Shown in pieces: positions 1 to 64,000 of a stretch of 64,000 nucleotides of DNA. The notes under the pieces are model-generated. The model did no database searches, was not told where the DNA came from, and was given only the letters and a program-made list of their open reading frames with translations. How positions within the stretch are numbered: the stretch's first letter is position 1; every line of letters starts with the position of its first letter. The DNA is from Nitrosarchaeum sp. (GTDB taxonomy: Archaea > Thermoproteota > Nitrososphaeria > Nitrososphaerales > Nitrosopumilaceae): NCBI GenBank assembly GCA_002737445.1, contig NSIR01000002.1, positions 62,001 through 126,000 on the forward strand, given 5' to 3'. The position numbers and the translations under genes are program-made.

Positions 1-109
1 CTGACTCCAATAATCGAAGACACTCTGCATGGTTAGGTCTAATTCCATTTAATGAGTTTTCAAGAATATCTCCAATATCACTTTGATTAATTTGCTTAGT
101 TTGACTCAA
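1..109 (-). CDS. N-terminus of a radical-SAM protein, FO-synthase (CofG/CofH)-like, partial
   Basis: Only the first 36 codons are in the window; the gene runs off the left edge. The start is a TTG at 109, because the frame is closed by a TGA just upstream and contains no ATG. The peptide includes 'ILENSLNGIRPNHAECLRLL', which resembles the helical N-terminal segment of CofG/CofH-type radical-SAM enzymes that make the F420 precursor FO. The radical-SAM CxxxCxxC motif would lie outside the window, so the family call is tentative. It is divergent from the aromatic amino acid cluster that begins at 268. Confidence 0.45.
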   Translation of the reverse strand, partial: MSQTKQINQSDIGDILENSLNGIRPNHAECLRLLES

Positions 110-267
110 TTTTCTTAATCAGATTTATCTCTCTTTTGTATTTATTCATTGGTGAAAAAAATACCAAAAAGAAATTTGAAATATAGACCATTTCATGCAC
201 AGATTAGATAAACAGAAGATTAAATGATCACGTTATTTTTAAGTAGGGCACAAAACCAGATTGAGTC

Positions 268-1050
268 ATGGTATCAGGTCATCAAATTAGACTTAATCGA
301 ATTCTTAGAAAAGGAAAAATGTTGTGTATTCCTATGGATCACGGTATTTCAAATGGGCCAATTGAAGGCCTCACAAATCCTGCAGATATAATTTACAAAT
401 GTGAAATGCATGGTCTTACTAGTGTGATTATTAACAAAGGAATTCTCAAAACATTACCAAAACCAACAAAGATCGGAATTTTAGTTCATTTTTCAAGTAG
501 CACTTCATTATCATTATCACCTAATCGTAAAATGTTAACGGGTACCGTAAAAGAAGCAGTTAGAATGGGTGCAGATGGAGTGTCATTACATATCAACATT
601 GGAGGAAAAGAAGAACCAGAAATGCTAGAACAGTTGGGAATGATAGCAAATCAGTGTCATGAGTGGGATATGCCACTTTTAGCAATGATGTATCCTAGAG
701 GAGAAAATGTCAAGAATCCACATGATCCTCAAATTGTAGGGCATGTTGCCAGAATAGGTGCGGAATGTGGAGCAGATATAGTAAAAACACTCTATACAGG
801 AGATATTGATTCATTTACAAAAATTGTAAAAAGTACTCCAGTGCCAATTGTTATTGCGGGCGGACCAAAATCTAAAACAGATTTAGATATTCTTCAAATG
901 ACAGAAGATGCAATGACTGCAGGTGCAAAAGGAGTAACGTATGGCAGAAATATTTTTGCACATAGTAAACCAGAAAAAATGGTACAAGCATTAGCATCAA
1001 TAATTTTCAAAAATGAATCCGCAAAGGAAGCAATGAAAAAAATTGAGTAA
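268..1050 (+). CDS. 2-amino-3,7-dideoxy-D-threo-hept-6-ulosonate (ADH) synthase
   Basis: This is a class I aldolase of the archaeal DhnA/MJ0400 family that starts the archaeal shikimate route, condensing an aspartate-semialdehyde-type substrate with a sugar phosphate and replacing DAHP synthase. At 260 aa it is full length. Visible active-site candidates are D24 in 'IPMDHGIS', Y142 in 'MMYPRGE' and the Schiff-base lysine K173 in 'ADIVKTLY'; 'IAGGPKS' near residue 197 is a phosphate-binding loop. A fructose-bisphosphate aldolase role cannot be excluded from sequence alone, but the 8-bp overlap with the archaeal dehydroquinate synthase strongly favours ADH synthase. A TATA-like stretch at about 231-246 precedes the ATG. 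Confidence 0.88.
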   Translation: MVSGHQIRLNRILRKGKMLCIPMDHGISNGPIEGLTNPADIIYKCEMHGLTSVIINKGILKTLPKPTKIGILVHFSSSTSLSLSPNRKMLTGTVKEAVRMGADGVSLHINIGGKEEPEMLEQLGMIANQCHEWDMPLLAMMYPRGENVKNPHDPQIVGHVARIGAECGADIVKTLYTGDIDSFTKIVKSTPVPIVIAGGPKSKTDLDILQMTEDAMTAGAKGVTYGRNIFAHSKPEKMVQALASIIFKNESAKEAMKKIE

Positions 1051-2104
1051 GACGCGAGAGTTAATAATTTCACCCAAAGTATCTCAGGCAGAGTTGGCAA
1101 AATTTCTAGAGCAATTACAAAATGAGGGCATAAAAATGATATATCTAGATCCAAAAAAAATAGTAAATAAAAAATTAAAACTTGAAAGTGTGTATACTTC
1201 ATCTACTGCAAATTATGTGGTAATTGAAAAAAATGAATCAATAAAACTAAAAGGGAAAAAAATAGGTAGAAAATTCCAAGTTTTATCTAATACAGATATA
1301 GAAGAAATTCTAAATCTAGCAAAAAAAGGATTAGATTTTGTAATAATAGAAGTGAAAGATTGGAAAATAATTCCACTAGAAAATATAATTGCAAAACTTC
1401 ATAAAATTAATACAAAAATTTTTGCAATAGCAGATACATTTGAAGAAGTTAGAAAAATGTTTTCAATTTTAGAAGTTGGGGTTGATGGAGTTATTTTCAA
1501 TGCAACATCTATTGATGAGGTTAGACAAGCTTTAGTGTATTTAGGCACTAGAAGTTTTGAATTAAAACCAGCAAAAATTATTGAGATCAAAGAAGTTGGA
1601 GATGGTGAAAGAGTGTGTGTAGATACAGCCTCAATTCTTCATAGTGGTGAGGGAATGTTAATTGGAAGTAGATCTAATTTTTTATTTTTAGTACATAACG
1701 AATCAGTAGGCTCTTCATTCACATCACCAAGACCATTCAGAGTAAATGCAGGAGCAGTCCACTGTTATACTCTATCACCTGATGGTACAACAAATTATCT
1801 TTCAGAGATTGAAACCGGATCTGAAGTATTAATAATAAATACAAAAGGTAAAGCAAGAAGGGCTACGGTGGGAAGATCAAAGATAGAACGACGTCCAATG
1901 TTAATGATTAAGGCGTCATCTCTTGGAGAAATAGGAGGAATCATTGCACAGGATGCAGAAACTATTCGTTTTGTTAAACCAAATGGAGAATTAGTATCAG
2001 TAACTCATCTCAAGAAAGGAGATACCGTAATGGTACATGCAAAAATTGCTACAGGTAGACATTTTGGAATGGAAGTATCAGATGAATATATTTTAGAGAA
2101 ATAA
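1043..2104 (+). CDS. aroB': 3-dehydroquinate synthase II (archaeal type)
   Basis: This enzyme oxidatively deaminates and cyclises ADH to 3-dehydroquinate using NAD, the second step of the archaeal shikimate entry. The 353-aa length fits the MJ1249 family; recognisable stretches are 'GMLIGSRSNFLFLVHNES' and 'PFRVNAGAVHCYTL'. It starts at a TTG (1043) that overlaps the end of the ADH synthase gene by 8 bp, which suggests translational coupling. It ends at the TAATGA junction with aroD. It has no relation to bacterial AroB. The protein is lysine-rich and expanded in its first third, as expected for this AT-rich genome. Confidence 0.9.
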   Translation: MSKTRELIISPKVSQAELAKFLEQLQNEGIKMIYLDPKKIVNKKLKLESVYTSSTANYVVIEKNESIKLKGKKIGRKFQVLSNTDIEEILNLAKKGLDFVIIEVKDWKIIPLENIIAKLHKINTKIFAIADTFEEVRKMFSILEVGVDGVIFNATSIDEVRQALVYLGTRSFELKPAKIIEIKEVGDGERVCVDTASILHSGEGMLIGSRSNFLFLVHNESVGSSFTSPRPFRVNAGAVHCYTLSPDGTTNYLSEIETGSEVLIINTKGKARRATVGRSKIERRPMLMIKASSLGEIGGIIAQDAETIRFVKPNGELVSVTHLKKGDTVMVHAKIATGRHFGMEVSDEYILEK

Positions 2105-2775
2105 TGAAATACAAGACATGTGTTACAATTGCAGAAAAATCAGCAAAGAGTACTAAATTTGAATTAAAAAAAGCACTAAAAAAATCAAATTATGTAGAAG
2201 TTAGATTTGATTTTTTAAAAATAAATGAAATACCCAAAACTTTAGAAATTATTAAAAAAGATCTTAAAAAAGTAATATGTACACTAAGACCAAAATCCGA
2301 AGGTGGAAAATTTGAAGGTCTAGAAAAAGAAAGAATTGCAATTTTAAAATTAATTGCAGAGTATAATCCATTTTTAGTGGATATTGAATTTAACACGATA
2401 AATAAAAATAAAGAATTACAAGAATATCTAAAATCAACAAAAACAAAACTACTAGTTTCATGGCATGATTTTAAAAAAACACCAAAACTTTCTGAGTTAA
2501 ATAATATGATGAATGTGATGGGTAAATTTTCAAATTATGTAAAAATTGTTACTACGGCTAAAAATTCAGGTGATGCGATTAGAATACTTGAATTATATAA
2601 TAAAAATAGTAAAAATAATTTGATCGCTTTTGCCATGGGGGATATGGGCAAAATATCAAGAATTTTGTGCCTGTATTTAGGCAGTCCATATACTTATGTA
2701 TCATCAGGAAAGGCAATTGCACCAGGACAATTCAGACTAGATGAAATGAAGAAAATCATCAATCTAAAAATATAA
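2104..2775 (+). CDS. aroD: 3-dehydroquinate dehydratase, type I
   Basis: The enzyme dehydrates 3-dehydroquinate to 3-dehydroshikimate through a Schiff base. The 223-aa protein has the type I landmarks: 'EVRFDFL' near residue 32 (substrate-binding E-x-R), H121 in 'SWHDF' (general base) and K147 in 'YVKIVTTAK' (Schiff-base lysine), and a C-terminal 'SGKAIAPGQ' loop. The ATG overlaps the stop of the upstream aroB' gene by one base. A 128-bp gap separates it from aroE, so aroE may have its own promoter. Confidence 0.93.
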   Translation: MKYKTCVTIAEKSAKSTKFELKKALKKSNYVEVRFDFLKINEIPKTLEIIKKDLKKVICTLRPKSEGGKFEGLEKERIAILKLIAEYNPFLVDIEFNTINKNKELQEYLKSTKTKLLVSWHDFKKTPKLSELNNMMNVMGKFSNYVKIVTTAKNSGDAIRILELYNKNSKNNLIAFAMGDMGKISRILCLYLGSPYTYVSSGKAIAPGQFRLDEMKKIINLKI

Positions 2776-2903
2776 TAAAAATTAAAGATATTTTAAATTA
2801 TAAAATTAGGAAAATAAAGATAGATTTTAAAAAATATATTTAAAAGTCAGATTTTGCACTCAAATTGAGAGTTTAAATCAATCCAATTAATTATGAAAAT
2901 ACG

Positions 2904-3725
2904 ATGTCAAAAACATTTGCAGTTATAGGTGATCCTATAGATCATTCACTGTCTCCCAATATTCATAGTGCAGCTTTCAGAGAATTAAATTTAGATTGTT
3001 CATATATTGGATATAGAATAATTAAAGACGAATTATCAGAGGGAATTGAATCACTTAAAAAAATCAAGATAGACGGATTTAATGTTACAATTCCACACAA
3101 AATTGAAATGATGAAATATTTGGATAGATTAGATGAGTCATGTAGCATTATAGGTGCTGTCAATACGGTTACAAATGAAAATGGGATTTTAAAAGGATAC
3201 AACACAGATATGGATGGATTTTTAGAACCATTTAAAAAAAGAAACATGAATTTAAAAAATTTAAAGATTTTACTACTAGGCGCAGGAGGAGCTGCAAGAG
3301 CGATTGTTGCAGGATTTGCAAAAGAACATGCACATAGTATTACAATTGCAAACAGAACCATAGAAAATGCAATTAATTTAGTAAATTTTTCAAATAAAAT
3401 CGGATTAAATGCAAATGCAGTACAAGTTGAAGATATTGGAAATAGTGTAAAAAATTATGATGTGATTGTAAATGCAACATCGGTTGGATTAAAAAATGAA
3501 GCCAGTATAATATCATTAGATGAACTAAAATCAAAAACAATCGTGTATGATATAGTATACCTACCAATAAATACAGATTTTTTAAAAAGAGCAAAAGAAA
3601 AAGATGCAATCATAATTTATGGATACGAGATGCTATTAGGACAGGCAACAAGAGCATTCGAAATATGGCATGGTGTGGAAGCACCTTATAATGCGATGAA
3701 AAAAGCATTGTTAGGAGTGGTTTAA
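2904..3725 (+). CDS. aroE: Shikimate dehydrogenase (NADP)
   Basis: This enzyme reduces 3-dehydroshikimate to shikimate. The 273-aa protein opens with the substrate-binding 'GDPIDHSLSPNIHS', carries the catalytic lysine in 'NVTIPHK' near residue 65, an 'NTDMDGF' segment, and the dinucleotide fold 'LLLGAGGAARAI' at about 125. The C-terminal 'GYEMLLGQATRAFEIW' is typical of AroE. The 128-bp gap upstream contains TATA-like AT-rich sequence, so a second operon promoter is likely here. Its stop overlaps the start of the GHMP kinase gene. Confidence 0.95.
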   Translation: MSKTFAVIGDPIDHSLSPNIHSAAFRELNLDCSYIGYRIIKDELSEGIESLKKIKIDGFNVTIPHKIEMMKYLDRLDESCSIIGAVNTVTNENGILKGYNTDMDGFLEPFKKRNMNLKNLKILLLGAGGAARAIVAGFAKEHAHSITIANRTIENAINLVNFSNKIGLNANAVQVEDIGNSVKNYDVIVNATSVGLKNEASIISLDELKSKTIVYDIVYLPINTDFLKRAKEKDAIIIYGYEMLLGQATRAFEIWHGVEAPYNAMKKALLGVV

Positions 3726-4579
3726 TGGCAAAAGTAAAGGCTACGGTACACGGTGCAATATCACTAGTAAATGCAATTGCAATTCAAAAAGGCGCAACAT
3801 TAGGCATTGAATTAAAAGTTGAAGTAATTATTGAAACAAATCCTGGAAAAGGAATCAACATTCAATCAGAAAATAAAAATCTGAGTTCACGATTGATAAA
3901 CAAAACAATAGAAAAAATTGTTTCAAAAAAAGAATTAGACGAAAATAAAATTGAAGTTAATTTAAATTCAGAAATACCAGCAGGATATGGATTAAAAAGC
4001 TCTAGTGCAATTTCAACAGCAATTGCCCTAGCATGTTCTAAAATATTTAAACCAAAATTAGCAGAAAAACAAATTTTACTTGCAGGGGTGGACGCATCAA
4101 TAGAATCCAAGGTCAGTATAACTGGTGCATATGATGATGTATGTTCATGTTATTATGGAGGATTTAACGTGACAGATAATTTCAAGAGAAGTCGAGTAAA
4201 ATCAGAAAAAGCACCTACAAACTTAATTGCAGTAATATTTATTCCGAAATACAGAAAGCGGGGCAATTTAAAAAATCTGAAAATTCTATCGGGGGTATTT
4301 GAAAAAGCTTGGAGATTAGCTGAAAAAGCAGATTACTGGAATGCAATGAATGTAAATGGATTAGCTACATCTGCAACATTAAATTCTGATCCCAACATAA
4401 TTATCAATTTACTTGAAAAGGGAGCACTTGGAGCATCAGTATCAGGAAATGGCCCATCAATTGCAGCAATAACAAAAAAAGAAAATGAATCAAATATCAA
4501 AAAAGTATTTTCCACATTAGAAGGTTGTGTGATAGTTTCAAAAATAAATAATAAAAAGGCAGAAGTTAATGAATTGTAA
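3725..4579 (+). CDS. aroK: Shikimate kinase, archaeal GHMP type
   Basis: This is the archaeal non-homologous shikimate kinase that phosphorylates shikimate with ATP. The 284-aa protein belongs to the GHMP family: the ATP-binding loop is 'IPAGYGLKSSSAISTAIA' near residue 83, and 'GASVSGNGPSIAA' near residue 237 is the C-terminal GHMP motif. The assignment over homoserine or mevalonate kinase rests mainly on context, between aroE (one-base overlap) and aroA (11-bp overlap). Confidence 0.9.
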   Translation: MAKVKATVHGAISLVNAIAIQKGATLGIELKVEVIIETNPGKGINIQSENKNLSSRLINKTIEKIVSKKELDENKIEVNLNSEIPAGYGLKSSSAISTAIALACSKIFKPKLAEKQILLAGVDASIESKVSITGAYDDVCSCYYGGFNVTDNFKRSRVKSEKAPTNLIAVIFIPKYRKRGNLKNLKILSGVFEKAWRLAEKADYWNAMNVNGLATSATLNSDPNIIINLLEKGALGASVSGNGPSIAAITKKENESNIKKVFSTLEGCVIVSKINNKKAEVNEL

Positions 4580-5837
4580 AGTAGAAAAATCAAAAATTAC
4601 AGGACACATAATATGTCCTCCAAACAAAAGTTATTCACATAGAGCAATCTTTCTTGCGTCACTTGCAGGTGAGAACAGTAAAATTGATAATGTATTATTT
4701 TCTGCAGACACTATTGCTACAATTGAAGCATGTAGAAAATTTGGGGCAGAGATAGAGGAAACAAGTACATCCATAATTGTCAAAAAAGTCATAAAAACAG
4801 ATAAAATTGTGCCTGAAATTGATGCTAAAAACTCTGGAACCACGATTAGAATTGCATCTGGAATTGCAAGTGTGTTTAGTAGTGAGATTACACTAACAGG
4901 TGATTCAAGTCTTCAAAAAAGACCAATGCAGCCATTGTTAGATTCACTTGAAAGTTTAGGGGCTAAGTGTAGTTCAATAAATGGTATGCCTCCAGTAAAA
5001 ATAACTGGAAAAATTTTAGGTGGAGATGTTTCAATTCCAGGAAATTTTTCAAGTCAATTTATTTCAGCATTATTAATTTGTGCACCATTAACAGAAAAAG
5101 GAATTAATTTAAACATAGAAGGAAACTTGGTATCAAAACCATATATCGATGCAACTATTGCAACCATGGAAAAATTTGGAGTTAAAGTACAAATGTCAAT
5201 ACCATATAAGAAATATATCATTGCACCTCAAATTTATAAACCGACTAATTTTTTAGTTCCAATAGATTTTTCAAGTTTAGCATTATTACTTTCAGCATCA
5301 GTATTAAATGGAGAAAATGTTACAATTCATGGTAGAATTGGAAATCTACCACATGGTGATCAAATTTTCATAGATATTCTAGAACAATTAGGAGTAAAAG
5401 TTTCAATCAATGATGACACAATAACAATTCAATCACCAGAAAAATTAACTGGTGGAAGATTTGATTTAAGTAATTCGCCAGATTTACTTCCACCATTAGC
5501 AATTCTTGCATTAAAAACAACAAACGCCATAGAAATAATTAATGTAAAGCATGCAAGATTAAAAGAAACCGATAGAATTTCAATATTATCAAGAGAATTA
5601 ATTAAAATTGGAATTAATGTTCAAGAAAAAGAAGATGGGTTAATTTTAAAGGCAACAAGTGTGTTGAAAGGTGCGTTATTAGATTCAGAAAATGATCATA
5701 GGTTATTCATGGCTTTTTGCATAGCAGGAATGTATGTAGGTGATTGTATTGTAACAGACCATGAATCAGTTGCAGTGTCATATCCAAATTTTATTAATGA
5801 GATGAATAAATTAGGTGCAAAAATTTTAGTTCAATAA
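4569..5837 (+). CDS. aroA: 3-phosphoshikimate 1-carboxyvinyltransferase (EPSP synthase)
   Basis: The enzyme transfers the enolpyruvyl group of PEP to shikimate-3-phosphate. The 422-aa protein has the expected landmarks: 'PPNKSYSHRAIFLASL' (substrate-binding KS...R), 'NSGTTIRI' near residue 88, 'LQKRPMQPLLDSL' near 115, and 'KETDRI' near 338. The ATG lies inside the end of the shikimate kinase gene, so translation is probably coupled. It ends the first part of the aromatic cluster; a 309-bp gap separates it from aroC. Confidence 0.96.
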   Translation: MNCKVEKSKITGHIICPPNKSYSHRAIFLASLAGENSKIDNVLFSADTIATIEACRKFGAEIEETSTSIIVKKVIKTDKIVPEIDAKNSGTTIRIASGIASVFSSEITLTGDSSLQKRPMQPLLDSLESLGAKCSSINGMPPVKITGKILGGDVSIPGNFSSQFISALLICAPLTEKGINLNIEGNLVSKPYIDATIATMEKFGVKVQMSIPYKKYIIAPQIYKPTNFLVPIDFSSLALLLSASVLNGENVTIHGRIGNLPHGDQIFIDILEQLGVKVSINDDTITIQSPEKLTGGRFDLSNSPDLLPPLAILALKTTNAIEIINVKHARLKETDRISILSRELIKIGINVQEKEDGLILKATSVLKGALLDSENDHRLFMAFCIAGMYVGDCIVTDHESVAVSYPNFINEMNKLGAKILVQ

Positions 5838-6146
5838 AAAATTTATTGAATCAATGGCGTAACTCTGTATAAGATGAAAAGCATTCTCCTCATCTACAAT
5901 GCAAATTTATAATTAACATGTATTTTCGTAGAGTTACGCATTTCATTTGATAAAAATTACATGTTTTTGCATAATTTAACTAAGTAATAGTAATATTTAA
6001 AAATTATATAAAATTTCTACAATTAATAGATAGAAATATTGAATTTATCACATAAAGATCTAAAATGAATCATAATAGAAAAACAAGCATATTTTTTTAA
6101 TAATTATCATAATGAGGAATTATAAGCATCAGTTTACCATCATAGT
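5838..6146. other. Intergenic region aroA-aroC with an inverted repeat and the aroC promoter
   Basis: There is no gene here that I can support. The notable content is a perfect 10-bp inverted repeat at 5858-5867 and 5930-5939 (described separately). The sequence 'ttttttaataattatcat' at about 6093-6110 is a plausible TATA region for aroC. The remainder is very AT-rich with no convincing reading frame. Confidence 0.5.
5858..5939. repeat. Inverted repeat enclosing an 82-bp potentially structured element
   Basis: The arms 'gcgtaactct' (5858-5867) and 'agagttacgc' (5930-5939) are perfectly complementary. Inside them lie shorter complementary pairs, 'gatga'/'tcatc' and 'gcatt'/'aatgc', between 5874 and 5902. 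It could be a structured RNA, a 3' element of aroA, or a cis element for aroC 200 bp downstream. I do not see clear C/D or ACA boxes in either strand. Confidence 0.45.
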
Positions 6147-7244
6147 ATGTTGGCAGGAAGTTCAATTGGTCAGCGTCTTGTATTAACTAGTTTTGGTGAA
6201 AGTCATGGTAAATCCATAGGTGCGGTTTTAGATGGGTGTCCGGCAGGATTAGAAATCGATGAAAAAGATATTCAAAAAATGTTAGATCTTAGAAAACCAG
6301 GTCAATCATTAATTTCTACGCAACGTAAAGAAGGAGATATTGTACAAATTATTTCAGGTGTGTTTAGGGGATATACTACAGGTGCACCAATCACAATGGT
6401 AATTCAGAATGCTGATCAAAAATCTTTAGATTATGAAAATTTGAAAACAAAGTTAAGACCTGGACATTCAGATTATCCGGCAATGATCAAATACAATCAT
6501 TTCAACGATTACAGGGGAGGAGGTAGATTTTCAGGAAGATTGACGGCAACACATGTTATGGGTGGTGCAATTGCACGAAAATTACTAAAAGTTACACTAG
6601 GTGTTCAAACAAATTCATTTACAACTCAAATCGGAAAAATAAAAATGGAAAATAAATTTAATGATAAAATGATTAATTCAATTTATAAAAATGAAGTAAG
6701 GTGTCCTGAAGAAAACACTGCAAAAAAAATGAAAGAGGCAATATTAGACGCTAGAAAAAAAAGAGATTCACTTGGCGGAATTATTGAATCAGTAAGTACA
6801 AATCTACCAGTTGGAATTGGAGATCCAATATTTGGTTCTCTAGAATCGGATTTAAGTAAAGCATTATTTTCAATACCATCAGTCAAAGGCATAGAATTTG
6901 GTTCTGGATTTGAAGGATCTAAATTATATGGTTCAGAAAATAATGATGAATATACAATAAAAAAAGGAAAAATAATTACAAAAACTAACAATTCAGGGGG
7001 AATACTAGGTGGAATATCAAATGGCATGCCAATTACAATAAGAATTGCATTCAAACCTGCATCTTCAATTGCACAGACACAAAATACTGTAGACATGAAA
7101 ACCAAAAAAGATACAACATTAGAAGTAAAAGGAAGACATGATCCGTGTGTAGTTCCAAGAGCCCCACCAGTAGTAGATGCACTAGTATCTCTAACTTTGG
7201 CAGATCATGCTATTTTAGCTGGTGCAATAAAGTCTACATTATAG
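6147..7244 (+). CDS. aroC: Chorismate synthase
   Basis: The enzyme makes chorismate from EPSP using reduced FMN. The 365-aa protein is full length and highly typical: 'FGESHGKSIGAVLDGCPAG' at residues 16-34, 'YRGGGRFSGRLTATHVMGGA' near 125 and 'RHDPCVVPRAPPVVDA' near 330. Five bases separate it from the next gene, so aroC, the mutase-aminotransferase fusion and tyrA look like one operon starting at the 5838-6146 gap. Confidence 0.97.
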   Translation: MLAGSSIGQRLVLTSFGESHGKSIGAVLDGCPAGLEIDEKDIQKMLDLRKPGQSLISTQRKEGDIVQIISGVFRGYTTGAPITMVIQNADQKSLDYENLKTKLRPGHSDYPAMIKYNHFNDYRGGGRFSGRLTATHVMGGAIARKLLKVTLGVQTNSFTTQIGKIKMENKFNDKMINSIYKNEVRCPEENTAKKMKEAILDARKKRDSLGGIIESVSTNLPVGIGDPIFGSLESDLSKALFSIPSVKGIEFGSGFEGSKLYGSENNDEYTIKKGKIITKTNNSGGILGGISNGMPITIRIAFKPASSIAQTQNTVDMKTKKDTTLEVKGRHDPCVVPRAPPVVDALVSLTLADHAILAGAIKSTL

Positions 7245-7248
7245 AAAC

Positions 7249-8616
7249 ATGTCAGATATCAATCAACTACGTAATAGAATAGAGGAAGTAACTCTTGAAA
7301 TGATCAAGATGTTAAAAATCAGAATGGATATTTCTAGAGAAATTGGTGAGATTAAAAAAAATACAGGAAAAGGGGTAACTGATGAAAATAGGGAGGATAA
7401 TTTACGTGCCAAAGTGATTACAACATGTAATGAATTACATTTGGAAGAATCAATTGCAACCAAGTTTTTAAATTTTTTACTTAATGAATCCATTAAAGCT
7501 CAATCAGATAACAAACAAACACATCTATCAATTTTCCTTAAAGCAAAATCAATGGAGCAAGAAGGGAAAAAAATTATCCATATGGAAGTTGGTGAACCAG
7601 ATTTTTTACCACCTTTAATTGTAAAAAAAGCACTTGAAGATGTTTTTGATAAAGGATTTCTAAAATATGGTCAGGCAAAAGGAATGACATCATTTAGAGA
7701 AGCACTTGCAAAATATTCATCTAAAAAGTTTGGCGTAGATATTTTACAAGAAAATATAATTGTGAGTCCAGGTGCACGATTTTCAGTTTTTAATGCAATT
7801 ACTACCCTGTTAAATCCAGGGGATGAGTTAATTGTCATAGAGCCAGCATGGCCGGCATACAAGGATTGTGCATTAAATTCAGGAATAAAAGTTAGAACGA
7901 TAACAACCACATTAGAAGGAAAGTGGGAACCTACAATTGAACAAATTGAAAAAGTGATCAATATGAATACAAAAATGATTATATTGAATTATCCAAATAA
8001 TCCCACAGGAAAAATCATTCCAGAAAAACTACAAGATGAAATTGTAAATTTAGCAATAAAAAATAACTTGTATATTCTAAGTGATGAGATTTATTCAGAA
8101 TATGTGTTCAAAAAATGGAAAAGTATACTTTGCTACAAATACGATAAAAGCATAATCACACAATCATTTTCAAAATCACATGCAATGACAGGATTTAGAA
8201 TAGGATATGCAATTGCAAATCCCAAAATCATTGAATTAATGTCAAAATTTGAAGCACTTTGTTTGACAAATGTTTCTGAACCCATTCAATATATCGCTAT
8301 GAGTGCATTAGCGGCAGATATTTCAGAGAATGTCAATACAATACAAACTAGAATAAACATACTGATAGAAAAAGCTAAAGAGATGAATTTAGATTTTATT
8401 TCGCCAGATGGTGCAATGTATATTTTTGCACGGATAAATCAAGAGGGATTTAATGGGGTCGAATTTGCAAATAGTCTATTAGAAAAGGGATTGGCAGTTG
8501 CTCCAGGTGAGGGTTTTGGTGAATATAAGAATTTTATCAGGATATCAGTATGCCAAAACGAAAAAACACTAATGGAAGGAATGAACATATTAGATAAGAT
8601 GTTAAGAGATAAGTAA
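7249..8616 (+). CDS. Chorismate mutase fused to a class I aminotransferase
   Basis: This is a two-domain protein of 455 aa. Residues 1-85 are an AroQ-type chorismate mutase ('INQLRNRIEEVTLEMIKML', 'RMDISREIGEIK', then 'DENREDNLR'), converting chorismate to prephenate. Residues 95-455 are a PLP aminotransferase with 'VGEPDF', 'NYPNNPTG' near 248, D279, the PLP lysine K309 in 'QSFSKSH' and the arginine in 'GFRIGY'. It probably aminates aromatic keto acids or prephenate. The fusion channels chorismate into Phe/Tyr synthesis next to tyrA. Which acceptor is used cannot be read from sequence. Confidence 0.9.
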   Translation: MSDINQLRNRIEEVTLEMIKMLKIRMDISREIGEIKKNTGKGVTDENREDNLRAKVITTCNELHLEESIATKFLNFLLNESIKAQSDNKQTHLSIFLKAKSMEQEGKKIIHMEVGEPDFLPPLIVKKALEDVFDKGFLKYGQAKGMTSFREALAKYSSKKFGVDILQENIIVSPGARFSVFNAITTLLNPGDELIVIEPAWPAYKDCALNSGIKVRTITTTLEGKWEPTIEQIEKVINMNTKMIILNYPNNPTGKIIPEKLQDEIVNLAIKNNLYILSDEIYSEYVFKKWKSILCYKYDKSIITQSFSKSHAMTGFRIGYAIANPKIIELMSKFEALCLTNVSEPIQYIAMSALAADISENVNTIQTRINILIEKAKEMNLDFISPDGAMYIFARINQEGFNGVEFANSLLEKGLAVAPGEGFGEYKNFIRISVCQNEKTLMEGMNILDKMLRDK

Positions 8617-9470
8617 TGAAAAAGAAAATTACAGTAATTGGGGCAGGAGGACAAATGGGTAAATGGTTTACAAAATATTTTCTTGCAATAGGTTATGAAG
8701 TAACGTGTTATGATACTGAAAATAAAATTCAAACAAAAGGAATTATTCAATCAGAATCTCTAGTTGGTGGAATTTTAAAAGCCGATTATGTTATGCTATG
8801 CACACCTACAAGAAGAACTCCGGAAATCATTAGATTGATTGCAAAAGAAATGAAGAGAGATACATATCTAATTGAAATATCATCTGAAAAATCTAAAGTA
8901 GTAGCTTCATTGGCAAAAATGCCAGCAAAAATTAATCCAATATGTATTCACCCAATGTTTGGACCTGGTGCAAAATCCATCAAAGGGCAAAATATTATTT
9001 CAATTCCTGTTAAAGATGCAAAAAAAGAATTGGAAGTTGCTAAAGCACTTTTCGAAGGAGCTAATTTTGTAACAATTGATTCAAATGAACATGATAAAAA
9101 AATTGCAGTAATTTTAGGATTGACACATTTAATGAATCTAGTTTTTGCAAATATTATTTCAAAAGATGAAAAAATGGCACTGACTGAAAAAATGTCTGGA
9201 ACAACTTTTAAAGTTCAAAAAATATTAGCTGAAAGTATAATGACAGAATCACCAGAATTAATTGAAACCATCATCGCAAATCCAGAAATCAGAAGAAGTG
9301 CAGAAGAACTATGGAAAGACATTGGAAGATTACTTACAGCAGTACAAGAATCAAAAACGGAAGAAGTGGTTAATTATATCAAAACATGCCAAGCAAAACT
9401 TGCAAGCAATACAAACTTGGATGAATCATATAAAAAATTAACAAAAATGATAAGTGTGATTGAAAAATAA
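8616..9470 (+). CDS. tyrA: Prephenate (or arogenate) dehydrogenase
   Basis: The enzyme oxidatively decarboxylates prephenate to 4-hydroxyphenylpyruvate for tyrosine. The 284-aa protein starts with the nucleotide-binding motif 'VIGAGGQMGKWF'. It continues with 'VMLCTPTR' near residue 66 and the catalytic region 'CIHPMFGPGAKS' near 110. Its ATG overlaps the stop codon of the fusion gene (TAATG). No regulatory ACT domain is visible at the C-terminus, so feedback control would have to be on another enzyme. Confidence 0.92.
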   Translation: MKKKITVIGAGGQMGKWFTKYFLAIGYEVTCYDTENKIQTKGIIQSESLVGGILKADYVMLCTPTRRTPEIIRLIAKEMKRDTYLIEISSEKSKVVASLAKMPAKINPICIHPMFGPGAKSIKGQNIISIPVKDAKKELEVAKALFEGANFVTIDSNEHDKKIAVILGLTHLMNLVFANIISKDEKMALTEKMSGTTFKVQKILAESIMTESPELIETIIANPEIRRSAEELWKDIGRLLTAVQESKTEEVVNYIKTCQAKLASNTNLDESYKKLTKMISVIEK

Positions 9471-9475
9471 AGGAA

Positions 9476-9880
9476 ATACATTCAACCAAGATTATAACAG
9501 CTTTTATTCAAGATGATGGAAAATTACTTTTTCTCAAAAGAAGCGACAAAGTAAAAACTATGAAATGCCTTTGGTCAGGCGTGAGTGGAATCATTGAAAA
9601 AAATGAAATTCCATTAACACGTGCAAAAATAGAGATTTATGAAGAAATAGGAATCACTGAAGATAAAATTAGATTGCTAAAACAAGCAGATAAAATAAAA
9701 GTGAACTCTCCACAGTATGAAAATCACGAGTGGGAGATATTTCCATTTTTGTTTGAAGCAAAAAATCCAATAATTAAATTAAATTGGGAAAATTCAGAGT
9801 ACGCATGGATTACAGTAAATGAATTAAAAAACTACAACACGGTTCCTAGTCTTGAAAAAGTATTACAAAATTTGTTGTAA
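9476..9880 (+). CDS. Nudix hydrolase, start codon non-canonical or uncertain
   Basis: This protein hydrolyses a nucleoside-diphosphate-linked substrate that cannot be specified. The Nudix box runs through 'GIIEKNE' and 'IEIYEEIGI', with the usual REUxEE arginine replaced by isoleucine. The domain clearly begins before the first ATG (9560): the in-frame upstream codons read 'STKIITAFIQDDGKLLFLKR', the usual first strands of the fold. Yet there is no ATG, GTG or TTG between the stop at 9461 and 9560. An ATA at 9476 behind 'aagga' is my guess for the start; the minimal version is 9560-9880 (106 aa). It overlaps the convergent thiC by 18 bp. Confidence 0.75.
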   Translation: MHSTKIITAFIQDDGKLLFLKRSDKVKTMKCLWSGVSGIIEKNEIPLTRAKIEIYEEIGITEDKIRLLKQADKIKVNSPQYENHEWEIFPFLFEAKNPIIKLNWENSEYAWITVNELKNYNTVPSLEKVLQNLL

Positions 9881-11188
9881 ATTTCTTTCTTTTTCATACT
9901 TTTTTTGTTGAGGTAACATGACATAGACACATGCACCACCACACATAGTGCAAGGAACATTATTTCCAGGACGTTGACCGGTTCTACTATGAATTCTAGC
10001 TGCCGCTTCAGGATCAATAGATAGTGCAATTTGTTTTTCCCAATCCAATGTACGGCGAGCTTCAGTCATTTCCATATCCCATTTAATTGCCTTATCACGA
10101 ATCTTTACTAGATCAGCTGCATGTGCTGCAATTCTATATGCAATCAAGCCTGCTTTTACTTCTTCAGCATTAGGTAGTGCAAGATGTTCGGAAGGAGTTA
10201 GATAACATAGTAAATCAACACCTTCACTTGCAGATATTGCCGCACCTATCGCACTTGCAATATGATCATGTCCAGATGCAACATCAGTTACTAGAGGACC
10301 TAAAACATAGTAAGGAACATCCCCAATTAACGATTTAGCTAATCTAACATTTGCTGCAACTTCATTTAATGGAACATGTCCTGGACCTTCTACCATAACT
10401 TGGATGTCTTGTTCATGTGCACGTTTTGTTAATTGTGAGACATTAATCATTTCCTGAACTTGGAGTTCATCATGAGAATCTAGAATAGAACCAGGTCGTA
10501 GTGCATCACCAAGACTAAATGTAACATCATATTTTTTAGCAATTTCAATAAGATAGTCATAGTGTGTCAAATAGGGATTTTCTTTATCATGCTTTAACAT
10601 CCATGCAGCCGTGATTGTGCCACCTTTACTTACAACTCCCCCATACCTTTTGACTTTAAGAATTCTTTTTGCAATATCTTTTGTAATTCCACAGTGAATA
10701 GTAGTATAGTCAACACCATCTTTTGCATTATTTTCAAATGCATTCAAAAAATCATCTTCTGTCAAATTTAATGGGTTTTTATGAACCTCAACCCCATAAT
10801 TATAAGCCTCATAGATAGGTACAGTGCCAAAAGTAATCGGGGCAACTTCTAACAATCTTTGTCTAATTTTTCGAACATCACCACCGTCGCTTAAATCCAT
10901 CATTGTGTCAGCATGATATTTTACTGCAACTTTTGCTTTTTCAATTTCTTCATCTAAATTCACATTTAATGTAGAGGTTCCAATGTTTACATTGACTTTA
11001 GTTTTCAGGCCTTTACCAATTCCAACATTGTGAATTTTTTGAGGTCTAGCGTTGTTACTAGGAATTATAATTGAACCACTGGCAATTTTAGGAATTAGCC
11101 ATTCCAATGTAACATCTTCGTCTTTTGCAACTCGCTTCATTTCTTCAGTAGCTATACCTCTACGTGCCGAAGTCATTTGGGTACCCAT
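9863..11188 (-). CDS. thiC: Phosphomethylpyrimidine synthase
   Basis: This is the radical-SAM enzyme that rearranges AIR to HMP-phosphate for thiamine. The 441-aa protein is full length with typical blocks ('SLGDALRPGSILDSHDE', 'VEGPGHVPLNEV', 'LGPLVTDVASGHDHI'). The C-terminal cluster ligands are C413, C416 and C420 in 'CTMCGGAC', i.e. C-x2-C-x3-C, one residue shorter than the C-x2-C-x4-C I know from bacterial ThiC. No TPP riboswitch is recognisable in the 72 bp upstream. thiDN lies nearby on the other strand. Confidence 0.97.
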   Translation of the reverse strand: MGTQMTSARRGIATEEMKRVAKDEDVTLEWLIPKIASGSIIIPSNNARPQKIHNVGIGKGLKTKVNVNIGTSTLNVNLDEEIEKAKVAVKYHADTMMDLSDGGDVRKIRQRLLEVAPITFGTVPIYEAYNYGVEVHKNPLNLTEDDFLNAFENNAKDGVDYTTIHCGITKDIAKRILKVKRYGGVVSKGGTITAAWMLKHDKENPYLTHYDYLIEIAKKYDVTFSLGDALRPGSILDSHDELQVQEMINVSQLTKRAHEQDIQVMVEGPGHVPLNEVAANVRLAKSLIGDVPYYVLGPLVTDVASGHDHIASAIGAAISASEGVDLLCYLTPSEHLALPNAEEVKAGLIAYRIAAHAADLVKIRDKAIKWDMEMTEARRTLDWEKQIALSIDPEAAARIHSRTGQRPGNNVPCTMCGGACVYVMLPQQKKYEKERNLQQIL

Positions 11189-11260
11189 TAGTTAATACAT
11201 ATTTTTGCCTTGATTTAAACAATCAGTGGCTAATAAAATTATAACAAATATAAAAAAGAA

Positions 11261-11476
11261 TTATAAAAACAGAGTGGATTGTAATTCCATGCGTTCAGTT
11301 TTTAGTAAAGAGATTCTTTCTAAAATGGGTTTAATTATACGCATAGAATCATCAGAATTTAGAAAATTTTCTTTTATTTGGACAGTTCTTTGAGTTAATT
11401 CCATTTCAGCTAAAACTAGAGAAATGAATTTTTTAAGATGCTTATTTTCTTTTTTAAGAGATAAAATATCATCCAT
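11261..11476 (-). CDS. Small coiled-coil protein, function unknown
   Basis: This 71-aa protein reads as one amphipathic coiled coil ('LSLKKENKHLKKFISLVLAE') with no cysteine motif and no membrane segment. It lies 3 bp downstream of the 65-aa zinc-ribbon gene and both appear co-transcribed, which suggests they work together. I do not recognise the family. Confidence 0.6.
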   Translation of the reverse strand: MDDILSLKKENKHLKKFISLVLAEMELTQRTVQIKENFLNSDDSMRIIKPILERISLLKTERMELQSTLFL

Positions 11477-11479
11477 GTT

Positions 11480-11677
11480 TTATTTAGAGGAACTCCAAGT
11501 TTCAGCAACATTGTAATTAGTAGACGAGTCAGAGATCAGGTATTTTTTACCACATTTGAAGCACTGCCAAAGAAAAATACCGTTTACTTTTTTTTGATAT
11601 TGCATAGGCAACAAACATACAGTACACAGTAATTCATTAGGAACATCATTTACAGGAGGGATATTTTTTTCAATCAA
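11480..11677 (-). CDS. Small zinc-ribbon protein, function unknown
   Basis: This 65-aa protein has two paired cysteines, 'CTVC' near residue 18 and 'CFKC' near 39, the layout of a zinc ribbon. The C-terminus is serine-rich. It precedes the coiled-coil gene by 3 bp and is divergent from thiDN. No catalytic motif is visible. Confidence 0.65.
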   Translation of the reverse strand: MIEKNIPPVNDVPNELLCTVCLLPMQYQKKVNGIFLWQCFKCGKKYLISDSSTNYNVAETWSSSK

Positions 11678-11794
11678 ATTAACAAATAGAAATGAATTTA
11701 GACATATAATTGCATTATGTAAATAAAGAGAAATTAAAATAAAAAGATACAGTCAAAAGCAAAAATAGATAGTATAGCTGTTTCAAAATACATT

Positions 11795-13099
11795 ATGAAC
11801 TTACTTTCGATAGGTGGTTCTGACCCATCATCAGGTGCAGGAATACAAAGTGATGTGAAAACATTTGATTCCCTAAATGCGCATGGTTTGACAGTAATTA
11901 CTGCAATAACGGGTCAAAATACATCAAGTTTTGGAATGATTGAACCAGTATCTCAAAAAATATTGAAAAATCAAATAAATCTAGTAATGTCTGATTTTAA
12001 AATTGATGGTATTAAAATTGGAATGGTATACAATTCAGAAATAATAAAAGCAATTTACAGAGAATTAAAAAATACAAAGATTACGATAGTAGTTGATCCG
12101 ATAATTAAATCCACTACGGGTGGATTACTAATTGAAAAAAATGCAATAAATGATTTTAAAAAACTAATAATTCCGTTAGCTACTGTAATCACACCAAATA
12201 AATTTGAAGCCGAGTTTTTATCAAAAATAAAAATAAACTCAGTAAAATCACTTGAAAAAGCTGCACAGAAAATTCAAAAAATGGGTGCAAAAAAGGTAGT
12301 TATCACAGGAATAGAAACAAAAAATGGGCAAATTTCTGACTTCATATTAGAAGAAGAAAATCAATATACGATATCGGGGAGAAAAATTCTAAAAACAAAT
12401 CATGGTAGTGGATGTAATTATTCTGCATCATTATTATTTTCACTGGCAACGGGCAATAAATTAAAAGATGCCGTAAAATTCTCAAAACAGTTTACAGTAA
12501 ATTCTATAAAAAATTCTAAAAATTTAGGACGGGGAATTAGCATCACACAGGTTCAACGCAAAGATAACATTTTTGTGGAATTATCTAATGCAATAAATGA
12601 ATTTATTGAAATTAAAAATATTTATGAGAATATTCCGGAATGCCAAACAAATTTTGTATTTTCTAAAAATAATCCAAAATCAATTAAAGATATCCTAGGA
12701 GTTGCAGGAAGAATTGTAAAAACTGGAAACAAAGTTACGTTGGCAGGAAGTTTATCCTATGGGGGATCAAAACATGTTGCTACCGCAGTAATTACAGTGA
12801 ATAAAAAGTTTCCAGAAATACGTTCTGGAATTAATTTTAAATACAATAAAAAAACGATTTCAAATTTAAAAAAGATTGGATGTATTATTTCTAGTTATGA
12901 TAGAAATACAGAACCCAAAGGGCTCAAAAATACAGAAGGATCGTCTGTTGGATGGGGAGTAAAATATGCAATAAAAAATTTAGAAGAACCACCAGATGTA
13001 ATTTATCATGAGGGGGATTTTGGAAAAGAAGCAATGATAATAATTTTTGGCAATACGCCCACAAATATTATAGAGAAAATTTCAAAACTACATATTTAA
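11795..13099 (+). CDS. thiDN: HMP/HMP-phosphate kinase fused to ThiN thiamine-phosphate synthase
   Basis: This is a bifunctional thiamine enzyme of 434 aa. Residues 1-255 are ThiD, phosphorylating HMP to HMP-PP ('SIGGSDPSSGAGIQSDVKTF' at the N-terminus, 'VVDPIIKSTTGG' near 102, 'ATVITPNKFEAE' near 128). Residues 265-434 are a ThiN domain ('VAGRIVKTGNKVTLAGSL', 'SSVGWGVKYAI', 'YHEGDFGKEAM') that replaces ThiE for coupling HMP-PP to the thiazole. It complements the nearby thiC. Confidence 0.93.
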   Translation: MNLLSIGGSDPSSGAGIQSDVKTFDSLNAHGLTVITAITGQNTSSFGMIEPVSQKILKNQINLVMSDFKIDGIKIGMVYNSEIIKAIYRELKNTKITIVVDPIIKSTTGGLLIEKNAINDFKKLIIPLATVITPNKFEAEFLSKIKINSVKSLEKAAQKIQKMGAKKVVITGIETKNGQISDFILEEENQYTISGRKILKTNHGSGCNYSASLLFSLATGNKLKDAVKFSKQFTVNSIKNSKNLGRGISITQVQRKDNIFVELSNAINEFIEIKNIYENIPECQTNFVFSKNNPKSIKDILGVAGRIVKTGNKVTLAGSLSYGGSKHVATAVITVNKKFPEIRSGINFKYNKKTISNLKKIGCIISSYDRNTEPKGLKNTEGSSVGWGVKYAIKNLEEPPDVIYHEGDFGKEAMIIIFGNTPTNIIEKISKLHI

Positions 13100-13160
13100 T
13101 TTTAATAAATAATAGAATATCATAATTTAACATAAATACCCATATTGAAAATAGAAAATC

Positions 13161-13862
13161 ATGAAGGCAGTAATTCTTGCAGGAGGATTGGGAACAAGAT
13201 TACAACCATATACAACATTTCTTCCAAAGCCAATGCTACCATTAGGAGAAAAACCAATTTTAGAGCACTTGGTTGATTGGACAAAAAAAAGTGGTATAAA
13301 ATCAGTAGTGCTATGTGTCAGTTATCTAAGAAAAACAATTGAGGATTATTTTGAAGATGGTAAAAGATTTGGGGTAACCATAGAGTATGCAATTTCAAAC
13401 AGACCTTTAGCTACTGCGGGTCAACTTAAAACAGCAGAAAAATTAATTGATGATACTTTCGTCTGTATGTATGGGGATTCAATATTTGATTTTAATTTAC
13501 GAAGTATGATAAATCAACATAAACGAAAAAAATCATTTGTCACAATGAGTTTGTATGAATATAAAACCAATTTACCATACGGGGTAATAGAAACCACAAA
13601 AACAGACAAGGTGATTGCTTGGAATGAAAAACCACAAATCAAGGCAAATGTCAATATGGGCTGTTATGTAATGGAACCAGGAGTAATGGACCTAATACCA
13701 AAAAACATACCATATGGGATGGACGATGTAATTAAAAAAGCTATGATTAAAAAGAAACTTGTAAGTAGTATTATTTCTAAAAAAGGATTTCTAGATATTG
13801 GAAATAAAGCATCATACATAAAAGCAAATCAAGAATACCTACAAAAACTTGGAAATATATAA
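13161..13862 (+). CDS. Sugar-phosphate nucleotidylyltransferase
   Basis: This 233-aa cytosolic enzyme couples a sugar-1-phosphate to an NTP. It has the signature 'ILAGGLGTRLQPYTTFLPKP' at residues 5-24, the sugar-binding 'WNEKP' near 155 and 'GDSIFDF' near 108. It resembles the N-terminal catalytic domain of RmlA/GMP-pyrophosphorylase-like proteins without the C-terminal left-handed helix domain. The N-acetyltransferase gene follows after 9 bp, so a UDP-GlcNAc-type sugar pathway is likely; substrate specificity is inference. Confidence 0.88.
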   Translation: MKAVILAGGLGTRLQPYTTFLPKPMLPLGEKPILEHLVDWTKKSGIKSVVLCVSYLRKTIEDYFEDGKRFGVTIEYAISNRPLATAGQLKTAEKLIDDTFVCMYGDSIFDFNLRSMINQHKRKKSFVTMSLYEYKTNLPYGVIETTKTDKVIAWNEKPQIKANVNMGCYVMEPGVMDLIPKNIPYGMDDVIKKAMIKKKLVSSIISKKGFLDIGNKASYIKANQEYLQKLGNI

Positions 13863-13871
13863 TTATAAAAA

Positions 13872-14309
13872 ATGAGCGACATAACAATTAGAAAATTAGA
13901 AAAAGAAGATCTCTTTAATGGTTTTTTATCAACGTTAGATTCACTTCGTCAAGCAAGCAGTATGGATAAAGAAAATGCAGAAAGGATATTTAATGAAATA
14001 AATAAAAATTCAAATCAAATCATTGTAGTGGCATTAATTGAAGGAAAAATAGTAGGTTCAACTACACTATTAATTGAAACAAAATTTATTCATGACGGAG
14101 GGAAGGTTGGGCACATAGAAGATGTTGTAATAGACAAAAAGTATCAAAAACAAGGAATTGGTGAAAAAATTATCACGTATCTTTTAAGATATGCCATGGA
14201 ACAAGGATGCTACAAAACTATTTTGGATTGCAATAATGAGATAAAACCATTTTATGAAAAATTAGGATTCATACATAATGCAAATGCATTAAGATTTGAT
14301 CATGTCTAA
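13872..14309 (+). CDS. GNAT acetyltransferase, glucosamine-6-phosphate N-acetyltransferase-like
   Basis: This 145-aa single GNAT domain strongly resembles eukaryotic GNA1. The acetyl-CoA-binding loop is 'VVIDKKYQKQGIGEKI' and the flanking 'GGKVGHIEDV' and 'TILDCNNEIKPFYEKLGF' match GNA1 positions. The product would feed UDP-GlcNAc made with the upstream nucleotidyltransferase. It converges on a membrane-protein gene with a 4-bp overlap. Confidence 0.82.
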   Translation: MSDITIRKLEKEDLFNGFLSTLDSLRQASSMDKENAERIFNEINKNSNQIIVVALIEGKIVGSTTLLIETKFIHDGGKVGHIEDVVIDKKYQKQGIGEKIITYLLRYAMEQGCYKTILDCNNEIKPFYEKLGFIHNANALRFDHV

Positions 14310-14746
14310 AAATATTCTTTTTTAGGACGTTTTCTATTATTTTTTATTAAAATAATTCCAACAATCATCACAGGAATAGAAAGTCCCATGAAAAGAAAAG
14401 GGGTTAAAAGTACAGTTTGTACTAGATACACTGGAACAAGTTTACCTAAAAGAGTGTAACAGTACGCCATTCCAAAAAATAAAATTATTCCACCACCAAG
14501 TATCAAAGAACCAATTTGCTTAGAACCATAATTTCTTGAGAGAATAAATGAAAGTCCAGCTAAAATAGATGCAGGTGCCACACCGATAGAAATGAATTGA
14601 AGAATTTTTGGACTGGGTTCAAATGCAACATTAAATTCTAAATTTGTAGGGATATCAATCATAAAATGATAAATTGTAATCATTTCACCTGCAAACATTG
14701 TAAACAAACCAACACTTGCAATTGCAGTCCATTTTTCTAGTGACAT
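14306..14746 (-). CDS. Four-helix membrane protein, function unknown
   Basis: This 146-aa hydrophobic protein has about four transmembrane helices (around residues 8-30, 48-68, 76-96 and 105-137), ending in a basic 'KNNRKRPKKEYF' tail, so the C-terminus is probably cytoplasmic. No enzymatic motif is visible. Confidence 0.7.
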   Translation of the reverse strand: MSLEKWTAIASVGLFTMFAGEMITIYHFMIDIPTNLEFNVAFEPSPKILQFISIGVAPASILAGLSFILSRNYGSKQIGSLILGGGIILFFGMAYCYTLLGKLVPVYLVQTVLLTPFLFMGLSIPVMIVGIILIKNNRKRPKKEYF

Positions 14747-14780
14747 GATATTAAGAAAATTTAATTGATAATTAAACCAT

Positions 14781-15812
14781 TCATACTATACCAACAAGAT
14801 TAGCCAATTCTTTTCTGCAAGATGCACCAAGTTTTTCGGCTACCTGTTCTGGGGACAATTCATTATGAAATATACCATAACCGCGCTCAAGACCTGTCCA
14901 AGGTTGAGTTATTGGATAAACTTCAATATGCCAATGAATTTGTCTACTATTCTTCTTTTCAGGAGATAAGTGAAATGCTAAACTATATGAAACATCTTTG
15001 ACAGTTTTGGACAAACCACCAAGAGTTGAACGTAAAATAAGTGATAAATCATTAATTTCTTTTTGGGTAATTTTAGAAAAACTAGTTGAATGTTTTTTTG
15101 GAGAAATACAAAATTGGTATGAGGTAGTAGGTGCCCAAGGGCAAAATGCAATAAAGCCTTCAGTTTGAAGAATTTGTCTAGGACCGCCACTTTCAACGGT
15201 TATAGTTTGACATAAAGGACATACACCTTTTTCATTATTAGTTCTAGCAGACGCCTCTGCCTCTTCTTCAATAATTGGGGGAATTGTTGAAAATGTCAAG
15301 AGATTCAAATGAGGGTGGGGATTTTTACTGCCAGCATTTTCACCATGATCAGCATAAATGGAAACATACGTAACGCCTTTTTGAGTATAAAGCCATCGTA
15401 ATCTATCCTGAACAACTACCAAAATGTTTGACCATTGATCAATCTCGATTGTAGCTAGAGTATCTTTTTCGTTAGGAGATGCAACTATAATGTAATGATA
15501 TCCGTAAGCAGGTTCACTGTATTGTGGTCTTTCAGTGTATGAATTTTCAGTGTTAATTGAAACTATTGGATTTTTACTCTCAAAAACTCGAATCACCCAA
15601 TTTTTAACATGATCATCATCACTATCTTGAAGACGTTGTAACATACCATCTTTTGCAACAAGTGAAAGTACGGATGGATTTGTCATTGCCTCATTACCAA
15701 GAGCAAATGGAAGTTTTTTTGGATCAGCAACCTTATCTGTCTTTTTAGAAACAATCATGAAACGTTCACTAAGATAGTCCTTTCGCATGTCACCCATAAC
15801 AAATATTTTCAC
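14781..15812 (-). CDS. Galactose-1-phosphate uridylyltransferase-like (HIT superfamily) protein
   Basis: This 343-aa protein has the two-lobed GalT layout. The first lobe has 'NPHPHLNLL' near residue 167 and a 'CPLCQ' pair near 198; the second lobe ends in 'IHWHIEVYP' near 293, the H-x-H active-site form. It probably transfers a nucleotidyl group between sugar phosphates; the true substrate may differ from galactose-1-phosphate. The GTG at 15812 sits about 30 bp behind a TATA-like 'ccgatataataa' (plus-strand orientation); ATGs at 15797 and 15788 are alternative starts. Confidence 0.8.
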   Translation of the reverse strand: MKIFVMGDMRKDYLSERFMIVSKKTDKVADPKKLPFALGNEAMTNPSVLSLVAKDGMLQRLQDSDDDHVKNWVIRVFESKNPIVSINTENSYTERPQYSEPAYGYHYIIVASPNEKDTLATIEIDQWSNILVVVQDRLRWLYTQKGVTYVSIYADHGENAGSKNPHPHLNLLTFSTIPPIIEEEAEASARTNNEKGVCPLCQTITVESGGPRQILQTEGFIAFCPWAPTTSYQFCISPKKHSTSFSKITQKEINDLSLILRSTLGGLSKTVKDVSYSLAFHLSPEKKNSRQIHWHIEVYPITQPWTGLERGYGIFHNELSPEQVAEKLGASCRKELANLVGIV

Positions 15813-15992
15813 AGGTAGTAGGTTAAAATGTTTTCCGATATAATAAAAAATAATTAGAAAATTATTTTATAAAAAAAATTTAAAACATAATTAAAACATA
15901 GTAGATAATTAAAACATTTTTTACAAATAAAATATAATTTTGATCGCATATTTTCATGTAAGATTTAAAGGAGTAGTGAAAATTTAACAGGT

Positions 15993-17288
15993 ATGAAAAA
16001 TGAAAATAATTCTGATATTCATATGATTTATGTTCTTTTAGATGGAGTTGGTGATCTTCCACATCCAGATTTAGATGGTAAAACACCACTTGAAGCTGCA
16101 AATACACCAATTATTGATAAATTAGCAAGAAACGGAGTGATTGGGGAGGTAATTTCGGTAGGCAAAGGAATTGCACCAGAATCAGATATTGCAGTTTTCA
16201 ATATGCTTGGATATAGATTTCATCATGTAGATTATGCAGGTAGAGGAGTTATAGAGGCAATTGGAGTTGGAATTGATTTTAAGGATGGAGATGTAGCATT
16301 AAGAGGAAATTATGCAACATTAAATGATGAGGGTGTGATTATAGATAGACGGGCAGGAAGAAACGTAGAAAAAAATGATGCCGATCAAATTGCAAAAGAA
16401 ATTGAAAATAAAATTAAATTTTCATATCCAAATACGTCAGTAGTGGTATCACACACCATAGGACATAGAGTTACAGTTAGAATTAGAACCGAAGGTGAAA
16501 AACTTTCCTCAGAGATAACCAATACAGACCCAGCATATGCAAGAGTAGATGGTATGGGAGTTGCAAAAGCAGTTGGGGATTTTTTACGAATTGAGAAATG
16601 TTTCCCTCTAAATGAAACTGAAAATGCCAAGAAAACTGCAAAATTAGTTAATGAATTTACAGAACAATCAATAAAAATTATGAGAGAAAGTTCAATTAAT
16701 AAAAAAAGACAAGAGACAAAAAAGAAAATGTTGAGTTGTATTTTACTCAGAGATGCCGGAAACAAGTATCCAGATGTAAAACCTATCAATGATATGTATT
16801 TGATGAACTTTTCATGTATTGTAGATATGCCAGTTGAACTTGGAATTTCAGAAGTACTAAAAATGAAAGCATTTGAGGCGGGAGGATTAACAGACTATGA
16901 AGAAAAAGCAAAAGTAGCTGCAAAAGCAATGGAGACACAAAATGCAATTTATGTTCATCTAAAAGGTCCAGATGAGTTTGGTCATGACGGAGATGCGATT
17001 GGAAAAATGAAAAATATAGAAGAGATAGATCAGAGATTTTTTAAAATATTATTAGAAAATATAGATTCAAAAAAAGTGGTCATAGTTATTTCTGCAGACC
17101 ATTCAACTCCATGCATAAACAAAGGTCATAGTGATGATCCTGTACCAATTTTAGTATCAGGGGATTTTATCAAAAATGATGGAACCACAAGAATGACAGA
17201 AATTCAAGCAAAGAAGGGAAGCATAGGGCTAATTCAAGGAGCAGACGTAGTAACTACAGTTCTTAATTTAATTAAATCTCAAAGATAG
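15993..17288 (+). CDS. apgM: 2,3-bisphosphoglycerate-independent phosphoglycerate mutase, archaeal type
   Basis: The enzyme interconverts 3- and 2-phosphoglycerate in gluconeogenesis. The 431-aa protein belongs to the alkaline-phosphatase superfamily: 'YVLLDGVGDLPHPDLDGKTP' carries the metal-binding Asp near residue 14, 'APESDIAV' the phospho-Ser S66 region, and the C-terminal 'HLKGPDEFGHDGD' and 'ISADHSTPC' supply metal ligands. It ends 17 bp inside the convergent DUF309 gene. Phosphoglycerate kinase in the same window (60161) is its pathway neighbour. Confidence 0.93.
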   Translation: MKNENNSDIHMIYVLLDGVGDLPHPDLDGKTPLEAANTPIIDKLARNGVIGEVISVGKGIAPESDIAVFNMLGYRFHHVDYAGRGVIEAIGVGIDFKDGDVALRGNYATLNDEGVIIDRRAGRNVEKNDADQIAKEIENKIKFSYPNTSVVVSHTIGHRVTVRIRTEGEKLSSEITNTDPAYARVDGMGVAKAVGDFLRIEKCFPLNETENAKKTAKLVNEFTEQSIKIMRESSINKKRQETKKKMLSCILLRDAGNKYPDVKPINDMYLMNFSCIVDMPVELGISEVLKMKAFEAGGLTDYEEKAKVAAKAMETQNAIYVHLKGPDEFGHDGDAIGKMKNIEEIDQRFFKILLENIDSKKVVIVISADHSTPCINKGHSDDPVPILVSGDFIKNDGTTRMTEIQAKKGSIGLIQGADVVTTVLNLIKSQR

Positions 17289-17877
17289 TCAATTTTTGAG
17301 TTTTTTGCATATCTTTAATTTTATTTCTAATTCTATCTACATTGATTGGACCATACATACTGGGGGATACACCTAATTTTTCTAATGCACGGCTCAACAT
17401 ACCAACGCCGACACGGCTTTCGTCTTTTTGACTATGAGCAAAAGCAACTGCAAGAAGAATAATTCCTTGTACAAGTTCCTTTTCGGTTCCATAGCATTTT
17501 TTCCAAACACCTTCCAATGATTCATGACTTTCCCAAAATCGTTCACTATTAAAATAAAAAATACCATCTTTGAGTCCTTCATCTTTTTCTATTTTTTCTT
17601 CGATGACATGTCGAGTGTTATCCAATTCACCTATAGAGCATAATTTTCCAACTAGAGTATCCAAATCAGTTGAATTTACTGAAACATCTAATTCGAGAAA
17701 TGTACTTGCAACCCGAGCAACCCTAACTGATGCGTTCATATCAGAACAAAGTTCTCTTGCCCTATGAACGATATCAGTTGAATTTATTGGAAGATATTGA
17801 TCATTCTTCAAATGAACCATGTATCTTTCCATATGTGTATTTGACAGTAATTTTATAAATTTGTTCTCCAATTTCAA
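17272..17877 (-). CDS. DUF309 family protein
   Basis: This 201-aa protein has a C-terminal DUF309 helical domain: 'FYFNSERFWESHESLEGVWK' at about residues 107-126 and 'QGIILLAVAFAHSQ' near 137. The N-terminal hundred residues form a separate region. The family is found across bacteria and archaea and has no established function. An internal ATG ('MERYMVHL') could be the true start, trimming 15 residues. It overlaps apgM tail-to-tail. Confidence 0.8.
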   Translation of the reverse strand: MKLENKFIKLLSNTHMERYMVHLKNDQYLPINSTDIVHRARELCSDMNASVRVARVASTFLELDVSVNSTDLDTLVGKLCSIGELDNTRHVIEEKIEKDEGLKDGIFYFNSERFWESHESLEGVWKKCYGTEKELVQGIILLAVAFAHSQKDESRVGVGMLSRALEKLGVSPSMYGPINVDRIRNKIKDMQKTQKLTIFEI

Positions 17878-17915
17878 TCAAGGTTTATATGAAATATCTT
17901 AAAGATTTTTGATAC

Positions 17916-18272
17916 ATGTCTATTATTCAGACTCTAAATGACGTAAATAACACCTTTTTATCAAGAAGGGAATTAATTTGTAATTTTACAGGCTTAGGAG
18001 GAAAATTGAAAAAACTTGATGCTGTAGATATGATTACAAAAGAATTCAAACTATCAGGTAAAGTTGTTATTCCAATGAGATTAAAAACACAAGTTGGAAG
18101 ACCAGTAGTTACAGGAACTTTCTATGTTTATGATAATGAAGTACTTGCAAAAAAACACATCAATCCAGTAATATTTGAAAGACTAGAAAAATCAAAAGCA
18201 AAATTAGCTGAAGCACAGATGGCTGCAAAGGAAAGTGCTGCTGCGGAATCAAGTTCGGAGAAAACTGAATAA
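17916..18272 (+). CDS. rps24e: 30S ribosomal protein S24e
   Basis: This 118-aa small-subunit protein has the S24e landmarks 'NDVNNTFLSRRELIC' and 'VGRPVVTGTFYVYDNE'. The C-terminal tail is rich in Ala, Lys and Glu and is probably flexible. Its stop overlaps the ATG of S27ae (TAATG), giving the usual archaeal S24e-S27ae pair. Confidence 0.93.
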   Translation: MSIIQTLNDVNNTFLSRRELICNFTGLGGKLKKLDAVDMITKEFKLSGKVVIPMRLKTQVGRPVVTGTFYVYDNEVLAKKHINPVIFERLEKSKAKLAEAQMAAKESAAAESSSEKTE

Positions 18273-18463
18273 TGGTAGCCAAAAAGGCATCTGCTGGAAA
18301 AAAAGGGTCCAGTCCAAATGTTTCCAAATATTTTAAATTAGATGGAAATAAACTAACCAGACTTAAAAAAAACTGTTCTAGATGTGGGAAAGGGGTATTC
18401 ATGTCAAGACACAAAGATAGAAACACATGCGGAAAATGTGGACTGACAGAATTTAATCAGTAA
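18272..18463 (+). CDS. rps27ae: 30S ribosomal protein S27ae
   Basis: This 63-aa zinc-ribbon ribosomal protein has four cysteines in 'CSRCGKG' and 'CGKCGLTEF', with a basic, lysine-rich N-terminus. It is translationally coupled to S24e. The 255 bp downstream hold no convincing gene, only AT-rich sequence with a small palindrome ('tgataaa'/'tttatca' at 18601-18618). Confidence 0.93.
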   Translation: MVAKKASAGKKGSSPNVSKYFKLDGNKLTRLKKNCSRCGKGVFMSRHKDRNTCGKCGLTEFNQ

Positions 18464-18718
18464 AATCGCATAATAGATATATTTAATTTAAAAAATTCTA
18501 ATCATATAGGGTTATAATAATTTTAGTTTAAAATTAAATTATAAAACATAAACAAAATTTTAAAAATAAAGAAAATGGTGCATTCAAATTCCAAAGAAAT
18601 TGATAAATATTTTTATCAGATGTAGACAGAGTGTAAAAAATATGAGAAGAATGCTAAAAAAGATAATACGGGGTGTAGTTAAAAAAAAATTGAAAACAAA
18701 CAAAATTATAAAAATAAT

Positions 18719-19426
18719 TTAATATGATTTTTTCTTGCGAATTTTAGCACTTTTTTGCTCTAATTGACCTAGTCTTTCTAAAAATACAGGATCAAATTTA
18801 ATTTTAGATAAAGATTCGGCAGATAATTTTACTGTGTTTGCATCAAGTGCAATGTTGATTTTTGGTAGATTTTGCTTTAACCAAAATTTAACTACTTTAT
18901 CTTCTAATTTATGATCCCTAAAGCCTGCAGGAAATCGCTTTGTTATATGATCCAATAGAGTTCTATCTTGAAATACAGCCTTGGATTCAAACAATCGTGT
19001 TTCATCAGCATACACACTTTCAAATAAATTTCCAGTGATTTCATCTGAAACTAAATCCATTTTAGAAATTTTTCGAATTAATTCAAGAGAATGTAAAAAT
19101 TCATGTGCTAAAATTGCATGAATTGTTCCTATCAAGCCATATGCGATTAATGGGGCAGAAATTTGAATTACAATATGAAATTTGTCATCAAAAAATAATG
19201 GTAAAGTGCGAGCAAATAATATTCCAAATTCATATGAATTTGGATTAGATGATGAAATTACAATGGAAGGTTCGACATAGGCTGTAGGATAAAGGAGTCC
19301 TGATGCTTTTTGAATTCGATTAATACCATTAACGATTATTGGAAAACGCTTTAGAACTAGATCAAATACATCGTCTGGAATTAATCCTTTAAGATGTGCC
19401 TCTTTCATTCGTATTAATGGATCCAT
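18719..19426 (-). CDS. HExxH-containing putative zinc metalloprotein, function unknown
   Basis: This 235-aa protein contains 'ILAHEFLHSLE' near residue 105, an HExxH zinc-protease-type motif, with Asp/Glu-rich 'SVYADETRLFES' downstream that could hold a third ligand. It has no signal peptide, so it would act in the cytoplasm. The basic C-terminus ('KIRKKKSY') suggests nucleic-acid or ribosome contact. It is the last gene of a minus-strand block with the small basic protein, Pus10, SRP54 and Dph6. I do not recognise a named family. Confidence 0.7.
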   Translation of the reverse strand: MDPLIRMKEAHLKGLIPDDVFDLVLKRFPIIVNGINRIQKASGLLYPTAYVEPSIVISSSNPNSYEFGILFARTLPLFFDDKFHIVIQISAPLIAYGLIGTIHAILAHEFLHSLELIRKISKMDLVSDEITGNLFESVYADETRLFESKAVFQDRTLLDHITKRFPAGFRDHKLEDKVVKFWLKQNLPKINIALDANTVKLSAESLSKIKFDPVFLERLGQLEQKSAKIRKKKSY

Positions 19427-19464
19427 TGTATCTCTCGAGAAAATTGAACGTAAAAAGGTTGATT

Positions 19465-19566
19465 CTATCTGGATTTTGGCTTTCCGGATTTAGCTGTCTT
19501 TTTTCTACGTCGGTCAGCTCTCTGATCGGCATGTCTCTTATGTTTACCTTTTTTTCGTATCGGCAT
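19465..19566 (-). CDS. 33-aa highly basic protein
   Basis: A short frame encodes 33 residues, of which more than half are Lys, Arg or His ('MPIRKKGKHKRHADQRADRR' at the start). It sits in the gap between Pus10 and the HExxH gene, in the same direction as both. The composition is like a tiny ribosomal or RNA-binding protein. The uninterrupted basic composition in an AT-rich genome, using CGA/CGT codons that are rare elsewhere, argues that it is translated. Confidence 0.65.
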   Translation of the reverse strand: MPIRKKGKHKRHADQRADRRRKKTAKSGKPKSR

Positions 19567-19601
19567 GAATTACCTGAAAATCAAGTATTAGTTAATTGTT
19601 A

Positions 19602-20750
19602 TCATTTTAGCTCAATTTCAAGAAAATCAAACGATATGCAGGTACATTTGTCATTCAGGATTTGGCTTATGCCAGGATTCACATCATCACCAATCACAAA
19701 TCGTTTTACAGGTAATCCTCCTTCTGCTTTAATAAATAAAGTAAAATGATTTTTTCCGGTTTTCTTGTATTTTAAAATAGATACAGTTTTTTCAGATCGT
19801 TTTCCTGTTTTTTCATAAACTACAACAGGGTTACTTTGAATACTCTTTAATTTCTTAAGAGATGTAGATAAAATCTCATTTTCAGTAGAAATGTTCAATT
19901 CAACTGTAGAGTTGAATTTAATGGGGATTTTTGGATGCTCAGAGATCATTTTACAGTTATTGATAATTACAGAATCAGACATTATTTTTCGAGGTAAAGA
20001 AAGATTTCGCTTTAAGGGATTTTGGATTTTTATAAAAAATGGACGTCCGGAACCTAAAACAAGACTGGATTTATCTTCACCCCCAACCCAAGTAAATTTT
20101 GCAGTGGTTCCTCCAAATTTATTAAAAAGAAATTCTGAAATTTTCCCTTCAACACTATCAAATTCGGCAATACCGTGAAAATTACACTCCCTACACCCTT
20201 TACCCATACAATTAACACATTGCTTTTGTTTTTGGGATAATCCTCTATCTAATTTATTATATCTTCCATGCAACATGATTGGTCGTGAACGTAATTGGCA
20301 TGATTCATCTTTGAAATTAATTGTAAAACTTAGATCTGGATTTAAAAAATTAATTATTTTGTTTGTTTTTTTAATGAATTGTTTTCCAAGTTCTTTTGTA
20401 ATATCAGTTTTAACACTATCAATTCCCATCAATTTGTATTTTGATCTGATATAGTCATCACGGTCCACTATAGACGGTTTAATCAAAGCCCCAACAACCA
20501 TTGTTGAAAAATCATATTTACTTGAAGATTCTAACATTAATTTTAAATAAAATACGAGATTATCCAAAAGATTTTTACAAATAAAACATTTTTTTAGAGA
20601 TGGATCAGTGAGTTTCTTTAATTTTTTTCCAAGTAATTTATTAGATGCAAGATTAAGTTTTTTAGAAAAGAGTCTGCCTAAACAGCTATCACATAAAGGA
20701 TAGTCTTTTAGAATTTTATTTGCAATAGGAGTAATTTCTTGAATAGTCAT
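19602..20750 (-). CDS. pus10: tRNA pseudouridine synthase Pus10
   Basis: Pus10 makes pseudouridine 54/55 in archaeal tRNA. The 382-aa protein opens with a zinc module ('CDSCLGRLFSKK' near residue 19 and 'CFICKN' near 55), followed by a THUMP-like region. A second cysteine group 'CVNCMGKGCRECNFHG' near 185 follows, then the catalytic core 'TWVGGEDKSSLVLGSGRPF', with the Asp of 'GGED' in the catalytic position. The usual Arg before it is Gly here. It lies in a minus-strand block with SRP54. Confidence 0.88.
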   Translation of the reverse strand: MTIQEITPIANKILKDYPLCDSCLGRLFSKKLNLASNKLLGKKLKKLTDPSLKKCFICKNLLDNLVFYLKLMLESSSKYDFSTMVVGALIKPSIVDRDDYIRSKYKLMGIDSVKTDITKELGKQFIKKTNKIINFLNPDLSFTINFKDESCQLRSRPIMLHGRYNKLDRGLSQKQKQCVNCMGKGCRECNFHGIAEFDSVEGKISEFLFNKFGGTTAKFTWVGGEDKSSLVLGSGRPFFIKIQNPLKRNLSLPRKIMSDSVIINNCKMISEHPKIPIKFNSTVELNISTENEILSTSLKKLKSIQSNPVVVYEKTGKRSEKTVSILKYKKTGKNHFTLFIKAEGGLPVKRFVIGDDVNPGISQILNDKCTCISFDFLEIELK

Positions 20751-20783
20751 TGTGATTTCTAAATTTTAATGGTGGGTAAAATT

Positions 20784-22109
20784 CTAACCAAATCCCATAC
20801 GGCGAAGAGTACCTTGCATCTGTCTCCCTTTTGATGCCTTCATCATATTTTTTGAATTGTTATAATTTTTGATCAGTTCTTTTACTTCATGTTCCGGCCA
20901 ACCAGAACCACGTGAAATTCGTTTAATTCTAGAAGAATTCAACATGTCAGGATCTGCTTTTTCTTTCTTTGTCATACTTTGAATAATAAATCGCCATTTA
21001 GAGACCCTACCTTCCATTTGATCTAATTGATCGTCTTTTACCATACCTGAAAGACCTGGCATATTATCAAGAAATCCTTTTAGTGAGCCTACTTTGGTGA
21101 CTTCTTCTAATTGATAGAAAAAATCATCCATGTTCATTTTTCCATTTGAAATTCGTTTTAATCGAATATCATCTCCCTCATTTTCCAGTCTTTTTGCTAA
21201 ATCTAAAACTGCCTGAATGTCTCCCATGCCAAGTAATCTACCAACAAATCTAGTTGGTGAAAATTTTTCTAAATCATCAATGCGTTCTCCAGTTCCAATG
21301 TATAGAATTTGAGCACCGGTTGCTGCAGAAGCTGCAATTGCACCACCACCTTTTGCAGAACTATCTAATTTAGTAATAATAATTCCACCGACAGGAATTG
21401 TTTTATGAAATGCCTCAGCTTGATTATAGCATTGCTGTCCAATAGTTCCGTCAATTACAAGAATTGCGAGATCAGGTTCAGCTGCTTTGTTAATTTGTTG
21501 CATTTCTGCCAATAGATCTTTTTCTTCCTTGTGTCTTCCAGCTGTATCAATTAGAATTACATCTAATGGTAATTCTTTAAAATGTTTTAAACCATTTTTT
21601 ACAATCTCTGGGGAATCTTTATTATTTGGATCACCGTAAACTTCAACATTTGATTTTTCACACATGGTTCGTAATTGAACTAGGGCTCCTGGTCGGTATG
21701 TATCAGCCCCAATTACAGCAACTTTGTAACCTTGTTTAGTTAGAAACTTAGCAAGTTTGGCAGTTACAGTTGTTTTTCCACTTCCCTGAATTCCAAGTAG
21801 GATTATCTTGTTTTGTTTACTTGGTTTAAAATCAAAATCTGCCTCTTTACCTAATAATTTTGCCAATTCATCATATAAAATTTTTACAATGTGATCTTTT
21901 CTAGATAGTCCAGGGGGTGGAGTTTCAGTTAATGATCGTGCTTCCAATTGTTTTGTAATTTCAAGAACTAGTCGGACATTAACATCAGATTGTAATAAAG
22001 CTCTTTGGACATCTTTTGATAATTCTTTAATGAGTTCCTCATCAATACCTGATGATTTTACGATTTTCTTGATTGCTTCACGTAAATTATTTTTTAAGCC
22101 ATCAAGCAT
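20784..22109 (-). CDS. srp54: Signal recognition particle 54 kDa protein
   Basis: This GTPase binds signal peptides at the ribosome and docks to FtsY. The 441-aa protein has the N domain, the G domain ('[18 protein letters not shown]' P-loop near residue 105, '[11 protein letters not shown]' near 186, '[11 protein letters not shown]' near 245) and a Met-rich M domain ending in '[14 protein letters not shown]'. It overlaps the dph6 gene by 8 bp. SRP19 is encoded at 31569. Confidence 0.97.
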
Positions 22110-22791
22110 TATTGTTTAACCCTGCTGCCACTATTTCAAACCTTCCTCGATATCCATCCCAAATTTTTTCTCCTTTGTTTATTTTAATTGCATGTGAAAA
22201 AAGAGGACAATTTACAACAAATGTTTCTGCCTCCCCTCCTTCAAAATTTAAATTAAAACCAAATTTTTGAGAGAGTGAGTAAAGATCAACAATGTCATTT
22301 TTTGTAATTATTTTACCAAGCCACGAATCATCTAATCCATCTGATGAAACACTGGAAATAATAAATACAAAGTTTGATGATATTAATTCATTCATGTACT
22401 CTAATGGATTACGATTCCACAGTGGTGTTATTGATTTGAGATTTAACTTATTACATAAATTTTCAAATTTTTCTTTTTGAAATTGACTTTGTATTCCACC
22501 GTGCACTATTCCCTCTATTTGATATTCATCTATAGATTGAATTAGAATTTTTTCTAATAATTTTATTTCGTTGTCAGTCTCATCAAATTCGGATTTGATT
22601 GTCAAGTGAGGAATTCGCATTGATTGTGATTGTAGATGTGTCCATTGTAAATTAGGATGATGTAACAGATGACTTTCATCAGATTTAGGAAAAACACTCA
22701 AAAGACATTTTATTTCGTGTTCTTGTTTTTTTGCCAAGAAAATAGAATATGTGCTATCCTTTCCCCCTGAAAAAAGAGCAGCTAATTTCAT
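22102..22791 (-). CDS. dph6: Diphthine-ammonia ligase-like ATP pyrophosphatase
   Basis: This 229-aa PP-loop enzyme would amidate diphthine on elongation factor 2, the last step of diphthamide synthesis. The N-terminus 'LAALFSGGKDSTYSIFLAKK' holds the PP-loop. 'EGIVHGGIQSQFQKEKFE', 'ITPLWNRNPLEYM' and 'NFEGGEAETFVVNCP' are conserved blocks of the MJ0570/Dph6 family. It is the first gene of the minus-strand block; the 400 bp upstream contain an apparent C/D-box RNA. Confidence 0.88.
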   Translation of the reverse strand: MKLAALFSGGKDSTYSIFLAKKQEHEIKCLLSVFPKSDESHLLHHPNLQWTHLQSQSMRIPHLTIKSEFDETDNEIKLLEKILIQSIDEYQIEGIVHGGIQSQFQKEKFENLCNKLNLKSITPLWNRNPLEYMNELISSNFVFIISSVSSDGLDDSWLGKIITKNDIVDLYSLSQKFGFNLNFEGGEAETFVVNCPLFSHAIKINKGEKIWDGYRGRFEIVAAGLNNNA

Positions 22792-22833
22792 ATTAATAAA
22801 AAAAACGGCTTAACAAATCTTCAAAGAAAAGAT

Positions 22834-22906
22834 GTGTGGATGCTTCATTACTCATAATCCTCATCATATATCAGACGGCTTTTCCGCTCATCATCAGCAT
22901 CCACAC
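22834..22906 (-). ncRNA. Candidate C/D-box small RNA
   Basis: Read on the minus strand, an 11-bp terminal stem ('gtgtggatgct' at 22906-22896 with 'agcatccacac' ending at 22834) encloses an archaeal C/D layout. This is a C box ATGATGA, a 13-nt guide 'gcggaaaagccgt', a D' box CTGA, a 3-nt spacer, a C' box ATGATGA, a 12-nt guide 'ggattatgagta', and a D-box-like ATGA (first base not the consensus C). Such RNAs guide 2'-O-methylation by fibrillarin-Nop5-L7Ae. The overall length of about 70 nt fits. I cannot verify a target. Confidence 0.6.
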
Positions 22907-22959
22907 TCACTTTTAATACACATTATTTTAGGTGTAAATGTCATTTGGATATTCACTTT

Positions 22960-22995
22960 ATAACGTAAATTCTCTGCAAACATGTTCTTGTAATT
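22960..22995 (-). repeat. Dispersed 36-bp sequence, copy A
   Basis: Copy A matches copy B (25751-25786) at 30 of 36 positions and all six differences are transitions. On the minus strand both translate to a similar peptide (Y-K-N-[M/I]-F-A-E-N-L-[R/C]-Y). Four of the six changes fall at third codon positions, so the similarity looks protein-level. In copy A the upstream frame appears broken by one base relative to B. Confidence 0.6.
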
Positions 22996-23194
22996 GCTAC
23001 ATAGAAGTCAAATATATCCCATAATGAAACAAATCTAGAAATCATGCGTTTGAATAGATTTTGAGGAATTCTAGCATATTGAACAAAGTTAAAACAAATA
23101 TAGAATAAAAATAACATATTTTGAGAATGAGTTATTCTACACGATTATTTATTTTGGAATATTAATTTCATTTCTAGTACCCGTTATAGAAGAA

Positions 23195-23440
23195 ATGAGT
23201 CTACAGAATGAATCAAATAGTATTCTAGACATACTATTTTCTTATATTCCTCATTTTTGGAAATTAGGTTGCTCTGTATTGTTGGTGCTCATTTTACCAG
23301 TTATGATAATTCCAAAATTACAAAAACTGTTTGTTGAGAATCATTTCAAATGGTATTCGTTTTTGGCATGGAATTCATTTGGATTTGGCATAATTGAAAT
23401 CATCACATTTTCTTTGTCTACTCAAACCATTCAATATTAA
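23195..23440 (+). CDS. Small membrane protein, start uncertain
   Basis: From the first ATG this is an 81-aa protein with one strong membrane helix ('FWKLGCSVLLVLILPVMI') and a second weaker one near the C-terminus. The same frame stays open upstream to about 23093 and encodes another helix-like run ('YFGILISFLVPVIEE') directly before the ATG, but no ATG, GTG or TTG precedes it. The gene may be 5'-decayed or may use an unusual start. No family recognised. Confidence 0.45.
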   Translation: MSLQNESNSILDILFSYIPHFWKLGCSVLLVLILPVMIIPKLQKLFVENHFKWYSFLAWNSFGFGIIEIITFSLSTQTIQY

Positions 23441-23502
23441 CATCAAATTTAAAAAAACATTGAGATAGAGCAGCCTGGAAATTATAAACCCACAAAATAA
23501 TT

Positions 23503-24624
23503 TTATCCAAATGTAAATGTAAAAATCTCAAACCCAGGAGATTCTACTAATATTTCCAGAGTGTGTTCTTCAGTTGTATCTGTTTGTACAATATTGTATA
23601 ATCCAGGTTCATGTACCTGTATACGTCCGAGTGTTCCAACGTCTTTTCCAGAAATTGACGAGTCAATGATTTTTCCATCTATTTTGATTTGTAGATTACC
23701 TTCGCCAGCAATTACGATGTTTACTTCTTTTCCACTATATGGAACAACAATTGAACCAGAATCAGAAATTAATTTCATACTTCCTTTCAAATTTTTCCAT
23801 GTTCCATCAAGATAGAAATTATGTAGTTGCTTTGATTCTGGAATAGAGTAAGTAACGTCTTGATTTGGTTTAAATCCTTCTGGACTTCCGAGTTGATTTC
23901 TTCCAGATACAAAATCATACCCAAAATACAATTCTGGAGTTCTAAATCCTGATGAATCAAATTCATCAATCTTGACAAATTCTTTTGCAGATGATGTGTT
24001 TAGCCCCAAAGATTCATTTCTTTCTCTCAATAGATCTTGGATTACCTTCTCAGTTTCTTGATAACCTCCTTCACCAATGTGATCATATCTGATGTATCCT
24101 TCATGATCAGCAATGTATTTTCTAGGCCAATAGTTATTATCAAACGCATTCCATGTTTTACGGTCATTATCTAAAACAACGGGATAGTGTATCCCATGTT
24201 TTGTTACTGCTAACTTTACGTTTTCAATATCTTTTTCAAATTCAAATTCAGGAGTATGAATGCCAATTATCAATAAACCTTGATCAGAGTATTTTTCGTC
24301 CCAAGCTGTGATAAATGGTAGTGTTCTAACACAATTTATGCAACTATACGTCCAAATGTCATAAAGTACAACATGATCATGTATTTTCTTTTGTAATTCA
24401 TCAGGTAGTGTGTTTATGTATCCTGAAATTCCTACCAATTCAGGTGCTTTCTTGTATCCAATCTTACTAAGATCAGAATTTGAAGATGTTTTAGATTGAT
24501 CTGACGTGTTTCCAAGAGTTTGTTGTGGTTGTGAATCCAATACAGATAATGATAAACTAAGAATAATCACTCCAGCTAAAATTGCTATTCCTAAAATTAG
24601 AGGGGTTTTTATTTCTGATTTCAT
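23503..24624 (-). CDS. Membrane-anchored thioredoxin-like (DipZ-type) protein
   Basis: This 373-aa protein has an N-terminal signal anchor ('TPLILGIAILAGVIILSLSL'). It has a thioredoxin domain with the redox motif S-C-I-N-C in 'YDIWTYSCINCVRTLPF' near residue 105 and a DipZ-type C-terminal beta domain (about 210-373) ending in 'LVESPGFEIFTFTFG'. It would pass electrons to oxidised proteins outside the membrane. It lies 4 bp downstream of ccdA, the expected electron donor, so the two form a functional pair like the halves of bacterial DipZ. Confidence 0.85.
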   Translation of the reverse strand: MKSEIKTPLILGIAILAGVIILSLSLSVLDSQPQQTLGNTSDQSKTSSNSDLSKIGYKKAPELVGISGYINTLPDELQKKIHDHVVLYDIWTYSCINCVRTLPFITAWDEKYSDQGLLIIGIHTPEFEFEKDIENVKLAVTKHGIHYPVVLDNDRKTWNAFDNNYWPRKYIADHEGYIRYDHIGEGGYQETEKVIQDLLRERNESLGLNTSSAKEFVKIDEFDSSGFRTPELYFGYDFVSGRNQLGSPEGFKPNQDVTYSIPESKQLHNFYLDGTWKNLKGSMKLISDSGSIVVPYSGKEVNIVIAGEGNLQIKIDGKIIDSSISGKDVGTLGRIQVHEPGLYNIVQTDTTEEHTLEILVESPGFEIFTFTFG

Positions 24625-24628
24625 TTAA

Positions 24629-25360
24629 TCACCCTAGCAATAGCAATTTATCTAAAAGTGGAAAGTTTGCAATGTATGCAAGCTGATTTGTAAATACGAG
24701 AATTCCTAAAATTATTATGAAACCACCCAATATCAAATTATAATATTTTAGGTGCTTACTCATTGCTCGTATTACTCTTGTAGCCCTTGAGAAAAATACA
24801 CCCATTAGAACAAATGGAATTCCCAGTCCGAGAGAATAGGCTAACAACAAATGAAATGATACTGATGGAGTAGTTGCAGCCAATGTTAGAATCGTTCCGA
24901 GTATTGGACCCACACATGGAGTCCATCCAGCGGCAAAAGCTAAACCAAATACAAAAGATAGGGGATAGCTAGATTTTTTTCTTTTTGGAAAAAATTTCCT
25001 TTCTATATTTAGGACTCTAATCTTTGTAGATAATAACAAAAATAGTCCAAAGGATATGATGATTATTCCTCCAATATAGTTTAGACTTTGTATTATATCA
25101 CCAGCTGCACTTGATAAAACACTATTAATCAAAACACCTAGAGCAGAAAATACTACTGAAAACCCTACCACAAAAAATACAGTATTTAGAATTATACCTG
25201 TTCTATTAATGGTCATAGTAGAACCACTTTTAGAACTGAGTTCTGTAACAGTAGTGCCAGATATGTATGCAAGAAAAGCTGGAATCATGGGCAGTATACA
25301 CGGTGCGACAAATGATGCTATGCCAGCAAATAGGGCTACAAGTATGGTTACCTCTGTCAT
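24629..25360 (-). CDS. ccdA: CcdA-type thiol-disulfide interchange membrane protein
   Basis: This six-helix-type membrane protein carries reducing equivalents across the membrane to extracytoplasmic thioredoxins. The two conserved cysteine sites are visible: 'SFVAPCILPMIPAFLAYISG' in the first helix and 'AAGWTPCVGPILGTILTLAA' in the fourth. I start it at ATG 25360 ('MTEVTILVALF'), which gives the normal CcdA N-terminus; an ATG at 25384 would add eight polar residues. It is co-transcribed with the DipZ-type thioredoxin. Confidence 0.88.
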   Translation of the reverse strand: MTEVTILVALFAGIASFVAPCILPMIPAFLAYISGTTVTELSSKSGSTMTINRTGIILNTVFFVVGFSVVFSALGVLINSVLSSAAGDIIQSLNYIGGIIIISFGLFLLLSTKIRVLNIERKFFPKRKKSSYPLSFVFGLAFAAGWTPCVGPILGTILTLAATTPSVSFHLLLAYSLGLGIPFVLMGVFFSRATRVIRAMSKHLKYYNLILGGFIIILGILVFTNQLAYIANFPLLDKLLLLG

Positions 25361-25433
25361 AAGTACATTATTTGAATAGAACAATAAAACTGATTCTCTA
25401 AATTAGATCCAAATTAGATCCCAATCTTTTTGA

Positions 25434-25610
25434 CTAGAAAAAAATTGAACAAGATAAATCAAAAATAGATTTCCCATAAATTTTATCTATGATCACTTTT
25501 TTCCAAATGTCATCTCTGCCAAACGTTGTCCAATGAACGACTTTATCATATGAGCTAGAGGTATTTGTAAAAAATTTTGACACGAGACTCTTTGGTGAAG
25601 TAATTGACAT
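25434..25610 (-). pseudogene. Truncated UbiE/COQ5-like methyltransferase remnant
   Basis: The frame from ATG 25610 ('MSITSPKSLVSKFF' then 'SYDKVVHWTTFGRDDIWKK') looks like the N-terminus of a UbiE-like class I methyltransferase. It reaches 'GKSIFDLSC', where the SAM-binding motif I (D-L-A-C-G-T-G) should follow, and then runs into 'SIFF' and a stop. No continuation of the fold is visible in any frame before ccdA. An 11-bp tandem duplication (25400-25421) follows. I read it as a decayed gene cut off inside motif I; a short functional peptide is less likely. Confidence 0.55.
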
Positions 25611-25735
25611 TGTAACACACAAAATCATTATCCAATATATTGATTGATTGATGTTTTAGAAACTAGATCTTAGGAGATAATTAATTTAATAAAAAAAGCA
25701 AGATAATTCCATATAATTTATTTTCTGAGTGTTAT

Positions 25736-25807
25736 TCATGAATGCGCCTCATAACACAAGTTTTCTGCAAATATGTTCTTGTAATCACCAAAGTAAAAAA
25801 CCCTCAT
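25736..25807 (-). CDS. Possible 23-aa peptide containing the dispersed sequence
   Basis: An ATG-initiated 23-codon frame ('MRVFYFGDYKNIFAENLCYE' then AHS) spans copy B of the 36-bp sequence. Its divergence from copy A is mostly synonymous, which is the only evidence that it is or was translated. It could also be a fragment of a larger lost gene. Confidence 0.3.
   Translation of the reverse strand: MRVFYFGDYKNIFAENLCYEAHS
25751..25786 (-). repeat. Dispersed 36-bp sequence, copy B
   Basis: Copy B lies in the same orientation as copy A (22960-22995), 2.8 kb away. The two copies bracket the 81-aa membrane frame, the DipZ-type thioredoxin, ccdA and the methyltransferase remnant. The rest of the 25629-25913 gap is AT-rich with no other recognisable feature. 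Confidence 0.6.
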
Positions 25808-25913
25808 GATGAAGCGATATTCAGACACCAGAATAACATATGGAAGTAAAAAACATGAAATGAAAAGAGAATTAAGAGTTACAAAAATAAATATATCAAT
25901 AATTTTTCTAGAC

Positions 25914-26324
25914 CTAACTTTTGATTCTCATTATTTTAGTTCTGGCCATTACTTTCCAATATTCAACATTTTGGCCGTTTTCAATAGTTCCATTTATTTC
26001 AGAATCAACTAAAGTAACATCAATGGTCTCAAAAGTTTCTGAATCCATAATTTGAATAGTTTCACCAATAATCGAGATAATCTGACCCATTCTTTTGTCA
26101 ATTAGTGGAATATGAACTTGCATGCTAACGGGTCCAACATGTGGTCTTGATTTACCATCAAATACACCAACACCAACAATTCTAGCTTTTGCTGCACCGT
26201 GTTTTCCAGGTTTAGAGGTATCATATTCTGTAATTCTACAAGCCTCACCATCTGGTTGATCTGAAACAGGTAGTAGAATGTATGAACCGATTTTTAATGA
26301 ACCAAGATCAGCAGGCTTACTCAT
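25914..26324 (-). CDS. eif5a: Translation initiation factor aIF5A
   Basis: This protein helps the ribosome through difficult peptide bonds and carries hypusine or deoxyhypusine. At 136 aa it has the SH3-like N-terminal domain with the modification site lysine in 'DTSKPGKHGAAKARIVG' near residue 38, followed by an OB-fold C-terminal domain. It converges with nothing; a possible promoter lies directly upstream at about 26345. Confidence 0.95.
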   Translation of the reverse strand: MSKPADLGSLKIGSYILLPVSDQPDGEACRITEYDTSKPGKHGAAKARIVGVGVFDGKSRPHVGPVSMQVHIPLIDKRMGQIISIIGETIQIMDSETFETIDVTLVDSEINGTIENGQNVEYWKVMARTKIMRIKS

Positions 26325-26358
26325 GAAGAAATTGATTTTAATCGAATATTTAACGTTT

Positions 26359-26967
26359 CTACTTTAGTGTTTCAAGAATTGAAAGATTAATCAAATTAGT
26401 GATCATATGACCTTTTCGATTTATATCACGTTTTATTTGTTCACAATAATTATTTACACTCTGATGATTTTTTTCCCCTGCAACTTCAAGAATTACAACA
26501 TTATGTGCATATGGAAAAGTGAATTTAGAGGGAATATTACAAAATGTTTCCAAATTAGCCAAACCTGCAATGCCAATTTTCTCTCTTTTTAAAAAGATAT
26601 TTGTAATGTCTTGATAATCATTTTTAGTTTCATCAATTTCTAAATAATAAACACTGATAAAATTTGTTTTTTCAAATACCCTCTCAAATAATTGATCATG
26701 AATGTTGAAAAGAAATGATGTTTTTTCTTGATTATGTTTGGTCAAATCCTCTTGGATATACTGACTATCTTTAAATTTTCCCAAAATGTAATGGTTTGTA
26801 GAATTTGGAAAATATAATTTAGATTCATTTGAAAATGTTCCAGTAACAAAATATAATGCTTCAATATTATCGGACGCTAACCAGTGGTCTTTTAATTTAA
26901 TAGATTCATGATTATGCAGGTAAGGAGAGCAAACATAACCAAAATGAGATAATTGTTGTACAGTCAA
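26359..26967 (-). CDS. Hypothetical protein of 202 aa
   Basis: This is a soluble protein without signal peptide or membrane helix and without a motif I recognise. It alternates beta-like segments ('YFVTGTF', 'FISVYYLEID', 'NVVILEVAG') with helices, which suggests a mixed alpha/beta fold. Its C-terminal part 'FPYAHNVVILEVAGEKNHQS' is the most conserved-looking section. It lies 35 bp upstream of the aIF5A gene in the same direction and may share its transcript. Confidence 0.65.
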   Translation of the reverse strand: MTVQQLSHFGYVCSPYLHNHESIKLKDHWLASDNIEALYFVTGTFSNESKLYFPNSTNHYILGKFKDSQYIQEDLTKHNQEKTSFLFNIHDQLFERVFEKTNFISVYYLEIDETKNDYQDITNIFLKREKIGIAGLANLETFCNIPSKFTFPYAHNVVILEVAGEKNHQSVNNYCEQIKRDINRKGHMITNLINLSILETLK

Positions 26968-27081
26968 TCAAGTTCAATCGTAAAAATATGTATTTATGCG
27001 TATAGTAAGTAGGCACGATCATCAAGCAAATTAGTCAATCTTCGATAGTTTTTTAATACTAGAAGACTTCGTTTTTTTTGT

Positions 27082-27208
27082 CCCAAGCTAGCTCAGCCTG
27101 GTAGAGCTTCCGGCTGTAGTTGTTGGCTTTAGATGGCTGACCAAATAGCAGCATATCAGGCATACAGAAACCGGGTTGTCGAAGGTTCAATTCCTTCGCT
27201 TGGGACCA
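27082..27208 (+). tRNA. tRNA-Tyr (GUA) with a 50-nt intron
   Basis: The acceptor arms cccaagc (27082-27088) and gcttggg (27198-27204) are followed by discriminator A and an encoded CCA (27206-27208). The C1-G72 pair is the archaeal tRNA-Tyr identity feature. The anticodon stem tccgg (27109-27113) pairs with ccggg (27171-27175) only after removal of an intron at about 27120-27169, the canonical 37/38 position. The anticodon GTA is at 27116-27118. The T stem gaagg/ccttc flanks ttcaatt. Confidence 0.95.
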
Positions 27209-27211
27209 CAG

Positions 27212-27219
27212 TTTTTTTT
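27212..27219 (+). terminator. T-tract terminator after tRNA-Tyr
   Basis: Eight consecutive T residues begin 4 bases after the tRNA CCA end. Short T-runs on the non-template strand are sufficient for archaeal RNA polymerase termination. Confidence 0.6.
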
Positions 27220-27297
27220 AATTTATAAAAATAATAAAAAATAGACAAATTTAAGAAAACAATGATGAACTCTTAAATTAATAAAAAGATCTATTGT

Positions 27298-27489
27298 CTA
27301 TGCTGTTTTTTTAACTTGTTGAGCGGCTGGTCCTTTTTGACCTTCACCGACTACAAACTCGACTTTATCGCCTTCATTGATGAATCCATCAACATCTGAT
27401 TTGTGGACGAATAGATCGTCACCAGATTCTCTTTCGATAAAACCAAAGCCTTTTGTGCGGTTGAACCACTTTACTGTGCCTTGTTCCAT
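27298..27489 (-). CDS. csp: Cold-shock domain protein
   Basis: This is a 63-aa single cold-shock OB-fold, an RNA/ssDNA-binding chaperone. RNP1 is 'KGFGFIER' at residues 13-20 and RNP2 is 'DLFVHKS' at 25-31. It starts '[14 protein letters not shown]', indistinguishable from bacterial CspA, which suggests old bacterial origin. It stands alone between tRNA-Tyr and aIF1A. Confidence 0.95.
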
Positions 27490-27598
27490 TGTTGTGGTAG
27501 AAAATTATTCCGTATATTAAGATAAGTTATCAACATAGATTGAACAATTACAAGTAGAAATAAAGTAAATTGGAACTAAAGTAGGGATAAAAATCAGC

Positions 27599-27910
27599 CT
27601 AGAAGTCTTTTGGAATATGGTTATTGTTTTTTAGCCATTCCATTTGAGGTAAGGTAAATCTCCAAACAATATCACCGTTTGTCTCTTTTTTAAAATCCCA
27701 GGGAGCAATTATCACAATATCGTTATCACGAATCCATACTCTACGCTTTAATTTTCCTCTAATTCTACCTCTGCGAGTAAGACCATCAGTACATTTTATC
27801 ATGACATTTTCACCGCCAAGCATTTTCAGCACCCTACCAAAAAGCTCGCCTTCTTCAGGTAGACGCATTTCTTTTAATTCACTTTCATTTTTTACTTGAC
27901 GCTTACCCAT
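27599..27910 (-). CDS. eif1a: Translation initiation factor aIF1A
   Basis: This OB-fold factor binds the 30S A site during initiation. The 103-aa protein shows 'MRLPEEGELFGRVLKMLGGE', 'CTDGLTRRGRIRGKLKRRVW' and 'VIIAPWDFK', all typical of the eIF1A/IF1-like core. Bases 27911-28040 upstream contain a TATA-like stretch for this gene or for the divergent one. Confidence 0.93.
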   Translation of the reverse strand: MGKRQVKNESELKEMRLPEEGELFGRVLKMLGGENVMIKCTDGLTRRGRIRGKLKRRVWIRDNDIVIIAPWDFKKETNGDIVWRFTLPQMEWLKNNNHIPKDF

Positions 27911-28040
27911 GGCATATTATACAATTATGAGCATATAAATTGATTAAATCCAAAACTTGATAACTATTTTTCTTGAAAAACTATCATCACAGCCATTTTT
28001 CAAAAATCATGAGTGATAATTAATACAAATTTTCATAAAT

Positions 28041-28646
28041 TTGAAATGGAATGAATTTATTTATGCAAGTAAAAAGTATGATATGGAATTTAGATGCATA
28101 CAAGACTGTTCTCAGTGTTGTGTTGAACGAGAATATTATCCTAGTAAAAAATTTGGCAAGATTGGAGTTTTGATATTACCAGAAGAAAAAGAAAGAATTG
28201 AAGAACTTGCAAAAATAAATGGGTTAAAAATTACAATTTTACCAAGAATTGGAATTTCTAAAGAAAAGAATTACGCCCCTACAGAAATATTAGCATATCA
28301 ATTAATGGGAAAAGAAAAAAATGGAAACACATGTCCGTTTCTTGATACAGATACTTTTACTAGATCACCGCATGGAGGATTTCCATGCAAAATATACAAG
28401 GACAGACCTCTTGCATGTATGACGTATCCACTAATAGAATTAAATCCAATTACACTTGATTCAAAATGTAAATTTTGTAAAGAACATGGTTCAGCTGATC
28501 AGAATTTAAATTCAGAAATGGAAACACTTTTACAAATTAAAAATAAAATGAATACAGATGCTCCAGTAATATGGAGATTTGCCACTGGTGTTGGTGAGGA
28601 ATCAGATAGTAATCAAATAGAAACAGGTTGGGTTTTAGAAAAATAA
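28041..28646 (+). CDS. YkgJ/UPF0153-type cysteine-cluster protein
   Basis: This 201-aa protein has the metal-binding cysteine pattern of the YkgJ family: 'CIQDCSQCC' near residue 19, then 'CPFLD', 'CKIYKDRPLACMTYPL' and 'CKFCKEHG'. These proteins probably bind zinc or an Fe-S cluster; function is unknown. I take TTG 28041 as start, but ATG 28080 ('MEFRCIQ') would also keep the whole domain. Confidence 0.75.
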   Translation: MKWNEFIYASKKYDMEFRCIQDCSQCCVEREYYPSKKFGKIGVLILPEEKERIEELAKINGLKITILPRIGISKEKNYAPTEILAYQLMGKEKNGNTCPFLDTDTFTRSPHGGFPCKIYKDRPLACMTYPLIELNPITLDSKCKFCKEHGSADQNLNSEMETLLQIKNKMNTDAPVIWRFATGVGEESDSNQIETGWVLEK

Positions 28647-28664
28647 ATTAAATGTAAATTTTAT

Positions 28665-29717
28665 CTAGGGATTAATTACAGCGCGACCGATTATTTTTCG
28701 TGCCTTGAGATCATTTAATGCAGAATTTGCATCACCAAGAGAATATCTTTTTGAAATCATTGGATTAATGATCCCCTTTCTTGCAAGATTCAATAATTCT
28801 ACCATGTCACTATAATTTCCAGTGTATGCACCCTGAATTGTAATAGATTTGAGTGGAATTGTGACAAGAGATAGTTCAAGTGAGCCGCCAAACAAACCAA
28901 CTAAAACAAGATTTCCTCTTTTTCTTAAAACAGTCAATCCCATTTTTGCAGTTAGTGGCGCATTTACAAAATCAACTACACTGTCAGCGCCTTTACCATT
29001 ACAAATTGAGATTATTTTTTCAGCAGTATCAGGATCTTTAGAATTTATAATAAAATCTGCACCCATTTCTTTTGCGATATTCAATTTTTGTTCATCAATA
29101 TCAACACAGATTATTTTTGATTTAGTAACATATTTTGCAATTTGCACACCCATCAAACCCAATCCACCAGCCCCAATTATTACAAGAAATTCTGGAAAAT
29201 TTTGATTTGATTTTTTTATTGCAGTATAAGCTGTAAGGCCAGAACATGCTAATGAAGTAGCAGATTCAGGATCTACACCGTCTAATTTTGCTAAATATTT
29301 GAAATGGGGAATAAGAGAATAATCAGAATAGCCACCGTCTTGAAAAACACCTAGTGATTTTGGAGCGTCACATAAATTTTCATTTTCAACTTTACATGCA
29401 GGGCACTGACCGCATCCGACCCATGGATAAACTAAGACTTGATCGCCTTTTGCATATCCCTTAACATTATCTCCAAATTCTTCAACAGTGCCAACTATTT
29501 CATGCCCAGGTGTAACAGGATACTTTACACCTCTATCCGTAACTTTCATGAATTTACCATCACCCAAATCATATCCACCTTCCCACAAATGTAAATCACT
29601 ATGGCATACGCCTACAGATTTGACTTTAACGAGTACTTGTGTGCCAATTGGTATAGGAGTATCTATTTCTACAAATTGTAATGGCTCGTTAGGACCTATG
29701 ATCCTACTAGATTTCAT
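28665..29717 (-). CDS. Zinc-dependent alcohol dehydrogenase (MDR family)
   Basis: This cytosolic NAD(P)-dependent oxidoreductase has about 350 aa from ATG 29717, preferred over 29741 because it removes a non-conserved octapeptide. The catalytic zinc ligands are in 'GVCHSDLHLWE' and 'TPGHEIVG'. The structural zinc is held by four Cys in 'CGQCPACKVENENLC', and the Rossmann motif is 'IIGAGGLGLMG'. Enzymes of this kind are candidates for semialdehyde reduction in the 3-hydroxypropionate/4-hydroxybutyrate cycle, but the substrate cannot be read here. Confidence 0.88.
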   Translation of the reverse strand: MKSSRIIGPNEPLQFVEIDTPIPIGTQVLVKVKSVGVCHSDLHLWEGGYDLGDGKFMKVTDRGVKYPVTPGHEIVGTVEEFGDNVKGYAKGDQVLVYPWVGCGQCPACKVENENLCDAPKSLGVFQDGGYSDYSLIPHFKYLAKLDGVDPESATSLACSGLTAYTAIKKSNQNFPEFLVIIGAGGLGLMGVQIAKYVTKSKIICVDIDEQKLNIAKEMGADFIINSKDPDTAEKIISICNGKGADSVVDFVNAPLTAKMGLTVLRKRGNLVLVGLFGGSLELSLVTIPLKSITIQGAYTGNYSDMVELLNLARKGIINPMISKRYSLGDANSALNDLKARKIIGRAVINP

Positions 29718-29813
29718 AAAGTGGAAATTGAATCTTAACAATATAAGAGTTGACAGAATAAGAGAGAAAAATAGAGCCCTTAGATATTATTGAATTATAA
29801 AAAAAGTTAGTCT

Positions 29814-30488
29814 GTGAGTGAAGAGCAATCTCCAGATAGTATTTCGCAAGCACCGGTAAATATTCTATTTAATCCCACAACAATTGCCAAAAAAGATGTT
29901 TGGGATATTGATCTTATTCAAATTCTCAATTTACTAATAAGAATTCTTGAAAAAAGCGAAAGAAAAGATCTCAGAGTTGCAGGAATGGCTGCATTATCTT
30001 CTGCATTAATTTACAGAATGAAGGTAGAAAGTATTTTTGCGTTACAACGTGCAGCACTTGAAAAAAAGCCCATCAGACAAAGAACCGATGTAGATATTGA
30101 ATTAATTGATATGCCATATAGACACGAATCAACGTATCCTGTTTCACTAGATGATTTATTGGGACTATTACAAAATTTAATTGGAACTATAGCCAACCCA
30201 CAATCTAGAAGAAATAGATTAGAAATAGAACCATTTGAAGCCCCAAATTTTCAAGAATTCTTTATTTCACTTGAAAATATTATTGGTAAATATGAAGAGT
30301 TGATTATTAAAAAAATATCAGAATTAGGACATGGTATGCTTCAAGATATAGTAAAAGACCTAGATCAGATAGATTCCATTAGATGCTTTTTTGCAATATT
30401 ATTTTTAGCAAGAGATGAGAAAGTGGATTTAGAGCAAATAGATGAAGATATAAAAATAATTTTGATAAAAGAAAAATTAACTGTTTGA
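29814..30488 (+). CDS. scpA: Segregation and condensation protein A (kleisin)
   Basis: This is the kleisin subunit that bridges SMC heads. The 224-aa protein begins with 'SISQAPVNILFNPTTIAKKDVWDIDLIQIL' (quoted here only as landmarks SISQAPVN and DVWDIDLIQIL), contains the ScpA-like helical 'RVAGMAALSSALIYRMKVE', and ends in a winged-helix region ('FFAILFLARDEKVDLEQ'). The start is a GTG. scpB follows after 52 bp, the standard partner arrangement. Confidence 0.82.
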   Translation: MSEEQSPDSISQAPVNILFNPTTIAKKDVWDIDLIQILNLLIRILEKSERKDLRVAGMAALSSALIYRMKVESIFALQRAALEKKPIRQRTDVDIELIDMPYRHESTYPVSLDDLLGLLQNLIGTIANPQSRRNRLEIEPFEAPNFQEFFISLENIIGKYEELIIKKISELGHGMLQDIVKDLDQIDSIRCFFAILFLARDEKVDLEQIDEDIKIILIKEKLTV

Positions 30489-30540
30489 TAAAAATGAAGA
30501 AAAAATTTCTTAAGGGCATGTTACATGGAGAAATGAATAA

Positions 30541-31119
30541 TTGACAAAAATCGAAATAAATGATGAGGCAACTGCAAAAATTGAAGCGGTGCTTTACTCT
30601 TCAGGAAGACCTCTAAAAATTGAAGAATTAATCAGAGCCTCAGGCACAGAATCTCGAACAAAGACGCTGGAGATACTAAATGAAATTATGAAAAAAACAA
30701 AGACCGCATTCAAAGCACTTGAAGTTGTAATACTTCCAGATGGATCATATGTATTTCAATTAAAACCAGAATACAGTTCATCAATCAAAAGATATGCATC
30801 AAAACCCATTCTTCCAAATGCAACACTCAAAACATTATCATATATTGCATACATGCAACCGATTTCATCAAAACAACTTGTAGAAACAAGAGGTTCTGGA
30901 GTGTACGATCACCTCAAAGAATTACGACAGCTTGATTTTATCACTCATCAAAATGTAGGTAGATTAAAAATTTACAATACAACTGAAAAATTCCAAAAAT
31001 ATTTTGGCATACAGGGTGATGTAGAAAATCTAAAACAAAGGTTATTTTCTAAAGTAAGAAAAACAGCAAAGTTATCAGAATCAAATTCTGCACCAGAATT
31101 AGACACTAAACTTTATTGA
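30541..31119 (+). CDS. scpB: Segregation and condensation protein B
   Basis: This tandem winged-helix protein binds the kleisin. The 192-aa protein shows 'KIEAVLYSSGRPLKIEELIR' at the N-terminus and 'TLSYIAYMQPISSKQLVETR' then 'VYDHLKELRQLDFI' in the second winged helix. It starts at a TTG (30541), since the nearby ATG is immediately followed by a stop. It pairs with scpA. Confidence 0.88.
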   Translation: MTKIEINDEATAKIEAVLYSSGRPLKIEELIRASGTESRTKTLEILNEIMKKTKTAFKALEVVILPDGSYVFQLKPEYSSSIKRYASKPILPNATLKTLSYIAYMQPISSKQLVETRGSGVYDHLKELRQLDFITHQNVGRLKIYNTTEKFQKYFGIQGDVENLKQRLFSKVRKTAKLSESNSAPELDTKLY

Positions 31120-31183
31120 GTGTTTTACTCTCAAGCCTAACTTTTTGCGTTTTGTATAAATTAGAGTGATAAAAACAGGATTC

Positions 31184-31564
31184 GTGCGAAAATCAGTAGA
31201 AAATCTTGCAACTAGTAAAATAACTGGTGGTCGAAGACATCCTGCAAGAATTAGAAGAAAATATGAAATTGATAGATATCCAAATGAATCAGTGACAGGA
31301 GCTCAAGTTACAATAACACGAAGAGTTAGAGGGAATAATACAAAAACAGCTTTGAAAACAATTGATTTTGTTAATTTATCAACAGGTGATTCCAAAGTAA
31401 AGAAAATAAAAATTATCAAAGTTTTAGAAAATTCTACAAATAATGATTATCAAAGAAGAGGCATCATTACAAAAGGTGCAATATTAGATACAGAAGCAGG
31501 GAAATGCAGAGTAGTATCTAAACCAGGACAAATAGGAATAGTTAACGCCGTTTTAATAAAGTGA
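31184..31564 (+). CDS. rps8e: 30S ribosomal protein S8e
   Basis: This is an archaeal/eukaryotic small-subunit protein, about 126 aa. 'SKITGGRRHPARIRRKYEI' near the N-terminus and 'NNDYQRRGIITKGAILDTEAG' are typical of S8e. I choose GTG 31184 over GTG 31166 because a TATA box (31154-31162) centred 26 bp upstream fits leaderless transcription from 31184. The gene precedes SRP19 by 4 bp. Confidence 0.88.
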   Translation: MRKSVENLATSKITGGRRHPARIRRKYEIDRYPNESVTGAQVTITRRVRGNNTKTALKTIDFVNLSTGDSKVKKIKIIKVLENSTNNDYQRRGIITKGAILDTEAGKCRVVSKPGQIGIVNAVLIK

Positions 31565-31568
31565 TTAA

Positions 31569-31868
31569 ATGAAAGATTACGAGCATGTCGTAATCTGGTT
31601 GGATTATTTTAACAAGACATTACCAAGAGCCAAAGGGCGCAGATTAGAAAAAGAAAAATGTGTTTTTGATCCTTCATTAAAGGAATTAACCGAAGCTGCA
31701 CAGGCAGCAGGATTTCAAATTACAGAGACAGACGACAAAGTAAGATTTCCAAAAAGACCCTATGTAAGGTCAGGCTACATAGTGTTGCCAAAAGGATCCA
31801 CTAAGACAATTATTCTTAACAAAATTTCTCAAAAATTGATTTTAAAAAGGGCCAAGCAAACAAAATAA
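31569..31868 (+). CDS. srp19: Signal recognition particle 19 kDa protein
   Basis: SRP19 binds 7S RNA and prepares it for SRP54. The 99-aa protein shows 'VVIWLDYFNKTLPRAKGRRL', 'DPSLKELTEAAQAAGF' and 'RPYVRSGYIVLP', all family landmarks. It belongs to an operon-like series S8e-SRP19-Gar1-TFB. The 7S RNA itself is not in the window. Confidence 0.94.
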   Translation: MKDYEHVVIWLDYFNKTLPRAKGRRLEKEKCVFDPSLKELTEAAQAAGFQITETDDKVRFPKRPYVRSGYIVLPKGSTKTIILNKISQKLILKRAKQTK

Positions 31869-31963
31869 AATCAATTCTAGCTCTTAGCTAAACTAAAGCT
31901 GACAGAAGTACATGATAAGAATATGATCGCTAGTATTTCTAATTGCAGGAGGTAGGTGAAATA

Positions 31964-32209
31964 TTGCACTTAGCCGCGAGTGGCAGAGTGATTATTCAAC
32001 TAACTAGTAAGTTAGCTGAAGGACAATTACTCTGTGACGAGACAGGTACTAAGGTAGCAAAAGTAATGGAACTAATTGGTCCAATAAAAAGACCGTTTGC
32101 GTCAGCAATTCCATTAACAAATAATATAGAAAAATTCATTGGCAAAAGTGTTTTTGCCTTAGATTATTCCACTGCAAATACACAAAAATTCAGGAGAAGA
32201 AAAAAATGA
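31964..32209 (+). CDS. gar1: H/ACA RNP component Gar1
   Basis: Gar1 is a beta-barrel subunit of the archaeal pseudouridylation RNP. The protein reads 'HLAASGRVIIQLTSKLAEGQ' and 'VMELIGPIKRPFASAIPL'. I start it at TTG 31964: 'ggaggt' at 31948-31953 and 'aggtga' just after it form a good ribosome binding site, whereas the alternative TTG 31943 lies upstream of that site. The protein is then 81 aa. The stop overlaps the TFB start (ATGA). Confidence 0.85.
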   Translation: MHLAASGRVIIQLTSKLAEGQLLCDETGTKVAKVMELIGPIKRPFASAIPLTNNIEKFIGKSVFALDYSTANTQKFRRRKK

Positions 32210-33162
32210 ACATACTAGAACCTCAAAGCTGTTCTGAATGTCAATCTTCATTATTAGTTGATGATGTTCAGAGTGGTGAAATAATCTGCTCTGGTTGCGG
32301 CATAGTAGTCGCAGATCAGATTGTAGATTATGGTCCAGAGACAAAAGGTACAACAGAGGATGGTAAAAATCTAGCAAGAGCGTCAGGACAGACAACATAT
32401 TCTCAACATGATTTGGGAATAACAACTGAGATATCAACAAGTACAAGAGACTTTAGTGGAAAAATGATTAATCATCAAGTTGCAAATCAAATGAACAATC
32501 TAAGAAAATGGCAACAGAGGGTTAGGGTATCCACACCAAGAGAAAGACGATTAGCAAATGTTTTATCTAAAATGGGTGAAACATGTGACAGTCTAAATCT
32601 TTCAAAAAACGTCTTGGAAACTGCCTCTATGATATACAGAAATTTGGATGGACATATTGATGTAAAGGGAAAATCCGTAGCAAGTATCACAGTTGCTACA
32701 ATTTACATGGCATGCAAACAATGTGATGTAGTAAGATCACTAGAAGAAATTTGCAGAGGAATATGTGCACCAAAAGATGTCAAGTCAAAAACAAAACTTG
32801 CAGCAAAATATTTTAGAACCATGGTAATGGAGATGGGTCAATTAAGTGCCCCGATAGTTACTATGAACAAATACATCTCAAAAATAGCTAACATGACACA
32901 AACTGAAATTAGAGTTGAAAGACTAGCATTAGAAATTGCAGAAAAAACAAAAGACAGTAACATTGCAGATGGAAAAGCTCCAAATGGAATTGCTGCGGCA
33001 TACCTATACGTTGCCTCAGTTTTGCTAGGACAGAATGTCCTTCAAAGAGATGTCTCAAGTATTGCAGGTGTCACAGAAGTTACTATCAGAAATAGATGTA
33101 AGGAAATTCTAACATGTTACAAACTCAAAATTACCCTACGACCTTCTTTGGCCAAATTTTAA
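32206..33162 (+). CDS. tfb: Transcription initiation factor TFB (canonical)
   Basis: This general factor recruits RNA polymerase to TBP-TATA complexes. The 318-aa protein has a standard zinc ribbon (C-x2-C-x15-C-x2-C in 'CSECQ' ... 'CSGC'), a B-reader region and two cyclin repeats ('ASMIYRNLDG...', 'AAYLYVASVLLGQ'), ending in the DNA-binding 'EVTIRNRCKEIL'. Its ATG overlaps the end of gar1. Compare the second TFB at 53320, whose zinc ribbon is altered. Confidence 0.96.
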   Translation: MNILEPQSCSECQSSLLVDDVQSGEIICSGCGIVVADQIVDYGPETKGTTEDGKNLARASGQTTYSQHDLGITTEISTSTRDFSGKMINHQVANQMNNLRKWQQRVRVSTPRERRLANVLSKMGETCDSLNLSKNVLETASMIYRNLDGHIDVKGKSVASITVATIYMACKQCDVVRSLEEICRGICAPKDVKSKTKLAAKYFRTMVMEMGQLSAPIVTMNKYISKIANMTQTEIRVERLALEIAEKTKDSNIADGKAPNGIAAAYLYVASVLLGQNVLQRDVSSIAGVTEVTIRNRCKEILTCYKLKITLRPSLAKF

Positions 33163-33259
33163 TCACACCCCCTTTTTCATTTTATTTTACATATCAAAAA
33201 GTACATTAGGATTAGCTAAATTTCGTCGGCATTATATATAGAATAAAATAAATCGCTCC

Positions 33260-34030
33260 ATGGTAGTTTTAGAGATTATTGATCTTCATGTAACACGTGA
33301 AGGTAAAGAAATTCTCAAAGGAGTTAATTTGAAAACAGGTCCAGGAGAAGTACATGCCATAATGGGACCAAACGGTTCTGGAAAGAGCACCTTAGCATAC
33401 ACACTACTGGCACATCCAAAATATGAAGTTACAAAGGGAGATATTTTGCTAGACGGTGAAAGTATTTTGAAATTATCAGCAGATCAACGTGCAAAAAAAG
33501 GATTATTTTTAGGATTTCAATATCCAACAGAAGTATCAGGTGTGGGATTTTCACATTTTCTTAGAACAGCTTACAATTCACTTAGTAAAGCACTACAAGG
33601 AGAAGATAGAGAAGTATTCATCACAGTAAGAGAATTTCAAAAATATCTTAAAGAAAATTTGAATAAAGTTGGATTGAAAGAAGAATTTCTTTCAAGATAT
33701 CTCAATGAAGGATTTTCTGGAGGAGAGAAAAAACGTGCCGAAGTATTACAGATGGCAGTGTTAAAACCAATGATTTCAATTTTAGATGAACCAGATTCGG
33801 GATTAGACATAGACGCTGTCCAATCAGTAGCTAAAGCAATAAGTCAAGTTTCAGGAAAAGATGCAACCGTAATTATAATTACTCACTATGCAAGAATTTT
33901 AAAATTTTTAGATAAATTAGATTACGTACATGTCTTTGCTAGAGGTCAAGTTTTAAAAACAGGTGATGCATCCCTTGCAGATAAATTAGAAAGTGAGGGA
34001 TATGAATGGGTTTTAGAACAAAAATCATAG
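33260..34030 (+). CDS. sufC: Fe-S assembly ATPase SufC
   Basis: SufC is an ABC-type ATPase working with SufB and SufD in Fe-S cluster assembly in the cytosol. The 256-aa protein shows Walker A 'IMGPNGSGKSTLAYTLL', Q-loop 'GLFLGFQYPTEVSGV', signature 'LNEGFSGGEKKRAEVLQM' and Walker B 'ISILDEPDSGLDID'. TATA 'ttatatata' at 33232-33240 lies 24 bp upstream of the ATG, consistent with leaderless transcription. The other SUF genes are at 61.7-64.0 kb. Confidence 0.96.
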   Translation: MVVLEIIDLHVTREGKEILKGVNLKTGPGEVHAIMGPNGSGKSTLAYTLLAHPKYEVTKGDILLDGESILKLSADQRAKKGLFLGFQYPTEVSGVGFSHFLRTAYNSLSKALQGEDREVFITVREFQKYLKENLNKVGLKEEFLSRYLNEGFSGGEKKRAEVLQMAVLKPMISILDEPDSGLDIDAVQSVAKAISQVSGKDATVIIITHYARILKFLDKLDYVHVFARGQVLKTGDASLADKLESEGYEWVLEQKS

Positions 34031-34130
34031 TTATAGATATTTTTCAGACACATTGTTTAATTTTCAAAAATTAGGATAAATTAATTTTTAAAATTAATAA
34101 ATTTAAGGATAATAATTTCTTTAATCATAC

Positions 34131-34343
34131 ATCATATACAATGTAATTGTTGAATTTAACAGGGAATTTCTAGATATAAAGGAAAATCAGATTAGAATAG
34201 GGATTAAATTAAAACCAATCAAAGGTGAAGCAAATAAAGAAATTATAAAAAAAATAGCAAGACATTTTAAAATATCAACAACACAAGTTCAAATTAAATC
34301 AGGAATAAAATCTAAAGAAAAAATCATACAGATACAGGATTAA
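34131..34343 (+). CDS. DUF167 family protein with a non-standard start codon
   Basis: This small frame of about 70 aa matches the DUF167/YggU fold: 'GIKLKPIKGEANKEIIKKI' then 'HFKISTTQVQIKSG' and 'SKEKIIQIQ'. The conserved N-terminus is in frame back to about 34131, but no ATG, GTG or TTG occurs after the upstream stop (34122). A TATA-like 'atttaagga' centred near 34105 would place a leaderless start at ATC 34131 or ATA 34134. It may be a gene with an unusual initiator, or one that has lost its start. Confidence 0.65.
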   Translation: MIYNVIVEFNREFLDIKENQIRIGIKLKPIKGEANKEIIKKIARHFKISTTQVQIKSGIKSKEKIIQIQD

Positions 34344-34387
34344 AAAGTACAGTTTCCGTTTAAATATGGTTTAAAAAAATAGTGGTT

Positions 34388-35065
34388 ATGGACGAAAATG
34401 ATGATGAGAAATATTTTTTCAATTTCTCATTTTTTCAAATAGATCCAAAGTGGAGATGGATGGCAGATCTTGCAAAAGAAGAATCAGCAAAGGAAGTACA
34501 AAATATAATAAAAAATTCAGGTATAAAATTTAGGGCATATTCAACATTAGGACTACGTTCAGATGCAGATTTCTTATTTTGGTTTGCAGCAAAATCAATT
34601 GAAGAAATACAAAATGTAATTTCAAAATTATATTTAACAGTAATTGGAAAATACATAATTCCAACACATAGTTATGTTTCATGTACAAGACCTTCAATTT
34701 ATGTAAAAAAAGGTAAAACACTCGCATTTGTTTCAGGAGAAGAATCAAAAAAGTATGTGATTGTGTATCCGTTCACTAAAACAAGAGAGTGGTATTTGTT
34801 ATCTAAAGAAGAAAGACAGAAAATAATGAATGAGCATATTGAAATTAGTCAAAAATATCCAGAGATTGTTCTCAATACCACATACTCTTTTGGAATTGAT
34901 GACCAGGATTTCATGCTGGCTTTTGAAACTGACGATTTAAGAAATTTCCAAGATCTAATTATGGATTTGAGAGAAACCAAAGGATCTACTTTTGTTAAAG
35001 TTGACACCCCCATGTTAGTCTGTGTAAAAAAAGATATCATGAGTCTAATAGGAAGTTTAGGCTAG
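34388..35065 (+). CDS. Chlorite-dismutase-like haem protein (coproheme decarboxylase family)
   Basis: This protein of about 225 aa has the ferredoxin-like-dimer fold typical of the Cld/HemQ family. Landmarks are 'FNFSFFQIDPKWRWM', 'LRSDADFLFWFAAKS', 'YPFTKTREWYLLSKEERQKI', 'EIVLNTTYSFGIDDQDFMLA' and 'VDTPMLVCV'. Family members bind haem or coproheme. The adjacent haem genes (36.9-41 kb) support a haem-synthesis role. ATG 34388 is preferred to GTG 34382. It overlaps the next gene by one base. Confidence 0.85.
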   Translation: MDENDDEKYFFNFSFFQIDPKWRWMADLAKEESAKEVQNIIKNSGIKFRAYSTLGLRSDADFLFWFAAKSIEEIQNVISKLYLTVIGKYIIPTHSYVSCTRPSIYVKKGKTLAFVSGEESKKYVIVYPFTKTREWYLLSKEERQKIMNEHIEISQKYPEIVLNTTYSFGIDDQDFMLAFETDDLRNFQDLIMDLRETKGSTFVKVDTPMLVCVKKDIMSLIGSLG

Positions 35066-35610
35066 TGGAATCACTAAAAGAATGGGCAACGATAGTAAAT
35101 GCCTTAGAAAAAGGTGATCAAACAGTTATTTTAAGAAAAGGAGGAATTTTAGATGTGTCTTCTGGATTCAAAATGGAAGCAAAAAAATTTATTTTGTTCC
35201 CTACACAAGAACACCAAGAATACAATCACATAAAACCACAATATCACAAATATCTGGAACAGGCAAAAGCAACGCCTCCAAAAATAGGATTTAATAAAAT
35301 TACATCATATGCCAAAGTCTTGGCAGATATAGATATTTCATCAAATGAAACAATTAATGCATTATCTTCATTTCACATTTGGAGTGATTCGTACATTAAT
35401 GAAAGAAGAAATTGGAAACCAGAAAATCCAATGAAAGCAGTATTTTTACAAGTATATAAAATTCCGGAATTTGATACACCTCTAAAATCGGAATATCAAG
35501 GATGCAAATCTTGGATAAACATAAATGAAGAAATTCCAAATGGAAAAGCAGTTTTGAATGACACAGAAATAAAATTAAAACTAGATCAATTCACAGAGAT
35601 TGTAAAATGA
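35065..35610 (+). CDS. DUF1802 family protein
   Basis: This 181-aa soluble protein shows 'LKEWATIVNALEKGDQTVIL' at the N-terminus, then 'RKGGILD' and 'FILFPTQEHQ', which I associate with DUF1802. Function is unknown. It starts at a GTG overlapping the stop of the Cld-like gene and ends overlapping the aldo/keto reductase by 4 bp, so the three genes are co-transcribed. Confidence 0.78.
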   Translation: MESLKEWATIVNALEKGDQTVILRKGGILDVSSGFKMEAKKFILFPTQEHQEYNHIKPQYHKYLEQAKATPPKIGFNKITSYAKVLADIDISSNETINALSSFHIWSDSYINERRNWKPENPMKAVFLQVYKIPEFDTPLKSEYQGCKSWININEEIPNGKAVLNDTEIKLKLDQFTEIVK

Positions 35611-36602
35611 AATATAAGACATTAGGAAAAAGTGAAATCAAAGTTTCAGAAATAGGATTTGGAGCATGGACTATTGGACTTGATTGGTGGGGTAAAAAAA
35701 TTGAAGAAGATGAAGCAAAGCGTATGCTTAAAAAAGCATATGATGTTGGAATTAATTTCTTTGAAACAGCTGACATGTACGGTAAAGGCATAAGCGAGAA
35801 AATGATTGGTGAGGTATTCAAAGGAATGAGAAAAGAAGTAGTTATTTCAACAAAATACGGATATGATTTTTCAAATGTAGAACAAATAGGTCATACGGAA
35901 TTACCTCAAAGTTTTGAACCTGAATTTACCAGAAAAGCACTAAATGCTTCACTAGAAAGATTACAAACAGATTATCTGGATATCTATGGAATGCACAATC
36001 CTAAATTAAATCACATTAGAAATAATGTCACTTTTGAGTTATATGATAAATTAATTCAGGAAGGAAAAATAAAAACAACACAGGTTGCATTAGGTCCAGC
36101 CATTGGATGGACACAGGAAGGTTCAGAGGCAATGGATAAAAAAAATGTTGCAGCAATTCAGACAGTTTATAATATTTTAGAGCAGACACCTGGAAATGAG
36201 TTAATTGTAAAGGCGGAAAAACAAAATGTAGGAATTCTAGTCAGAGTTCCTGATGCATCTGGAATTTTAACAGGTAAAGTGAAAGCAGAAACAGTAATTC
36301 CAAGCAATGATCATAGAAAAGATAGAAAACAGGAATGGAGACAAGAAGCATTACGAAAAGTAGAACAATTAAGACCAATTGCTGAGCGAAATGGTTTGAG
36401 TATCATAGAATTTGCAATTAAATTTATCTTGTCAAAAAAATCAATGGCTTCAGTATTACCAACTGTCGTAAGTGTAGAAGAGATTGAAAGTTTTGCCTCA
36501 ATTTCAGATGGGAAATATCTAAATTCATCTGACATGAAAGAAATAGATGATTTGTACAATACATGGCCTTCATACGAATTAAAAACAAGTGAAGTAAATT
36601 AA
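35607..36602 (+). CDS. Aldo/keto reductase
   Basis: This 331-aa TIM-barrel NADPH-dependent oxidoreductase carries the catalytic tetrad: Asp and Tyr in 'FETADMYGKG', Lys in 'VISTKYG', and His in 'YGMHNP'. The C-terminal region 'LSIIEFAIKFILSKKSMASV' contributes to cofactor binding. The substrate is unknown. Its ATG overlaps the preceding stop (ATGA). Confidence 0.9.
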   Translation: MKYKTLGKSEIKVSEIGFGAWTIGLDWWGKKIEEDEAKRMLKKAYDVGINFFETADMYGKGISEKMIGEVFKGMRKEVVISTKYGYDFSNVEQIGHTELPQSFEPEFTRKALNASLERLQTDYLDIYGMHNPKLNHIRNNVTFELYDKLIQEGKIKTTQVALGPAIGWTQEGSEAMDKKNVAAIQTVYNILEQTPGNELIVKAEKQNVGILVRVPDASGILTGKVKAETVIPSNDHRKDRKQEWRQEALRKVEQLRPIAERNGLSIIEFAIKFILSKKSMASVLPTVVSVEEIESFASISDGKYLNSSDMKEIDDLYNTWPSYELKTSEVN

Positions 36603-36608
36603 TTTTAA

Positions 36609-36947
36609 ATGAATAAATCATTTGATAGAATAAAGACACTAGATATTATTGAAAAAATGAAACTTGCCAAAATTGGCAATTATAAAAAGTGGAATATAAT
36701 AATTAAAAAAATAAAAATTAAAGAAAAACTCAACCCATCAGACTATGATTATTTTTGTAACATGACAAGAATTTATAAAAATTCAAACATTACAAGCAGA
36801 AGTAAAGTATATCATACAAAATTATCAAGTGATGATGAAAAACCTACATGTAAAATGTGTAGTGAAGAATCAACATATTACTGCAATATGAATGATCAGT
36901 ACTTTTGTATAATTCATGTTGTAGGGCACGATGAAAATGAATTTTAG
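36609..36947 (+). CDS. Small protein with a B-box-like zinc finger
   Basis: This 112-aa protein is basic in its N-terminal half. Its C-terminal 35 residues read C-x2-C ('CKMC') ... 'YYCNMNDQYFCIIHVVGHDE', a pattern C-x2-C-x7-C-x7-C-x2-H-x3-H like B-box fingers. Function unknown. It follows the aldo/keto reductase gene and meets the haem regulator gene tail-to-tail with a 4-bp overlap. Confidence 0.68.
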   Translation: MNKSFDRIKTLDIIEKMKLAKIGNYKKWNIIIKKIKIKEKLNPSDYDYFCNMTRIYKNSNITSRSKVYHTKLSSDDEKPTCKMCSEESTYYCNMNDQYFCIIHVVGHDENEF

Positions 36948-37972
36948 GATGTAGAGATTAGATCTTCTAAAGAAAAATTACTCTCAACAAAATATTCAAC
37001 TCTAGTTTTTTTGAATTCGCGTGTACTGAACAATATTTTATAATCAGGAATATTGATTTGGCTTTGAATTGTTTTTGTCATTTCTCCTGCCTCTTCTTCA
37101 GATTTACAATGAATCATTGAAAATACACTGTATGGCCAATCAGGATATGTGGGTCTTTGATAGCAATGACTTACTTGAGGAAAAGCACCTAATTTCAAAC
37201 CTACCTCTTCAATTTTTTCATCAGGGACATTCCAAACAATCATTCCATTTGCAGTAAAACCTACCTCCCTATGCCTCAAAATTGCAGCAAATCTTCGCAT
37301 CACTCCAATATTTTCATAGTATTTTAATTTCTCAAATAATTCATGTTCAGTAAGACCTAATTTTTTTGAAGCATCTAAAAATGGTCTATCAATTATATCC
37401 ATATCTTTTTGAAGCTCACGAATAAACTCTTTATCAGTTTCAGTTGGAACAAATTTAATATTATTGATTTCTTTTTTTTCTTCAGATGGAATTACATCGT
37501 GTTTTTTTTCATCGACCATATCTAATTTTACACCGATTTTAAATAATTTTATGGTGGGCAACATTCTAACTTTTTTAATTCCTTTTAAAATAGAAAATTT
37601 GTCTACCTCTGTCTTTAAATCAGAGCCAGGTGGGACTGCCAAAGTAAACCAGAGATTAAACTGATGATCCCTCTGATAATTATGACTCACACCAGGATGT
37701 CGATTGATTTGATTTGCAACATGTTCCAGTTTATCAGATTCAATCTCCATTGCAATTAGAGAACTTTTGTAACCAAGACGTCTTGTATCAAATATTGCAC
37801 TTAGTTGTCGCAATACACCGATTTTTTTAAGATTGATTAAACGTTCTTTAATAATTTCGGGGGTAGTATCAAATTTTTTTGCAATATCATCAAATGGTTT
37901 TGGAGTTAATGGGAAAGTCCATTGAATTTCGTTTAGAATTTCTTTATCCAGACTATCCATGGATTGAGTCAA
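36944..37972 (-). CDS. ahbAB: Siroheme decarboxylase, fused AhbA-AhbB type
   Basis: This 342-aa protein has two Lrp/AsnC-like units in tandem, each with a winged helix and an 'RRxGxxxR/S' beta-sheet domain. Each half contains the signature His/Tyr pair: 'HNYQRDHQFNLWFTLAVPP' in the first and 'HCYQRPTYPDWPYSVFSMIH' in the second. Such enzymes remove acetate carboxyls of siroheme on the way to haem or haem d1. The next genes make sirohydrochlorin precursors, supporting the alternative haem route; a transcription-regulator reading is less likely. Confidence 0.88.
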   Translation of the reverse strand: MTQSMDSLDKEILNEIQWTFPLTPKPFDDIAKKFDTTPEIIKERLINLKKIGVLRQLSAIFDTRRLGYKSSLIAMEIESDKLEHVANQINRHPGVSHNYQRDHQFNLWFTLAVPPGSDLKTEVDKFSILKGIKKVRMLPTIKLFKIGVKLDMVDEKKHDVIPSEEKKEINNIKFVPTETDKEFIRELQKDMDIIDRPFLDASKKLGLTEHELFEKLKYYENIGVMRRFAAILRHREVGFTANGMIVWNVPDEKIEEVGLKLGAFPQVSHCYQRPTYPDWPYSVFSMIHCKSEEEAGEMTKTIQSQINIPDYKILFSTREFKKTRVEYFVESNFSLEDLISTS

Positions 37973-38065
37973 TAATCAGATATTCTTTGATTTGATTAAA
38001 AATGTAGCTAGATGATTACGGGTTAAATTTGAATCTATAAATAGAAACTTTTCTCCCTTGGATCG

Positions 38066-38731
38066 GTGATAGTTAATCTAAATCTACAAGGTAGATTAGT
38101 TATTGTAGTTGGGGGTGGAAATGAAGCCTTGAAAAGAATTTTGATGCTAGTTAAAGAGAATTGTGAAATTCTTGTAATTAGTGATCAAATAAATACCCAA
38201 ATAAAAAATCTAGTAAAAAAAGGACAATTAAAATTTAAAAAGCATAAAATTCAAAATACAATAATTTTCTCAAAATACAAACCACACATAATAATCACAA
38301 CTACAAATGATAAAACAATAAATAAAAAAATAATGGATTATACAAAAAATAAAAAAATCTTATCATATAGTTCAGATAATCCAGATTTGAGTGATTTTGC
38401 AAATCTTGCAATCATTAATTTTGAAAATTTAATTCAAATTGCAATTTTTACAGGCGGTAAAAGTCCAGCCATATCAAAAAAATTAAGAATTAAATCTGAA
38501 AAAATATTTAAGAAAATAATCACTAAAGAAGATATAGGTCAAATAAAAATTCAAAATATTGCAAGAGATGGTGCGAAAAATATGATCCCTACACAAATTG
38601 AGAGAAAATTGTATTTGAAGAGTGTGATGGAAGATAAAAATATCAAACAGTTAATAAAAACAGGTCAATTAAAAAGAGCAGAAAACAGAGCCAACATAAT
38701 ATTGAGGAACTTTAAATGTATCAAAACATAG
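38066..38731 (+). CDS. Precorrin-2 dehydrogenase / sirohydrochlorin ferrochelatase-like
   Basis: This Met8/CysG-N-type protein of 221 aa starts at GTG 38066 with the NAD-binding 'LQGRLVIVVGGGNEALKRIL'. 'LAIINFENLIQIAIFTGGKSPAISKKL' (landmarks AIFTGGKSPA) matches the conserved 'STGGxSP' of this family, although the usual Ser-Thr is changed. It oxidises precorrin-2 to sirohydrochlorin. It overlaps hemA by 16 bp. Confidence 0.88.
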   Translation: MIVNLNLQGRLVIVVGGGNEALKRILMLVKENCEILVISDQINTQIKNLVKKGQLKFKKHKIQNTIIFSKYKPHIIITTTNDKTINKKIMDYTKNKKILSYSSDNPDLSDFANLAIINFENLIQIAIFTGGKSPAISKKLRIKSEKIFKKIITKEDIGQIKIQNIARDGAKNMIPTQIERKLYLKSVMEDKNIKQLIKTGQLKRAENRANIILRNFKCIKT

Positions 38732-39975
38732 TCAATGCACGTGTTACTTTTCGTAACTCTCCAATTCACATTCTTGAAAGATTTACTATAAAAGATTTAG
38801 AAAAAGCATATTCACAATTTAAAGAAAATTCAGGCTTGGATGAATGTGTTATAATTCAAACATGTAATAGAATAGAAGTATTTGGTAAAGCAAAAAATTA
38901 CGATGTAAATAAAATTAAAAAAACGTGGGCTGGACTTACAGGTTTAGATGAAACAGTAGTTGAGGAAAATATTGAATTTGTAGAAAATACAGATGCATTA
39001 CATCATTTACTCAAATTAACATCAGGTTTGGATTCAATGGTAGTGGGGGAAGAGCAAATTTTAGGTCAGATAAAAAATTCCATCACATTAGCTAGAAATG
39101 CAAAAGCATCAGGTCAGCATCTGAATAATTTATTTGATAAAGCAATTAGAATTGGCACAAGAATCAGAAATTCTACAGGCATTAGTCGAGGTGGAATTTC
39201 AATAGGTTCAATGGCAGTAAAACTAGCTGAGGAAAATATTGATGAATTGAAATTAAAGAAAATATTGGTAATTGGAACAGGTGAAGTATCAACACTTGTT
39301 GCAAAATCACTTGGTCGTAGAGGATATGATTTTATGGTCACTAGTAGAACGATTGAAAGATCCCAAATGTTTTGTGAAACTATGGGAGGAACCGCAGTAA
39401 AATTTGAAGACACTTTAACAAAATTTGAAAACTATGATGTATTATTTGTGGCTACAACTGCACCTTACTTTTTAGTCACAAATGAGAGAATAGTCAAAGC
39501 TATGGAAACAAAGAAAAATGGTATGATGATTTTAGATTTATCAAATCCAAGAACAGTCGATGAGAAAGTTGCAATCATTAAAGGAGTAAAATTGATGAAT
39601 TTGGATCAAATTGCAGAAATGGTTGAAAAAAATATGAAATCTAGAACAAACAAGATAAAAAGTGTTGAAAATATAATTAGTGAGGAATTAACTGTACTAG
39701 AGGCTTCAATGAAAAGATTAGATGCAGAACCACTTGTAAAAGATGTTTTTAAAAATATGGATTCACTTCGAGAAAAAGAATTACAAAAAGCACTTCAAAT
39801 GCTTAATGAAACAGATGAGAAAAAAATCAAAATAATTGAAGAGTTAACAAAGGCAGTTATGGAGTGCATTGTTGCAACACCAATGAATAATATTCGAAAG
39901 GCATCAGAACAAGGCAAACCAGATATCATTGAATTGGCAAGTAAATTATTTGACTATAAGAAAGAGTTAGATTAG
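38716..39975 (+). CDS. hemA: Glutamyl-tRNA reductase
   Basis: This enzyme makes glutamate-1-semialdehyde for tetrapyrroles (haem, B12). The 419-aa protein has the catalytic Cys in 'VIIQTCNRIEVF' near residue 48, 'SGLDSMVVGEEQILGQIK' near 93, the NADPH motif 'VIGTGEVSTLVAKSLG', and a C-terminal dimerisation helix region. It overlaps the precorrin-2 dehydrogenase gene, and hemB follows after 31 bp. Confidence 0.96.
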   Translation: MYQNIVNARVTFRNSPIHILERFTIKDLEKAYSQFKENSGLDECVIIQTCNRIEVFGKAKNYDVNKIKKTWAGLTGLDETVVEENIEFVENTDALHHLLKLTSGLDSMVVGEEQILGQIKNSITLARNAKASGQHLNNLFDKAIRIGTRIRNSTGISRGGISIGSMAVKLAEENIDELKLKKILVIGTGEVSTLVAKSLGRRGYDFMVTSRTIERSQMFCETMGGTAVKFEDTLTKFENYDVLFVATTAPYFLVTNERIVKAMETKKNGMMILDLSNPRTVDEKVAIIKGVKLMNLDQIAEMVEKNMKSRTNKIKSVENIISEELTVLEASMKRLDAEPLVKDVFKNMDSLREKELQKALQMLNETDEKKIKIIEELTKAVMECIVATPMNNIRKASEQGKPDIIELASKLFDYKKELD

Positions 39976-40006
39976 AATTATATCTTACTCAGAATAAATT
40001 TGGGTA

Positions 40007-40987
40007 ATGTCATTTCCAACACGACGTCTTCGTAGATTACGAACTTCTGAGAAAATGAGAGAATTAATTCAAGAAACTAATTTAACACCAAGAGATCTAA
40101 TTTGTCCAGTCTTTGTACAAGAGGGCATCAAATCAAAAATAAAAATTGAATCAATATCAGAAATGGAGAGATTTCCGTTAGAAGATATCAATGAGGAAGT
40201 TGGAATTATTTCAGATTTGAATATTCCATCAATCATGTTATTTGGGATTCCAAGTAGAAAAGATGAATTTGGCACATCTGCATTTGACGATAATGGAATT
40301 GTTCAAAAAACCATTTCACAAATTAGGAAAAATTTTGGTGAAAAAATTGTAATTATGGCAGATGTCTGTCTATGTCAATTTACATCCACGGGTCATTGTG
40401 GGATAATGAAAGAAAACAAAATAGATAATGATTCAAGTTTAGAGACACTAGCAAAGATTGCCGTCAGTCAGGCTAAAGCAGGAGTAGATACAGTTTCACC
40501 TTCTGCAATGATGGACGGACAGGTAGCAGTAATAAGAAAGGCATTAGATAATGAGGGATTCACAGATGTCTCAATAATGTCACATTCAGCAAAACATCGT
40601 TCATCCTTTTATGCGCCTTTTAGAGACGCGGCAGAATGTGCACCAAAATTCGGAGACAGAAAGACATACCAGGTTCCATTTACAAATGCGCGAGAAGCAA
40701 TGATGGAAGTTGAAACAGACATCAATGAAGGAGTAGACATTGTTATGATCAAACCAGCTTTAGCATATTTAGATTTGATAGCAGAAACTAGAAGAAGATT
40801 CAATGTTCCAATTGCAGCATACAGTGTTTCTGGGGAATATGCACTGGTAAAAGGTGCTGCAAAACAAGGATGGGTAAATGAAAAAGACATTACAGAAGAA
40901 ATACTATACTGCATTAAACGAGCTGGTGCTGACATGATTGTAACGTACTTTGCAAAATCAGCAGCAAAGTTTCTTCAAAAATCATGA
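40007..40987 (+). CDS. hemB: Delta-aminolevulinic acid dehydratase
   Basis: The enzyme condenses two ALA into porphobilinogen. The 326-aa protein has the zinc-binding cysteines in 'DVCLCQFTSTGHCGI', the Schiff-base lysines in 'SHSAKHRSSFYAPFRDA' and 'VMIKPALAYLD', and the C-terminal 'GADMIVTYFAKSAA'. hemL, hemC and hemD are not in this window. Confidence 0.97.
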   Translation: MSFPTRRLRRLRTSEKMRELIQETNLTPRDLICPVFVQEGIKSKIKIESISEMERFPLEDINEEVGIISDLNIPSIMLFGIPSRKDEFGTSAFDDNGIVQKTISQIRKNFGEKIVIMADVCLCQFTSTGHCGIMKENKIDNDSSLETLAKIAVSQAKAGVDTVSPSAMMDGQVAVIRKALDNEGFTDVSIMSHSAKHRSSFYAPFRDAAECAPKFGDRKTYQVPFTNAREAMMEVETDINEGVDIVMIKPALAYLDLIAETRRRFNVPIAAYSVSGEYALVKGAAKQGWVNEKDITEEILYCIKRAGADMIVTYFAKSAAKFLQKS

Positions 40988-41295
40988 GAAATGACGAGCG
41001 TTTTGAGATAGAAAGGGCTTTTGATTTACTACCTCATATTGTAGGTTCTAGTTGGGCAGTGATTTGGTTTAGATTAAATAAAATAAAAGAGCCTACTCGA
41101 GAAGAATATAGGAAAAAAGTTCTAGATTACCTCAAAATGATGGAACCTGTCTTTGAATCATATCAAGCAGATAAGAAATTTTCAGAGATAATAAAATACA
41201 TTCAGACAAGAAAACAAGAAGAGTATGAAAAAATCATGTCTGGTTTGAATAAAGAAGTTGAAAAGAGATACGACAGATATGTCGATTATGGATAA
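40984..41295 (+). CDS. Hypothetical protein after hemB
   Basis: This 103-aa, strongly charged, helical protein overlaps hemB by 4 bp (ATGA), so it is translationally coupled to haem synthesis. 'FDLLPHIVGSSWAVIWFRLN' is its only hydrophobic stretch. No recognised family; a small accessory role in tetrapyrrole synthesis is guesswork based on position. Confidence 0.65.
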   Translation: MRNDERFEIERAFDLLPHIVGSSWAVIWFRLNKIKEPTREEYRKKVLDYLKMMEPVFESYQADKKFSEIIKYIQTRKQEEYEKIMSGLNKEVEKRYDRYVDYG

Positions 41296-41344
41296 AATGT
41301 ATATTTTTCTAAAAAATTAAAGTAAAAAAATAAGAAAAAAGATA

Positions 41345-42280
41345 CTATTGGAGATTCAATGGAATAGTTGCACTTCCCCATGGTTCTGAAATTCTAAAGA
41401 CATAATCTTTTGCAGGATCATAGATGAATTTTGTGGAGCCAGGTATTGGTATCATAGGACCAAATAACATGGTGAATTCTCTTGCGTTTCCTGGAGTTAG
41501 AACAATGTTTCCGTTTGTAAAGTCATTTGTAGAATAGTGGAATACATCTTTACCATTCCAAACATCATAGTTACAGATGGTGGGACCAGTACAGAACAAA
41601 GACACATTGTTAGTAGAACCGGTATTTTTAACAAGCATTTTAATTGTTAAAAGTGCCTGTCCGGTTGGAGAAATCTCAAATTCAGCACCTGGAAAATAAT
41701 AGGTAGCGGAACCAACTACATATTGAGTGGATTTTTGTTCGTACTCATATTCGGTGATTTTCAACTTTGCTTTGTCTACGCAAGTATATCTAGCATATGA
41801 CTGAAAAATGTCTTTACACTTGTCAAGATCTGCTTGAAGTCCTGCGAGTCTAGAACCATCAGATGTAGTTTTTGGAGCAGATTCAGGAGATTTTGATTGA
41901 GATGTAGTTTTTGGAGCAGATTCAGGAGATTTTGATTCAGATGTAGATAATGATATCACTCCGGTCTTAATCAAATGCTGAATGCCATTTATGAACTGAG
42001 TATCAGTGATTGTACCGTCTGCCCACCAACCTGCATTGTTCTTTACCCAAGGTGGAACAGATTGAGATTTTTCTGCAGATACTGTAGTTGGAGGAATTAC
42101 GATAATGCCGTCTTTGATCAGAAATTGTATTCCTTGAATAAATTCAGATTCAGATATTGTACCGTCTGCCCACCAACCTGCATTGTTCTTTACCCAAGCT
42201 GGAACTCCTTCTGCGTTAACAAATGGAGTTATTGATCCAACAAGGAGAATTGCAGCTATTGTGGCAACCGTTGGTTTCAT
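41345..42280 (-). CDS. Secreted protein with two AGWWADG repeats
   Basis: This exported protein has about 311 aa. Starting at ATG 42280 gives a clean signal peptide ('MKPTVATIAAILLVGSITPF' then VNA-EG). Two repeats of about 45 aa follow ('PAWVKNNAGWWADGTISESE', 'PPWVKNNAGWWADGTITDTQ'), then a 13-aa low-complexity duplication (SKSPESAPKTTSQ) and a beta-rich C-terminal domain. The AGWWADG unit is common in secreted thaumarchaeal proteins. TATA 'atatttaat' (42303-42311, read on the minus strand) is 26 bp upstream, and the TTAGCACTAG-type element sits at 42329-42339, so it belongs to the regulon described here. Confidence 0.82.
   Translation of the reverse strand: MKPTVATIAAILLVGSITPFVNAEGVPAWVKNNAGWWADGTISESEFIQGIQFLIKDGIIVIPPTTVSAEKSQSVPPWVKNNAGWWADGTITDTQFINGIQHLIKTGVISLSTSESKSPESAPKTTSQSKSPESAPKTTSDGSRLAGLQADLDKCKDIFQSYARYTCVDKAKLKITEYEYEQKSTQYVVGSATYYFPGAEFEISPTGQALLTIKMLVKNTGSTNNVSLFCTGPTICNYDVWNGKDVFHYSTNDFTNGNIVLTPGNAREFTMLFGPMIPIPGSTKFIYDPAKDYVFRISEPWGSATIPLNLQ
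41862..41946 (-). repeat. 39-bp tandem duplication inside the secreted protein gene
   Basis: Two near-identical 39-bp units (41862-41900, 41901-41939) plus a 7-bp start of a third encode the Ser/Pro-rich linker. One mismatch separates them, so the duplication is recent or under exchange. Confidence 0.85.
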
Positions 42281-42328
42281 TATGATAAATTTTGCAATCA
42301 TCATATTTAATCTAATGCCAAATGACTA

Positions 42329-42339
42329 TCTAGTGCTAA
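42329..42339 (-). promoter_or_regulatory. Regulon element 1 (ctagtgctaaa)
   Basis: The exact element lies with its CTAG core centred 50.5 bp upstream of the secreted protein start (42280) and about 18 bp upstream of its TATA box. A weaker copy 'ctaatgccaaa' lies at 42311-42321. Confidence 0.7.
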
Positions 42340-42372
42340 ATAATGATGATCAAATATAATGAGATGGATAAT

Positions 42373-42383
42373 CTAGTGTTAAA
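42373..42383 (+). promoter_or_regulatory. Regulon element 2 (ctagtgttaaa)
   Basis: One mismatch to the consensus. The core is centred 59.5 bp upstream of GTG 42434 of the DUF1722 gene, with TATA 'tttttaaata' (42404-42413) between. The element is in the opposite orientation to most others relative to its gene. Confidence 0.65.
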
Positions 42384-42433
42384 ATGAATTCAGCATATTC
42401 AGGTTTTTAAATAAACAACATGAAATTTGAAAA

Positions 42434-42994
42434 GTGAAGGAAGATAATACACGATTTGATGATAGAAATTACAAAATATCAGAAAACAATGTAATAGAAT
42501 ATGTTTTGCAACGATTTCAAGATGTAAAGCACTCAAATAAAATTAAAAATTTAGTCAAATTTCAAGCCGCAAACAAATACCTGATAATGGCACATCATCA
42601 AGCAGAGTTGAAAAACCTAGAAAACATAGCTGTAGGTTACAAAAAAATACCATTTTCAGTCATGTCACAGGAGTATGAGGATCACTTTAGAACTGCCATG
42701 ACAAAAAAGCCAACAGTAAAAACTCATACAAATGTATTTATGCATATTTTCGGATATTTTTCAAAGTATCTTACTCAAAATGAAAAGCAGTTATTTTTTG
42801 AGATGTTAGAACAATTCAAAGAAAATAAAATAACTGTGGGAAACATGCTCTTGGAAATAAGTTGTATGGTATATCGCTTTGACAGCACATACCTTGCCAA
42901 TCAAACATACTTTTTGTTATATTCAGATGTTCAGTCTAGAAGTTTATTTCAGGCATTAGATAAAAAGGATGTTTCAGAGGAATTAAATTCATAA
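42434..42994 (+). CDS. DUF1722 family protein, photolyase partner
   Basis: This 186-aa helical protein of the DUF1722 (YbgA C-terminal) family shows 'LVKFQAANKYLIMAHHQAEL' and 'THTNVFMHIFGYFSKYLT'. In bacteria this domain is frequently encoded beside photolyase genes, as here, where photolyase follows after 25 bp. Function unknown. It starts at a leaderless GTG with TATA 26 bp upstream and a regulon element further upstream. Confidence 0.85.
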   Translation: MKEDNTRFDDRNYKISENNVIEYVLQRFQDVKHSNKIKNLVKFQAANKYLIMAHHQAELKNLENIAVGYKKIPFSVMSQEYEDHFRTAMTKKPTVKTHTNVFMHIFGYFSKYLTQNEKQLFFEMLEQFKENKITVGNMLLEISCMVYRFDSTYLANQTYFLLYSDVQSRSLFQALDKKDVSEELNS

Positions 42995-43019
42995 AAACAC
43001 CATTGAAATTTAATAAAAA

Positions 43020-44378
43020 ATGACATTGTACAAAAAATCATTATTCATATTCCGTCGAGATTTAAGATTAGAAGACAATACAGGATTGATTTATGCATTA
43101 AAAAATTCTGAGGAAGTAATTCCATGTTTTATTATTGACGATCAAATAACAAATAATTTTAAAAATTCTTCACATAGAATAGAATTTCTGAATCAATCTC
43201 TAGTTGATCTAGATAAACAATTAAATAAAAAGAAAAATAGTTTAAGAATTTTTAAAGGTGAAACTAAGTCAATTATTCAAAAAATAATGTCAAAATATAA
43301 AATCAATGGCGTATTTTTAAATGGAGACTATACAAGATTTGCTCAAAATAGAGAGAGTGAAATTGAAAAATTATGCAATAAAAATAAAATTGGTTTTAAC
43401 AAATATACAGATTATTTATTACACATGCCTGATGAAATACAAACACAAAAAGAAACACCATATACAGTATATTCACATTTTTTTAAAACTGCAAAAACAA
43501 TTCCAGTAAGAAAAATAATAAAAAATAACTTTAACAATTATTACAAGGGTGAAATTAAAGATTCTATTTCAATAGACATGTTAAAAAAAAGAGTTAAAAA
43601 AAATACTAATGGTGGAAGAACCAACGCACTTAAAATTTTAAAAAATATCCACATGTTCAAAGATTACCAAAAAACTAGAAATTATCCGTTTTTAGATATG
43701 ACAACCAAATTATCAGCCCATAACAGATTTGGCACAGTGTCTATTCGTGAAGTATATCACACAATAAAAGAAAATCTAGGCGAAGAGCATATTTTGATCG
43801 GTGAGATATACTGGAGAGAATTTTTTACGTATATTTTACATCATTTTCCAAATTCACAATTTAAAACATTTAAGAAAAAATTTCAAAACATACAGTGGAG
43901 TTCAAATGTACAAGATTATCATGCGTGGTGTGAAGGAAAAACAGGATTCCCCATTGTTGATGCAGGAATGAGACAATTAAACAAAACAGGATTCATGCAC
44001 AATAGAATTAGAATGGTTGTTGCATCATTTCTTACAAAAGATCTACACATAGACTGGAAGAAAGGAGAAAGATATTTTGCAGAAAAACTCGTAGATTATG
44101 ATCCTGCAGTAAATGCAGGTAATTGGCAGTGGGCTGCATCTACTGGATGTGATGCAGTGCCATATTTTAGAATATTTAATCCATGGCTACAACAAAAAAA
44201 ATTTGATCAGGATTGCAATTACATTAAAAAATGGATCCCAGAATTAGAATCAGTTCAACCTAATGAAATACATAATCTTTGGGAAAAACGACCCGATGGT
44301 TTAACATATCCAAAACCAATAATTGATCATAGTATAGAATCAGCAAAAGCAAAAGAAATTTTCAAAATGCAAAAATAA
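43020..44378 (+). CDS. phrB: Deoxyribodipyrimidine photolyase (class I CPD type)
   Basis: This flavoenzyme uses blue light to split pyrimidine dimers. The 452-aa protein starts 'LFIFRRDLRLEDNTGLIYAL' (antenna domain). It has the FAD-binding blocks 'SAHNRFGTVSIREVY', 'GEIYWREFFTYILHHFP', 'WCEGKTGFPIVDAGMRQL', 'HNRIRMVVASFLTKDL' and 'NWQWAASTGCDAVPYFR'. The last blocks are canonical for CPD photolyases. It is co-transcribed with DUF1722 behind a regulon promoter, linking it to the predicted B12 photoreceptor. Confidence 0.96.
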   Translation: MTLYKKSLFIFRRDLRLEDNTGLIYALKNSEEVIPCFIIDDQITNNFKNSSHRIEFLNQSLVDLDKQLNKKKNSLRIFKGETKSIIQKIMSKYKINGVFLNGDYTRFAQNRESEIEKLCNKNKIGFNKYTDYLLHMPDEIQTQKETPYTVYSHFFKTAKTIPVRKIIKNNFNNYYKGEIKDSISIDMLKKRVKKNTNGGRTNALKILKNIHMFKDYQKTRNYPFLDMTTKLSAHNRFGTVSIREVYHTIKENLGEEHILIGEIYWREFFTYILHHFPNSQFKTFKKKFQNIQWSSNVQDYHAWCEGKTGFPIVDAGMRQLNKTGFMHNRIRMVVASFLTKDLHIDWKKGERYFAEKLVDYDPAVNAGNWQWAASTGCDAVPYFRIFNPWLQQKKFDQDCNYIKKWIPELESVQPNEIHNLWEKRPDGLTYPKPIIDHSIESAKAKEIFKMQK

Positions 44379-44392
44379 TTTAAAAAAATAAA

Positions 44393-45772
44393 TTAAATAG
44401 GTTTTCCTTTGTATTGATAATCAATTACTTTATGAAATGTATTATGAGATGCAATTATTGTGATTACAACAACAAACATACCAACAAAGTTTCTTACTGT
44501 GATTATTTCATTAGGGGGTGGAGCTAATATAGAAGTCTGAAATACAACATAGAAATTGTCAAATGACCAAAATGCAAGAGTTATCCATGACAAAATACCG
44601 CTGATCATAAATCCTAGACGAGTTTTGCTTTTTACAAATATTATTCCAGATATAATTGCAATATACCAAACAATTCCAGCTGCAATCCATCCAGGATTAT
44701 AAACGTCAGGTCGGTCATCTAGCCAATAATAGGTAGTGCCAATAATCGCCATGGCAATTAATGAAACAAGTAAAAGTTTTTGATTGATTTTAAAACCAGT
44801 TTTCTCCTCTCTAGGATTTGTTTCAGGAGGGTTTTCCTTCATTTCCTTTGTTGCGGTATCTATTGCCTCACGGACAGATTTTAATCTGATTGGGATAATT
44901 GTAGTAATAGAATTATCAGATACAATGGTATCATGAACAAGACTATCAATTAATGGTCTTGCCAATGATGCCTTTACCGGAGTAATAAGATCTACCCAAT
45001 ACGAGGAAAGTCTAGTAGTAAGAAAAGGAATTTGAATTACAAAGATATTTTTATTTAAATAAGCAGAATAAACACGCATTAGTTCTTCATATGTCATAGT
45101 ATCAGGTCCTCCAATTTCATAGATTTTTCCACTTGTTTCAGGATTATTCATGCAACCTACCAGATATTCTATCACGTCATCAACAGCGATTGGTTGTGCA
45201 AGTGATTTGACCCAAGATGGGGTTACCATTACAGGTAGTCGTTCAACAAGATAACGAAGCATTGCATACGAACCTCCCTGTGCTCCAATTATTAATGACG
45301 CACGTAATTGGGTTACAGGAATATTTCCAGATGCTAAAATTTCACCTACTTCTTTTCTGCTTTGCATGTGTGGGGATAATTCTAAACTATCATTTACCAA
45401 TCCACCAAGATAAATTATTCTTTTAACATTGGCTTTTGTTGCAGCATTGAGAAAATTTTGAGCCTGAATTCTTTCTCTAGATGCAAATTCTTTCCATTTT
45501 TCTTTGCTTCCCTCCATAGAATGAAGAAGATAATATGCAATATCAATTCCAGACATGGTTTTTTCCAATTGATCAACATCAAAAACATCAGCCTGAACAT
45601 ACTTCACATTATTTGAATCTTGAATTTTTTTTCTACTCATTCCTTTTATGGCATATCCAGATGAAGACAGAAATGAGATCAGTCTAGAACCAATAAAACC
45701 CGTGGCACCAGTTACTAAAATAGAATAAGGTTTTGATTCAGAAAATGAGTAATCTAATATTTTTTGATTCAT
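44393..45772 (-). CDS. SDR (NAD(P)-binding) protein with C-terminal membrane helices
   Basis: This 459-aa protein has an N-terminal extended SDR domain ('SILVTGATGFIGSRLISFLS' nucleotide-binding site; 'YYLLHSMEGS'; 'RIIYLGGLVND') and a C-terminal membrane part with about four helices from residue 340 on. It may act on a membrane lipid or quinone. The ATG overlaps the TGA of a 32-codon upstream frame (45769-45867) that starts at the regulon promoter, so translation is probably coupled to it. Confidence 0.85.
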   Translation of the reverse strand: MNQKILDYSFSESKPYSILVTGATGFIGSRLISFLSSSGYAIKGMSRKKIQDSNNVKYVQADVFDVDQLEKTMSGIDIAYYLLHSMEGSKEKWKEFASRERIQAQNFLNAATKANVKRIIYLGGLVNDSLELSPHMQSRKEVGEILASGNIPVTQLRASLIIGAQGGSYAMLRYLVERLPVMVTPSWVKSLAQPIAVDDVIEYLVGCMNNPETSGKIYEIGGPDTMTYEELMRVYSAYLNKNIFVIQIPFLTTRLSSYWVDLITPVKASLARPLIDSLVHDTIVSDNSITTIIPIRLKSVREAIDTATKEMKENPPETNPREEKTGFKINQKLLLVSLIAMAIIGTTYYWLDDRPDVYNPGWIAAGIVWYIAIISGIIFVKSKTRLGFMISGILSWITLAFWSFDNFYVVFQTSILAPPPNEIITVRNFVGMFVVVITIIASHNTFHKVIDYQYKGKPI

Positions 45773-45867
45773 AAAAACATGTTATCCAATATCTTGTCAG
45801 TCAATATACCAGAGATTAATGCAATATCTAGTTTCTTTGTGGAATTACTGCATTGTATGACAACCAT
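45769..45867 (-). CDS. 32-aa leader peptide frame upstream of the SDR gene
   Basis: ATG 45867 opens a 32-codon frame ('MVVIQCSNSTKKLDIALISG' start) that ends in a TGA overlapping the SDR ATG (ATGA). TATA 'tttaaataa' (plus-strand 45886-45897) is centred 24-26 bp upstream and a regulon element (45915-45925) is centred 49.5 bp upstream. That is exactly the spacing seen at the other regulon starts, so this ATG, not the SDR one, is the predicted 5' end of the transcript. Confidence 0.55.
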   Translation of the reverse strand: MVVIQCSNSTKKLDIALISGILTDKILDNMFL

Positions 45868-45914
45868 ATGAATAATTTGTAACTAAATTATTTAAACGGT
45901 GTTAAAACATAATA

Positions 45915-45925
45915 CTAGTGCTAAA
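45915..45925 (-). promoter_or_regulatory. Regulon element 3 (ctagtgctaaa)
   Basis: Exact consensus. The core lies 49.5 bp upstream of ATG 45867, with a TATA-like box between. The left flank 'taatac' makes it a partial palindrome. Confidence 0.7.
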
Positions 45926-45987
45926 AATTTGCAAAATAAATTGTCACAGGCTATAAAAAATATTCAAATTAGTAAAATATAAAAAAA

Positions 45988-45997
45988 TTAGCACTAG
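45988..45997 (+). promoter_or_regulatory. Regulon element 4 (ttagcactag)
   Basis: Exact consensus, overlapping an imperfect opposite copy ('ctagtggtgaa', 45994-46004), so it is the most palindromic site. The core is 51.5 bp upstream of ATG 46047 of the B12-binding protein, with TATA 'aattaaata' at 46015-46023 between. Confidence 0.72.
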
Positions 45998-46046
45998 TGG
46001 TGAAAATTAGCATTAATTAAATAGGTTATTCAAAGATTAGAAAAAC

Positions 46047-46889
46047 ATGGTTTACCTAAGAGCAAAAAAAGTAAAATCGGATAACTATCTATATTTAGTA
46101 AAAAGTGTATGGGATTCTGAAAAAAATACGTCAAGACAAGAGATTGTAAAATATTTAGGTAAAGCATCAGAAATATCTAAAGACGATATACCAATAGATT
46201 ATAGAAATAATCCAAAAATTTTATCAGCATTAGCATTACATAATCCAGATGACATTGAAAAAAGAGAAGAATCAACAAAAAAATCAAAAGAATGGCTGTA
46301 CAAAAAATTAACGGAGGGGGATATTCATTCATCTGTAAAAATTTATGAAGAATACATTAAAATTTTTAATTCTGCAAATTTTTTTGATAAAATTTTAAGA
46401 CCAGTGATGTATAAAATAGGTGATGATTGGGCTAACAACAAAATAAGTATTGCGACAGAACATGTTGCAAGCAATGTTGCTCAAGCACTTGTTAAAATTA
46501 TAATGGATCAAGTTACAGGAATGGTTAACAAAAAGAAAATTCTTCTTTGTGTTCCAGTTGGAGAAGAACATCATTTAGGTTGTGATGTTTTGGAGACATA
46601 TCTTTCAATAAAGGGATTTAAAGTATACAATATGGGTACATCATTACCAACAGAATCAATACTTAGTTTTATTGAAAGTAACAAACCAGATGTAATACTA
46701 GTTTCAATTACATTAGAAGATAACATACTAGCAGGACAAAGATTAGTAAAAAAGATCAAGGAACAATATAACATTCCAATATTAATTGGTGGATTTGCAT
46801 TGCAATCAAAAAAAATACCAAAATTTGAGGCAACAGTAATTTCAGACATACCACTTGATAAAATTCCAAAAATTCTCAGAACAGCATAA
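46047..46889 (+). CDS. CarH-like adenosylcobalamin-binding putative photoreceptor
   Basis: This 280-aa protein has three parts. Residues 1-55 ('YLRAKKVKSDNYLYLVKSVW', 'SRQEIVKYLGKAS') form a small basic beta-rich domain unlike the MerR helix-turn-helix of CarH; it resembles the N-terminus of some transposases. Residues 75-155 are a helical B12-cap with W128-x9-E138-H139, the W-x9-EH signature of light-sensing CarH. Residues 163-280 are a B12-binding Rossmann domain with E-x-H-xx-G (E173, H175, G178) giving the lower ligand. It is predicted to sense light by photolysis of adenosylcobalamin and to control the surrounding genes. DNA binding is inferred. Confidence 0.82.
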   Translation: MVYLRAKKVKSDNYLYLVKSVWDSEKNTSRQEIVKYLGKASEISKDDIPIDYRNNPKILSALALHNPDDIEKREESTKKSKEWLYKKLTEGDIHSSVKIYEEYIKIFNSANFFDKILRPVMYKIGDDWANNKISIATEHVASNVAQALVKIIMDQVTGMVNKKKILLCVPVGEEHHLGCDVLETYLSIKGFKVYNMGTSLPTESILSFIESNKPDVILVSITLEDNILAGQRLVKKIKEQYNIPILIGGFALQSKKIPKFEATVISDIPLDKIPKILRTA

Positions 46890-46904
46890 TTTTAAATTCT
46901 TTTT

Positions 46905-46955
46905 GTTTTACCAAATCTCTAATTTTACACAGCATTCAGAAGATATTGGTAAAAC
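46905..46955 (+). other. Long hairpin downstream of the B12-binding protein gene
   Basis: A perfect 10-bp inverted repeat 'gttttaccaa' (46905-46914) / 'ttggtaaaac' (46946-46955), extended inward by atct/agat and outward by attctt/aagaat with mismatches, starts 16 bp after the stop. It may be an RNA 3' structure, a terminator, or a small RNA. No poly-T follows directly. Confidence 0.4.
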
Positions 46956-47019
46956 TTGTAATAAGAATTGAAATAATTTTATCTTTTATTATAATCATAA
47001 TATGAAAAACAGATGACGT

Positions 47020-47368
47020 TTAATTAGTAGAATCTAGATTATCCTCAAGATATATTTCAAGAGTATCGAATTTGTCTTGATGATCTGCTACAAAATGAAG
47101 TATGTATTGAGAATCAATTTCCACCCATTCTGATATTCCTCGATACATAAGATAATCTTCTACCACGATATCATTTGGTCCAGTCAATCTTACCAAAACT
47201 TTTTTTTCATTACCCAATTTGAAAGGTAATTTTAATAATTTTTCTTTCCATTCTCCTTGAATGTTTATTTTGTATTCATTTCCTTCAAACTCTACTTTAC
47301 CAAAAAAGTAACTTTCGTTAATGTCTAGTTTTTTGATTTTAATTTTTAAAGGAGTCAGATATTTCATA
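47020..47368 (-). CDS. Hypothetical beta-rich protein of the regulon
   Basis: From ATG 47368 the protein has 115 aa and starts 'MKYLTPLKIKIKKLDINESY'. This start is chosen because TATA 'tcttataag' (47388-47396) is 24 bp upstream and the regulon element (47416-47425) 49.5 bp upstream; ATG 47406 would lie upstream of the TATA box. It is a soluble, strand-rich protein without cysteine motifs. Family unknown. Confidence 0.65.
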
Positions 47369-47415
47369 CTTGCATTCTCATTTCGTATCTTATAAGAATA
47401 AATCAAACTATAGAA

Positions 47416-47425
47416 CTAGTGCTAA
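47416..47425. promoter_or_regulatory. Regulon element 5, shared by two divergent promoters
   Basis: 'ctagtgctaa' with left flank 'atagaa' matches the full palindrome TTAGCACTAGTGCTAA at 14 of 16 positions. TATA boxes lie about 20 bp away on both sides (47388-47396 and 47445-47454), serving ATG 47368 (minus) and ATG 47476 (plus). Confidence 0.72.
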
Positions 47426-47475
47426 TTTAATTATATGGGGTTCATTTTTAATAAGAACAAATTTAAAAGAAATTC

Positions 47476-48159
47476 ATGCATATCATTAATTTGATTTTAA
47501 TTGCATCGGTGTTGATAATTATTCCTCTTGATGCAAGTGCTCACAAATTGATTAGTCATGATGAGAGTCATACGGAATTAAAAAATGCTTTAGACATACC
47601 GAATCATAAAACATCTTGGGCGATTTATGAAGACCTCAAACATAATCAAGTAAAATATTACAAATTTACAGCAAAACAGGGAGATTCATTTTACTCTAGT
47701 ATCGTAATTCCAAAAATTTCAACATTGTCTGATTACGCACCAACTCTTGTAATAATTGGGGATGGGATAAATAGATCAGACATAGTTCCATTTGAGGTGT
47801 CACCTGAATTAGGAACGTGGGTTTTTTCGTATCAAGGTCAATTTCCTTCTAAAGAGTTCTATGAACCATTTGGTCAGGTGACATACTGGGAAAGACAAGA
47901 AGTGAAAATAACAATACCAAAAGATGGAACATACTATATTGGAGTATATGATCAACAGTCAAACGGAAAGTACAGTTTGGCTGTAGGTACTGTGGAGGAT
48001 TTTACATTTATAGATTTTTTTACATTGCTACCAAAATCTTGGTTTGATACAAAGATCTTTTTAGAAGACTATCTCAGCATATCTATTGGAATAATTTTTC
48101 TAATTGGGATTCCAGCAGGAATTAGTTATGTCATAATAAGGAAAAAAATAAAACATTAA
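47476..48159 (+). CDS. Exported, membrane-anchored beta-rich protein
   Basis: This 227-aa protein has an N-terminal signal peptide ('IINLILIASVLIIIPLDASA'), an extracellular domain of about 165 residues with 'HNQVKYYKFTAKQGDSFYSS' and 'VKITIPKDGTYYIGVYD' (like pre-peptidase-type jelly-roll domains), and a C-terminal helix ('SIGIIFLIGIPAGISYVII') followed by basic residues. It is a type I membrane protein. Its promoter shares a regulon element with the divergent gene. Confidence 0.75.
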   Translation: MHIINLILIASVLIIIPLDASAHKLISHDESHTELKNALDIPNHKTSWAIYEDLKHNQVKYYKFTAKQGDSFYSSIVIPKISTLSDYAPTLVIIGDGINRSDIVPFEVSPELGTWVFSYQGQFPSKEFYEPFGQVTYWERQEVKITIPKDGTYYIGVYDQQSNGKYSLAVGTVEDFTFIDFFTLLPKSWFDTKIFLEDYLSISIGIIFLIGIPAGISYVIIRKKIKH

Positions 48160-48241
48160 CAAATATTTACAATATCCAACAATTCAATCGCTTAAAATAC
48201 ATAATCAAATTATCATGTGATTGTATTATTAGTACAGTATT

Positions 48242-49576
48242 TTACGCATTCAAATAAGAGATAATTTTCGGATAACAAAGAAGAGAGCTGTGAGCCGCAG
48301 AATCGGTTCCAATACCATAACTTATTGTAGAATCTCCAACAAAAAATAGCCCCTTTATTCCAGGTATTTCATGAGGCATTTTTGATTTCCAAACCATTCC
48401 AGGTTCTTTAACTACAGATTCCACTAATTTCCATGCCATAGGCCTTTCCCAAAGTAGTGATGAGGTAAATTTAGGATAAATTGAGGAGATTTCTTTTTTC
48501 ATATCATCAACAATTGTTTTGATTTTTTTTGGATCATCTGCCACTGAAGGATGCACCGGAGTACCGGTGATTATCAGATGTTCTCCAGGAGGAGATACAG
48601 ATGGAGTGATATTAGAAATAAAAAAAATACCCTTTGTAGTGTAATGATCACCAACAGGAAAAACTATTTGCTTTGAATCTAACTTGGAATTTAATGCAAA
48701 ATGAACTTCCACCACTGCAGTCCTTTTGTCTAATCGGTTTATTTTTTCAACAAATTTATCATCAATTATATTTTTTTCAAATAATTCATTCAGAGCCATA
48801 TATGCAGGATAAGATACAACCACACAATCGGATTGAATAAAATCATTATCAGAAGTAATAATTCCAGTAACTATAGAATTTTCAATAATAATTTTCTTTA
48901 CAGATTTGTTTAAATAAATTTCACCATTTTTTTCTAAGATGTAATTAGCTAAGACTTTGGATATTGAATCATATCCTCCATCTTCAGGATATGCAAATTC
49001 GCTTGTTCCTCCTCTGAAAGGATTTGCACGGATTATAGTTCTTGCAAACTCACCCAATGAGATATGCTCAGCAGTATCAGCAAATGCAAGCATACACACT
49101 GCTTCAAAAAATGCATTTGTATTAGAATCTAGTTTTTTTGTAATTTCGGTTAAAGATAGATCATCCCAAGACTCTGTTTTTTTAATAGAAGTAAAAGCCA
49201 TTGGAAGAAGAATATTCAATAAACGGATTCTACTTTTAAGAGGAATTAATGAAAGTTGTAATAAATCACTTATGCCTTTAGGATATTTATGAAATCCAGT
49301 ATCAGAAAAGAATGCAATTTTATCTACTGTTGCAAGTTTTAGCCTATTCTGAATGCCAATTTTTTTAAAGACACTGAAAATTGCGGATTTTTTGTAAAAC
49401 GGCATTATGTGAAAGCCATTATCTAGTATATGACCACGAAATTTCATGGATGTGGTTCTTCCTCCCAATTTTGATTGCTTTTCAATTATTTTTACTGGAT
49501 GATTATTTCTGGCAAGTAATGCAGCAATGGTCAAGCCTCCAACACCAGCACCTATTGTACAAATAGATTTCACCAT
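48242..49576 (-). CDS. FAD-dependent oxidoreductase, phytoene-desaturase-like
   Basis: This 444-aa protein has the amine-oxidase/CrtI fold: 'TIGAGVGGLTIAALLARNNH' at the N-terminus (FAD dinucleotide site), 'KLGGRTTSMKFRGHILDNGF' near residue 40, and a C-terminal 'GLFFVGDSTISYGIGTDSAA' FAD segment. It may desaturate or isomerise a carotenoid or another polyprenyl lipid. No phytoene synthase is present in the window. It starts leaderless, with TATA at 49596-49604 and a regulon element at 49624-49633. Confidence 0.85.
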   Translation of the reverse strand: MVKSICTIGAGVGGLTIAALLARNNHPVKIIEKQSKLGGRTTSMKFRGHILDNGFHIMPFYKKSAIFSVFKKIGIQNRLKLATVDKIAFFSDTGFHKYPKGISDLLQLSLIPLKSRIRLLNILLPMAFTSIKKTESWDDLSLTEITKKLDSNTNAFFEAVCMLAFADTAEHISLGEFARTIIRANPFRGGTSEFAYPEDGGYDSISKVLANYILEKNGEIYLNKSVKKIIIENSIVTGIITSDNDFIQSDCVVVSYPAYMALNELFEKNIIDDKFVEKINRLDKRTAVVEVHFALNSKLDSKQIVFPVGDHYTTKGIFFISNITPSVSPPGEHLIITGTPVHPSVADDPKKIKTIVDDMKKEISSIYPKFTSSLLWERPMAWKLVESVVKEPGMVWKSKMPHEIPGIKGLFFVGDSTISYGIGTDSAAHSSLLCYPKIISYLNA

Positions 49577-49623
49577 AATTCAAATTTTTTCCAAATTATT
49601 TATACAGGTGTCAAATTACAAAT

Positions 49624-49633
49624 ATAGTGCTAA
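49624..49633 (-). promoter_or_regulatory. Regulon element 6 (atagtgctaa)
   Basis: One mismatch (first base). The core is 49.5 bp upstream of ATG 49576. It overlaps the last codons of the neighbouring SRPBCC gene. Confidence 0.65.
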
Positions 49634-50088
49634 CTAATGAGATTAGAATCATTAGAAGAAATTTTATTTTCAGCTGAACATATGAATTCATCCATAACAA
49701 TCATCATTTGATTGACAACATATCCTTTCAAAAAATTAAACACTTTTAGGATTCCAGAGAATTTAATATTTAAATCGATAATAATTTCAGTGCCATTTTG
49801 AGTAGAGTTATAGAATTCAATGAATGATGTACCCTTTAACGGTCCAGTTAAAATGTAAACTTTATGAATATTTGTAGGAATTATTACATGTCTAGTTTTT
49901 ACTTGAATAACAAATCCAAGAAAAGAAATTTTTTCAAGAACAATCTTTTCATTGGGTTCATCTTTAATTATTTTTAATGATTTGAAATATTTTGGTAAGA
50001 TTAGATGAAAATTAGCAATATCTGTGCTAATATGAAAAATTTGTTGCTGTGGTAATGTACTAGTTTTACATAATCTCAAATTTTTCAA
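49630..50088 (-). CDS. SRPBCC/START-like ligand-binding protein
   Basis: This 152-aa protein fits the helix-grip fold used to bind hydrophobic ligands: 'QQIFHISTDIANFHLILPKY' at the N-terminus, strand pairs through 'LTGPLKGTSFIEFYNS', and a long C-terminal helix ('LKGYVVNQMMIVMDEFI'). SRPBCC proteins often accompany light-induced carotenoid or lipid genes in bacteria. It overlaps the upstream 123-aa gene by 4 bp. Confidence 0.75.
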   Translation of the reverse strand: MKNLRLCKTSTLPQQQIFHISTDIANFHLILPKYFKSLKIIKDEPNEKIVLEKISFLGFVIQVKTRHVIIPTNIHKVYILTGPLKGTSFIEFYNSTQNGTEIIIDLNIKFSGILKVFNFLKGYVVNQMMIVMDEFICSAENKISSNDSNLIS

Positions 50089-50456
50089 CTAGTTATCACG
50101 TCATCAGTATAATCAAAAATATTAGATTTAGTTATTTTAAGATCAGGATAGACAACTAAAAGATATTTTGCCAATAGTGCAAATGATAATTTTACTCCAT
50201 CAGTTTTATCAGGATCAGTTACGGGGTATAAACGAATAGTAGTTTTTAATTTCGTTGTAGAAATTTCAATTAAAAATTCACGGTGTATATTGTCAATGAT
50301 TATTGTAGGAAGAAGGGCACTAAAACCATTATTCTGAACAAAGATGGCAGATATTTTTATCAAAACAGGGTTTTTTTGAAATAGACCTGTAAAATTTTTA
50401 GATAGATCCAATAAATCAATTTTCCTGCTAAATACTACATGAGGCAATATATTCAT
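50085..50456 (-). CDS. Hypothetical protein, first gene of the SRPBCC operon
   Basis: This 123-aa soluble alpha/beta protein shows 'FSALLPTIIIDNIHREFLIE' and 'VKLSFALLAKYLLVVYPDL'. I recognise no family. It begins leaderless at ATG 50456: TATA 'gtcatatatatca' (50473-50485) is 24-26 bp upstream and a regulon element 48.5 bp upstream. The ATGA overlap with the SRPBCC gene indicates coupled translation. Confidence 0.68.
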   Translation of the reverse strand: MNILPHVVFSRKIDLLDLSKNFTGLFQKNPVLIKISAIFVQNNGFSALLPTIIIDNIHREFLIEISTTKLKTTIRLYPVTDPDKTDGVKLSFALLAKYLLVVYPDLKITKSNIFDYTDDVITS

Positions 50457-50502
50457 AATATAATAATAAATGTCATATATATCAAAAATAGAGAGATATA
50501 TC

Positions 50503-50513
50503 TGGTGCTAAAT
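50503..50513 (-). promoter_or_regulatory. Regulon element 7 (ctggtgctaaa)
   Basis: One mismatch in the core (A to G). It is centred 48.5 bp upstream of ATG 50456. Confidence 0.65.
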
Positions 50514-50543
50514 TTTTATTATTTCCTAGATATTAGCAATTAA

Positions 50544-50553
50544 TTAGCACTAG
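50544..50553 (+). promoter_or_regulatory. Regulon element 8 (ttagcactag)
   Basis: Exact consensus. The core is 48.5 bp upstream of ATG 50600, with TATA 'tatttaaataga' (50569-50580) between. A half-site 'ttagcaatta' lies just upstream at 50532-50541. Confidence 0.72.
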
Positions 50554-50599
50554 ATATTTAATTTTAATTATTTAAATAGATCAAATGAGTTGACGGATC

Positions 50600-50785
50600 A
50601 TGGCAGAAGAACAAGAATGGGCAAATTTGCTTGCAGAAATATTTCAAAAGCTTACAGAAAAGAATGCCTCAATATCATATGATTTTGTGAATCTTGAGAT
50701 GAAAGGTAAGATAGAAAGAGACGGCAAAGTTATCCCAACAGGCACAATTAGCTTAAACGGCATGCTAACAATTACGGCAAAATAG
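50600..50785 (+). CDS. Hypothetical 61-aa protein of the regulon
   Basis: This small protein begins 'MAEEQEWANLLAEIFQKLTE' (amphipathic helix) and continues with three beta strands ('ISYDFVNLEMKG', 'GTISLNGMLTITA'). It starts leaderless at ATG 50600 behind a regulon element. The next gene follows after a 'ggtgag' ribosome binding site. The two probably form a complex; no known family is recognised. Confidence 0.65.
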   Translation: MAEEQEWANLLAEIFQKLTEKNASISYDFVNLEMKGKIERDGKVIPTGTISLNGMLTITAK

Positions 50786-50797
50786 GTGAGATGTCGA

Positions 50798-51163
50798 ATG
50801 GTTGACATAAATCTCCCTGCCGATTTTTTAATTTCGCTACAAAGTGGCAGTTTGAAAATAAAATCAGGTAAAGAGGAATCAATTAATTTTCTGGCAACAA
50901 AAAACTCTAGAATAATAGACATTATAGAGATCCCAATTAAAATATCAAAAAAACCAGGTCTCATTAAGGAATTATCAGAAGCAAGAAAGCTTGCAAAAAA
51001 ACTAAAGCAAGAAAACATCACACTTGAGATAAAATTCAAAGGTCAACCTGTTTTAAAACTTGGAGATAAAGCAAATCCAAAAATTACAAAGATAATTACA
51101 CTAAGTAATGATATTGAAATCACAGATATAAAAAAATTAAAACAATTAATGGATATTCTTTAG
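50798..51163 (+). CDS. Hypothetical 121-aa protein, partner of the 61-aa protein
   Basis: I start it at ATG 50798, which has 'ggtga' 8 bp upstream; a GTG at 50786 is the alternative and is part of that binding site. The protein has an N-terminal beta part ('INLPADFLISLQSGSLKIKS'), a central Lys-rich helix ('LSEARKLAKKLKQENITLEI'), and 'GQPVLKLGDKANPKITKI'. It lacks cysteines and membrane segments. Unknown family. Confidence 0.65.
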   Translation: MVDINLPADFLISLQSGSLKIKSGKEESINFLATKNSRIIDIIEIPIKISKKPGLIKELSEARKLAKKLKQENITLEIKFKGQPVLKLGDKANPKITKIITLSNDIEITDIKKLKQLMDIL

Positions 51164-51338
51164 TAGAATGACATTTTAGATATCATGAAGATCAAAAAAA
51201 ATACTAGCGAATTTTATATTTTTAAGATACCTAAATAAGAAGTTACTGATAAAAATCAAAAAAGAATAGAAACAACAAAAGAATCACAAGAAAATGTTAG
51301 TATGATGTTGTGATAAGTATTCATTCAATTTACTGACA

Positions 51339-51893
51339 TTACCATTCCTTTCTCATTAAATCAATTTCTGTTTTTAGTATATACGCTACTAAATCTATTG
51401 AATATTTAACAATGGCAGGTTTTGTGGAAAAGAAACCTTTGAATTTATTATTACCAAAATCCTCAGCAACCAACCCAATTGGGCCGTTTGAATCTCTAGT
51501 TACAACAATCCAGACAGTGCTAAGATTTGTTCCAACACAAGAGATTACAGATGCATGTTGGGGAAGATGCTGTGCCAAATAGGGATTGTTAAAATTTCCA
51601 ATGATCCAGATTTTAGGAAGACTTTTCATAAGTTTGGCATACCTGTCCTCAACGTATTTGTATCTAGCCTCATCCTCAAATGCTGCAACTAGAGGGACAC
51701 TGTGTTTCGCAGCATAGTTTTCAATCATTAAGCTTAAACCATAAAGATCGGATCTATCAGCATAAATGTTGATGTACTCAGCATCCTGAAAATCTTGAAA
51801 ATTCCAATGGGTGTAAACCATATCGTCTACGGCAGGTATTTTTTTCTCATTTGGAAAGGCAGAATAAATTTGGTCAATAAATGAACCACCCAT
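51339..51893 (-). CDS. DICT-like sensory domain protein
   Basis: This 184-aa stand-alone domain reads like the DICT sensory family: 'DAEYINIYADRSDLYGLSLM' then 'IENYAAKHSVPLVAAFEDEA' and 'RYKYVEDRYAKLMKSLPKIW', followed by 'LSTVWIVV' and 'GLVAEDFGNNKFKGFFSTKP'. DICT domains were predicted, as I recall, to take part in light responses in bacteria. It starts leaderless with TATA at 51912-51921 and a regulon element at 51941. No output domain is attached. Confidence 0.68.
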   Translation of the reverse strand: MGGSFIDQIYSAFPNEKKIPAVDDMVYTHWNFQDFQDAEYINIYADRSDLYGLSLMIENYAAKHSVPLVAAFEDEARYKYVEDRYAKLMKSLPKIWIIGNFNNPYLAQHLPQHASVISCVGTNLSTVWIVVTRDSNGPIGLVAEDFGNNKFKGFFSTKPAIVKYSIDLVAYILKTEIDLMRKEW

Positions 51894-51940
51894 AACTTTG
51901 ATTACTTTTTTAGTATTTAAGGTTCTAATAAAAAATGAAT

Positions 51941-51951
51941 CTAGTGCTAAA
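51941..51951 (-). promoter_or_regulatory. Regulon element 9 (ctagtgctaaa)
   Basis: Exact consensus. The core is 49.5 bp upstream of ATG 51893 of the DICT-like gene. Confidence 0.72.
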
Positions 51952-51971
51952 AATACATCATAAGATCACAG

Positions 51972-52015
51972 AATATTATCTAAAATATTATCTAAAATAT
52001 TATCTAAAATATTAT
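51972..52015. repeat. 12-bp tandem repeat, 3.7 copies
   Basis: Three perfect copies of aatattatctaa followed by 'aatattat' lie between regulon elements 9 and 10. The period is close to one helical turn. It is too AT-rich and short to be a CRISPR array. Confidence 0.85.
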
Positions 52016-52046
52016 GAAAGTAATATAAAGTAATAAATTTCTCAAG

Positions 52047-52055
52047 TTGCACTAG
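52047..52055 (+). promoter_or_regulatory. Regulon element 10 (ttgcactag)
   Basis: The inner CACTAG is intact while the outer half is degenerate. The core is 48.5 bp upstream of GTG 52102, with TATA 'ttttatat' at 52073-52080 between. Confidence 0.6.
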
Positions 52056-52101
52056 TTTTAATTTTTTTAAAGTTTTATATGCAACAAAAAAAATCAAAAT
52101 T

Positions 52102-52221
52102 GTGAATCAAGAAAAAGAATACAAAGAACCAATGAGTGGTAAAAAATTATTTGCCATCATCGCAGCAGTGATGATTAGTGCAGTGATTGCAGGACTGGTT
52201 TTATTTACAAAGTTTCTTTAG
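52102..52221 (+). CDS. 39-aa single-helix membrane protein
   Basis: The GTG-initiated frame begins 'MNQEKEYKEPMSGKKLFAII' and continues as one transmembrane helix ('AAVMISAVIAGLVLFTKFL') to the C-terminus. The charged N-terminus should stay in the cytoplasm. Leaderless start with TATA 26 bp upstream and a regulon element make expression likely. Function unknown. Confidence 0.62.
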   Translation: MNQEKEYKEPMSGKKLFAIIAAVMISAVIAGLVLFTKFL

Positions 52222-52330
52222 TAAATAATACATTTTTTATATTCTAATTTTTTATAAATTTTTTGTCATCAAGTGATATATCATATAGGATAAAATGAAG
52301 ATATGAAAAATAAAAAAATCTTTTCAGTAA

Positions 52331-52340
52331 TTAGCACTAG
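52331..52340 (+). promoter_or_regulatory. Regulon element 11 (ttagcactag)
   Basis: Exact consensus. The core is 49.5 bp upstream of ATG 52388, with TATA 'tattaatata' at 52357-52366 between. Confidence 0.72.
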
Positions 52341-52387
52341 ATTAGATTTTTGGCATTATTAATATAGTGGAAATCAAAATTGACAAC

Positions 52388-52489
52388 ATGTCACCAGGTA
52401 TGCTGCACCCCTGTGAAAAATGTAGTAAGACATATCAAGATTGGTCTTGTGATAATTGCTATGCAGAACGTATAATGAGTGTGAAGTAA
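52388..52489 (+). CDS. 33-aa zinc-finger protein
   Basis: The frame reads 'MSPGMLHPCEKCSKTYQDWS' followed by 'CDNCYAERIMSVK': two C-x2-C pairs 8 residues apart, a minimal zinc knuckle. ATG 52388 fits leaderless transcription; an in-frame GTG at 52367 would add 7 residues but overlaps the region of the TATA box. The stop is one base before the PPOX gene. Confidence 0.65.
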   Translation: MSPGMLHPCEKCSKTYQDWSCDNCYAERIMSVK

Positions 52490-52490
52490 A

Positions 52491-52928
52491 ATGATACAAA
52501 AATTAGATAGTCAAAAACTTGAAAGTACGATTAGTGATATGAAGATTCCAATAAGACTAGCTTGTATAACACTCACTGGGGCTCCTATTGTGGTGTCCTT
52601 ATGGTACACAATATTTGATGGAAAAATTTATTGCGCAACACAAAAAAAGGCAAAAATTATCTCATATATTCAAAACAATCCAGTATTTGGATTTGAAATA
52701 GCAACTGATAGTCCACCATATAGGGGGGTTAGAGGCCATGGAAAAGTCAAAGTCATAGAACACATGGGAAAAAATATTCTTGAAATTTTAATAGACAAAT
52801 ATTTAGGTAAAAAGATATCAACATTATCAGAATTTTTAAGAAATAATTCAGAAAATGAAGTAGCAATAGAGATAACACCTGAAAAATTATTCACATATGA
52901 TTATTCTAAACGGATGAAAGGGGTTTAA
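52491..52928 (+). CDS. PPOX-type flavin/F420-binding protein
   Basis: This 145-aa split-barrel protein of the pyridoxamine-phosphate-oxidase family shows 'RLACITLTGAPIVVSLWYTI', 'GKIYCATQKKAKIISYIQNN' and 'YRGVRGHGKVKVIEHMGKNI'. Members bind FMN or F420 and reduce small molecules or protect against oxidants. It lies in one operon with two tiny zinc-finger genes behind regulon element 11, so a photo-oxidative-stress role is a reasonable guess. Confidence 0.82.
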   Translation: MIQKLDSQKLESTISDMKIPIRLACITLTGAPIVVSLWYTIFDGKIYCATQKKAKIISYIQNNPVFGFEIATDSPPYRGVRGHGKVKVIEHMGKNILEILIDKYLGKKISTLSEFLRNNSENEVAIEITPEKLFTYDYSKRMKGV

Positions 52929-52932
52929 TGTT

Positions 52933-53085
52933 ATGAAAGATGAAGGATGTCCTACTTGTGGTTCTAAAAATTTTGGAATACTTGAAATTGAAAATGACCT
53001 TAAAGGCTCATCAAAATGGAAAATGCATTGCCATAACTGCAAAAAGTTCTGGTATTCATTACACCAACAGATCTATGAAGAGTAA
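52933..53085 (+). CDS. 50-aa zinc-ribbon protein
   Basis: The frame begins 'MKDEGCPTCGSKNFGILEIE' and later has 'HCHNCKKFWYSLHQ': C-x2-C ... C-x2-C separated by 24 residues, a typical zinc ribbon. It starts 4 bp after the PPOX stop. A longer frame (52940-53125) overlaps it in another phase and lacks any such motif. The 8-bp hairpin at 53094-53120 follows. Confidence 0.7.
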   Translation: MKDEGCPTCGSKNFGILEIENDLKGSSKWKMHCHNCKKFWYSLHQQIYEE

Positions 53086-53093
53086 TTACTCTA

Positions 53094-53120
53094 GATCAAT
53101 AGCAGATGATGTTATTGATC
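53094..53120 (+). terminator. Hairpin after the PPOX/zinc-ribbon operon
   Basis: 'gatcaata' (53094-53101) and 'tattgatc' (53113-53120) form an 8-bp stem with an 11-nt loop, 8 bp past the last stop codon. A T-run does not follow immediately, so termination is only a possibility. Confidence 0.35.
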
Positions 53121-53194
53121 AATAATCACAGACATAAAAAAAAATTATTTAATAACAATGTTTAAAAAATATAAATATACAACCAGGGTAAAAA

Positions 53195-53204
53195 TTACCA
53201 CTAG
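53195..53204 (+). promoter_or_regulatory. Regulon element 12 (ttaccactag)
   Basis: One mismatch (G to C), with a partial inverted copy ('ctagtgaatta') to the right. The core is 49.5 bp upstream of ATG 53252; TATA 'tttatata' at 53223-53230 lies between. Confidence 0.65.
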
Positions 53205-53251
53205 TGAATTATCTAATAGTACTTTATATAATTTAAAGCCGTATACAGTGC

Positions 53252-53323
53252 ATGCGAAATGAAAGAAATCAAGTACACATGTGTAAGATTGTGATCAAAG
53301 ATATCTCCATGTTGCCAGAGTGA
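53252..53323 (+). CDS. 23-aa leader peptide frame upstream of the second TFB
   Basis: ATG 53252 opens 'MRNERNQVHMCKIVIKDISM' plus LPE, ending in a TGA that overlaps the GTG (53320) of the TFB gene. TATA and regulon element are at the standard distances, so this ATG is the predicted transcript start. Like the 32-aa frame before the SDR gene, it may couple or regulate translation of the gene behind it. Confidence 0.5.
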   Translation: MRNERNQVHMCKIVIKDISMLPE

Positions 53324-54231
53324 AAAAAATGTTAACAGAATTAATTCATCAAGATGATTGTAAGAAAGATAAAGTAGTCACAGATCCTACTACAGGTGAA
53401 GTAGCATGTAGCAATTGCGGGGCAGTTCTTCCTGAAAAATCAATATATTCAGGATCAGAAAATATAGGAACTAATAGTGAGGGATATTTATCTAGCAGGG
53501 TAGGTGGAAAAATTTCTTTAAAAATGGCAGACATGGGGCTATCCACGATAATAGAAGCACAAGATAGAGATTCTACGGGCAAGTCGCTCTCCAAAGAAAA
53601 TCGTAGAATGTTTTATCGTTTGCGTATGTGGGATAGAAACAGTAGATCTGCAAATACAGTCAAATCATTTCCAAAAGCATTTACTTTACTTGATGGAATA
53701 AAAACTAAACTTGCACTACCCGAATCAGTAGTTGAGCAAACAGCATACTTGTTTAGAAAAATATCTGCAAAAAAAATCACCAGTGGAAGATCTACTACAG
53801 CAATTCTTTGTGCAACAACTTACATTGTATGTAGATTAACCAATACACCAAGAACCCTACATGATATTGCAGATGTTGGAAATGTAAAAGTAAAGCAACT
53901 GCAAAGAATATACAGAATTCTCATCAAGGAATTAAATATTTATCCAGCAGCATACAACCCAAATGAATTCGTTGCACGAGTTACCAAAGCAGTCAATGTA
54001 ACAGAGAAAACTCAAAGACTGACATTTAGAATTCTAGATATTGCTCAAAAAAAAGGCATTACAACAAGTAAGAATCCACTTTCAATGGTAGCTGCAGCAG
54101 TATACCTAGCAATGCTAAAAAATAATGAAAAAATTTCACAGATGAAAATCTCCCAAATTTCAGGTATTAGTGCAGTTACAATTAGAGACAGAGCTAAAGA
54201 GATCAAAAACTTGATGGGAGGTGAAATTTAA
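53320..54231 (+). CDS. tfb: Second TFB with an altered zinc ribbon
   Basis: This 303-aa general transcription factor has two cyclin repeats ('EQTAYLFRKISAKKITSGRS', 'AAAVYLAMLKNNEKISQMKI') and a C-terminal 'VTIRDRAKEIKNLMG'. In the zinc ribbon 'DDCKKDK' ... 'ACSNCG', counting back from the last pair leaves only one N-terminal Cys; the position of the other ligand holds Gln, with a His one residue earlier. Start is GTG 53320 or ATG 53329. It is the only TFB in the regulon and may be its dedicated initiation factor. Confidence 0.9.
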   Translation: MKKMLTELIHQDDCKKDKVVTDPTTGEVACSNCGAVLPEKSIYSGSENIGTNSEGYLSSRVGGKISLKMADMGLSTIIEAQDRDSTGKSLSKENRRMFYRLRMWDRNSRSANTVKSFPKAFTLLDGIKTKLALPESVVEQTAYLFRKISAKKITSGRSTTAILCATTYIVCRLTNTPRTLHDIADVGNVKVKQLQRIYRILIKELNIYPAAYNPNEFVARVTKAVNVTEKTQRLTFRILDIAQKKGITTSKNPLSMVAAAVYLAMLKNNEKISQMKISQISGISAVTIRDRAKEIKNLMGGEI

Positions 54232-54413
54232 TGGGTAGAACATGCAGAGGAATATGTGAGATGCACAAAGCAGTGCCAGTTCCAAACAAAATTAGATATG
54301 AAATAGGACAAAAAAGATGTACGTTTTGTGGGATATTTTTGTCAGTTGAGGATACCAGATGTATTTGTTGTAAGGCAGTTTTAAGAACAAAAGCCAGAGG
54401 AAAGAAAAACTGA
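54231..54413 (+). CDS. 60-aa basic zinc-finger protein after TFB
   Basis: The protein begins 'MGRTCRGICEMHKAVPVPNK' and has 'RCTFCGIFLS' and 'RCICCKAVLRTKARGKKN', six Cys in C-x3-C, C-x2-C and C-x2-C. The ATG overlaps the TFB stop and is preceded by 'gaggtga', a good ribosome binding site. Its basic tail suggests nucleic-acid binding. It is co-transcribed with TFB and probably part of the regulon. Confidence 0.78.
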   Translation: MGRTCRGICEMHKAVPVPNKIRYEIGQKRCTFCGIFLSVEDTRCICCKAVLRTKARGKKN

Positions 54414-54434
54414 ATTATTTCAGGTGAACAAAAA

Positions 54435-55058
54435 TTATTGTATTTCCTTTTTCAGTTCATTCAAAAAATCTTTGAGGACTCTAGTTCGTTTTTTGGCCTC
54501 AATTTTGCCAGATTTTGTGTTCATAAGAGATTCTAATTTGAGCAGTTTATGGTAAAAGTGGTCCAGGGTCCAAATTTTATCATTGGGGGGTCTGCTTTTG
54601 CAGAAAGGATCTTTGACGTTATAAAACGGTCTTTTTTCAGAACCACCTACAGCAAAGACTCGTGCAATTCCTATTGCACCAATTGCATCCAAACGGTCAG
54701 CATCTTGGAGAATTTTTCCCTCAAGTGTGGCAGGAATTACATTTCTAGAAAAACTATGATCACGAATGGCATCAGAAATTATCTGAATCTCTTCTTTTGT
54801 AAAATTAAATTTTTTTAAAATTTTCTTTGATTCTTCTGCACTTTTTATTGAAGACAGTTTTGAACGCTTATCAGATTTAGGATATGAAATAACATCGTGT
54901 AATAACACAGCGCTTAGAACAAGTTTTTCATTGGCATTTTCTTTTCTACATATGTTTTGGGCATTTTTGAATACTCTCATAATATGATCAAAGTCATGGG
55001 CAGTATCATTAATCATTAAATCATGTACTTCTTGTTTTAGTAAATGTATAACATTCAT
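54435..55058 (-). CDS. HD-domain phosphohydrolase
   Basis: This 207-aa metal-dependent phosphohydrolase of the YedJ type has the HD ligands in 'NDTAHDFDHIMRVFKNA' and 'AVLLHDVISYPKSD', then 'AIRDHSF' and 'LQDADRLDAIGAIGIARVFA'. The substrate is probably a nucleotide. It lies one base after the stop of the membrane protein gene (55060-55677), so the two are co-transcribed. No regulon element is found upstream of this pair. Confidence 0.85.
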   Translation of the reverse strand: MNVIHLLKQEVHDLMINDTAHDFDHIMRVFKNAQNICRKENANEKLVLSAVLLHDVISYPKSDKRSKLSSIKSAEESKKILKKFNFTKEEIQIISDAIRDHSFSRNVIPATLEGKILQDADRLDAIGAIGIARVFAVGGSEKRPFYNVKDPFCKSRPPNDKIWTLDHFYHKLLKLESLMNTKSGKIEAKKRTRVLKDFLNELKKEIQ

Positions 55059-55059
55059 T

Positions 55060-55677
55060 TTAAAATCTCCATAATCTAGGCTTGATCAGTTTGAATTTTT
55101 TCTCATTTAATAGAGTATTCCAGTCAATTGCAGCAAAAATAATAATTGCTACAATTCCAAGACCATCAGCTAATAAAATACCAACAAATCTGTCTTCAAA
55201 GATTCTTGTAAATGGAACAAGTATGGCAGGACTTATTGTCAGCATAACATAAAATGCTAAAAGTTTTCCAAACCAGAATCCAATATACATACCGATGCTT
55301 TTTGCTTTTATCAAACCATATGCTACAAAAAGAACATTATCAGGTAAAGGAGTCACTGCAAAGACAAATGAAGAAATTACATAGCCATATTTTTTCTTGT
55401 TGAGATAGTTTCCTAACACAATTAAATTTGATGTATTATCATTTGAATGGTGTTTGAATTTAGAAATGAGTTGTTTTAAAACAAATCGTCCAAATGTTGA
55501 AGCAGTTGCGCCTACTATGACAAGTACAATTAGATTCATAGAATCATCTAGCGCATAAAATGAAGAAAGAATTAACCAATTTGGAGGCATTAGAATTGGT
55601 GAGAGGTTCATCAAAAACAAAACAAGCAGTGGTCCAAGATAGGAAAATCCTCCAAATATCTCAAAAATATCAATCAT
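55060..55677 (-). CDS. Multi-helix membrane protein (VTT/DedA-like)
   Basis: This 205-aa membrane protein has about five or six helices. 'AVTPLPDNVLFVAYGLIKAK' and the glycine-rich 'VGATASTFGRFVLKQLI' resemble the re-entrant loop region of the VTT/SNARE-associated (DedA) superfamily, which flips lipids. The assignment is moderate. Confidence 0.65.
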   Translation of the reverse strand: MIDIFEIFGGFSYLGPLLVLFLMNLSPILMPPNWLILSSFYALDDSMNLIVLVIVGATASTFGRFVLKQLISKFKHHSNDNTSNLIVLGNYLNKKKYGYVISSFVFAVTPLPDNVLFVAYGLIKAKSIGMYIGFWFGKLLAFYVMLTISPAILVPFTRIFEDRFVGILLADGLGIVAIIIFAAIDWNTLLNEKKFKLIKPRLWRF

Positions 55678-55860
55678 ATCTTCTCATTAAATTAATTTTT
55701 TTGTTTGTTAATCCTTTGGATTATTGATTTACACATAAAAGATGTCAAAAAATCATAAAATAACGAATATTTACATAAACTTTGGAACATTGATCAGAAA
55801 TTTGAAGAAATTGGAACAATCATGCAATATATTTATAAATTAATTACACCAATCTAATTC

Positions 55861-55983
55861 GTGTCAGAAATTAACTGGAAATGTTTTCGGTGCAATCTGA
55901 TATTCAAGGATGAAAATATTGCAGATCTTCACAAAAAAATTTCAAGACATTCAATTACAAAAATTAAAGCAGTGATTGCTTAA
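55861..55983 (+). CDS. 40-aa C2H2-type zinc-finger protein
   Basis: A GTG-initiated frame begins 'MSEINWKCFRCNLIFKDENI' and continues 'ADLHKKISRHSITKIKAVIA': C-x2-C ... H-x5-H, a C2H2-like finger. TATA 'atatttataaatta' centred near 55834 places a leaderless transcript start at the GTG. It is followed by tRNA-Leu on the other strand. Confidence 0.7.
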   Translation: MSEINWKCFRCNLIFKDENIADLHKKISRHSITKIKAVIA

Positions 55984-56029
55984 TTTTCAAAATATTTCAT
56001 TTATTTGGAAATTTATTAAATAAAGTTAG

Positions 56030-56131
56030 TGCAGAGGGTGGGATTTGAACCCACGAACTCCTAAGAGAAAGGATTTCCTATTTTTGAGGATCTTGAGTCC
56101 TTCTCGGTTGACCGGGCTTCGATACCTCTGC
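56030..56131 (-). tRNA. tRNA-Leu (CAA) with a 17-nt intron
   Basis: Minus strand: acceptor gcagagg/cctctgc, D arm tcg...cga, anticodon stem aagga, loop ctcaag with anticodon CAA (plus-strand 56093-56095). The 3' half tcctt pairs perfectly only after removal of about 17 nt (56075-56091) at the 37/38 position. A 14-nt class II variable arm and T arm gtggg/cccac follow. Discriminator is A (56030); CCA is not encoded. Confidence 0.92.
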
Positions 56132-56308
56132 AAAGAGATTGTATAATACCTGATATTTTTCGATTGCTATTGGAATAGAATTTAGAAAAAGATCGTAAAA
56201 AGAGGATTTTCATTAATTTTTGGACTCAATTTTTGATATTCAGGTCATTTATGACATAAACAATAGAACAATATTTTAATTTAAAAATATAAAAAAAGGA
56301 AAAACCAA

Positions 56309-56737
56309 CTAGATTTTGAAATTGGTTATTGGGTTTGTCCAAGAATTAATGATGTTTTTGTTCAAGTCAGCAAATGAATTTACGTTACTGTTTAGAGTTT
56401 TTATATTTTGTACGGTTGCATCAATTGTTGTTTTTACAATTTGATTTTGTACAGTATTTGCTTGAACGACTTGCTTATTGATATCTACAAACGCAGTTTT
56501 CATGGCATCTGGAATTTCAGTTGAAAATCCATTTTTCTTTGCAAATTCTTGCTGCATTGAGATTGAAGCGTCGATTGCTTTTTCACATACTTTGACACAT
56601 TCTTCTTGTAGGTGTGTCATAGATTGGAAATACTGTGGTACATTTTTTGAAATATTTTCAAAATATTTTTGAACATTTTGCTTGTACATTGAATAAACAT
56701 TGTCTGGTTGATTTGTTTTTGGTGTTTGTGTATCCAT
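56309..56737 (-). CDS. Phasin-like coiled-coil protein
   Basis: This protein of 142 aa is all-helical with heptad-like spacing ('MYKQNVQKYFENISKNVPQY', 'CVKVCEKAIDASISMQQEFA', 'VKTTIDATVQNIKTLNSNVN'), resembling phasins that coat polyhydroxyalkanoate granules. No PHA synthase is in the window. I start at ATG 56737 because TATA 'catatatatact' (56757-56768, plus strand) lies about 25 bp upstream; ATG 56743 would add two residues. A 10-bp-period repeat sits just upstream of the TATA box. Confidence 0.72.
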   Translation of the reverse strand: MDTQTPKTNQPDNVYSMYKQNVQKYFENISKNVPQYFQSMTHLQEECVKVCEKAIDASISMQQEFAKKNGFSTEIPDAMKTAFVDINKQVVQANTVQNQIVKTTIDATVQNIKTLNSNVNSFADLNKNIINSWTNPITNFKI

Positions 56738-56770
56738 ATCCATGCTAAAGTCATCTCATATATATACTAT

Positions 56771-56810
56771 TGGTAATAAATGGTAATTAATGGTAATAAG
56801 TGGCAAATAT
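56771..56810 (-). promoter_or_regulatory. Four 10-bp iterons upstream of the phasin-like gene
   Basis: The units tggtaataaa, tggtaattaa, tggtaataag and tggcaaatat follow each other at an exact 10-bp period (56771-56810), immediately upstream of the TATA box of the phasin-like gene. One helical turn spacing places all units on one face of the DNA, as for cooperative protein binding. Confidence 0.65.
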
Positions 56811-57000
56811 AAAATTTTAATGACATGTGAATAATATCAAATATCATTGAATTTTCAGGTATAGAAAATAAAACATAGTTGATTTAATTCGCCTAATTTT
56901 TGAGAAAGATTAATTTCTAGAAAAAAGGTTTGGAAAAATATAATCTCAACTAATTGTATGTGAAAGATAAGTTTTAATCGTCTTTAATAGAGTCAAAATC

Positions 57001-57306
57001 ATGGCAGATTATCAATCAGTTGCTGAAGTAAAGAAAATGCGTAGTGGCATTAACTTAAAAGCTAAGGTAAAAAGCAAGGGGGATTCAAGATTAGTAAATC
57101 TCAAAACTGGTGGCACCGTAGATGTGTGTGATGCAGTAATTACTGACGGTATAGATGACATCAAACTCACATTGTGGGGAGATGACATTAAAGCAGTGAA
57201 CGTTGGAGATGAAGTCGTAATCACAAACGGTTACACAAATGAGTTCAAAGGCGATGTTTCATTAACTAAAGGGAAATACGGTAAAATGGAAATCAATCCT
57301 CAATAA
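57001..57306 (+). CDS. OB-fold nucleic-acid-binding protein (RPA/SSB-like)
   Basis: This 101-aa single OB fold has 'SGINLKAKVKSKGDSRLVNL', 'DAVITDGIDDIKLTLWGDD' and 'NVGDEVVITNGYTNEFKGDV'. This is the pattern of archaeal short SSB/SOSS-B-like proteins that bind single-stranded DNA or RNA. A TATA-like 'agttttaatc' centred 27 bp upstream suggests a leaderless ATG. Confidence 0.82.
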   Translation: MADYQSVAEVKKMRSGINLKAKVKSKGDSRLVNLKTGGTVDVCDAVITDGIDDIKLTLWGDDIKAVNVGDEVVITNGYTNEFKGDVSLTKGKYGKMEINPQ

Positions 57307-57388
57307 ATATAAATTTTTAAAATTATTTTTTATAAATTAATCAAAGGATTTAATGCATTTAGATAAGTTTAAGACAAAACAAAATACA

Positions 57389-58006
57389 TCAATAATTTCT
57401 TTTATCGATACGATTATTTTTCCAGTCAATAAAATACAAAATTAAACCAATTAATAAAATAATAATTCCAATAATGAGTAAAATTCCAGATATGGCTAAA
57501 GGCAAAACAATACTCATGAATGGTGAATCGGGTTTGGAAAGAGCATTGGATTTATCAGGATCCTCAGAAAGCATTACAACTACATCAACTACACTAGAAC
57601 CTTTATTTTGAATTTCAAAGTTTATGGTATCAGATTTAGTAATTTCCAACATTTCAAAAATTACAGAACTATCCTGAGTAAAAACACCGTATTTGTCACC
57701 ATAAATACTGGAAATGAGGATAGAAAGATTGTCACCCTCGTGATAATTTACAATCTGTATACCCCACAACAGAGGAACATTGGAGGATTGTGTATCATAT
57801 GAAAAAGAACCAGATTCTCCAGGTTCAATTTTGATATTATCTGAAATTTGATTAAACATTTCTTTAAACAATGCTGGAACGTAAAATTCATTTGAACTTG
57901 TAGGATTTGAAGTGCTTAAAATGGAAGCCATAACAGAAATTGAGATTACGATTAAAATTAATCCAAATATACTGATTACAAGACCGCGTTTTTTCAGATT
58001 AATCAA
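57389..58006 (-). CDS. Membrane-anchored protein with an extracytoplasmic beta domain
   Basis: This 205-aa protein has an N-terminal helix ('LVISIFGLILIVISISVMAS'), about 135 extracytoplasmic residues with 'EPGESGSFSYDTQSSNVPLL' and 'INFEIQNKGSSVVDVVVML', and a second helix near the C-terminus ('LAISGILLIIGIIILLIGLI') followed by a basic tail. Both termini are probably cytoplasmic. Function unknown. Confidence 0.7.
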   Translation of the reverse strand: MINLKKRGLVISIFGLILIVISISVMASILSTSNPTSSNEFYVPALFKEMFNQISDNIKIEPGESGSFSYDTQSSNVPLLWGIQIVNYHEGDNLSILISSIYGDKYGVFTQDSSVIFEMLEITKSDTINFEIQNKGSSVVDVVVMLSEDPDKSNALSKPDSPFMSIVLPLAISGILLIIGIIILLIGLILYFIDWKNNRIDKRNY

Positions 58007-58095
58007 AGTATTTCAAATTACCCCTACTTTAAGACTAGCTATAAAATAAACAAAATTTAGAAAAAATGAATTAATTTACTTTATGAAAAGGAAAT

Positions 58096-58923
58096 CTACG
58101 TTCTAGATTTCTTTGAAGATTTTGATCTTTTCTTTGTTGCTTTTCTTGAAGGAGATTTTGATCTTTTCTTTGTTGCTTTTCTTGAAGGAGATTTTGATCT
58201 TGTCTTTGTTGCTTTTCTTGAAGGAGATTTTGATCTTGTCTTTGTTGCTTTTCTTGAAGGAGATTTTGATCTTGTCGATTTACCTTTTTTGAGATGTATT
58301 GCTTTAAGATTTAAAGTAGCTTTCTGAAGGGTGATTACAGCTAATTGTTCTGTTTTAATTTTTCGTTCCAAATCTTTAATGGATTTCTGAACATCCTTGT
58401 GATTCCCACTTATAGTTTCACGTAAAATTGGCTTTGATTTAGACTGTTTTTTAATTTTTGTATCAATATGTGATTTAATTTCCTGGTATTTCCCAACATC
58501 TGTGGCTATAGTTTTGCCAGTTTTTTCTCTTGATTTTATCTCAAATTCTAATTCTTTAATATGTTCAGATATTACATTCAAGTTGAATTGGGCAGTGTGT
58601 TTCTCATCAGGATTTTGAGCAAATTCTAATTCCTCTTCGGATATACTTAATGCTATTTTTTCACGATTTAGATTATCATGAGCTGCGGTAATTAATCGTC
58701 CAATACTATCCAATTGAGATGTTTTTTGATTAAGAATTACAGAAACATCATCTACTTCATCTTTTTCAGATTCAATTTTTCTATCAATTGAATGCAATCC
58801 AGATGAAGAACGTTTTTCAAGGGATTGAACAGTTTTAAGTTGATTTTCAGATTTTTTTCGTAAATTAGTTGCTATCTGTTTCCTTCGTCTTAATGAAATT
58901 ATTGATTTTTCTAATGGTGTCAA
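58096..58923 (-). CDS. Coiled-coil protein with a histone-H1-like repeat tail
   Basis: This 275-aa protein has residues 1-210 as a long coiled coil ('LRRRKQIATNLRKKSENQLK', 'SIKDLERKIKTEQLAVITLQ') and residues 215-275 as a tail of four 12-aa units (S-P-S-R-K-A-T-K-[T/K]-R-S-K). Such Lys/Ser/Pro-rich tails resemble histone H1 or bacterial HU-like tails that bind DNA; the S-P-x-R/K sites could be phosphorylated. DNA packaging or adhesion is inference. Confidence 0.7.
   Translation of the reverse strand: MTPLEKSIISLRRRKQIATNLRKKSENQLKTVQSLEKRSSSGLHSIDRKIESEKDEVDDVSVILNQKTSQLDSIGRLITAAHDNLNREKIALSISEEELEFAQNPDEKHTAQFNLNVISEHIKELEFEIKSREKTGKTIATDVGKYQEIKSHIDTKIKKQSKSKPILRETISGNHKDVQKSIKDLERKIKTEQLAVITLQKATLNLKAIHLKKGKSTRSKSPSRKATKTRSKSPSRKATKTRSKSPSRKATKKRSKSPSRKATKKRSKSSKKSRT
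58118..58276 (-). repeat. 36-bp tandem repeat, 4.4 copies, in the coiled-coil gene
   Basis: Four almost identical 36-bp units (58118-58153, 58154-58189, 58190-58225, 58226-58261) plus 15 bp of a fifth encode the H1-like tail. The first two units differ from the rest by ttttc versus ttgtc. Copy number is likely to vary between strains. Confidence 0.92.
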
Positions 58924-59060
58924 TAAACTGATTAGACAAATACATTGGTTAAGGTATGGACATATTCATGAATTGACTTACGGGTTAACAAAATCAACAT
59001 ACTTTTTAACAAAAGATGGTTTTTTAAAAAAATATTAGTGGTGAATAAAAAGGATAATAG

Positions 59061-59372
59061 ATGGAATTTCATCCAAAAGAATTACCAATTTCAAAGACAT
59101 ATGATCTCAAAGATGTCAAGGATGCAACAGATGCAGTTGATGATATGATCAAGTTAGGATTTAGTAATAAAAAAGAAGGCTTTAGAGTATTAATGCCAAA
59201 AGAATCAAAACTTGCAAAAAGAATAGGATATACAATTACAACAGGAATCACATATGGGTTAAAACAAAATAAGAAAATTGAAGATATAAAATATTGGACA
59301 TATCATTATGATGAAACACATTACGCCATAGTTTTGATTAGTCAGAAAGATTTTACAGAATTAGGATTTTAA
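59061..59372 (+). CDS. Hypothetical protein of 103 aa
   Basis: This soluble alpha/beta protein shows 'FHPKELPISKTYDLKDVKDA' and 'KYWTYHYDETHYAIVLISQK'. It has no signal peptide or metal motif. A TATA-like 'aaaatattag' is centred about 27 bp upstream of the ATG, which supports expression. It overlaps the convergent PAP2 gene by 12 bp. Family unknown. Confidence 0.65.
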   Translation: MEFHPKELPISKTYDLKDVKDATDAVDDMIKLGFSNKKEGFRVLMPKESKLAKRIGYTITTGITYGLKQNKKIEDIKYWTYHYDETHYAIVLISQKDFTELGF

Positions 59373-60044
59373 TTTCTCAAATATTTTATCTAGTTTTGTT
59401 CTTTTTGAAATTACACCTGTAAGTATCACACCAAGAATAATTCCTCCAATTACATCCATTGGAAAATGTTGAAGAACATACACTCTGCTAATACATATGA
59501 GAATGGGGTAAAGGAACAGCAAATACGAGCCTCGTGGAAATCTCTGAGATAGTGCAAATGCAAATATGATTCCAAAAATTATGGACCTGGTAGCATGTCC
59601 AGAAGGATAAGAAGCATTTGCGCCTCCGTCACAAAATAAGGCAAAAGTATCACGACTTATTTTTACTGGGAATGGGGAACCATCATATTCAAAATCAGGT
59701 CTATCTCTATCCACCCCACATTTTATGTATCCTGTAAGAAGAGTAGATAAAACAATTAAAATCATCAATGTGATTCCAATTCTTCGGGTTTTTTTGATTA
59801 AAATCATAATGATTCCAAAACCAAGCATCCAAATGGTATCGCCACTTTCAGTAATTAGTTGCATAACAAAATCCATTGATGGATTTCCCACATGATCAGC
59901 AGTAAATGAAATCAGAGTTTGATCAAAACTTTCAGTTATATCAAAATACACTAACAATGACACTAGTACAAATGAAATTACAAGTAGAACAAATGAACGT
60001 GAACGAATATCAAAAAACCAGTTTTGTAATTGTAAAATCTCCAC
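59361..60044 (-). CDS. PAP2-superfamily membrane phosphatase
   Basis: This 227-aa membrane enzyme has six predicted helices and the three phosphatase motifs: K-x6-RP ('KCGVDRDRPDFEYDGSPFPV'), PSGH ('ANASYPSGHATRSIIFGIIF') and SR-x5-H-x3-D ('ISRVYVLQHFPMDVIGG'). It probably dephosphorylates a lipid pyrophosphate such as a polyprenyl carrier. No operon partner on the same strand. Confidence 0.9.
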   Translation of the reverse strand: MEILQLQNWFFDIRSRSFVLLVISFVLVSLLVYFDITESFDQTLISFTADHVGNPSMDFVMQLITESGDTIWMLGFGIIMILIKKTRRIGITLMILIVLSTLLTGYIKCGVDRDRPDFEYDGSPFPVKISRDTFALFCDGGANASYPSGHATRSIIFGIIFAFALSQRFPRGSYLLFLYPILICISRVYVLQHFPMDVIGGIILGVILTGVISKRTKLDKIFEKLKS

Positions 60045-60160
60045 TCACATTATTTTTAATTTTTTGTGGTAGATAAGTATTAAAATAATTTATTGAATAA
60101 ATATCAAATTATAAGAAAAATGATCGGCTCAAAGAATTTAACCAAGGAAATATTAGAAAA

Positions 60161-61372
60161 GTGGTGAAGGTACTCACATTAGATGACTTTGACCTAAAAG
60201 ATAAGACTATTTTTTTACGAGTTGATATGAATTGTCCAATAGATCCAGATACAATGGAAATTTCTGGAACTAAACGTATTGAGGAAGCAATTGAGACAAT
60301 AAAATCACTAGAAAACGCAAAAGTGGTTGTCGCATCACATCAAGGAAGAGTTGGAAATAAAGACTATACTGGAATGGATAAACACGCCAAAGTTCTTGAA
60401 AAATTAATCGGAAAAAAAATAAAGTATGTAGAGGATGTTATTGGAAGCGCAGCACAAGATGAAATAAAAAATTTAAAAAAAGGAGAAATATTACTTTTAG
60501 ATAATTTACGTTTATGTGCTGAAGAAAATTATGAATTTACACCAGCAGAAGCTGGAAATACAATCATGGTAAGAAGGTTATCAAAATTATTTGATCTATG
60601 TGTATTGGATTCATTTCCTAGTGCACATAGAGCACATCCATCAATTGTTGGATTTCCACAAGTATTACCTGCCTGTGCAGGTAGAATTGTGCAAAGAGAA
60701 GTCACAAATCTTGATGAAATAATGACCATTGCAAAAGCACCGCATGTAATTGTGCTTGGAGGCTCCAAAGTCTCAGATAGGTTAGAGGCAATAAAATTAT
60801 TGATTCAAAATGGTCGTGCAGATCACGTATTACTTACAGGATTAATTGGAAATGTGTTTCTTCGCGCACAGGGAAGAATACGTTATCCACTTGGAATAAA
60901 AAGAGAAGACGAAGTAGTAGCAAAAGCACATTCACTTATTGGAGAATACCCAGATGTATTTTCAACCCCTGCAGATATCGCAATTGAGAAAGATGGTAAA
61001 AGGCAAGACAAAGATGTTAGAGAATTAGAAATAGGAGATAAAATTTATGACATAGGACCTAAAACAGTAGAACATTATTCAAAATTAATTGCAGGTGCAG
61101 GAACTGTTTTTATCAGCGGTCCGGCAGGATTTTTTGAAAAAGAAAATTTCAGTCATGGAACAAAAGGATTACTCACATCTGTTGCAAATTCAATTGGAAC
61201 TACAATAGTTAGTGGAGGTCATTTAACATCGGCACTAAAAAAATATGGGTTAGCAGAAAAAATAAATCATATTAGTACCGCAGGAGGAGCACTTGTTCTT
61301 TATCTTACAGGAGAAAAGTTACCAATGATTAAAGCTCTTGAAGATGCAGCTATAAAATACAGAACTAAATAG
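60161..61372 (+). CDS. pgk: Phosphoglycerate kinase
   Basis: The enzyme interconverts 1,3-bisphosphoglycerate and 3-phosphoglycerate. The 403-aa archaeal-type protein shows 'FLRVDMNCPID' (substrate-binding), 'VVASHQGRVGNKDY', 'SFPSAHRAHPSIVGFP', 'VIVLGGSKVSDRLEAIKLLI' and 'GTTIVSGGHLTSAL'. Two adjacent GTG codons (60161, 60164) are possible starts. With apgM at 15993 it represents the gluconeogenic triose part. It overlaps the next gene on the minus strand by 8 bp. Confidence 0.95.
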   Translation: MVKVLTLDDFDLKDKTIFLRVDMNCPIDPDTMEISGTKRIEEAIETIKSLENAKVVVASHQGRVGNKDYTGMDKHAKVLEKLIGKKIKYVEDVIGSAAQDEIKNLKKGEILLLDNLRLCAEENYEFTPAEAGNTIMVRRLSKLFDLCVLDSFPSAHRAHPSIVGFPQVLPACAGRIVQREVTNLDEIMTIAKAPHVIVLGGSKVSDRLEAIKLLIQNGRADHVLLTGLIGNVFLRAQGRIRYPLGIKREDEVVAKAHSLIGEYPDVFSTPADIAIEKDGKRQDKDVRELEIGDKIYDIGPKTVEHYSKLIAGAGTVFISGPAGFFEKENFSHGTKGLLTSVANSIGTTIVSGGHLTSALKKYGLAEKINHISTAGGALVLYLTGEKLPMIKALEDAAIKYRTK

Positions 61373-61712
61373 ACGATTTACAATCAGGATTTGGACATAT
61401 TTGTTTTTCAGATACTCCAAGATATACATCAAAATTACATGCAGCACAGTGATGTTTAATCATAGAATCAAATAGCTTGAGCCACATAGTTGTAAAATTT
61501 TGTGCAATATTTCTTGTAAGACCTAAATCACAAAGATCATTAAAATATGTTTCAACATCATCTATAATCCACAATGGATTTAAATCTCCATTATTTTTTA
61601 TTTTTTCAAAAATTTCATCATTGGTAAATTTTTCATCAGTGACATTATAATTTTCAAAAATAACTTTTCTAATTTGAATTTGAATTGGAACTTTTGGAGT
61701 AAAATCGCTCAT
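61365..61712 (-). CDS. Zinc-ribbon protein of the SUF cluster, function unknown
   Basis: This 115-aa protein has an N-terminal helical domain ('QIRKVIFENYNVTDEKFTND', winged-helix-like) and a C-terminal zinc ribbon with 'HHCAACNFDV' and 'CPNPDCKSSI'. It follows sufU directly with no gap, so it belongs to the same transcript and may regulate or assist Fe-S assembly. Confidence 0.7.
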   Translation of the reverse strand: MSDFTPKVPIQIQIRKVIFENYNVTDEKFTNDEIFEKIKNNGDLNPLWIIDDVETYFNDLCDLGLTRNIAQNFTTMWLKLFDSMIKHHCAACNFDVYLGVSEKQICPNPDCKSSI

Positions 61713-62156
61713 TTAGTATAAACTTGATGCCTCTTCTTTTAATTTATCTGCGTCTTGAGAATCAATCATATTTTTTCCAAGATATGAATAAAGTGCGGAT
61801 TTAAGAACTTTGAGTGAAAGTAGCGCGCATTTTATTCTAACCGCTTGCAAATGCTCCAAACCCAATTCGCTTAAAACATCATGTTTTGTAATATTTCTTA
61901 CCTCATCAATTGTTTTACCTTTTGAGATTTCAGTGAGTACAGAAGAACACGCCATACAAATTGCACAGCCTTTACCGTGAAATTTAATATCAGATATTTT
62001 ATTATCATTAATTTTCATATCAATATCAATACTATCACCACATAGGGGATTAGAATCATGGAAAGTAACATCTGGATTTTCTATTTTACCATAGTTGATT
62101 GGATTTCTTGAATAATCAATTATCATTTCATGATAAATATCTGCATTGCTACTCAT
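61713..62156 (-). CDS. sufU: Fe-S scaffold protein SufU/IscU type
   Basis: This 147-aa scaffold receives sulfur from SufS. The three conserved cysteines are visible in 'NPLCGDSIDIDMKIN', 'GKGCAICMACSSVLTEI' and 'VRIKCALLSLKVLKSAL'. It overlaps sufS by 4 bp (ATGA), as in Gram-positive SUF operons. Confidence 0.94.
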   Translation of the reverse strand: MSSNADIYHEMIIDYSRNPINYGKIENPDVTFHDSNPLCGDSIDIDMKINDNKISDIKFHGKGCAICMACSSVLTEISKGKTIDEVRNITKHDVLSELGLEHLQAVRIKCALLSLKVLKSALYSYLGKNMIDSQDADKLKEEASSLY

Positions 62157-63397
62157 AATTTGAATATCCTTGCGACCTTGTATAATGCATTTACTAATAA
62201 ATCAACTTCCTCCCTAGTATTGTAAATGTAAAAACTTACTCTAGATGTAGCTGCAACATTTAATCTTTCCATCAGTACTTGAGCACAGTGATGTCCAGAT
62301 CTTACTGCAATTCCTTCTTCATCAATTATTTGTGCTACATCATGAGGATGAACATCTGCAAAATTAAATGATATTACACCGCCTCTTTTTGAGATATCTT
62401 TAGTTCCATAAATTAAAAGTCCATTTATCTTTGATAATTTTTCAATAGCATAATTTGTTAATTCAATTTCATGTTCGCGCACATTATCCATTCCAAGTTT
62501 TGTGAGATAGTCAATTGCAGAGCCCAATCCAACTACATCTGCAATGTTTGGAGTTCCAGCTTCAAATTTGTATGGTAAATCATTCCATGTTGTTTCATAT
62601 TTGTGAACTTCTCTAATCATATCACCACCGCCATGAAATGGACTCATTGTTTGTAATACAGATTTTCGTACCCATAAAACACCGATTCCAGTCGGACCTA
62701 GCATTTTATGACCAGAAAATGCAAAGAAATCACAATCCAATTGTTCAACATTTACAGGCATGTGAGGAACTCCTTGTGCCCCATCAATCAAAGTCAAAAC
62801 ACCGTATTCTTTACATTTTGAAATTATTTTTGCTGCATCAGTGATTGTTCCTAAAACATTTGAGACCAAACTAAATGCAACAAGTTTGACTTTGCCTGTT
62901 GCAAGGTATTTTGTAAGATCATCTAAATTTAATTCACCATTATCATTCATTCCAATATATTCTAATTTTGCTCCTTTTTCTTGAGTTAAAAGTTGCCAAG
63001 GTACAATGTTGCTATGGTGTTCATATTCAGTTGTCACTATAATGTCATCTTTTTGTATGTGAGGCCTACCCCAAGCATACGCAACTAAATTTATTGCCTC
63101 CGTAGTTCCTCGAACAAAAATAATTTCTTCCCTATTTTTCACATGAATGAAATTTAATACCTTGTCTCTTGTTGCCTCATACATTTCAGTTGCTTCTTCA
63201 GCTAACGCGTATACTGCTCTGTGGATGTTTGCATTGTGATTTCGGTAATAATCGGTGATAGTGTCAATTACTTGATTTGGTTTTTGTGTTGTAGATGCAT
63301 TATCTAAATAAACTAGTGTTTTATTATCTCTAACAGTTCGTTGTAGAATAGGAAAATCTTTTCGTAAATTTTCAAATGATTTTTCTACACTTTGCAA
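62153..63397 (-). CDS. sufS: Cysteine desulfurase SufS
   Basis: This PLP enzyme releases sulfur from cysteine for Fe-S assembly. The 414-aa protein has 'VYLDNASTTQKPNQVIDTI' at the N-terminus, the PLP lysine in 'FFAFSGHKMLGPTGIGVLW', and the active-site cysteine in 'IAVRSGHHCAQVLM'. The group II arrangement (RxGHHC) fits SufS. It lies 2 bp after the Rieske gene and overlaps sufU. Confidence 0.97.
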   Translation of the reverse strand: MQSVEKSFENLRKDFPILQRTVRDNKTLVYLDNASTTQKPNQVIDTITDYYRNHNANIHRAVYALAEEATEMYEATRDKVLNFIHVKNREEIIFVRGTTEAINLVAYAWGRPHIQKDDIIVTTEYEHHSNIVPWQLLTQEKGAKLEYIGMNDNGELNLDDLTKYLATGKVKLVAFSLVSNVLGTITDAAKIISKCKEYGVLTLIDGAQGVPHMPVNVEQLDCDFFAFSGHKMLGPTGIGVLWVRKSVLQTMSPFHGGGDMIREVHKYETTWNDLPYKFEAGTPNIADVVGLGSAIDYLTKLGMDNVREHEIELTNYAIEKLSKINGLLIYGTKDISKRGGVISFNFADVHPHDVAQIIDEEGIAVRSGHHCAQVLMERLNVAATSRVSFYIYNTREEVDLLVNALYKVARIFKL

Positions 63398-63399
63398 TT

Positions 63400-63717
63400 C
63401 TAAACCTCGACGTAAATCTCGTTTTGTTCTATTTTAACATTATATGTTTTTAGAGCAACATCTGCTGGGAGATTATCAGGTTTACCATTTTGTAAATTAA
63501 AAACAGAAAGATGCAATGGACATCGCACACCTTCTGCACTCAAAAAACCAGTTGAAAGATCAGCATATGCATGAGTACAAATTAAATCAGTTGCAAAAAT
63601 TTTTCCTTTTTGATTAGCTAAAAGAATTTTTTTATCTTCATGAGAAAATCCAAAAAGTTGACCAATTTTTACTTGTTCTAATTTGCAAGCTTTAATCCAC
63701 CGACTCAATTGTATCAC
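63400..63717 (-). CDS. Rieske-type [2Fe-2S] ferredoxin
   Basis: This 105-aa soluble protein has the Rieske ligands C-x-H in 'CTHAYADLSTG' and C-x2-H in 'VRCPLHLSVFNLQNGKP'. It resembles NirD/BphF-type small ferredoxins and may supply electrons to cluster assembly. It overlaps the sufB/D gene by 4 bp. Confidence 0.92.
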   Translation of the reverse strand: MIQLSRWIKACKLEQVKIGQLFGFSHEDKKILLANQKGKIFATDLICTHAYADLSTGFLSAEGVRCPLHLSVFNLQNGKPDNLPADVALKTYNVKIEQNEIYVEV

Positions 63718-64000
63718 CGATACTTGTAATGTTGTTCAATTTCAGAATCTTCATTGTATCTTGTTTCTTCAATTTCAACAAATTTAGTTAATTCTTCATC
63801 AGTGTTAATACTCAATTCACGTGCATCCCATTTAGATTCAATCAAGTAAGCAATCCATGCTCTTACTTGGTATGACATTTTTCTTGATAATGGTTCTAAA
63901 AATCCCTCAATAATGGTTCTTTCAGCTTCCGCCTTAGTCAAACATCTACTTCTAAGATAGAAAATTTGTTCCTCATCAATTTGAGCAACTGATGCAGAAT
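63714..64000 (-). CDS. sufD: SufB/SufD family protein, C-terminal part (runs off the window)
   Basis: The visible 95 codons include 'AQIDEEQIFYLRSRCLTKAE' and 'AERTIIEGFLEPLSRKM', the helical C-terminal domain shared by SufB and SufD. The protein continues beyond the right edge. The SufB-specific cysteine is out of view, so SufD is preferred only because a second copy usually lies upstream. The frame is open to the last base. Confidence 0.85.
   Translation of the reverse strand, partial: SASVAQIDEEQIFYLRSRCLTKAEAERTIIEGFLEPLSRKMSYQVRAWIAYLIESKWDARELSINTDEELTKFVEIEETRYNEDSEIEQHYKYR

Follow-up and report, generated by a model that had tools for sequence, protein, structure and literature searches.

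A putative B12 photoreceptor-type regulator of ammonia-oxidising archaea, its conserved promoter repeat and a candidate light-defence regulon

The gene at positions 46047-46889 of the window, as we call the whole 64,000-nucleotide stretch of DNA analysed, raised the question of whether ammonia-oxidising archaea carry a light-sensing regulator built on cobalamin and, if so, which promoters it might control. Few cells in the ocean are as abundant as these archaea. The inhibition of nitrification by light is amply documented (literature cited in PMC9239080), and the open-access literature searched gave no precedent for an archaeal or thaumarchaeal B12 photoreceptor, or for a light-sensing mechanism of ammonia-oxidising archaea. 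The original prediction was of a CarH-type sensor joined to an N-terminal domain other than MerR. The window is part of contig 6 in an archaeal genome of 1.19 Mb, and the gene and its domains are these:

46047-46889, forward strand: B12 photoreceptor-type regulator, 280 aa; intact ORF with ATG start, orthologues across ammonia-oxidising archaea.
46047-46247, forward strand: N-terminal beta-beta-beta-alpha domain (aa 1-67), putative DNA-binding module, common to DDE transposases and Fic proteins; AF2 pLDDT 89, HMM matches.
46296-46502, forward strand: helical B12-cap domain (aa 84-152), G125xxW128-x9-E138H139; PF02607 (B12-binding_2), E 1e-10, and alignment with TtCarH.
46539-46793, forward strand: Rossmann B12-binding domain (aa 165-249), E173-x-H175-x2-G178-x41-S220-x-T222-x25-G248G249; PF02310 (B12-binding), E 1e-12, residues conserved.

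Near-full-length orthologues of 30-93% identity were found in 15 of 60 relatives and on at least 75 named contigs, the nearest named relative being that of Nitrosarchaeum sp. BD3 (93%). The family extends over the ammonia-oxidising archaea, with orthologues in three families of the order, the window's own among them. Nitrososphaera-like genomes (family f8: G363, G390 and G324) hold up to three paralogues each (L176-L181).

Both motifs named in the original prediction, W128-x9-E138-H139 and E173-x-H175-x2-G178, were found exactly as stated in the 280-aa protein, and the claimed distance of 36 residues between H139 and H175 was correct. In a joint alignment, W128, E138, H139 and H175 correspond to W131, E141, H142 and H177 of Thermus TtCarH. 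Since none of the 68 aligned orthologues (30-93% identity) departs from G125, W128, E138, H139, G172, H175 or P201, the cap and axial motif is not a chance resemblance; position 173 is E in 67 of them and D in one. The family description in PMC9304148 consists of Wx9EH plus D/ExHx2G/P-x41-SxT/V-x22-27-GG, which appears here as W128, E138 and H139, followed by E173/H175/G178, S220/T222 and G248G249 at spacings of x41 and x25. The photoreceptor signature as set out in PMC11796333 (GxxW, EH, GxxH, GxxxP) is likewise present as G125-W128, E138H139, G172-H175 and G197-P201, the Gly of GxxxP being substituted in some orthologues. The best NCBIfam model was that of CarH, NF052513, at 58.5 bits over residues 81-267, far short of the 400-bit equivalog cut-off. 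An AF2 model of the full protein, built with 68 sequences, reached a mean pLDDT of 88.5, with a pTM of 0.47 that leaves the relative orientation of the domains uncertain. In this model a helical cap and a Rossmann fold are seen, residues 75-160 fall within the B12-cap family, and the top PDB matches by Foldseek are the B12 domains of TtCarH and photocobilins (E about 1e-11). Published motifs and fold matches thus agree with a CarH-type sensor, for which a response to light is predicted from the sequence.

A corrinoid methyl-carrier or enzyme domain of the MtaC/MtbC or MetH kind, joined to an unrelated N-terminal extension, would account for the lower-ranking NCBIfam hits, which are to corrinoid proteins and MetH, but all of these score far below their cut-offs. 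MetH, the only other B12-binding match in the window's genome, lacks the invariant W and EH in the joint alignment, in that genome's own copy as elsewhere; no corrinoid methyltransferase was found among the neighbouring genes, and the operator and regulon described below are a further argument against such an identity, which we consider highly improbable.

One residue sets the protein apart from TtCarH. His132, which in TtCarH forms the bis-His light state, is not conserved, the corresponding position 129 being A, E, S, D and others among the 68 aligned orthologues and A129 in the window protein. In TtCarH lacking this residue (H132A) most of the protein remains tetrameric in the light (PMC10442372). 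The light state must therefore differ from that of TtCarH. However, CtMerR and the photocobilins, validated as light-responsive, also lack a His132 equivalent, so bis-His ligation is not universal among validated photoreceptors, and a different light state is to be expected here rather than a loss of function. It also speaks for the sensor reading that the genome encodes a CobA/CobO/BtuR adenosyltransferase. The regulator would bind AdoCbl, undergo photolysis and change its oligomeric state.

The N-terminal domain was examined separately. Residues 1-67 are basic in charge and were modelled by AF2 with a mean pLDDT of 89 as antiparallel strands 2-9, 12-23 and 28-39 followed by helical segments, with R5, K7, Y14, Y16-V18, S20, W22, Q31, Y36-G38, D47 and P49 invariant. 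No credible match to MerR or to any other Pfam or NCBIfam family was obtained, which bears out the claim that the N-terminus is not MerR-like. No PDB entry matched by sequence or fold, and assignment to a known fold was rejected with a best Foldseek E of 0.6 and partial RNase-H-like strand matches only; residues 1-60 gave no plasmid match. When 398 genomes of the phylum were searched with a profile of the domain, matches with E < 1e-18 were confined to the window's order, nearly all of them full-length fusions with the B12 module. Weaker, significant matches fell on the starts of the transposases L184 (8e-10) and L188 (6e-7) and on the Fic proteins L189 and L190. DDE_Tnp_1 was recognised in the next frame of L184 (E 2.5e-17), and L188 is DDE-like by eye only. 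The suspected resemblance to transposase N-termini was thus borne out as homology to the N-termini of DDE_Tnp_1 transposases (L184 and L188; profile A3). The two Fic-domain proteins come from one genus of the window's family. The occurrence of the domain at the start of transposases and Fic proteins points to a mobile, probably DNA-binding module, and this company, the basic charge and the operator data taken together lead us to infer that it binds DNA.

The promoter of the gene offers a candidate for the DNA so bound:

45988-45997, forward strand: operator repeat 1, TTAGCACTAG, starting 56-61 nt 5' of the start codon in most orthologues.
46007-46015, forward strand: operator repeat 2, TTAGCATTA, adjoining BRE/TATA; recognised by conservation.
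46017-46023, forward strand: TATA box TTAAATA, ending 23 nt 5' of the ATG; sequence and conservation.

A palindrome had been proposed at 45988-46004, but CACTAGTG is self-complementary only locally. The element conserved between species is instead a direct repeat (45988-45997 with 46007-46015) of the form TTRGCACTAg-N8-10-TTRGCAYTA, overlapping BRE/TATA; a palindromic operator was rejected because the comparative data favour this direct repeat. TTRGCAYTA occurs twice in direct orientation, 18-20 nt apart and with no more than 2 of the 18 positions mismatched, in 75 of 77 orthologue upstreams, which are non-independent samples, so that the reversed matrix and genomes without the gene are the better controls. 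The 77 upstreams are divergent apart from the double repeat, and shuffled upstreams never came below 3 mismatches to it. Across orthologues, repeat 2 runs into a TATA element (TTAAATA/TTATATA) that ends about 23 nt before the ATG, a distance suggestive of a near-leaderless transcript; in a Nitrosopelagicus-like group repeat 1 begins about 44 nt 5' of the start codon. The double repeat also precedes orthologues in the two other families of the order. In its strict form it gave 17 matches in 61 genomes and none in the reversed control. Of the 16 genomes that have the gene, 11 carry the strict form and five do not, against 1 of the 45 genomes that lack the gene (Fisher p 1e-7). The TTRGCACTA repeat also stands in front of several of the paralogues L176-L181. 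A strict double repeat at G021:C9:76548-76574 lies in a genome without a full-length orthologue and may be a relic or the site of a second regulator.

This association suggests that the operator is bound by the N-terminal domain of the regulator. Since association alone links DNA and protein, the repeat might belong to another regulator that also controls 46047-46889, with the N-terminal domain binding a partner or RNA. We regard this as improbable, as the repeat tracks the gene through three families and through rearranged neighbourhoods, genomes without the gene seldom have its strict form, and the domain is basic and common to transposase N-termini.

Further sites and putative target genes were located in the window:

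41345-42304, reverse strand: secreted protein, putative target; ORF, operator in homologues.
42330-42339, reverse strand: operator repeat 1 of the secreted-protein gene (second repeat 42312-42321); matrix scan, homologues.
42373-42382, reverse strand: third site, reverse-oriented, 5' of the DUF1722-photolyase operon's TATA; matrix scan.
42434-42994, forward strand: DUF1722 protein; PF08349, E 5e-32.
43020-44378, forward strand: DNA photolyase; PF03441, E 2e-81.
44393-45772, reverse strand: NAD-dependent epimerase/SDR protein; PF01370/PF13460.
45915-45924, reverse strand: operator site for the divergent SDR gene, with TTTAAATA following it; matrix scan.
47416-47425, reverse strand: operator site of the 47020-47406 gene; matrix scan.
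48242-49576, reverse strand: FAD-dependent amine oxidoreductase/desaturase-like protein, putative target; PF01593, E 7e-32.
49624-49633, reverse strand: operator site of the FAD amine-oxidoreductase gene; matrix scan.
50502-50511, reverse strand: operator site of the 50085-50456 and 49630-50088 genes; matrix scan.
50544-50553, forward strand: operator site of the 50600-51163 genes; matrix scan.
51941-51950, reverse strand: operator site of the 51339-51893 gene; matrix scan.
52331-52340, forward strand: operator site of a 33-aa zinc-ribbon-like ORF and the PNPOx-like gene (52491-52928); matrix scan.
53195-53204, forward strand: weaker operator site TTACCACTAG upstream of TFB; matrix scan.
53320-54231, forward strand: transcription initiation factor B (TFB), putative target; PF00382, E 8e-30.

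Exact TTAGCACTAG occurs in 8 copies in the 1.19 Mb genome (reversed control, 0), and 7 of the 8 lie within 10 kb around the regulator. These local copies face the promoters of the FAD amine oxidoreductase, the SDR and small proteins, and flank the DUF1722-photolyase operon; the lone distant copy, at C1:195158, falls inside a membrane-protein ORF and is probably a chance occurrence. A scan with an operator matrix trained on the orthologues' own promoters gave 10 sites in the window at or above 13.8 bits, all of them between 42330 and 53204 and in front of genes, as a rule with a TATA-like element at much the same distance after them. The degenerate form TTRSCACTAK has 20 sites in the genome, 10 of which fall in the 0.9% of it that makes up the regulator region, but the reversed control also totals 20; the sites elsewhere are thus at background, and a local regulon only is claimed, what is significant being that half of the sites cluster here. 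The secreted protein, for which Pfam gave no match, contains two PWVKNNAGWWADG repeats. Between the operator at 52331 and the PNPOx-like gene lies the 33-aa ORF (approximately 52386-52489, forward strand; CxxC...CxxC), which has recognisable homologues with the core WxCDYCY at about a dozen related loci.

Across related loci, some of them closely related to one another, the matrix found 547 sites against 15 when reversed. Counting sites upstream of homologues on either strand (for TFB, within about 250 bp), we found one for 19 of 19 PNPOx-like genes, 45 of 46 TFB genes, 25 of 26 homologues of the 61-aa gene and 37 of 39 of the 123-aa gene, as well as for the secreted protein (47/51) and the FAD oxidoreductase (38/43); for the HD-domain neighbour the count was 0 of 9. 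One of five TFB genes in the window's genome, the local TFB has only the weaker site TTACCACTAG in the window, but its link to the operator is carried by the homologues elsewhere. The regulator's neighbourhood is conserved across relatives but rearranged, with an SDR gene near the regulator at 73 of 95 loci (a few of which are duplicates of one another), DUF1722 at 57, the FAD oxidoreductase and TFB at 49 each and photolyase at 19. Direct control of the photolyase was rejected, as it lies behind DUF1722 in most genomes and has its own site in only 4 of 14 photolyase upstreams.

This gene content has a bacterial parallel. A LitR cluster of Pseudomonas comprises photolyase, SDR and FAD oxidoreductase (PMC9758184), and RudS (TudS-DUF1722) has been found in one operon with LitR and photolyase (PMC11417400). 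The overlap is evidence for light that does not depend on the sensor motif. It also bears on the possibility that the CarH-like domain senses B12 level or redox/oxidative state and that light is not the physiological signal. The fold is common to other cobalamin domains, the genome encodes a CobA/CobO/BtuR adenosyltransferase, and His132 of TtCarH is missing; in addition, ammonia-oxidising archaea reportedly make cobalamin, and cobalt chemistry is oxygen-sensitive. However, the W, E and H of the cap that contact the adenosyl group are invariant, photolyase, DUF1722, SDR and FAD oxidoreductase form a gene set characteristic of light regulons, and no gene of cobalamin synthesis or uptake was identified among the annotated neighbours. 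We therefore give such a sensor a low probability.

We judge it probable that the protein is an autoregulated AdoCbl photoreceptor-regulator of a local light-defence regulon in ammonia-oxidising archaea, most likely acting as a repressor in the dark. In the dark, AdoCbl would be clasped by the helical cap, with W128, E138 and H139, on one side and by the Rossmann domain, with its axial H175, on the other. It would thus stabilise an oligomer in which the N-terminal beta-sheet domains occupy TTRGCACTAg-N8-10-TTRGCAYTA, next to BRE/TATA or across it. So bound, the regulator would repress its own gene and those of photolyase, DUF1722, SDR, FAD oxidoreductase, small proteins and a TFB. On exposure to green, blue or UV light the Co-C bond would be cleaved and the assembly would change, and the genes would be turned on. 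The motif set, the predicted sensor fold, operator conservation, the clustering of sites before genes and the co-occurrence of operator and gene were computed; AdoCbl binding, photolysis, operator binding by the N-terminal domain, oligomerisation and the direction of control are proposals.

The same photoreceptor and operator could instead serve an activator that recruits TBP/TFB in one light state. Repeat 1 sits upstream of BRE/TATA, a position that archaeal activators also use, and in the DUF1722-photolyase promoter the sole site is a reversed one some 30 nt 5' of TATA. The divergent regulatory region at 42312-42404 contains three sites, of which this third is reversed likewise in many relatives, and it is a poor fit to simple TATA occlusion. 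Against activation, repeat 2 directly adjoins BRE/TATA or overlaps it, both in the regulator's own promoter and in others, which is what occlusion predicts, and the characterised CarH/LitR proteins are dark repressors (PMC9304148). Activation is thus possible, if unlikely, and blocking of BRE/TATA in the dark is favoured as most likely by the CarH analogy and by the overlap of repeat 2 with BRE/TATA.

If TFB belongs to the regulon, the switch could also reach further promoters. Some bacterial light systems reset transcription through sigma factors. In a similar way there may be an order-wide light system in which a B12 photoreceptor, with a beta-sheet DNA-binding domain derived from transposases, directly governs a conserved promoter code that takes in a dedicated TFB. 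Light would then reset transcription by way of an alternative general initiation factor, a proposal to which we give even odds.

The analysis provides a concrete candidate photoreceptor, DNA site and set of target genes for ammonia-oxidising archaea, and suggests that the 46047-46889 protein is the missing light switch of those of ocean, lake and soil. What is new here is the spread of the family in ammonia-oxidising archaea, with its operator and local regulon; the original prediction did not include the order-wide operator, the regulon, the archaeal host or the loss of TtCarH His132. If the proposed role is correct, B12 photoreception would be extended to archaea and coupled to cells regarded as B12 producers. 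The protein would also define a DNA-binding domain apparently common to regulator and transposases, and would provide archaeal-type promoters with a compact switch operated by green light.

Among the closest known systems are CarH and class I LitR, typified by TtCarH of Thermus thermophilus, with which the protein shares B12-binding_2 and B12-binding domains, Wx9EH, ExHx2G/SxT/GG, the predicted fold, an autoregulation-type promoter site and photolyase-type targets. In contrast to the strict family, however, the MerR-type N-terminal DNA-binding domain is absent, His132 is not conserved and the score is 58.5 bits against a cut-off of 400. The operators also differ, those of CarH/LitR being tandem 11-bp repeats nnnnTnnACAn (PMC9304148), whereas here a TTRGCACTA repeat recurs at a spacing of about 19 nt in archaeal BRE/TATA promoters. 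The SignatureFinder survey reports 1561 signature-bearing sequences, and its main text does not mention archaea, although such members could be included unremarked in its supplementary networks (PMC11796333). L183, a second paralogue in genome G242, has lost the W/E/H cap and retained the axial His and the N-terminal domain; in this it resembles CarA of Myxococcus and is possibly a CarA-like, B12-independent copy, of putative function, but it is archaeal and carries the regulator-type N-terminal domain. IS4/IS1634-like DDE transposases share with the N-terminal domain the core YxRxKk...YyYLVeS...Q..iKYLG and the same profile (E about 1e-6 to 1e-10), which establishes kinship and leaves DNA binding putative; there the domain is joined to a DDE nuclease, here to a sensor. 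The class II LitR clusters of Pseudomonas (PplR/PmlR) have photolyase, SDR, FAD oxidoreductase and RudS/DUF1722 in common with this locus, but unlike the archaeal protein their regulators are MerR-type, bacterial and tied to LOV photoreceptors. Finally, identity with a photocobilin was rejected, as the protein stops soon after the Rossmann domain and has no bilin-binding or other Pfam domain. CtMerR keeps its MerR domain, and the photocobilins SasPcob and AbDPcob have bilin-binding and/or diguanylate cyclase domains; neither has the regulator's N-terminal domain, and yet they carry the same signature and respond to light without the bis-His residue, showing how modular this sensor is.
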